A stretch of 32,089 nucleotides of DNA. Source: Prolixibacteraceae bacterium (GTDB taxonomy: Bacteria > Bacteroidota > Bacteroidia > Bacteroidales > Prolixibacteraceae). The stretch is from contig JAHEYS010000069.1 of assembly GCA_023251475.1 (NCBI GenBank), positions 1 to 32,089 on the forward strand, in the 5' to 3' direction. Positions 1-32,089 of the stretch are shown piece by piece (the first letter of the stretch is position 1; every line of letters starts with the position of its first letter). A program made the translations under genes and the position numbers. The notes beneath the pieces were generated by a model. It was not told where the DNA came from and searched no databases. It was given only the letters and a program-made list of their open reading frames with translations.

Positions 1-1720
1 TCTCGACATCCGTAATCTGGGTGTAGGTTGCATTGCTCAGGCCAGGACTGTACATCAGTTCCTTAACCCGGCTGATCATGTCGATATACCTTGCAGTATA
101 ATTGGCTTCAGTATCCTGACTCTTATTTACCGGTGTCCAGCTATGATCTTTTATCACTAAACCGATACCTCCGAATTCGCCTTCACCGGCATAATGGGTA
201 TCAGAGGTCGGTGGTGAACCTGGTCCGGGATAAGTATGCCAGTCATAACAATCTCCACCTTCGGCTACCGCTCTCCCGACACCGGTCTCCACATTCAGCA
301 ACCGGGAGGGGTCGTAGCTCTTGATCCATTTAGCCAGGCGAATGACCTCGTTTTTATCCGTGTATTCTCCCCATCCTTCATTGAATTCAACCCAACCAAT
401 GGTTGCAGGAGAGTTGTAACACTGGTCGATCATTTCTTTATATTCGGTCTCAAACACTTTTTTATCTTCGTCGGTTGCCACGTGATGATCTTTCCGAAGG
501 GTTCCGTCGGTGAGAATTCCACCGGGCGTCATCGAGGGCATGTCCTGCCATACAAGGATACCAAGCTTATCTGCCCAGTAAAACCAACGTGCAGGCTCTA
601 CTTTAATGTGTTTGCGGACCATGTTGTAACCGCACAATTTTTCCTGTTCCAAATCGAACCGGAGCGCCTCGTCGGTTGGCGCCGTGTAGTTACCATCAGG
701 CCAAAAGCCCTGGTCGAGAGGCCCGATTTGAAAGACGAACTTACCGTTGAGCAATGGTCGGGTGATGCCGGCAATCTTGCCGACTGCGATACTACGCATA
801 CCGAAATATCCGGTTACGACATCTGTTATTCCTGAAGCGTTTTTTAAAGAGACTTTGATATCGTACAGAAAGGGATCATCCGGAGACCACAAATGCACGT
901 CGGGAATGGAGATGTCCATTTCTTTTCCCATCACACCTTTGATTTTTCCAACAATCTTACCTTTCACTGAAGCAACAGCTTCAATGATCTGGTTTACACT
1001 GCCGGTTCCCTCGACACTGAGCCGTAATTTCTTATTTTGAATGTCGGGCGTCATCTTCAATCGGGTAATGTATGAGGCTGGAACGGCTTCGAGCCATACG
1101 GTTTGCCATATCCCTGAACTTGCGGTGTACCAGTAACCACGTGGAAGACGGGTTTGTTTACCCGTAGGCTGGTTGCCATAATCAGTCGGATCGTATGCAT
1201 TAACAATCAGTTCGTTCTCTCCTTTATGAAGATGGCTGGTGATATCAATGGTGAAAGCACAATAGCCTCCCACATGTTCACCCACTTTTTTTCCATTCAG
1301 ATAGACAGTTGCTTTCCAGTCAACAGCCCCGAAATTGAGCAGCACATGCTGGTTGCTCCAATCCGAAGGGAGGGTAAATGTACGTCTGTACCACATCCGG
1401 TCTTCATTTCGCATCAGTCCTGACAGGGGTGACTCCACCGGGTAGGGAACGAGGATCTGTTCGGGCAGAGTTTTCCCCAATGGAACCAATTCCCCCTCGT
1501 TTGCAGCGGAAAACTCCCAAATGCCATTAAGATTGAGCCATTTCGGTCTCACCATCTGTGGCCTGGGATATTCCGGGAGGGCATTTGTTGGTGAGACATC
1601 ACCTGACCATCGTGTCATCAGGGGAGCCTGCTTCATTTTATAAGTGACAGCTGCTGTTTGGGCGTTTGCACCATGAATAATAAAAAGTATTAATGTCAGA
1701 AGAAATGTTTTTTTCATCAT
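1..1720 (-). CDS. Glycoside hydrolase family 2, beta-galactosidase-like (partial; 3' end beyond window)
   Basis: Manual reverse-strand translation from ATG at 1720 gives MMKKTFLLTLILFIIHGANAQTAAVTYKMKQAPLMTRWSGDV... with signal peptide, NLNGIWEF, ...PATIGWVEFNEGWGEYTD (acid/base NE), GEFGG (candidate nucleophile), open to position 2 ending ...YTQITDVE. Not in ORF track because no stop lies in the window. Confidence 0.9.
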   Translation of the reverse strand, partial: MMKKTFLLTLILFIIHGANAQTAAVTYKMKQAPLMTRWSGDVSPTNALPEYPRPQMVRPKWLNLNGIWEFSAANEGELVPLGKTLPEQILVPYPVESPLSGLMRNEDRMWYRRTFTLPSDWSNQHVLLNFGAVDWKATVYLNGKKVGEHVGGYCAFTIDITSHLHKGENELIVNAYDPTDYGNQPTGKQTRLPRGYWYTASSGIWQTVWLEAVPASYITRLKMTPDIQNKKLRLSVEGTGSVNQIIEAVASVKGKIVGKIKGVMGKEMDISIPDVHLWSPDDPFLYDIKVSLKNASGITDVVTGYFGMRSIAVGKIAGITRPLLNGKFVFQIGPLDQGFWPDGNYTAPTDEALRFDLEQEKLCGYNMVRKHIKVEPARWFYWADKLGILVWQDMPSMTPGGILTDGTLRKDHHVATDEDKKVFETEYKEMIDQCYNSPATIGWVEFNEGWGEYTDKNEVIRLAKWIKSYDPSRLLNVETGVGRAVAEGGDCYDWHTYPGPGSPPTSDTHYAGEGEFGGIGLVIKDHSWTPVNKSQDTEANYTARYIDMISRVKELMYSPGLSNATYTQITDVE

Positions 1721-1759
1721 TTTGCTGAATAAAAGTTACCAGTAACCTTCAATTTCTCT

Positions 1760-4700
1760 TTATTTTTCGATCAGAATTTCAATGCCATTGATCTGTGGGG
1801 TACCTTTTTTTCCTTTGTCGATACCAATTGTAATCTTTCCGGTGCCATCTGGAGCGATTCCGGTAAACTGTTTTACCAATGCCTTGAATTTCCCACCCGA
1901 TTCTTTAAAGATATCCACATCGGTCAACACGTTTTTCCCATTGATGCTTACGTTAAAAACGCGTTTTTCGGGAAAATTTTCATTGAGTTCAGCGAAGTGG
2001 AGACGTACGGTATAAATCTGTCCTGATTTTGGCTTCAGTGGAAGGGGGTAAATACAATCTCCCCATCTGACGGTCTGATAGATAGACTCCGGAGCGGCAA
2101 AAGGTACTTTCACGTCAACCTTATCTGTAGAAAATCCGGGTGAACCCGCAAGATATCCGGGATCACCTATAAATCCATCACGTTTAAAGCCGCCGCAATT
2201 GAGGTGAATCTCATCTTGCGGATCTATCTTTGGTTCTGCAAAGGGGAGACCGGTCGCAGGCCAATGACTCACCTGGGCTTCAGCATTAAGCATTATATCG
2301 ACTGTCTTCGATGAGATGGGTTTCACACCAACATTCCATCCGTCAATAAGAATGAGTGGTTTTTCTTCTTTCAGATCGGAGAGTGCCGCCTCAATCGTGA
2401 TTGTTTTCTTTTCTTTAGGGGCTAGTGAAATATAGTTGTCAGTATAATAAGCCGGTAACACCCTTTCGCGGGAAGTACCCCGACGTAATTGGAGATGGGC
2501 CATCAGGGCAACCCGAGAACCAGGATTACTAATTGTGACATCCAAAAGTAGTTTTCCCTGAGCGTCATGGCGAATCACACTGGCCTCCAGTTTTTGTACT
2601 GGCATGGATTCCAGGGCAGTCAGATCGTCCGACTTCGGCGACAATGAATGCCAGTAGAGATTGTCGGACAATATCTTACCTGATGCATCGCGCAACTCAA
2701 GCTTGATAAAATGGACTTGTGAAAGGAATGTTGGCCAGGCAATAGCTTCCAGTGTAGTGGCTGTACTTGCGGGTGCGGTCACATCGTAATTGTGAAGGTA
2801 TGCAACAGAACCATCAAGGTTGTATATAGTGAGGTGGGCTTTTGCCCCCGTGAGTGCAGAGGGAAGATTGTTGATCACCTGGACAATACCGCTGTTCTTT
2901 TCGTTGAACTGGATATGGATCGGTTCGCATGCCTTTCTTGTTCCGAAGAGGGCGGCATTCGGTTCCAGGTCGTAATGGTAGATCTGCCATACGAAGCTGG
3001 GCTGAGCAGGGTGACTCATCCAGGTCAGGATCCCCTGAACCGGATTAAAGAGCTGGGCCTGCCTGCCTTCATGCATGGCGCGATATCCTTCGTAATTCAT
3101 CATTTGACCTTTGCGTACAAAGTCAGCCAGGTTGGCAATCTTTCCATAACGGCTCGCCATGATCACCGGGTATTTACGGCCACTGCCTGCAGTGAAATCA
3201 TGCTCGGCCCAGTCATCGTTGATGATATTCCAATCTTTTTCCGGCATCATGCCCTGGATAGATTCAAGGGTGGGAATGGAGATGCCCCCAATCTCAGTCT
3301 TGAAAGATTCGTTTTGGTTGAAGTTTTTCTTTTCTGAAAAGAGATTATAGTCAACCGGTGTTTGCCAATCATAGGGTCCCCCTGAATTGCAACCCCGTCC
3401 ACCACCTGAATTGGATTGGTAGAAACGGTCAGGATCCAGTTCGGTCAGTAAGTAATGCAATGCATCGTCAATATATTTTGGCGGATAGGCCTCGTTGCGT
3501 CCACACCATACAGCAATGGAAGGATGGTTTCTCAAACGGAGGGTCTTGTCGCGACAATTCGCCAGATAGAGGTCCAGGTCGAGTGGATCGGCAGAATTAA
3601 ACTGGAAGAACTCATCCCAAAGCAAGATTCCATATTTGTCGCACAGATCATATAAGTCATCGCTGGTGCTTTGGCCACCCCAGTTGCGGATCATGGTGTA
3701 GTTTGCAATCTTGTGCATCCGCACCTGTGCTTCCAGACGCTCACGGGGGATCCGTTTCAGCGCTTCATCCATACCCCAGTTGCCGCCTTTACAAAAGACG
3801 CGCACGCCATTGACGCTCAGTGCGAGGTTGTCAGTACCGGGTGCATCATAACTGATTTCACGCATCCCAAACGTAACATCCCTGGTGTCGGAGGTCTTCC
3901 CATCCATTTCGAAGGAGAGATGAAGTGAATAGAGGTTTGGTTCACCAAAGCCATTTGGCCACCAAAGCTTTGGATTTGAAACCTTAAGCTGGGCATAGTT
4001 TTTGGGATCAAAGGTGATGGTTTGGGTAGCCCAGGCCTGTATTTCGACCGGTTTCTCGAAAGCTACACCTTCGAAGCTCCCTTTGAGAACCCCCTTTTGC
4101 GTTAAAGCTGTGATATTTCTAACAGTCGCCTGAACTGTTACAGAAGCTACATCTGTACGAGGTAACGGCAGGTCGGTTGTAATAAGGGGATCTTTAATGA
4201 CCACAGGCCCACAAGCCGAAAGGAAAACCTTTTGCCAGATCCCTGTATTGCGATCTCGGATTCCGGGTATCCAATCCCAGCCAATCGAACAGGCAAAAGT
4301 AGGTCCATCAATTCTGGAGATGCCGCCAATGGGGCCATTACCGGCTCCCATGGTATGTTCAGCAGGGATACCGGGGTTGGGTTGCGGGGAGATGCAAACG
4401 GCAAGGGTCGCATCCTTTCCAGCCTCTACCTGGGCACTGATATCAAACAGCCCGCGTATGAAAGCGCCTTTGATATTCCCTACACGCTTTCCATTGACCC
4501 AGACATCGGCTAAGTAATTAATACCATCAAAATTGATCCATATTTTCTTACCGGTATAACTTGAAGGAACGGTAAATTTTGTGCGGTACCAATAGGATGT
4601 CCTGCAAAGCGATTCAGGGATAATGTCGGGCCTGTTGTTTTCGCCATATAATGGTTCGGGATACACATGGTTGTTAACCAATGTGGTTAATATGGTGCCG

Positions 4701-4903
4701 GGCACCGTGGCTGTGTACCAATCGGTAGCCTGATAACCGTTTTGTGAAATCAGTTCACCTGATTGGGGTACTTTGGATATTTCCTGCAACTGCCAGCCTT
4801 TGGAAAGGATCAGTGGCTCAGGATTTGTCTGACCAGTAAGATCAAACAATAAAAACAAGAGCGGAATTACCAATAAGTTTTTAATCGAAAAGTGATGTTT
4901 CAT
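1760..4903 (-). CDS. Glycoside hydrolase family 2 (beta-mannosidase / exo-glucosaminidase-like) with C-terminal malectin-like domain
   Basis: Signal peptide; GH2 N-terminal sugar-binding and immunoglobulin-like regions; NHPSIAVWCGRNEAYPP (acid/base) and KTEIGG; C-terminal LNCGG...YLAGS...YTVRLHFAE...RVFNVSINGK...GTPQINGIEI resembles malectin/di-glucose-binding domain. Confidence 0.88.
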   Translation of the reverse strand: MKHHFSIKNLLVIPLLFLLFDLTGQTNPEPLILSKGWQLQEISKVPQSGELISQNGYQATDWYTATVPGTILTTLVNNHVYPEPLYGENNRPDIIPESLCRTSYWYRTKFTVPSSYTGKKIWINFDGINYLADVWVNGKRVGNIKGAFIRGLFDISAQVEAGKDATLAVCISPQPNPGIPAEHTMGAGNGPIGGISRIDGPTFACSIGWDWIPGIRDRNTGIWQKVFLSACGPVVIKDPLITTDLPLPRTDVASVTVQATVRNITALTQKGVLKGSFEGVAFEKPVEIQAWATQTITFDPKNYAQLKVSNPKLWWPNGFGEPNLYSLHLSFEMDGKTSDTRDVTFGMREISYDAPGTDNLALSVNGVRVFCKGGNWGMDEALKRIPRERLEAQVRMHKIANYTMIRNWGGQSTSDDLYDLCDKYGILLWDEFFQFNSADPLDLDLYLANCRDKTLRLRNHPSIAVWCGRNEAYPPKYIDDALHYLLTELDPDRFYQSNSGGGRGCNSGGPYDWQTPVDYNLFSEKKNFNQNESFKTEIGGISIPTLESIQGMMPEKDWNIINDDWAEHDFTAGSGRKYPVIMASRYGKIANLADFVRKGQMMNYEGYRAMHEGRQAQLFNPVQGILTWMSHPAQPSFVWQIYHYDLEPNAALFGTRKACEPIHIQFNEKNSGIVQVINNLPSALTGAKAHLTIYNLDGSVAYLHNYDVTAPASTATTLEAIAWPTFLSQVHFIKLELRDASGKILSDNLYWHSLSPKSDDLTALESMPVQKLEASVIRHDAQGKLLLDVTISNPGSRVALMAHLQLRRGTSRERVLPAYYTDNYISLAPKEKKTITIEAALSDLKEEKPLILIDGWNVGVKPISSKTVDIMLNAEAQVSHWPATGLPFAEPKIDPQDEIHLNCGGFKRDGFIGDPGYLAGSPGFSTDKVDVKVPFAAPESIYQTVRWGDCIYPLPLKPKSGQIYTVRLHFAELNENFPEKRVFNVSINGKNVLTDVDIFKESGGKFKALVKQFTGIAPDGTGKITIGIDKGKKGTPQINGIEILIEK

Positions 4904-4958
4904 GATGATAGCTGTTTACGATATGATCGATTTTAAAATATTTTTTAAAATGGAATGC

Positions 4959-7900
4959 TTAATGACCGGCTGCCCAATTCAGATAATTACAGAATATTTT
5001 CCTGGGAACCGCGCTTGCTTTTAAGTCTGACCACAAGTTCGGGACCAGGTCAAGCGAAGAGAACAGTATCTTGCCCTTTCCGTAAGGAACAATCCCTACC
5101 GACGTTGACACCAGGTGAGAGTTTCCTCCAACCAGCGACACCACTGCTTCTTCGCCCTGCATGTTATACAATCCGAAATGAGATGGCCCGTCATACATCA
5201 CTATTCTTTGGTATTCCCAGTTCATCCCTCCATTTACAGGCAAGTCTTCAAACAGGGGATGTTTGCGGACGAAGAAGTTACTGCCTACCCATGTTTTGGC
5301 AGGGTGAAAAACTTTAAAATCGGGAAAGGCATTCAATTTTTTCATTTGCTCAGACCAGTTTTCGCCATCTTCAATGATGACCAGGTTCGTTCCGTCTTCT
5401 TTTACCCTTTTTAAAAGTCCGGGGATATCCACTACCCATGGCATATAAGGTTGTTTCCATTTCAATGAAATCTCCCATGTTCCGGTGGCCTGATAGGCTT
5501 CAATTTTGACCTTATAAGCTTTGCCTGCTTCAAGCGTTGTATCAAATGTCTTGATTTTGGTGGGCCCGTTTGTCCATGAGTCAACCACGAGTTTGCTGTC
5601 GATCCATACTTTTGCACCATCATCCTGACTAAACTGAAACTGGGTAAGTCCGCTCACTTCAGAAACGATGTACCCCTCCCACCTGAGCGAGAAATCACTT
5701 TCACCCAGGATATCGTATCCCGGGATCAGCTTGCCTTTCAGATCAAAATATATCCCTGCGGTTGAGATGCGCTTATCCAGTAACTTGTCAAACGATTTCC
5801 CACGGTAATAATCCAGGTTTAAACCGGTGGTTTTGCCATCAGTACTCCTGTAATTGAAAGAGGGGATTGCTTTAAAAGTATTGCCTTGATCTATGGCACC
5901 GATGACGACATAATCCAACTTAGGCAGATTATCCTTATAGGCTACGACATCCGCCTTTTTAACATCTTTGACAAAGCTCAATAATTCACTGCTTCCACCC
6001 AAAACTGCACCCTTGCCTCCGATCCGGTCCGATTTCCAATCTACTGCAAAGAGTTCATCGTGACCCGTGGCCAATTCTTTCCCCTTATTATTCAGCAGGG
6101 TAGCCGTGATTTTATAGTATCCTTTCCCGGCTGTTAAACTGACCGGTACTTTTTCAGTTACCAGATCGCTGAACTTTTCATCTCCTGTAACATGGACATT
6201 GCCCCTGAACAGCTGTTTAATTGCGCCATCGGGCTGTAATACCCGTGCCCTGACCAAATAGTTTCCGGCAGGAATCGAATTTTCATTGATCACAAACATA
6301 TCAAAAAGGTTTACATCACCGGTATGTCCGATTTTGTCCCTCAGCTTCACGGCTACATACAACGGTTTCATGTACTGGCTGATCAGTTTCGGATCACCTT
6401 TCAGGTTCCGGTACACATCCACTGCTCCTGAAAAGTTATCATTCTTCATGTCTTCATACCCGTTCAGTACGTTGACATCGGCCCCATCTGCAATCCTGAC
6501 ATTTTCAACCAACCTGCCATGTTCATAATACATGATATTCCCCAGTGTGGTGATCAGTCCTGTCACCGAAGGATAATAACGGGCCAACCCTTTATTTTTA
6601 ATGTAGTCTGTGTAAGCAGAATGCCAGTCTCTGTAATCTGCTCCATCCCAGCCATTGATGCCCGATCTGGCGATTTTCGACTGGATCAGTTCAAGCTGTG
6701 GAGGTGATGCAATTGCGCCTTCCTCACCCCAAATAAATAATTCGTTTTCATTGCGTTCATTGCGACGGAAACTAAGCGGGGAATTGTAAAAGCAATCCAT
6801 GTACACACCCGGAGAGTTCCCTGCATTGTGAACATCTACAAATCCTGAGACACTCTGAGTCTGATCGTAGGGCAACATATGCAGCTTGTTGGGCTCCCCT
6901 TTGCCCGGATTCTGAAAACCAGAGCCATAAGAGATCCAGCGTGTTGGGTCCAACAGATGGGCTGCTGCCATATCTTTTTTGGCCTGCTCATCAGGATTCC
7001 AACCGGGTTCATTCACCATATTATAAATCACCAATGAAGGATGATTGCGGTCCCGTTTCACCAGGCGTAAAAACCGTTGACTGTTCAGTTGTCTGGCCAG
7101 ATCCAGGTTTTTCATTTTTGTCAACAGGGGATCTTTTTCCTTTAATCTGGAACTGCTGTATCCGCCCGGTTCTTCATAATACATGATTCCCATCTCATCA
7201 GCCATATTCAACACGAGCGAATTGCCCTGGCAGCGATGAAAATTGAGCATGTTCTGGCCCAAAGCGAGTGCCGACTGAATGTGTTTCCGGGCTAGTTCAG
7301 GTGTAGGGAAAATGCCATTCTCGGGCCAGAAACCCCAACTAATGGCAGACAGCAGAAAGGTGCGCTTTCCGTTGAAGAAGAGGCGGGCATTGGTGCCATA
7401 ACCTACTACACTCAAAAACCGGAATCCAAACCGCTGTGTGTAACGATCGATCACGCCACCCTTGTCATCTTTTAAGGTAACGACCAGGTTATACAGGTTT
7501 GCATCCCTGATCCCCCAAAGCACTGCCCCGGGTACATTTGCGCTGATCGAAACTTTCTGGAGATTACCGGCATCAACCGAAAACTTTCCGGCAGATGCGG
7601 TATAAACAGATTTAAGTGTGGCTACTGCAGCATTGTGTTTCCAGGCCTCAACAATTTCTACCCCAATAGTGCCTTTCAATTGTTGAGCCGATTCATTGTT
7701 GATTTCAATGTCGGCATCGATATCTCTTAGGGATGGTTTATTTTTGACAAACACATCCGACACATGAACAGCATTTAATATTTTCAGCTTAACCTGTCCC
7801 AATATACCCCCGAAACCATGCGATAACGGGAACAGATAATCGCCCCACTCAACTGCAGTATAATCACCCCAGCTAAAATTTCCACTGGGATCTGTTAAAC

Positions 7901-8483
7901 GGACTGCAAGTTTATTTGATGCTCCATAATTCACATAATCAGTTATATCCAAATCAAAAGGAGTTTGATGAATCAGTTCATATCCAACCAGTTTTTGATT
8001 GATATACACCTCTGCCCGCTGGCGAACTCCTTCTGAAAAGAATAATTTCACCCGTTTACCTTTTTCGATCTGTGGCACCTTAAAGTCCCGTCCCCACCAG
8101 CTCACGCCAATATAATCGCCTGTATTTCCCAATCCCTTTCTGCTTCCTGAAACGGCATCCCAAAAATACTGTTCAACAGTGCCTGGCACGCTGACATCCA
8201 TCGACAAAGAGGCATCAGCATAAATCTGTTTTGCCTGTTGAGCGGGCAGGCTTTTGGTGAAAAGCGATCCCCAACCGCATGTAGGAGCATGGTATGGCAT
8301 TTTTGAAACATCACCCGGAGGTAAAAACAAAGGGTCATTTTTCCACTCTGCTTTCTGATCAAGCCATAGTTTCCATCCGCCATCCAGAATAGTTGAGCCC
8401 GTATATTGCTGGCTCCTGACTAAGGTGAATCCAATAAGAATAATAAATAGTGTGAGGACTAATTTTTGATAAATATTGTACAT
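4959..8483 (-). CDS. Glycoside hydrolase family 2 with internal PA14-like module
   Basis: ORF track runs to 8618 using a TTG start, but the signal peptide MYNIYQKLVLTLFIILIGFTLVRSQ begins at ATG 8483. GH2 motifs RNHPSLVIYNMVNEPGWN and LFIWGEEG; PA14-like LIPGYDILGESDFSLRWEGYIVSEVSGLTQFQFSQDDGAKVWIDSKLVVDSW. Confidence 0.87.
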   Translation of the reverse strand: MYNIYQKLVLTLFIILIGFTLVRSQQYTGSTILDGGWKLWLDQKAEWKNDPLFLPPGDVSKMPYHAPTCGWGSLFTKSLPAQQAKQIYADASLSMDVSVPGTVEQYFWDAVSGSRKGLGNTGDYIGVSWWGRDFKVPQIEKGKRVKLFFSEGVRQRAEVYINQKLVGYELIHQTPFDLDITDYVNYGASNKLAVRLTDPSGNFSWGDYTAVEWGDYLFPLSHGFGGILGQVKLKILNAVHVSDVFVKNKPSLRDIDADIEINNESAQQLKGTIGVEIVEAWKHNAAVATLKSVYTASAGKFSVDAGNLQKVSISANVPGAVLWGIRDANLYNLVVTLKDDKGGVIDRYTQRFGFRFLSVVGYGTNARLFFNGKRTFLLSAISWGFWPENGIFPTPELARKHIQSALALGQNMLNFHRCQGNSLVLNMADEMGIMYYEEPGGYSSSRLKEKDPLLTKMKNLDLARQLNSQRFLRLVKRDRNHPSLVIYNMVNEPGWNPDEQAKKDMAAAHLLDPTRWISYGSGFQNPGKGEPNKLHMLPYDQTQSVSGFVDVHNAGNSPGVYMDCFYNSPLSFRRNERNENELFIWGEEGAIASPPQLELIQSKIARSGINGWDGADYRDWHSAYTDYIKNKGLARYYPSVTGLITTLGNIMYYEHGRLVENVRIADGADVNVLNGYEDMKNDNFSGAVDVYRNLKGDPKLISQYMKPLYVAVKLRDKIGHTGDVNLFDMFVINENSIPAGNYLVRARVLQPDGAIKQLFRGNVHVTGDEKFSDLVTEKVPVSLTAGKGYYKITATLLNNKGKELATGHDELFAVDWKSDRIGGKGAVLGGSSELLSFVKDVKKADVVAYKDNLPKLDYVVIGAIDQGNTFKAIPSFNYRSTDGKTTGLNLDYYRGKSFDKLLDKRISTAGIYFDLKGKLIPGYDILGESDFSLRWEGYIVSEVSGLTQFQFSQDDGAKVWIDSKLVVDSWTNGPTKIKTFDTTLEAGKAYKVKIEAYQATGTWEISLKWKQPYMPWVVDIPGLLKRVKEDGTNLVIIEDGENWSEQMKKLNAFPDFKVFHPAKTWVGSNFFVRKHPLFEDLPVNGGMNWEYQRIVMYDGPSHFGLYNMQGEEAVVSLVGGNSHLVSTSVGIVPYGKGKILFSSLDLVPNLWSDLKASAVPRKIFCNYLNWAAGH

Positions 8484-8603
8484 AACCAGTTTTCCCTTTG
8501 TAATTTTGAATAAACATTTCTCAACTGACTCCAATTTCTTTAGTCGGATTTTTGCCTCCAACCATGGCTCAATGACTCCTTGATAACTCAGAGAAGACTC
8601 CCC

Positions 8604-8743
8604 TATGACTCTCATCAATCGCGTACCTTTCCCGTAGGCTTCCCATACTTAACCCTGTACCAGATCCGTATATAGGATACGGAGGAGGTACGAGTCAGCT
8701 ATGGGAGACCATCCGGTGAAGTGCGGATAAGAAGGGAGTCATA
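8604..8743. repeat. Nested inverted-repeat element (possible structured RNA or MITE-like insertion)
   Basis: Perfect complementary arms: TATGACTC 8604-8611 / GAGTCATA 8736-8743; TCCCATA 8641-8647 / TATGGGA 8700-8706; GTACC 8657-8661 / GGTAC 8687-8691; TCCGTAT 8665-8671 / ATACGGA 8677-8683; side hairpin ATCCG 8711-8715 / CGGAT 8724-8728. Confidence 0.7.
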
Positions 8744-8789
8744 CCAGATTCGTGGGTAGGTATTTAACCTGTTTTTCAGGGGGGGTAAG

Positions 8790-11700
8790 TTACAATCCTA
8801 CCTTAAGACCAGATGAAGCTGAACCCTTTTGCCATTCTTCTGTTGTGGACCACTTCTGTGATTCTGTCGCGCCTGACAAGATTGCGGTTTGCAATACTGG
8901 CAATGTCCCCCATTTGGTAGTCGATAGTTGAACGCACAGTCTTATTTTGGTTCCGGGTTTCATGTTATCCAGGATATTATTTTGAAGACCTGTTTTTACG
9001 ACAATTGTTTTGCTATCTACAACCTTTCCTGCATCGTCTCCACTTTCAACTGTTACAGTAATACGGCTGTTTTCGGGTACTTCGCTCCAGGTCTGCAATT
9101 TGTTGCCTGCAGATGTAAACGGTCTCCATTCTGTAACCATGGTGCCTGATTGCAGCGCATCCATTCCCTTATCGGCCAATTCTTTAATAACGATGGGTCC
9201 AAGTGTGCTTTTGGTAATCAATACTTCATCCATGAGGTACTTACCGTGTTTCATCTTTATTGAACTTCCAATCATATCCAGAGGGCCGGCATAGGTCTTT
9301 TGCGGAAGCGATTTGTCAAGTTTGCCATTGATATACAATGAGCCCATTTCCAGTTCATGATTATAGGTATAGGCAACATGGGTCCATTTATTGGTTGTGA
9401 TTTTCGCACCACCATTGATGTCACGATCCTGAAATCCTAACCGGAGGCTTTCATCCTGGATACCTGCATTCAGGATAGTACCCGTGATATCTATATCTGC
9501 TCCCATCGGGGCCTGACCACTGAATAAACCAGCCTGGCCGTTTTCAAAAGATTCAATATTCACCCAGGCAGCCAGAGTAAAAGGTTTGCGATAGAGATCC
9601 AGTCCACCGGCTTTGATAAATGTCTGCTTATCACCAGTTTTGAATCCCTTTCCATTTTTGCCTGCTACAAATGAAGGGGTACCCTGCATCGGTAAGATAG
9701 CACCTGTGATCTGGTCTTTTACTCCATTTGGGAACTGTTCATCAAATGAGAGATAAACCAAAGGATCTTTGAGTGCAAGCCCAATACCTCCCGGGACAAT
9801 CATTTGCTGTGCAGCGGCATCTCCGACTTTCACACTGAACCGGCCTGAGCGGGGGAAATCATAGGTAAGGGATACATCATGTTTCGCACCTGCTTCCAGA
9901 GACAGTGGCTGATTGACCTCTACTTTACCCTCCACACTGATTGAAACACTCCCTTTATACAGATCGCTGCCAGTATTACCTGCCATGGCTGTATAATGCA
10001 GCACACCGTCATCGGTAATACTACTTCTTACTTTCGAAAGCGTAAGTTTAGCCGGGGCCTTAGTCACATTTACGGAACGGGTTACAATTTTCGAACCAAC
10101 GATGGCAGTAATTTGCTGTATACCACTCTTATATAAAGTGACATCGAAAGTATGAGATTTGGTTTCACCCGGTTCAATTTCAAAACGCCTTGTATCAGAT
10201 AGCTTGTCGGCATACAATTTAATATTTGCAATATCGAGCAGGTTACCATTGTTCTTTATAGTAACTGTAGTCATGAAGGATTCTCCTCCTTTGACAACAG
10301 CAGGTGCTTTCAAATCATAATCAAAATCTGCCTGGTACCTGCGGGGTACTTCAAATTCACCTGAGACACCCTGGACCGGATCTTTAAATCCGATTTTTAT
10401 TTTATGTTCGGTTGAACCAGTAACAGGCTCCGGACAAACGCCTCCTACATGAACTTTGAAAATACCTGGTTCAAGTACGCGTACCATAGCCGGGTTCAGT
10501 AAGGAAAGCTGGTAAGGGGTTAATTCGAAAGCTACTGATTTCTTCTCACCCTTCTTTAAAGTAACTCTTTCAAATCCTTTGAGTTCAATCACAGGTGTAT
10601 TTACCGAAGTCAGCATATCTGTAATATACAATTGTGCTACTTCATCACCATCGCGGTCACCTGTGTTTTCAATATCAACGTTAACAGTCACATAACCAGG
10701 ATTGTCTTTTTTAGGGATAGCCTGAAGATTGGAATATTTAAAAGAAGTATAACTTAAACCACTTCCGAAACGATAGAGTGGCTTGAACGGCATGTCGTAG
10801 TAGTCATAATTACGGCCTGAAGGTTCATAATTATAATGCAGGGGTAGCTGTCCGACATGGCGGGGAAATGTGATGGGTAATCTGCCGGCAGGATTTCGGT
10901 CGCCGAAGATCAGATCTGCCGTAGCATTTCCACCCTCTTCACCGGGAAACCAGGTTTCTAAAATGGCATCAATATTTTCATCTTCCCATGCCAATGTAAA
11001 AGGTTTTCCATTGACCAGTACAAGAACGACGGGTTTTCCGGTAGCCTGGATGGCTTTAATCAGCCTTCGCTGCATGCCTGGAATTTCGAGGGTAGCACCG
11101 TCCACATTTTCCCCGGTGGTTGATTTGAGAGCATTGGGTACGTTTCGACCATAATCACCTACTACCAGGATAACGGCATCTGCCTGCCTTGCTGTTTCCA
11201 CTGCCCGGACAATATTTGTAGTATCGGGTGAGAGAACATCACAGCCTTTTGAATAGATCACCTTTGTTGAGGAGCTTACATGTGATTTGACTGCAGTCAA
11301 AACCGTAACTGATTGACCGGGTGAACTCTTTCCGGAATAGTCTCCGGTCTGGGCCTCATCGGCATTGGGTCCAATGACGGCAATGGTCTTCAGGTCTTTA
11401 CGAAGAGGAAGCAATTTATCTTTATTCTTCAGCAGTACAGATCCCTGTACGGCAACCTCCCGGGCGAGTGCGCGGTGTTCCGGGGTATCGTATTCAGGCA
11501 ATTTATCCCAAACCATCTTACCCGTTCCCGGATTTTCGAAAAGTCCCAGCATAAACTTTGTCCTTAGTACCCGGCGTACATTCGGATCCAAATCACTTTC
11601 ACGTAGCAACCCCTTCTGCACGGCAGCCATCAATGCTTTTACATAAGCTGAACCACATTCGATATCGACACCCGCTATAATTGCAATCGCACTGGCATCC

Positions 11701-12578
11701 ATCAGATCTGTAGCTGTTGACTGTTTCCGGACAAAATTCTCGATCCCGCCACAGTCAGAAATCACAATACCTTTGAACCCCCATTCTTCGCGAAGTACTT
11801 TCTGAAGAAGCTCAGTGGAACCATTATCCGGAACACCGTTCCATGTGCCGTAAGCAGCCATGACACCTCCGGCCTGCGCCTCCTTTATCGCGGCGCGAAA
11901 TGGGACCAGATGGACGTTTCGCATCACCCGGTCGGAAAGTCCAACATCCTGACTGTCTCTTCCACCCAAAGGTTCGCCGTGACCGGCAAAATGCTTTGGA
12001 ACAGCAATCATATTTTCTCCCTGAAATCCATTAATCCACGAAACGCCCATGCGGCTTACCAGGTAGGGATCTTCGCCATAGGTCTCCTCTACGCGACCCC
12101 ACCGGGCATCACGGGCAACGTCCAGAACCGGTGACCAGCTGGCCCGCAATCCGGCAGCTTTCGACTCAACACCGGTTGCTTTTCCGATCTGTTTAATCAG
12201 ACTTGTATTAAATGTAGAGGCCATTTCAATGGCATGAGGATAAATTGTGGCCCCCGAGGAATAGGATTGTCCATGCAAACCTTCGGTCTTCAGCATCGGA
12301 GGTACTTTAAGCCTTGGAATACCTTTCGATCCCCAACTGTCAACGAGTTGGATAATTTTTTCTTCCAGTGTCAGTCTGGGCAGCAAGTCGTCAAGACGTT
12401 GTTCGACAGGTAAGTTCGGATCAAGATACTTAGGAGCTGCCAGATTTGATTTTGTCTCCTTTTGCTGTCCATAAGATGACTGAAAACAAACCAAAAGGCT
12501 ACCCATTATTAAGAGGAATGTATAGATCTTAAGAAAATTTTGAGATTGTAAAGGGAATGCAAATTTTATATGCTTCAT
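8790..12578 (-). CDS. Glycoside hydrolase family 3 with C-terminal CARDB-like and LamG/concanavalin-like regions
   Basis: GH3 motifs PMLKTEGLHG, RWGRVEETYGEDPYL, VPKHFAGHGEPLGGRD, GFKGIVISDCGGIENF (nucleophile Asp), LLKNKDKLLPL, FPGEEGGNATADLIFGDRNPAGRLPITFPR, FN3-like VNVDIENTGDRDGDEVAQLYI; then DPLVYLSFDEQFPNGVKDQ...KPFTLAAWVNIESF...KWTHVAYTYNHELEMGSLYINGKLD (LamG-like). Confidence 0.92.
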   Translation of the reverse strand: MKHIKFAFPLQSQNFLKIYTFLLIMGSLLVCFQSSYGQQKETKSNLAAPKYLDPNLPVEQRLDDLLPRLTLEEKIIQLVDSWGSKGIPRLKVPPMLKTEGLHGQSYSSGATIYPHAIEMASTFNTSLIKQIGKATGVESKAAGLRASWSPVLDVARDARWGRVEETYGEDPYLVSRMGVSWINGFQGENMIAVPKHFAGHGEPLGGRDSQDVGLSDRVMRNVHLVPFRAAIKEAQAGGVMAAYGTWNGVPDNGSTELLQKVLREEWGFKGIVISDCGGIENFVRKQSTATDLMDASAIAIIAGVDIECGSAYVKALMAAVQKGLLRESDLDPNVRRVLRTKFMLGLFENPGTGKMVWDKLPEYDTPEHRALAREVAVQGSVLLKNKDKLLPLRKDLKTIAVIGPNADEAQTGDYSGKSSPGQSVTVLTAVKSHVSSSTKVIYSKGCDVLSPDTTNIVRAVETARQADAVILVVGDYGRNVPNALKSTTGENVDGATLEIPGMQRRLIKAIQATGKPVVLVLVNGKPFTLAWEDENIDAILETWFPGEEGGNATADLIFGDRNPAGRLPITFPRHVGQLPLHYNYEPSGRNYDYYDMPFKPLYRFGSGLSYTSFKYSNLQAIPKKDNPGYVTVNVDIENTGDRDGDEVAQLYITDMLTSVNTPVIELKGFERVTLKKGEKKSVAFELTPYQLSLLNPAMVRVLEPGIFKVHVGGVCPEPVTGSTEHKIKIGFKDPVQGVSGEFEVPRRYQADFDYDLKAPAVVKGGESFMTTVTIKNNGNLLDIANIKLYADKLSDTRRFEIEPGETKSHTFDVTLYKSGIQQITAIVGSKIVTRSVNVTKAPAKLTLSKVRSSITDDGVLHYTAMAGNTGSDLYKGSVSISVEGKVEVNQPLSLEAGAKHDVSLTYDFPRSGRFSVKVGDAAAQQMIVPGGIGLALKDPLVYLSFDEQFPNGVKDQITGAILPMQGTPSFVAGKNGKGFKTGDKQTFIKAGGLDLYRKPFTLAAWVNIESFENGQAGLFSGQAPMGADIDITGTILNAGIQDESLRLGFQDRDINGGAKITTNKWTHVAYTYNHELEMGSLYINGKLDKSLPQKTYAGPLDMIGSSIKMKHGKYLMDEVLITKSTLGPIVIKELADKGMDALQSGTMVTEWRPFTSAGNKLQTWSEVPENSRITVTVESGDDAGKVVDSKTIVVKTGLQNNILDNMKPGTKIRLCVQLSTTKWGTLPVLQTAILSGATESQKWSTTEEWQKGSASSGLKVGL

Positions 12579-12768
12579 TATCTGATTTTTGTATTTAAAT
12601 GATTACCCGTTTTTGTAGCAGAACAGTTTTTTGTACCACCACTTCTTCGTGTTTTTACCTTTTGTAAGATTTCATTGTTTAGCGCATCGCCAGCGGCCTC
12701 AGCAGGTACACAGTTAGCGCGGTTCTTGTCGATTTTGCAAATTTCATCCACAAAGGGTAATAAATACC

Positions 12769-14118
12769 TTATACCGACCACGGAGTACGATAGTCGCGTG
12801 TGAGCCATTTGGGATCGCCGGTGCCACCAGTGAATTCCTTCTTTGCCGGATCCCATGTGAAGTGTGCATGGTGGTAATAGCTCTGGTTCATCAGGTGGCA
12901 GCAGATCGCGCTATGTCCACCCACGATCTCGTTCGTGATGGGTTTTTTGCGGCTCCGGACACACTCCATGAAGTCGGCAATATGGTTCGTGCTTTTATAC
13001 AGCTTTATCTTCGCATTCTGCAGATAGGCCTGCTCTGCTTTTTGTACCTCGGTTTCACACCTGGTCTTACCTTCCTTCTGTTGAACATCGGTATATTCGG
13101 CGATCGTTTTACCATCCACAATCAGTACGAACTTGCCCCGGTTCACTTTCACCTCGCCTTTAGAGCCGAAGAAATGGATGCCAAAGCCCTCCTTATGTTC
13201 CACATAAATACCATTGGCATAGACCAGCTTACACCCTTTTTTTGCATTCTCATCGACGGGAGGAATGACTTCCACCGGTCCGCTTCCGTCCATTCCGAGA
13301 CCCCACTGTGCAATGTCGAGATGATGTGCACCCCAGTCACCTACCGAGCCTGAACCATATTCCTTGTAATTCCGCCAGTTAGGAAATGTATTGTGTACAC
13401 CCCGGGGACTGAGTACCGAACTATAGGGCCGCATCGGGGCGGGGCCGCACCACATATCCCAATCAAGCCCTTGCTCCATAGGTTCCTCCGGCAGATTGCA
13501 CGGAATACCCGGTCCACCAAAACTGCATTCTACATGGCTGATCTTTCCGATAACTTCGTTTTGCACCAGCTCACAGGCGATACGGAATTCCCTGCTTGAA
13601 CGCTGCATCGAACCGGCTTGCAACACACGCTTATTCTCTTCAACGGCCTTCATCACCTCGACCGCTTCGTGAATGTTGTGTGTCAGCGGTTTCTCGCAAT
13701 AGACATCTTTCCCGGCACGCAGCGCCGCCAACATCGGGATGGCATGCCAGTGATCAGGGGTGGCAATGACGACTACGTCAATGTCTTTACGGTTGATGAT
13801 TTTCCGGAAATCATCGTAAGCGTGACAATCACTGTTTTTATAGAAATCGTCCACTGTTTTCTTCGCTGCATTGCGTCGGGTGGTATCTACATCGCATACG
13901 GCGACTATTTTAGTATCCTGACGACCGATGAAATTACGCATGAGTCCGCGCATTTGGGTCCCCATCCCGATGAGGCCCAAGTTCACTTTTTCATTTTCCC
14001 CGGTGGTCTTACCAGATAAGCCGCATGATTGGAGGATATAGGGGGCAACTACCGCCGAAGTGGCCAGATTCCTGAGAAAGTTCCGACGGGAATTTTGAGT
14101 TTTTTGTGAGTTTTCCAT
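12769..14118 (-). CDS. Gfo/Idh/MocA family oxidoreductase with Tat-type signal
   Basis: N-terminal SRRNFLRNLATSAVVAPYILQSC (twin-arginine), VNLGLIGMGTQMRGLMRNF (Rossmann), VVVIATPDHWHAIPMLAALRAGKDVYCEKPL (EKP motif), GSVGDWGAHHLDIAQWGLG. Confidence 0.93.
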   Translation of the reverse strand: MENSQKTQNSRRNFLRNLATSAVVAPYILQSCGLSGKTTGENEKVNLGLIGMGTQMRGLMRNFIGRQDTKIVAVCDVDTTRRNAAKKTVDDFYKNSDCHAYDDFRKIINRKDIDVVVIATPDHWHAIPMLAALRAGKDVYCEKPLTHNIHEAVEVMKAVEENKRVLQAGSMQRSSREFRIACELVQNEVIGKISHVECSFGGPGIPCNLPEEPMEQGLDWDMWCGPAPMRPYSSVLSPRGVHNTFPNWRNYKEYGSGSVGDWGAHHLDIAQWGLGMDGSGPVEVIPPVDENAKKGCKLVYANGIYVEHKEGFGIHFFGSKGEVKVNRGKFVLIVDGKTIAEYTDVQQKEGKTRCETEVQKAEQAYLQNAKIKLYKSTNHIADFMECVRSRKKPITNEIVGGHSAICCHLMNQSYYHHAHFTWDPAKKEFTGGTGDPKWLTRDYRTPWSV

Positions 14119-14213
14119 TTTAGTTTATTTGTTTGTTTTTATGTATAGATTATTCAAAAACTACGAAAATGATTTGGTTATACTGATATTATATTATTGA
14201 TACTTTTAAGTGT

Positions 14214-17200
14214 TCAGGGCTTCTCGAGCGCAGATTCCAATTCTGCAATAAAATCCGGTTGATTATCTGAAGTGAGGTGACCTGAAAACTGCCATGAACC
14301 GGAACCTTGCAATACCTTGATTAAGATATGGTTCCATCCCTGATGCAGTTTCAGCCCTTTTGCGACAGCTTTTCCCCCTTCAATTGGCCCGATTCTGATC
14401 TTTTCCAGGATTAGCGTTCCATTGAGCCAGACCTGAAACGCATCATCGGCCGCACCTTCCAGATTGACGACGGGCAGATTTGGCTCGATCAGCAGGTCAT
14501 CCAGGGCTCTCGGACTTGAGATCCAAAAGCTCAGGTAGGCAGCAACATTGGTTCCACCTCCCTCAAGCCGTGCCCTGGAAAAGTCCATTATCCCATTTTC
14601 GTTATAAATTAACGACCATGTTTTACCGCCGAATCTTGTGTTTAATTTAATGGAATCACCTTTTTGAGGATCAATAAAGTTCTCCAGCGCGCCGTCTGCA
14701 ACAGATTTAAAAGGATAGCTTCCTGAATAAAGTGCTCTGACCAGGTCGCCCGATTTCAAAAGAGGCTTCCCCGCGTCTGAGCCGGAAGTGAGCGCAATTC
14801 CTAAATTGGAAAATACCCTGCGAACGGCATTTTCTGCTTTTGAAAGTCGCGGTGATACAGGCAAAGTACTGATGATCAAGCTACCCTTGTTTATTTTCTT
14901 TGTGATCAGCACAGCTCCCGCAGGTTTAGTTTCAAGCTCCGACCTTAACACCATTGCAGTTTTTGCAAATTCCGGCTGTTTATTCCATTTTAGCCAATCG
15001 GTATTATTTGCTGTGAGCAGGATGGTACTTTGCCTGACCATTTCTCCGCCAAGTCCATTTGATGTGAATTCAGAAGGTCTTAACTCTGAAAAATAGAGGT
15101 CCGCAGCGGTCAGACCATCAATAAGATCATCATGCCCAACAGGTAACAGAGAAGAAGAGGATCTGGAGGATACCTTAACAGGAGCAGGAAGCAGTCTGTT
15201 CAATACTGACTCACTCTCATGGGTGACACCGCAGACAAACACTGTTCCGCCACGAGCGTAAACCTGATTCATTATTTTTAGTGCAGAGACATCGGGTGGA
15301 TGGACTCCATCAATAAAAAGGAGGGCAGGTATCGCTTCGGTATTCAATTTTTGTAACGGAACACCAACACGAAATAATTCGGTAACCAACCGGCTATCTT
15401 TACCTGCCAGAACTTTAACAGAGCGGACTGTTGTTTCAGGTATGCGGGGTGATCTGACCTGAGGTTTTTGAACTTCCCATTTTGCCGCAGGCAGTAAGAA
15501 TTCTGAAGAGGCATCTTTAATGGCATCAAACAATGGCCAGGTGATGTACAATGGCAGGGAAGGATCATATCCCGGATTTAAAGTGGTGCAATACGGACCT
15601 AACCGCTCTGGCTGCACACCCGGTTTACCCTCCTTAAATTCTGTGAAAAATACCCCGTCACTCAGAGTGGGTGCTTTTGATATATCCTTTAAACCAATAG
15701 GTAAAGGCCTCAGTCCGTACCAAACCATATTAAAAACACTACGGTATATGGCATGATGGTCACGCTGAGCGACCAATGACTGGTAAGAGGATGAAGCGAC
15801 TCCTTCCATCCGGCCCAGGAATGACTCATATGCCCGGTTGCCATTGTATTCAGCTAACTGTTCGGGGGTGCCATAATAGGCATTTCCGGCTTCACCCACA
15901 CCCCATGGTTTTCCATTCTTTTCGGCCCGTTCCATCGCTGAAATCCCCCCATAATGGACCATGTACGTGGGTAATTTCCCCTCGCCATCGTCTTCACCAT
16001 CGGCAGAGATCCACGGTCGTGTGGGATCCAGTTTGCGGCAAATGTCTGCCCAGATACCATAATGTGAGACCAGATTTTCTTTCATACCTGGTGGATTATG
16101 CATCACACCGCGTACGATTGGCATTACTTCATTTGAAACACTCCACCCAATCACCGACGGGTGATTTCTGTCCCTGAGGATTAGTTCAGACAGATGTTCT
16201 CCGGAATCTTTCCAGTAAGCGGGATCATCCAGCTTTGGTCCGCCATCGCTGGCCCAGACAGCCGTCTCATCCAAAACCAATATTCCCATTTCATCGGCCA
16301 TATCCAGGTAAAAGGAGGGATAGGGTTGGGCATGCAACCGCACAGTATTTAAGTTAGCATCACGCATGGCTTTAAACCATGCCCATGCATACCGACGGGT
16401 CATCTGGGGAATACCCATAAAATGCCAGGAGTCACCTTTCAAAATAAAAGGTTTTCCATTCAATATAAACTCGTTCCCCTTTATTGCGGTCTGCCGCCAT
16501 CCAAAACGGGTATATTTTCTGTCAACTGTTTTCCCTGACAGGTTGGTATTGACGATCAAACCATAAAGATTTGGATTGGTGGGGGACCATTTTTCAAGTT
16601 GATTAATTACCGTGGCAGAAAGTAATGCGACCACTTTTTCGTGAGCAGGGATCTGAACGGTCATGGCGGGCATCCTTAGCAGGATATTCGTCTCAAGCGA
16701 AGAGCCAGGCAATGCGGCATCGGCAGCATTAACAGGAGCGCCCGGTATCCATTTATAGGCATTCCCATCCAACTGAACTTCAACCGGCCGGTCTGAATTA
16801 TTGCTGATTGTCACCTCAGCATCAAGCCTGCCAGCTTCAGGTAATGGTTTTATATATACATCCGTAATATTCACCGGTGAAACTGCCACAAGGAACACAT
16901 CCTGCCAGATGCCCACAATATGCTGACCCCAGAAAGAACCAGCCTGGTAGGCCCGCCTGCCAAAATCGCCCCTTCTATCTAACAGGGAAGCCTTACGGAT
17001 ACCAATCAGCAGCGTATTTTCAGCGCCAAACTGAACATTATTGGTAATATCGATATCAAAGGGAAGGAAGATACCAAAATGTTTACCGCCTTCTTTTCCA
17101 TTAATCAGGATCTCTGCGTCGCCGGCAATAGCATCAAAATGGAGCAGAATCCGTTTACTCTTCCAGGTGGCCGGGATGTTCACTTTTTTCCGCAACCACC

Positions 17201-17582
17201 CCATCCTGATCGATTCCCAACTCTTCGGATACCCGGGAAACGTACAAAAATCACCACCTTCTCCATTTTTATTGGCAAAACTGTTCACATTCCATGGTGA
17301 GGGAATACGGAGTGGTGTTTTTTCCCACCCCTCTTTTCTTACACGGGGGAGCGCTGGTGTGATATCAATCCCTTCCTTAAAATTTTCAGGTAAGGCAATG
17401 GGTTGAAATTCCCAGCTTCCATTCAGGCAGATATCCTGACGTAAGGGCTTCTCGATGGGTTTTACAAGGTATTCTGATGGCGCAAAGCTCTCTGTGAAAA
17501 TTACTTTTTTGTGTTGTGCCAAACTGCACAATGGCAGACCTAATGTAACGAATATAACCAGTTGAATCGTATATAATCTCAT
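14214..17582 (-). CDS. Glycoside hydrolase family 2-type enzyme (beta-galactosidase-like fold) with C-terminal beta-sandwich
   Basis: Signal peptide; LNGSWEFQP; LHFDAIAGDAEILINGKEGGKHFGIFLPFDIDIT; NHPSVIGWSVSNEV (acid/base) and WGVGEAGNAYYG (candidate nucleophile); C-terminal DAFQVWLNGTLILEK...GWNHILIKVLQGSGSWQFS resembles a beta-sandwich binding module. Confidence 0.85.
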   Translation of the reverse strand: MRLYTIQLVIFVTLGLPLCSLAQHKKVIFTESFAPSEYLVKPIEKPLRQDICLNGSWEFQPIALPENFKEGIDITPALPRVRKEGWEKTPLRIPSPWNVNSFANKNGEGGDFCTFPGYPKSWESIRMGWLRKKVNIPATWKSKRILLHFDAIAGDAEILINGKEGGKHFGIFLPFDIDITNNVQFGAENTLLIGIRKASLLDRRGDFGRRAYQAGSFWGQHIVGIWQDVFLVAVSPVNITDVYIKPLPEAGRLDAEVTISNNSDRPVEVQLDGNAYKWIPGAPVNAADAALPGSSLETNILLRMPAMTVQIPAHEKVVALLSATVINQLEKWSPTNPNLYGLIVNTNLSGKTVDRKYTRFGWRQTAIKGNEFILNGKPFILKGDSWHFMGIPQMTRRYAWAWFKAMRDANLNTVRLHAQPYPSFYLDMADEMGILVLDETAVWASDGGPKLDDPAYWKDSGEHLSELILRDRNHPSVIGWSVSNEVMPIVRGVMHNPPGMKENLVSHYGIWADICRKLDPTRPWISADGEDDGEGKLPTYMVHYGGISAMERAEKNGKPWGVGEAGNAYYGTPEQLAEYNGNRAYESFLGRMEGVASSSYQSLVAQRDHHAIYRSVFNMVWYGLRPLPIGLKDISKAPTLSDGVFFTEFKEGKPGVQPERLGPYCTTLNPGYDPSLPLYITWPLFDAIKDASSEFLLPAAKWEVQKPQVRSPRIPETTVRSVKVLAGKDSRLVTELFRVGVPLQKLNTEAIPALLFIDGVHPPDVSALKIMNQVYARGGTVFVCGVTHESESVLNRLLPAPVKVSSRSSSSLLPVGHDDLIDGLTAADLYFSELRPSEFTSNGLGGEMVRQSTILLTANNTDWLKWNKQPEFAKTAMVLRSELETKPAGAVLITKKINKGSLIISTLPVSPRLSKAENAVRRVFSNLGIALTSGSDAGKPLLKSGDLVRALYSGSYPFKSVADGALENFIDPQKGDSIKLNTRFGGKTWSLIYNENGIMDFSRARLEGGGTNVAAYLSFWISSPRALDDLLIEPNLPVVNLEGAADDAFQVWLNGTLILEKIRIGPIEGGKAVAKGLKLHQGWNHILIKVLQGSGSWQFSGHLTSDNQPDFIAELESALEKP

Positions 17583-17663
17583 TTAATACCGTGTTTTGGT
17601 ACCATCATATTTCTCTGACTCTGAGGAATAATACAGTTTTATACCAATGTTTGCAATATATCG

Positions 17664-19133
17664 TTATAATTTCTCCTGCACTTTAATTGTGCAAAACAAG
17701 ACTCCATCTCCGGCTGTCGGAGCGTTGGTTGCATTTACTATCCCTGCCGGATTTGCCGAATTAACCGGTGCGGTTTTAATGATTCCTCTTCGGCCATCAT
17801 CAGTTACAAATCCGTAAACTTCATTAAGGTTTACCGGACCGATAGCTGTTTTTGCTTCAGCAGCAATACCTGCCAATAAGATGTCGAATTCATTATCGTG
17901 TGTCAGCAGATCAAAGTAGGCCGGGGTAACTTTATTTGTTCCAGTTACATTATCCAGTCTTTTAAAGTAAACCTTTCGCAGGTCTTTGCCCGATGCTTTA
18001 AGATTTTTAGCCATTTTCCGAATCGTGGAAGCCAGAAGGTCCAGTTTGGCATCCCTCACCTCGTTGCCGAACAGGGAACCTGTGACTGTGACTATTTTGA
18101 CCGGTGTAACTCCAACACTTCTGATTTTTGCAGTCCATACCAGATTAGCGGCATTGCTTGTCAGGGTCAGATTTACGGCTGCAAAGGCAGCGGCATTTGC
18201 GGTGACAAATGCTGCGGCAGTGGTTGTGGTAGTTGCACCGGTAAATGTGATCGTTTTGGTCAAACCTCCCACGGTAATATTTGCAGTTCCGGCAGTACCT
18301 ACCAAAGCGATTGTTGCCGCTGTGGCCCCTGCATAGGTGGAGGTCAGTACCACGGTATCACTGGGAGAAACCAGATTGAAACTGCCGTTGGTAAATACCG
18401 GGTCGGTGCCCGCACTCTTTGTTTTGTAACCTACAAAGTCAATCTTTTCGGCTAATAATAATGCGTCGCTTGTCATGAAAATATCTGACCGCAGACCAAT
18501 TGAATAAAACGCCCCTTTTCTGTAATTAACATCAGCGACACCGCGTACCCCGCTTAAAATATCCAGGTTATCCTCGTTCCCTATACCAGCAAACCGGGCC
18601 GCAGTATAACCGGGCATATCTATAATAGTTAACAACTTACCACTTGTGCTCCCCTTTTTTATGACAGTAAAGGTATTTGAGGAGGTTCCGACATAATGAC
18701 TCTCATTTTGAAAGGTGAAGTCAACCTTTACAATCGAAAGGGGAGGTACCAGCGGATGGATCCGGTAGGCATAGTAGACCACTACATTGTTTAACTTCAG
18801 GGAAAAATTTCCAAGCGAATCAATTGCATTTGCCGGTTCTGTTTTGACAATTTTTAACCCGCTGTAAAAAGCATCGGAAGAAGTTTTGACAATAAATTTT
18901 GACAATGGAATTTCAGAGGAAACGGTAAGTTTATATACCACATCACTCTCCTGTTCGAAATCCTTCAGCGGTCCGGTTTTAATGGTATCCCCACCAACTA
19001 CAAATACATTCTTTTCTGCGAATTGCGAAATAATGGGTTGAGATACTTCCGGTGCACTCCCTGTTTTCTCACAGGCGGAGAAAATAGTTACCAGTGCCAG
19101 GAGAATCATCAGATTCAATAATTGCTTTATCAT
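17664..19133 (-). CDS. Hypothetical lipoprotein with Ala/Thr-rich internal module, in the SusE/F (surface glycan-binding) position
   Basis: Lipobox LVTIFSAC; immediately downstream of a SusC/SusD pair; internal GTAGTANITVGGLTKTITFTGATTTTTAAAFVTANAAAFAAVNLTLTSNAANLVWTA. Confidence 0.7.
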   Translation of the reverse strand: MIKQLLNLMILLALVTIFSACEKTGSAPEVSQPIISQFAEKNVFVVGGDTIKTGPLKDFEQESDVVYKLTVSSEIPLSKFIVKTSSDAFYSGLKIVKTEPANAIDSLGNFSLKLNNVVVYYAYRIHPLVPPLSIVKVDFTFQNESHYVGTSSNTFTVIKKGSTSGKLLTIIDMPGYTAARFAGIGNEDNLDILSGVRGVADVNYRKGAFYSIGLRSDIFMTSDALLLAEKIDFVGYKTKSAGTDPVFTNGSFNLVSPSDTVVLTSTYAGATAATIALVGTAGTANITVGGLTKTITFTGATTTTTAAAFVTANAAAFAAVNLTLTSNAANLVWTAKIRSVGVTPVKIVTVTGSLFGNEVRDAKLDLLASTIRKMAKNLKASGKDLRKVYFKRLDNVTGTNKVTPAYFDLLTHDNEFDILLAGIAAEAKTAIGPVNLNEVYGFVTDDGRRGIIKTAPVNSANPAGIVNATNAPTAGDGVLFCTIKVQEKL

Positions 19134-19216
19134 GACTTTACAGTTTAGAATATTTTCTTTATATTTTATCAGGTTCAGAAGTTATACCTGGAATTCATTT
19201 TAAGATTGCCAGGAAT

Positions 19217-20929
19217 CTAATATCCGGATTTTTGTTTTAATAATTTATTGGCATCCACATTGCGTTGATAATATGGGAAATACCAGTAATTAGGATCACT
19301 TAGTCTGGCGATTACCGCGGCCTGTTTATTTACCGGATACTTTTGGGCGACCAGGTTTGCCAGGATTGAAGGATCCGAGTAATTCTTAGCCATCCTTACC
19401 AGGTCAAACCATCTTAAACCTTCAAATCCTGCTTCAAGTGCTTTTTCCCTGAGGATCATCATATCGACTTGTTTTACAATATCTCCGCCGTTTGGATCCA
19501 GTTTTAGCGGGGCAAGTCTTGCCCTGTAGCGCACCCCTTTATAAGCGCTTCCATTGACACCTCCGTTAAGCATTGCCAAAGCCTGGTTCGATAATCCCAG
19601 ATGGTTATATAACTCGCAAACCATAAGATACATAGGTCCATCCCGGTAGACAATAAACATGGCATCATTATTACTGTTGTTATCGTTTTGCTGAACGTTT
19701 TTGATGATACCCCGTGTCTTCATCAGGTATTTGAATATCAGGGTATCTTTTCCGGAAGGCATGAACGAGATACCCTCACCCCTTACCCGGTCACCATAAC
19801 CTCCAATAATTGGCATACCATCTGCATCAAGAACGGGATTGCAATCAGCGCTGGCGGTTTTTGTCAGGTCAACAAAATAACCTGCTGTGGTATTCTGGTA
19901 TTGCAATAACATGTTTGGTGCTTCCTTCCAGTTTTTCAAAGCGACTGAACTGGGTTTAAGTGCATAGATCCCCCCATTTTGAATATTGTTATTCGTCCAG
20001 CGCTCAAGGCTGTTGGTTTGTCCCTTGCTCCCGTCAAAATCGATATAGAGCGCCCGTCCATCATTTGCTTCACCGGTAGGTACTGAAATAAACAAATTTT
20101 GCCATGTGCCATAATCATAAGAAGTCATACTAAAAGCTCCTGCATTGCCATTCAGAGCATTACCAAAAGGGACAAGCTGACCTAAGATATCTTTTGCTCT
20201 GGCGTAGTTTCCCCGGTAGAGAAAAATTTCGGATAGCAGGCACTGCGCTGCAAAATTGTTAAACTGTGCTCTGAAAATCCGGATTTCACTCCCCGCAATA
20301 TTCCCCCCGATAGCCGAGCTTGAAGGGCTTGCCGTCAGCATAATCGGGTAATATTTGAGTGCATCTGTTTCAATTTTTGCAAGAATATCAGATGACTTCA
20401 TCGCCGAGATATCTTTTAACTGCTCAACGGAGGTAACACTGAAATCAACGTATGGTGCATCTCCCCAGATTTTTACGATTTGCATATAAGCCCATACCCT
20501 GATGTACATCACTTCAGCAATGTTATAGTTATACCTGTCGACACTATAATTTACCGGATCAACGCGAATTATTTTATCCAGCCCTGCCATCGTGTTGTTA
20601 CAGGCAACGATTAACTTGTAAAAATTGGTGTAGTCGGTATACGGATTCAGGGGATTCACCCTGTTTTGTGCTATTTCAGAAATATACTGATCGGCACCCC
20701 TTGCTTCGACCACCAGATCGGCCTGTGCTTCACCTGCCAGAAATATTTGATCGACCAGCGGCTGCATCAACCCGTAAAGACCATAGATTGAGGTTATAGC
20801 ATCATCGGCATTTTTGAAATTCTCATCTGCAGGAATATACCCTTCGGGCTGTACCGTCAAATAATCTTTGCAGGAGATGGACATCATCAATATAAAACCT
20901 GCTAAAATATATATCAGTCTTTTTTTCAT
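19217..20929 (-). CDS. susD: SusD/RagB-family nutrient-binding outer-membrane lipoprotein
   Basis: Lipobox MMSISCKDYLTVQPEGYIPADENFKNADDAITSIYGLYG; YIRVWAYMQIVKIWGDAPYVD; C-terminal REKALEAGFEGLRWFDLVRM...YWYFPYYQRNVDANKLLKQKSGY. Confidence 0.93.
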   Translation of the reverse strand: MKKRLIYILAGFILMMSISCKDYLTVQPEGYIPADENFKNADDAITSIYGLYGLMQPLVDQIFLAGEAQADLVVEARGADQYISEIAQNRVNPLNPYTDYTNFYKLIVACNNTMAGLDKIIRVDPVNYSVDRYNYNIAEVMYIRVWAYMQIVKIWGDAPYVDFSVTSVEQLKDISAMKSSDILAKIETDALKYYPIMLTASPSSSAIGGNIAGSEIRIFRAQFNNFAAQCLLSEIFLYRGNYARAKDILGQLVPFGNALNGNAGAFSMTSYDYGTWQNLFISVPTGEANDGRALYIDFDGSKGQTNSLERWTNNNIQNGGIYALKPSSVALKNWKEAPNMLLQYQNTTAGYFVDLTKTASADCNPVLDADGMPIIGGYGDRVRGEGISFMPSGKDTLIFKYLMKTRGIIKNVQQNDNNSNNDAMFIVYRDGPMYLMVCELYNHLGLSNQALAMLNGGVNGSAYKGVRYRARLAPLKLDPNGGDIVKQVDMMILREKALEAGFEGLRWFDLVRMAKNYSDPSILANLVAQKYPVNKQAAVIARLSDPNYWYFPYYQRNVDANKLLKQKSGY

Positions 20930-20975
20930 CTTATTTTATTAAAATTGTTCTCAATTGCATCCTGATTTGATGGCA

Positions 20976-23900
20976 TTAAAGCCCTAATTTAATCCCAACC
21001 ATAAAGGTTTTTGACAACGGGTAATTTCCAAAGTCATACCCCCTTGAAAAAACGCCCTGCCCAACAGCAACTTCCGGATCCCAGCCCAGGTAATTACTGA
21101 TTGTGAAAAGGTTATACCCTGAAAAATAGATCTGTGCATTGCGGGCAAATCCTATTTTATTATTGAAATTATAGGAGAGCGTCAGAGTTCTCATTTTAAA
21201 ATAAGAGCCATCTTCGATATAACCTGAAGAGGGACGTCTGTTGCCAGCCGGATCTCCATAGGGTGTGTTTGCAATAGTTGCCACATCACCTTCAGCCATC
21301 CAACGGTTTGTAACGGCTGCCGACTGATTTTCGTATGCTGGTCCGTTTTCAATTTTTGAGCGTAAAACGTTTAATACTTCGTTCCCGTACGAATAGGAGA
21401 AAACGGCGTCGAGACTAAAATTTTTGTACGTGATTGCTGATGTAACCCCACCAAAAAATTTAGGATTGGGATTGCCAATAACCTGCATATCGTAACTGTT
21501 AATAATACCATCGCCATTCAGATCGGAATAATGATAATCACCCCCCTTAAACGGAGCTCCCTTATCGGTCAGCAGACCAGCCGCTTCAGCTGCAGTACTG
21601 AACACCCCTGTTTTTTTATAGCCGTAGATCAGACCCGCCGGACTTCCGACTTTGGAAATTGAGGTATAACCATTCAATCCATCCAGAACAGGTAAACCTG
21701 AAGGCAAACTCAATATTTTATTTCTATACCTGGCAATGCTCACCCCGAATTTCCAGGTAAGATTGGCGGTACTCCCCATAGTGTTTACTGCCAGTTCGAA
21801 GCCCTGGTTTTTGATGGAACCGTCGTTGGTCCAGTAAAAACTGTTGCCATTTGCACCATCCAGCTTTTTGGGTACCAGCAGATCCGTTGTTTTTGTCATA
21901 AAATAATCGAACTGAACATCAATCAGCTTTTTAAGCAGTGAAATATTGGCGCCGCCATTGTAATTATAGGTGGTTTCCCACTTAATGCTATTATTCCCAA
22001 TAGAATAAGGTACAATTCCAGGTCTGAATGTGTAAAATTTGCTTTCGTACAACGAATATCGTGCGTTAACCGGGATATCCTGATTTGCCGTAATGCCCCA
22101 TGATGCCCGGATATTGAACTCATCAAGGAATGAATATTTATTCATCCAGGGTTCGGCCTTCAGCTTCCAGGTGATACCTGTGTAAGGTAAAACAGCGAAT
22201 GGTTCTGAAGAAATTTTTATTCCGTCATTTACCTTCTCACCAAATTTTGAAGAGCCGTCGAGACGTATCCCCCCTTTCAGGAAAATTTTCTCCCTGAAGG
22301 TGTAATCAAAATTGGCAAATGCAGAGATGTTATGGTATTTCTCACTGATACCTTCCTGTGCAATTTTGGTCCCGTCACCTAATCCTTTAAATTCATCGGA
22401 GGTTGAATGGATGGAATACCCATATGTTCTTGAATATTTCGAAAATTCAAAACTATATCCTCCAAAGGCTAAGATGCGGTTTTCGGGATTCAATTGTTTG
22501 GTGTAGCTTAAAGTATGCTCAACAGTCACATTCTGTTGTTCAATCATCTGCTCTTCAGAGGTACGGTCATACTTGGGGTTATTATCCACCGGGACCACCC
22601 CTCTTGCAGGGGTAAAACGGTCTTCTGATATTCCGCGCCGGTTCAGTCCGAATACCAGCTTACTCTTAAGATTCCGGTTAATATCATAGTTGGCATAAAC
22701 GGAGGTCATAATCCAGTAATTACTGACCTCATTGGTTACTCCATTGATTACAGCCAGTGGATTGCTTAAATTGTCGTAGAGTACCGAACTCAGGAATGGT
22801 CCCGCTTCACCATCGGCTGTTTTTATAAAAGGGGTTAAAATTGGAGGTTTAACAAGGCTCAGATATAAAGGATTAACACGTTCCTCAAATCCCTGATCCA
22901 TCAGGTTCTTGTCTGTGCGGCTAAAGGCAGTACGGGTTCCGGCAGAAAATTTTGGAGAGATCTTGAAATCAAGGTTAAACCTGGAAGTAAATTCTGAAGC
23001 CGATATACCTCTGCCGACACCCTGCATGTTTTTATACCCGGTGTTTAAGGAGTATTTCGATGTTTTATCACCTCCTCTTAGATTCATATAATAATCCTGG
23101 TTCAGGGCATTTTGAGTTACCTCGTCCTGCCAGTTCGTATTATTTGAATATTTCCAGTATTCCACCGTGTTGGCATTGGCACTGGTATAACCATAAAAAG
23201 GAAACTGCTGATTGAAAGTTTGCTGATCCATACCCTGGCTGTAACCCTTCGCGGACAGATAGGGAAGATACTGAGACGCATTCATCACAGGAATATTCCT
23301 GAAACGGGGGGCGATTCCACCTTGCGCCGAAACATCGAGGAATGATTTTCCATTGGTCCCTTCCTTTGTAGTAATAACAATTACCCCATTCGCCGCACGT
23401 GAGCCATAAATACCTGTGGCTGCAGCATCCCTAAGGACAGTGACCGACTCCACATCCTTTGCATTTATATCAGCCAGGGAGTTATAAATATTTCCGCGTA
23501 CCACCGACTGGTCAAATACCGGATCAATGACAGGCAGTCCGTCAACCAGAACCAATGGCTGATTGGTGGTATAAAGGGAACGAACACCACCCATACTCAG
23601 CGATGCCCCTTCGCCGGGTACCCCGGAATAAGCATTTACCTCAAGACCGGGAACTGTTCCCTGTAACATCTGAAAAATATCCCTGTATTGTAACGTCTTA
23701 TCATATCCTTTAGAAATAACATGATAGACGCCATTGAGATCTTTTTCATTTGCAGAATAATAAGGTAACCGAACCTGAGATTCGTCAATGTCAAGATCTT
23801 CAGGAGCCAGATTGACGGCAACCTCCAGTTTTCCATTCAAAGGAAGATCCTTTTTCTGGTATCCCGGATAGGAGATCACAAGCACCGAATATAATGAGGG

Positions 23901-24098
23901 GACCTCAATGACGAATGTTCCGTTAGCCGAGGATTGGGCACTTCGCGAAATCATACCTTTTACACTAATATCGGCATTAGCAACGGGTTTTAAAGTCAGA
24001 TAATCGACAACCGTGCCCTGAACTTTTAGAATTTTCTGTGCATGCAGGGGTACATACGACAGGAAAAGTAAAATCAGAACAGAAATATATTTTATCAT
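20976..24098 (-). CDS. susC: SusC/RagA-family TonB-dependent outer-membrane transporter
   Basis: Carboxypeptidase-regulatory-like start VQGTVVDYLTLKPVANADISVKG; plug PLVLVDGLPV...VTVLRDAAATGIYGSRAANGVIVITTKEG; C-terminal beta-barrel ending in YPLSKTFMVGIKLGL. ORF track extends to 24146; signal-peptide start MIKYISVLILLFLSYVPLHAQ favours 24098. Confidence 0.94.
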   Translation of the reverse strand: MIKYISVLILLFLSYVPLHAQKILKVQGTVVDYLTLKPVANADISVKGMISRSAQSSANGTFVIEVPSLYSVLVISYPGYQKKDLPLNGKLEVAVNLAPEDLDIDESQVRLPYYSANEKDLNGVYHVISKGYDKTLQYRDIFQMLQGTVPGLEVNAYSGVPGEGASLSMGGVRSLYTTNQPLVLVDGLPVIDPVFDQSVVRGNIYNSLADINAKDVESVTVLRDAAATGIYGSRAANGVIVITTKEGTNGKSFLDVSAQGGIAPRFRNIPVMNASQYLPYLSAKGYSQGMDQQTFNQQFPFYGYTSANANTVEYWKYSNNTNWQDEVTQNALNQDYYMNLRGGDKTSKYSLNTGYKNMQGVGRGISASEFTSRFNLDFKISPKFSAGTRTAFSRTDKNLMDQGFEERVNPLYLSLVKPPILTPFIKTADGEAGPFLSSVLYDNLSNPLAVINGVTNEVSNYWIMTSVYANYDINRNLKSKLVFGLNRRGISEDRFTPARGVVPVDNNPKYDRTSEEQMIEQQNVTVEHTLSYTKQLNPENRILAFGGYSFEFSKYSRTYGYSIHSTSDEFKGLGDGTKIAQEGISEKYHNISAFANFDYTFREKIFLKGGIRLDGSSKFGEKVNDGIKISSEPFAVLPYTGITWKLKAEPWMNKYSFLDEFNIRASWGITANQDIPVNARYSLYESKFYTFRPGIVPYSIGNNSIKWETTYNYNGGANISLLKKLIDVQFDYFMTKTTDLLVPKKLDGANGNSFYWTNDGSIKNQGFELAVNTMGSTANLTWKFGVSIARYRNKILSLPSGLPVLDGLNGYTSISKVGSPAGLIYGYKKTGVFSTAAEAAGLLTDKGAPFKGGDYHYSDLNGDGIINSYDMQVIGNPNPKFFGGVTSAITYKNFSLDAVFSYSYGNEVLNVLRSKIENGPAYENQSAAVTNRWMAEGDVATIANTPYGDPAGNRRPSSGYIEDGSYFKMRTLTLSYNFNNKIGFARNAQIYFSGYNLFTISNYLGWDPEVAVGQGVFSRGYDFGNYPLSKTFMVGIKLGL

Positions 24099-24161
24099 AT
24101 TGTGATATATTAATGAGTTTTTATCTTTAATTGCTGAGTACTTCATCTCTTATTATAGACT

Positions 24162-25730
24162 TTAAGGTGCAGGTACAGGGACCAGTGTAACGATATCGAC
24201 CGAAAAAAGGTATTGCCCAACCGCTTTTGGACTAACCCCGGCACATGTAAACGTGAGTTGAACCGGGCCATTGGCAGCCACATTAACCACTCCCAGATCT
24301 ACATCTGCACTCCCTTCGGCCAGCGAATAGAGGGTGGATGTATTCATATTTTGTTTGAGTAACTGGCTTCCACAGTTTACATTCACGATACATCCATTAT
24401 TATCGAGGTAATCTTTAAGAATAACCCTGTAATAACCTTGTGTGACAAATGGGAGGTTAAAATCAATCCGACCCCCAATGTTGACAAAATTAAAGCGTGT
24501 GGCAAATCCCCTGTAAGAAAAGGTGGCACTGGAGGGGGTTACATAAACAATTGCAGTACTGGTTCCACCTGAGAGTGCAACACCTGTGTTGAGTGAAAAT
24601 ACGCCGGTTGCACTTTTATAACTTGGCACAAACATATATCTGGGCCTGTAAACCACATCAGGTAAGGTAACATCATTCAGGGTAAAGTAAGAGCCGTTAC
24701 TGGCTGCTATCGTATTTCCCTGAACCTGACCGGAACTTACACTAAACTGATTTCCGGCGACATTGGTAAAAGTGTTAATTCCGGCGCCTAAACTCATTAC
24801 CTTGCCATTTACGATAATGTTTTTAAACAGATAATCTTTTAAAATGGCAGAATCTCCCTGATAGGCAAGACCTTTGGGTATGAAATAATAACCGATGGTA
24901 GTGTCTCCGTGTGCAGTGCCCAGTTTTGGAACAATCAGATCTGACCTGCCCGACCTGCCCTGAAGCAGTTTTGACATCACGGTATTAATGGCATTGTTGG
25001 TCGGAATAAATGCCGTTGCCACTGTTTTCTCGTCATCTATCTTTACATCATTGAGATATTGCGAAAACTGTTTATAAACAACAGGTTTTTGATAGATGGG
25101 TTTGTTGGTCAAATCATATCCGATAATGGTGTTTCTCAATGGATCCGGTATGGTAACATAACCGGTTGCGATATAATTGCTAAATAATGAGAAGTCCGGA
25201 TTACCTGAAATCGTCTCCAAAAGGTTCAGATTTGGTACGATCAGATGATCAATTTCATAGATCACACCGTTTAATCCCTTCGTACCGGCATCAGAAATCC
25301 TGAACCCATTGGCAGCATGTCCGTCACTTAATACAGAAAAGTTAACCGGTTTTCCTGAACAGGCCAGAATATTCGTATTGGACATATTCTGAGGGAAAAT
25401 GGAAGAGGGGAAAATATGAGTTCCGATTATCCGCTTAAGTGATACCATATTATTCGTGGTATCGATTGCTGTGAACCCGCCGTTTTTAACAGCCAGTACC
25501 GTATAAAGATCGGTTCTCCTCAGTAAAGAGTCATATCCGGTTTTTTTAAGTAAGCCCCTGAATTCGGTATAAACCGGATTCTTTGTTAACAGGGTATAAA
25601 CGCTTCCCTCGTTCAGGTAATCCGGCGTTGCATAGTGGTCATCCCACTTGTTTGTGGTGCAGGAATAACCCAGCAGCAGGAACAAGCTGGTTATGATGCT
25701 GGTTGATAATTTTTGTATGTTTCTTTTCAT
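24162..25730 (-). CDS. FAS1 (fasciclin) domain lipoprotein with C-terminal beta-sandwich-like region
   Basis: Lipobox LLLGYSC; SVYTLLTKNPVYTEFRGLLKKTGYDSLLRRTDLYTVLAVKNGGF and GLNGVIYEIDHLIVPN are FAS1-like; C-terminal YYRVILKDYLDNNGCIVNVNCGSQLL...YLFSVDIVTLVPVP. Confidence 0.8.
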   Translation of the reverse strand: MKRNIQKLSTSIITSLFLLLGYSCTTNKWDDHYATPDYLNEGSVYTLLTKNPVYTEFRGLLKKTGYDSLLRRTDLYTVLAVKNGGFTAIDTTNNMVSLKRIIGTHIFPSSIFPQNMSNTNILACSGKPVNFSVLSDGHAANGFRISDAGTKGLNGVIYEIDHLIVPNLNLLETISGNPDFSLFSNYIATGYVTIPDPLRNTIIGYDLTNKPIYQKPVVYKQFSQYLNDVKIDDEKTVATAFIPTNNAINTVMSKLLQGRSGRSDLIVPKLGTAHGDTTIGYYFIPKGLAYQGDSAILKDYLFKNIIVNGKVMSLGAGINTFTNVAGNQFSVSSGQVQGNTIAASNGSYFTLNDVTLPDVVYRPRYMFVPSYKSATGVFSLNTGVALSGGTSTAIVYVTPSSATFSYRGFATRFNFVNIGGRIDFNLPFVTQGYYRVILKDYLDNNGCIVNVNCGSQLLKQNMNTSTLYSLAEGSADVDLGVVNVAANGPVQLTFTCAGVSPKAVGQYLFSVDIVTLVPVPAP

Positions 25731-25781
25731 GAGTATTTTTTTAATTTGATCTGGCTTTGATGAGTATTAATCCGTTTCAAT

Positions 25782-25825
25782 GTTGCCAGGTCGCTTTGGT
25801 TCATTTCAAAGCGACGCTGAGCAAC
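25782..25825. promoter_or_regulatory. Strong intergenic stem-loop between the two FAS1 genes
   Basis: GTTGC-CAG-GTCGCTTTG (25782-25798), 8-nt loop (25799-25806), CAAAGCGAC-G-CTG-A-GCAAC (25807-25825): 17 bp with two 1-nt bulges. T6 follows at 25826-25831 on the plus strand (A6 precedes the stem on the transcribed minus strand). Confidence 0.75.
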
Positions 25826-25835
25826 TTTTTTACCA

Positions 25836-27479
25836 TTAATTACTTGGCCGTAGTTCCAGGGAATGAAAATATATTCGTGAATTGTCAATAAGAACCTGGG
25901 TTTTTAAGGTGTGCTGCTTCAATTCGGTAAGCGTCACTGTCCCCAGTTTCCGTTGCATTTTCTGCTGTGTTTTGGTGGCATTGACTACAATATTTCCGAA
26001 GGCATCAGTAAGGGAATTTAAATTAACCAGATCACCAAACTGTTTTCCATCCCATGTGAATAGTACGTTATGGTCAATATTGCTTTGAAGGGCATAAATT
26101 AAGTAAACATCATATTTCCCTTTAAAGATTTGTGAAGTGGTAAGCTGCATATAATATGGGTCCCCCGATGTCGCCTGATTGTATTTCAGGGTGGGTTCGG
26201 TTCCAAAAGCTGCCGCCACGACATCAAAATTCATACTATTGGTAAAGTATTCCCATTTAAGCCATGGCACTGCAGCCTGCCCTGCGGGGTCGTTTTTCAA
26301 TGTATTCATTAAAGAGTTCGTAAAGGTTGATTTTGTGCCGTTCACCAGAGTAACGGCTACCGGGCCGGGATTATACCGCGTGATCACCAGTACAGGTTTT
26401 GGATTATATACACTCAGAACAGAGGCTACAGAGTTGACGATACCGTTCTTTGTCACAATATTGCTTTTATCAATATCAACTTTTACACTTACTGAAGTGG
26501 TAACCGGCTGACCATTCACAATTGTTGTTTCATCATGTTTGTTGATGGTAATCCCCTGGGTGATATTAAAAATCAGGAAATCGCCAGGATTGAGTGATTC
26601 AATATATTCTTCCCTGATACTGGAAACAAAATACTCGCGCCCTAAACAATGATAGCGGACAAAAATATTCAGGGAGTCAGACGGATTCGTATACTGTTTG
26701 GTTGTCTTATATGAATTGGAGTATTTTCGGGCAAGGTCGTCAAACGAATTAATGCCCGCCTTGCTTAATACATCATTGGTTTCCAGAAAGATTGTTTTCA
26801 TCTTTTTGAAAGGAAGGCCGTAAATGATTTGCGAATTATCGAACTCTACCTTACTTAGAATATCCAGATCAGCGCCGGTTTTTTGAAAAGCCTCGGCTAT
26901 AATGGAATACTGAGGCTGACTTCTGATCCAGCTATACAGGGTATTGACAGGAGGCTCAAGAACATCATCAATCACATGAACCACTCCATTTGTAACCGGA
27001 ACATCAAGTTTGATAACATTCACCGTGTTATTTAAGACCGTATTTTTTAATCCCTTCGAAATATCCATTCCGATATAATCACCTTCAACAGTTGTCACCG
27101 GTAAGGAGCCGGTAAGAAAAAATGAGGAGCCATACTGAAGGGCATAGATATGATACAACATCACGTTTTTCAGGGTATCCATATTCACCTGAGTCAATGA
27201 AGCCTTCCCCTTTCGTTGAAAATATTTTCTGAAAGCATCATTTGTTGGCGCAAACAAGGTTGTACTTCCATATACATTCAGTAATCCTGATATCCTGGTG
27301 GTATCCAATGCCTGAAGTAATATAGAAAATGTCGTATCATTTTTAAGAAGAGCCAATATCGATTTATTATTGGCCTGCAAATTAAGCGTACCTGAGAATT
27401 CATTCCTTTTACATGAAAATAAAGTCACAATTATCAGGAAGACCAGTGTAGTTTTAAAAATATTTAATGTCTTTTTCAT
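25836..27479 (-). CDS. FAS1 (fasciclin) domain lipoprotein with C-terminal beta-sandwich-like region
   Basis: Lipobox VTLFSC; FSILLQALDTTRISGLLNVYGSTTLFAPTNDAFRKYF...LKNVMLYHI...NGVVHVIDDVLEPP is a classic FAS1 signature; second FAS1-like segment follows; C-terminal YDVYLIYALQSN...LGTVTLTELKQHTLKTQVLIDNSRIYFHSLELRP. Confidence 0.88.
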   Translation of the reverse strand: MKKTLNIFKTTLVFLIIVTLFSCKRNEFSGTLNLQANNKSILALLKNDTTFSILLQALDTTRISGLLNVYGSTTLFAPTNDAFRKYFQRKGKASLTQVNMDTLKNVMLYHIYALQYGSSFFLTGSLPVTTVEGDYIGMDISKGLKNTVLNNTVNVIKLDVPVTNGVVHVIDDVLEPPVNTLYSWIRSQPQYSIIAEAFQKTGADLDILSKVEFDNSQIIYGLPFKKMKTIFLETNDVLSKAGINSFDDLARKYSNSYKTTKQYTNPSDSLNIFVRYHCLGREYFVSSIREEYIESLNPGDFLIFNITQGITINKHDETTIVNGQPVTTSVSVKVDIDKSNIVTKNGIVNSVASVLSVYNPKPVLVITRYNPGPVAVTLVNGTKSTFTNSLMNTLKNDPAGQAAVPWLKWEYFTNSMNFDVVAAAFGTEPTLKYNQATSGDPYYMQLTTSQIFKGKYDVYLIYALQSNIDHNVLFTWDGKQFGDLVNLNSLTDAFGNIVVNATKTQQKMQRKLGTVTLTELKQHTLKTQVLIDNSRIYFHSLELRPSN

Positions 27480-27492
27480 AATTTTTTATAAA

Positions 27493-29067
27493 CTATTGAT
27501 AATATGGATTCTGTATGAGTTTCAAATTTGTGTTAAGCGCATCTTGGTTCAATGGCAGATACCAGCTATCAGGATTGAGGACCCTTGGTGTAATCACCAA
27601 TTGTAAAACTGATGGAAAAGACCCGATTACCCTTTCAGTAAGGAATTCCTTATGCAGGAAATTATCACGTGAGGCAAAACGGACAAGGTCAAACCACCGT
27701 TTTCCTTCGCCAATAAATTCACGCCCCCTTTCATCCAGTAAGATCCTGTCCATTTCCAGGGTTGAGGTGGGATTTACCTTCTGAAAATTTGTAATTCCAT
27801 AAGCCCGGGCCCTGACCTGGTTTACAAGGTCAGAGGCATTTTGCAACTGTGCACCATCATCGGGATAACGATGTGCTATCGCCTCAGCCTTCATCATTAA
27901 AACATCCGGATAACGATAAAAAATCCAGTGGGCATCCTTAGTAGTATTGGTAAACTTAAGAATAAATCTTGTTGTCGGGTTGTAAGATACAATCGCACCT
28001 TTGACAGGATCGGGCCCCGGAGGCGGAGAATAACTTCTGTAATCGGGATCTGAAGTGGCCGTAAACAAAGGATCAGCAATAGTCGGAACAACAAATAAAC
28101 TTCCAAACCAGTCGTTGAGACGATTAGATTGACTATTAATCAATGCATTGGCATAAACCTCATAGATTGACTCACTGGTATTTCCGGCAAGAAAGATTGA
28201 GCCGAACACCGACCCGGGAAGTAAGGTATATCTGCCCGAATTGATCACTTCATCACAATTGGTGATTACTTTATCATAGAGATCATTATTATTGACTGAA
28301 TTACTTCCGGTGGCAGCCTGCCACAGATAAACATCCGAAAGAACCGTTGCTGCCGTGAAACGGGTAGCCCTTACGCGCGGGTACTGCGAATTACTGTACC
28401 AGTCAGGTAAGGTATTTTTAGCTGTGGTAAGATCCTGGATAATCTGGGCCAATATCTCCTCCCGTGTAGATTTGGCTACATTATAATCCTGTGCATCAGT
28501 TTCGGAAGGGACCAGTATCAACGGAATCTCCTTAAAGGTACGGACCAGCCAGAAATAGGCATAAGCCCTTAAAAAATATGCCTCACCAACTAACTGGGCA
28601 GCTTCAGTATCCGATAAACTGGGGTCCAGAGTTGTTATATTGGGGATGTACTTGATTGCCTGATTGGATTCGTTGATCAGCCGGTAAAAATCGGTGTATT
28701 TTGTGGTGACATCACTTGGATTGACAAGCAGGTTATCCACATTTTCCTTACTGATCTGTAGTGATGCCAGCTTGCCTGAAGAACTTGCCAGTAAATCACC
28801 CCTCATATCACCCCAATAGATATAGGCCTCAACAGGTGACATATCTTTTTCACTCATATTGCCTGAAGCGGTGAAATCCCAGCTGCACGAGCCGGCGTTT
28901 GAATAAATACCCGCCACAGCAGCAATGGCCTGTTCACGGTTTTTCCAAAACTGATCAAGGGTTAATTTTCCTTGCGGAGGGACATCCAGGAATTTATTGC
29001 ACGATATATTTCCGAATAACGAAATGATCATCAGTACAAAAAGGATTGCTATTTTTTTTATTTTCAT
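27493..29067 (-). CDS. susD: SusD/RagB-family nutrient-binding outer-membrane lipoprotein
   Basis: Lipobox FGNISCNKFLDVPPQGKLTLDQFWKNREQAIAAVAGIYS; EAYFLRAYAYFWLVRTFKEIPLIL; LLDERGREFIGEGKRWFDLVRFA...YLPLNQDALNTNLKLIQNPYY. Confidence 0.95.
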   Translation of the reverse strand: MKIKKIAILFVLMIISLFGNISCNKFLDVPPQGKLTLDQFWKNREQAIAAVAGIYSNAGSCSWDFTASGNMSEKDMSPVEAYIYWGDMRGDLLASSSGKLASLQISKENVDNLLVNPSDVTTKYTDFYRLINESNQAIKYIPNITTLDPSLSDTEAAQLVGEAYFLRAYAYFWLVRTFKEIPLILVPSETDAQDYNVAKSTREEILAQIIQDLTTAKNTLPDWYSNSQYPRVRATRFTAATVLSDVYLWQAATGSNSVNNNDLYDKVITNCDEVINSGRYTLLPGSVFGSIFLAGNTSESIYEVYANALINSQSNRLNDWFGSLFVVPTIADPLFTATSDPDYRSYSPPPGPDPVKGAIVSYNPTTRFILKFTNTTKDAHWIFYRYPDVLMMKAEAIAHRYPDDGAQLQNASDLVNQVRARAYGITNFQKVNPTSTLEMDRILLDERGREFIGEGKRWFDLVRFASRDNFLHKEFLTERVIGSFPSVLQLVITPRVLNPDSWYLPLNQDALNTNLKLIQNPYYQ

Positions 29068-29098
29068 ATCATAGTCATTTTTAAGTATGAATCAATCA

Positions 29099-32089
29099 TT
29101 AAAAATTTACACCAAAACTTAATGTGTACATAATTGGAATAGGCGTTAATGCATTATCCTGCCCCATATTAAAGGGATCATTTCTGTTTGCACTGATCGA
29201 GGGATCAACACCTGAATAATTGGTGAATGTTTTAATATTCGATACTGCGAGTGACAATTTTGCACTTTTGATTCTCATCTTATCAAGCAGGTCTTTCTGT
29301 AACCTGTAAGTCAGAGAGATGGAGTTAAACTTGAGAAAAGATCCGTCTTCAACATAGCGGTCACTGCCAACCCAGTTGTGTCCGGTCCCATACAGCGCCC
29401 TTGGAATATCGGTTTTGTCACCAACACCGTCCCCCTGCTTTCTCCACCTGTTCAGTACAATGGTAGACTGGTTATTGTTACTGTACATATTGGTGGTATT
29501 GGCCTGTGCTATATTTACAATATCGAATTGGGACTGGTAAGTAAATACAGTGAATAGTTCCCATATGGATTTATAACTGACCCTGAACATAAACCCGCCG
29601 TAGAATCTTGGATTGGTATTTCCAAGGGCAGTGACATCCTGCTTATTAATAACCCCGTCGTTATTTAGATCTGCATAACGGGCATCACCCCCCGTAAATG
29701 CATCTCCGGACTGACTATCCCACCTCATGGGAATCCGTTTCCCATTAAAATCTGTGAGGAAATTGCCATCGGGGTCTTTTGCAAAGGCATCTGTATCTCT
29801 GTTATATACCCCAAGGTATTTTAATCCGTAAAAAGTTCCTACCGGATCTCCAACATTAATTAAAGTGATGTACTTGCCGTTATCCAGTACATTAGCCCTG
29901 ACAACAGGTGCATCATTTGGAAGCTCAACAATTTTGCTCGTTGAAGTCGAAATATTAAAAGAGCCCCCAACGGTCCATAACTTGTTTTTGACAGCCTCAC
30001 CCGCTACCGTAATTTCCAGGACATTACCGCGGATCGTTCCAAAATTGGTATTAACTGTTTCAAAACCTGAAGAACCTGTAATCGGAGTGGAGAGGATCAG
30101 ATCACGCGTAGTATTTACGCTGTAATCAGATACAAAACTTAACCGACCCTTCCAAAATGAGAGGTCAACTCCCGCATTTGCCGATGTTGTTTTTTCCCAT
30201 CGCAGATTGACCAACTGTATATTGTCTGCAGTAACTCCCTGTATATCAACATATGGAGCATTGGCGCTAAGGGTAAAGGCATTAGCGGCAGAAATATCCG
30301 GAGCCCGGCCAGTCATACCTAAGCTTCCTCTGAACTTAAAATCATCCAGCCATTTTGAGGTGCGCTCTTTGATGAAATGTTCCGATGATGGCCTCCAAAA
30401 TCCTGAAACAGCAGGGAAAATGGCATACCGGTTATTTGCCCCGAAAGCCGAGTTCCCCTCCCTGCGAAGGTTAGCGGTGACCCCGTAACGATCGTCAAAG
30501 GTGTAAATTGCCTGCCCCAAAACCGACATCTTGTTATTCAGTTTTTTGGTTGAGGAAATCGTATTGAGCATATCAGAGGTATATGGCGTACTTAAATACT
30601 CTGAAGGGGTGTTGGTCGATGCGAGGTTCAGTTCGGTCGATCTGGTTGACTCCACAATGGTAAATAATCCCGCTGATAAATTATGCTTTCCCGTCAGACT
30701 AAAACGGTAGGTGATATCGTTTTTGAAATAGATTGCCGCACCTTTTTTTGGAACGACAGAAGCAAGGTTATCCTGGTTGCTTATTCTTAAATAGAGGTTA
30801 CTCTGCCTGTAAAAATCAACCCCTGATGCGCTGTGGGGTAAAAATTTATCCGAGGTAAAGGCTTCATTGGTAATATGGATCAGGTTATTGATCTGAAATC
30901 CCTTGATCGGTGAATAACGCACTGTTAATGTGGCATCCAAACGCTGATTGGCATCTGCATATTTCGCATTATCGATTAAGGCTACAGGGTTTCTTACGTC
31001 GTTTTGAAATCCTGTGGTACCGGGCATAAAATAGGTTGACAATGAATTTCCAAAGGCATCCTGGGTATAGACCGGAAGTACGGGTGCCTTCAGAATGGCG
31101 ATATTACCAACATTTTCATAGTTATTATTTTTCCTGGTATCAGCAAACGCGATATCGCTGGTGAACGACAGTTTATCAGATATTTTGTAGTCGAAATTAA
31201 AACGTCCGTTCAACCTTTTCAAACTGGTTCCTTTGGTTGGACCCACCTCATCAACATAGCCAAGGCTAACATTGTACTTTGCAGATTCACCACCACCAAT
31301 AATGGAGGCATTATAGTTTTGCAGTAACGATCTCGGCATCGTCACTTCGTTCGTCCAATTCGTATTATTATTGTAATTTTCATAGTCTAAGGCGCCTGGC
31401 AACAGGAAAAGGTTATTCACAACGTCTGTTGATACTAAACCAGTGGTTCCATACCTGTTTTGATACCCTTCCAGGATCATCGTTTTATATTCGTCACCGT
31501 TGAGTAAGGGGAATGGTTTCTGAGGCGTCTTAACCGAGACAGAGGTATTTATACTGATTCGCGGTTTCATGTTATCGCCACGCTTGGTAGTGATCAGGAT
31601 TACGCCGTTTGATCCGTCAGAGCCATAAAGTGCTGTAGCGGCCGCATCTTTCAGAATCTCGATCGAAGAGATATCGGTAGGCGAAATATTGATCAATTCA
31701 CTTAATGCATCCGGATTGCTCAGATCCACATTGGCCTGCGATTTAAACGGGACGTCATCCACCACGATAAGGGGCTTTGTCCCCAGTCCGATAGAGGTGG
31801 CGCCACGAATCTGTATGGAGGAGCCGGACCCTGGATTACCCGAGTTCATCGATATCAGCAAACCCGAAGCCTGCCCTTCCAGAACCTGATCAATTGAGGT
31901 GGCAGGAAGATCCTCCAGCGCTTTCATGTTGATTGTCGTATGCGCATCGGTACGACTCCGGGGGGTGACATTCAGGAATCCTCCGAAATTGGCCGGACGT
32001 GCAGTTGTTATAACGACCTCATCCAGTGACTTAATATCTTCTGCCATCGAAACATTGATAACCCGCTGTATTTTTATGGCCCGGCTAAG
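29099..32089 (-). CDS. susC: SusC/RagA-family TonB-dependent outer-membrane transporter (5' end beyond window)
   Basis: SLDEVVITTARPANFGG; LPATSIDQVLEGQASGLLI; PLIVVDDVPF...IEILKDAAATALYGSDGSNGVILITTKRG; C-terminal beta-barrel ...IPIMYTLSFGVNF. Frame stays open upstream of the ATG at 32047 to the window edge (LSRAIKIQRVINVS-MAED), so the true start lies outside. Confidence 0.95.
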   Translation of the reverse strand, partial: LSRAIKIQRVINVSMAEDIKSLDEVVITTARPANFGGFLNVTPRSRTDAHTTINMKALEDLPATSIDQVLEGQASGLLISMNSGNPGSGSSIQIRGATSIGLGTKPLIVVDDVPFKSQANVDLSNPDALSELINISPTDISSIEILKDAAATALYGSDGSNGVILITTKRGDNMKPRISINTSVSVKTPQKPFPLLNGDEYKTMILEGYQNRYGTTGLVSTDVVNNLFLLPGALDYENYNNNTNWTNEVTMPRSLLQNYNASIIGGGESAKYNVSLGYVDEVGPTKGTSLKRLNGRFNFDYKISDKLSFTSDIAFADTRKNNNYENVGNIAILKAPVLPVYTQDAFGNSLSTYFMPGTTGFQNDVRNPVALIDNAKYADANQRLDATLTVRYSPIKGFQINNLIHITNEAFTSDKFLPHSASGVDFYRQSNLYLRISNQDNLASVVPKKGAAIYFKNDITYRFSLTGKHNLSAGLFTIVESTRSTELNLASTNTPSEYLSTPYTSDMLNTISSTKKLNNKMSVLGQAIYTFDDRYGVTANLRREGNSAFGANNRYAIFPAVSGFWRPSSEHFIKERTSKWLDDFKFRGSLGMTGRAPDISAANAFTLSANAPYVDIQGVTADNIQLVNLRWEKTTSANAGVDLSFWKGRLSFVSDYSVNTTRDLILSTPITGSSGFETVNTNFGTIRGNVLEITVAGEAVKNKLWTVGGSFNISTSTSKIVELPNDAPVVRANVLDNGKYITLINVGDPVGTFYGLKYLGVYNRDTDAFAKDPDGNFLTDFNGKRIPMRWDSQSGDAFTGGDARYADLNNDGVINKQDVTALGNTNPRFYGGFMFRVSYKSIWELFTVFTYQSQFDIVNIAQANTTNMYSNNNQSTIVLNRWRKQGDGVGDKTDIPRALYGTGHNWVGSDRYVEDGSFLKFNSISLTYRLQKDLLDKMRIKSAKLSLAVSNIKTFTNYSGVDPSISANRNDPFNMGQDNALTPIPIMYTLSFGVNF

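Follow-up and report, generated by a model that had tools for sequence, protein, structure and literature searches.

Between two glycoside hydrolase genes of a sugar-degrading gene cluster in the genome of a Prolixibacteraceae bacterium lies a stretch of DNA that folds back on itself, and the question is whether this hairpin serves its neighbours or is a repeat that came to lie between them. The window, i.e., the whole stretch of DNA analysed, is 32,089 nucleotides long, and the gap that holds the hairpin (306 bp, 8484-8789) is its longest, as the initial annotation had claimed, against 13-190 bp for the other gaps. The distance from the GH3 stop codon to the element is 46 bp. The features concerned are the following:

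8604..8743, either strand: foldback element, a long imperfect hairpin closed by TATGACTC/GAGTCATA (folding z-score, self-complementarity, match to the covariance model R2 described below)
4959..8483, minus strand: downstream gene, a GH2 glycoside hydrolase with a PA14 domain (Pfam GH2 domains and PA14)
8790..12578, minus strand: upstream gene, a GH3 glycoside hydrolase (Pfam GH3 N, GH3 C and Fn3-like)

The hairpin had been described from four nested pairs of complementary arms, TATGACTC/GAGTCATA, TCCCATA/TATGGGA, GTACC/GGTAC and TCCGTAT/ATACGGA, all of which are present where they had been placed, around an apex loop at about 8672-8676 that is 5 nt long in the folds of both strands. A further hairpin, ATCCG/CGGAT (8711-8715/8724-8728), also exists as sequence, but it competes with the main stem. 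Hence the inverted-repeat observation holds for its arms, its gap and its structure beyond chance, whereas the multi-branched model built on it fails because the optimal and centroid folds of both strands consist of a single unbranched stem. The 140 nt reach a folding energy of -57.0 kcal/mol as plus strand and -61.2 kcal/mol as minus strand, whereas shuffles average -37 to -39 kcal/mol; the z-scores are -5.42 and -5.37, respectively, and none of 200 shuffles folded as well. The whole 306-bp gap folds with a z of just -1.48. Aligned with its own reverse complement, the gap scores 43, against 20.3 ± 4.4 and a maximum of 40 in 300 shuffles, and the 8604-8743 region tops the self-complementarity ranking of the whole window. 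The gap 25731-25835, between the genes 24162-25730 and 25836-27479, also contains a compact and strong hairpin, GTTGC...GCAAC; its 105 nt fold at -27.8 kcal/mol, and its period is not 11.

Stability alone is not distinctive in this genome, as about 360 kb of it contain 8 further foldbacks (approximately one per 40 kb) that are equally or more stable for their GC content. What marks the window element out is an 11-bp periodicity, which the initial annotation did not mention: when the minus strand of the gap is written in rows of 11, it reads as a degenerate tandem array with three parts:

8604..8672, minus strand: purine-rich arm of degenerate 11-bp units (GTATGGGAAGC, CTACGGGAAAG, GTACGCGATTG and others; lag-11 autocorrelation)
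8676..8743, minus strand: pyrimidine-rich arm, containing GTACCTCCTCCG (lag-11 identity 0.456, z 3.1)
8559..8603, minus strand: array continuing outside the hairpin (GGGAGTCTTCT, CTGAGTTATCA, AGGAGTCATTG; lag-11 identity)

The autocorrelation of the purine-rich arm peaks at lag 11, where identity is 0.448 (z 3.3; p 0.0012 for this lag). The array extends about 45 bp beyond the hairpin, on one side only, with a lag-11 identity of 0.48-0.55 across 8555-8621 (33-nt steps). For the whole gap this identity is 0.38 (z 5.5), and for 8560-8675 it is 0.476 (z 5.27); the latter signal is not inflated by the pairing of the arms, because the stretch holds one arm and its outer flank. In the GH2-side half of the gap, a region that was not chosen, lag 11 is again the best, with p 0.0038 over all lags from 5 to 40, and z is 2.8 for lag 11 in the other half. 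Elsewhere in the window, a degenerate 25-bp tandem repeat (14092-14139) spans a gene start and an intergenic gap.

The first relatives came from R1, a covariance model built from the window hairpin alone and run over 140 genomes of the family. Besides the window, R1 matched one other locus, G002:C22:130158-130305 (E 4e-6), which is a long foldback with arms of clean tandem 11-bp units (GTACGAGATAG; consensus AGGTACGAGAT). Direct alignment of this element with that of the window spans both arms (z 6.9, reached by none of 200 dinucleotide shuffles) and is the best among 130 foldbacks compared with the window element, and the window units match GTACGAGATAG better than permuted units only at p 0.03. 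When the window element and three G002 elements are aligned with MAFFT, they fall into unit register, the pyrimidine-rich arm of the window included, and 87% of the cells of the four-sequence alignment pair, while sliding the structure by 1-3 columns cuts pairing to 32-44%. Paired positions covary: 12 of 37 pairs have changed on both sides and still pair, against 5.5 ± 1.7 in shuffles, a figure that comes from four sequences, with the structure taken from the same four, and with tandem arms that can homogenise each other. The stem in the window is more decayed than those of the G002 copies. G002 also contains foldbacks with a 7-bp period (L115, L123, L128, L129 and L131), whose units are GGGAGAC-, GTCATTA- and AAAAAGG-like.

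A second covariance model, R2, was built from the window and three G002 copies, and 25 candidates were scored per genome, so that all counts are lower bounds. R2 matches the window at 8614-8729, inside the limits of the hairpin, the window being one of its training sequences. Overall, it has matches in at least 9 of the 140 family genomes and 6 of 23 genera, including loci outside the training set. These comprise at least three new loci in G002 (on C58, C2 and C5; E 3.5e-20 to 4e-10), places on at least 14 contigs of G003 (best E 1.7e-10), and weaker matches in G076, G077, G110, G133, G135 and G117. R2 finds about 15 loci when run on 0.9 Mb drawn from G002 and the genus of G077, and in 1.13 Mb of control DNA rich in other foldbacks it gave no match at E<=5.

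A multi-copy case is the genus of G077, in which a 103-bp core recurs at many scattered loci; it was found in all four genomes of the genus and in no other genome of the family. In G077, three copies share 99-100% identity and three others 92-93%, and such near-identical cores at unlinked loci argue for a spread that, judged from sequence, was probably recent in this genus. Outside the core, the copies in G077 carry one of two arm types, with ACGGATTAAGG-like or GGAGGAGGTAC-like units. A left arm generally pairs better with right arms of its own type, scoring 11-31, than with those of the other, scoring 7-12; therefore, the arms tend to change together. The motif GTACCTCCTCCG is common to the window arm and two G077 copies. 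An RTAY motif every 11 bp was considered as a universal grammar of these elements and rejected, as it is strong in G002 and absent as such in G077. At L110:18178-18406 in G077, a tandem array of approximately 34-bp units (GATAAATCAATTATTGATATTTAACCCAGCGTC) adjoins an 11-bp foldback.

The 11-bp period also emerged from a scan in which no period was assumed: foldbacks were called in stretches of three genomes, and the dominant autocorrelation lag of their arms was then scored. Lag 11 leads the periodic foldbacks (z>3) of both relatives: in G077, 400 kb yielded 12 of them, 10 with this lag, and in G002, 376 kb yielded 24, 13 with this lag. These stretches were partly picked for containing a match, so that the densities are not genome averages. 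For the window's own genome, the scan covered 548 kb of called bases (about 10% of the genome), and there the window element, with a self-complementarity of 43-49, best lag 11 and z 4.6, is the sole lag-11 case among 51 foldbacks. Samples of other genomes of the family and order, mostly short, yielded a single foldback of lag 11, found in G074, a member of the genus of G077. These results allow an 11-bp foldback class of Prolixibacteraceae to be defined here by a self-complementarity of 40 or more over 300 nt, a dominant arm lag of 11, a pyrimidine-rich 5' arm and beyond-chance similarity to another member, and all four features are found in the window element. The 5' arm is pyrimidine-rich (>0.5) in 20 of 24 class members, as opposed to 40 of 107 other intergenic foldbacks, and the pyrimidine fraction of the 5' arm in the window element (8604-8743) is 0.67.

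The same genome holds further foldbacks of note. Those at L052:5344-5554 (C476) and L055:5245-5376 (C480) share the architecture with tandem units of 9-10 bp (CACTTTAGT/CACTTTAGCT and CACATTAGG-like, respectively), and a very strong one at L071:1861-2081 (C100) has the ends AGATTGCTTCGTC.../...GACGAAGCAATCT, which we take to resemble those of the CGTC-tagged REP superfamily.

The feature in the window is thus probably a decayed, non-coding, dispersed foldback repeat of the Prolixibacteraceae, similar to a MITE or REP and built from inverted 11-bp arrays. Its two arms would be inverted arrays of approximately 11-bp tandem units, with the pyrimidine-rich arm first and a very short loop between them. 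The repeat would have entered the space between GH3 and GH2 as a mobile or recombinogenic element that is non-autonomous, and would have lost its perfect pairing afterward. Because it lies between two co-directional genes, the operon transcript would fold into a long stem of double-stranded RNA at the junction of the two cistrons; this stem could alter processing or the relative expression of GH2 as a by-product, not as the reason for the presence of the element.

Of the earlier interpretations, the MITE-like insertion comes closest, since related foldbacks occur in multiple copies at unlinked loci in relatives; the multiple dispersed copies that typify a MITE are found in G002, G003 and the G077 genus but not in the window's genome. 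Indeed, against the foldback-repeat reading stand the single R2 copy in that genome and the absence of any in 17 other genomes of the same genus (among the candidates scored in each case). Target duplication, defined ends, an empty site and a mobilising enzyme were not found either: the ends TATGACTC/GAGTCATA allow a possible TA duplication, but a search of 61 genomes for this TA-flanked pattern, TATGACTC...GAGTCATA, returned the window only. Four features of the data also weigh against it, namely, that the window trains R2, that covariation comes from four sequences, that the units match GTACGAGATAG better than permuted ones only at p 0.03 and that the scan took in about a tenth of the window's genome. 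The lone degenerate copy in the window looks like a relic.

A more far-reaching proposal, offered tentatively, is that these are copies of a new bacterial foldback element that spreads and remakes its own arms, with whole arms of 11-bp units being replaced together, so that the units come to differ between lineages while neither the 11-bp pitch nor the pairing changes. Such replacement might occur by hairpin-templated synthesis, or the arms might be shaped by helical-phase selection exerted by a putative double-strand-binding protein or recombinase. The fixed pitch is the feature least explained, as it is constant across several genera while the unit sequences differ.

A different explanation is that the element is a cis-acting operon RNA, an intercistronic hairpin selected to tune how stable the GH3 and GH2 messages are or how they are processed or translated. 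It is consistent with the position between co-directional genes, with the slightly greater stability of the transcribed (minus) strand and with the covariation of paired positions with the G002 copies. However, orthologues of the GH2 gene in G099 and G396 (60-63% identical) have upstream gaps of 108 and 125 bp from which the foldback is missing, and the suggested conserved regulatory RNA upstream of GH2 genes is not borne out at these loci. The genes farther upstream differ there, and, because of this, synteny with G099 and G396 is silent on insertion at the GH3-GH2 gap. Furthermore, relatives of the element lie beside unrelated genes in all orientations, with 14 tandem, 3 convergent and 3 divergent cases; the pairing of the window stem is more eroded than in the G002 copies, and both strands are similarly stable. 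Selection as an RNA of this operon is, consequently, unlikely. A terminator or insulator role was considered and discarded, as the gene orientations give no clear enrichment, and the gap holds no terminator-like site. The gap 5' of the GH2 orthologue in G396 (L029:6539-6663) has an unrelated near-perfect hairpin of its own, AAAGAGAGAAAAGGCA...TGCCTTTTCTCTCTTT.

Another possibility is that the 11-bp units are sites on one face of the helix for a putative protein, selection on phase keeping the pitch. A-form double-stranded RNA makes one turn per 11 bp, so that a binding protein could select for phase; a pitch that is retained in several genera despite differing units, together with G077 arm types that change together, would fit it. 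A copying mechanism with a fixed unit length accounts equally for these data, however, and the window copy is degenerate; moreover, we know of no protein or binding site for such an array. A helically phased binding array is, therefore, a rather improbable account of the window element.

Even more improbable is a chance foldback in unconstrained intergenic DNA whose periodicity is coincidental. Foldbacks of equal strength are frequent in this genome, as noted above, and nucleotide searches would agree with such an origin: BLASTN against the own genome found no second copy of the element, and against 140 genomes of the family and 393 of the order it returned scattered matches of 22-50 nt only (E down to 2e-4). 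With plasmids and phages included, the matches were of 20-50 nt, many of them in an AT-rich stretch near the GH2 start, and they are taken as chance. A search for the exact G002 unit pattern in viral contigs gave no match. Opposed to this, the 11-bp period and the sequence similarity, both shared with the G002 elements, and the specificity of R2 make coincidence unlikely.

The initial annotation could assign the gap to no known family and saw nothing recognisably coding in it, and both statements hold, as an Rfam search of the hairpin at gathering thresholds and then at E<=10 gave chance matches only, and a six-frame Pfam search gave nothing above chance. Its suggestion of a degraded group II intron, or of a remnant of another coding mobile element, was drawn from the apparent nested stems and can be dismissed almost entirely, since Rfam intron models at E<=10, six-frame Pfam searches and DNA of the own and family genomes supplied no intron RNA, protein or homologous DNA match.

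As a foldback repeat, the element has two consequences beyond this locus. Inverted arrays with a fixed 11-bp pitch, with differing units in several genera of one family and with outer arms that switch type together, form a natural series for asking which enzyme or constraint sets the pitch and maintains the pairing of the arms. They also advise caution, as a striking hairpin within a polysaccharide-utilisation locus can turn out to be a decayed repeat instead of a local riboregulator. No description of the 11-bp inverted-array architecture was found in the open-access literature that was searched, and the 11-bp-unit foldback is apparently an undescribed type of scattered bacterial repeat.

Dispersed bacterial palindromes are usually short, as are REPs, or derived from transposons, as are MITEs. 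Tm1 of root-knot nematodes is a foldback transposon of eukaryotes (PMC3169594). FB of Drosophila is another. Eukaryotic foldback transposons have long inverted repeats with tandem repeats within the arms, as the window element does, and they are larger; the likeness is best regarded as a working analogy and not as homology. Among bacteria, REPs are 20-40 bp long with a GTAG or CGTC tag at one end, the CGTC type having been reported in Bacteroidetes (PMC3733652). Like these, the window element belongs with dispersed intergenic palindromes able to fold as DNA or RNA; unlike REPs, which have no internal tandem structure, it is about 140 bp long (its relatives about 130-280 bp), has arms of 11-bp tandem units and bears no GTAG or CGTC tag at the foot of its stem. 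The TAACTGA heptamer forms short intergenic tandem arrays of direct repeats in some Bacteroidetes (PMC4679880), and these have a 7-bp period and are direct, whereas the period of the window element is 11 bp and its arrays are inverted. The Porphyromonas gingivalis MITE BrickBuilt has 23-nt direct tandem repeats and small inverted-repeat ends, and the 464/PgRS repeats have 41-nt units (PMC4596501). Both resemble the window element in being dispersed, non-coding, found in Bacteroidetes and composed of short tandem units without spacers; unlike BrickBuilt, the window element has 11-bp units arranged as two mutually inverted arrays that form a long hairpin.
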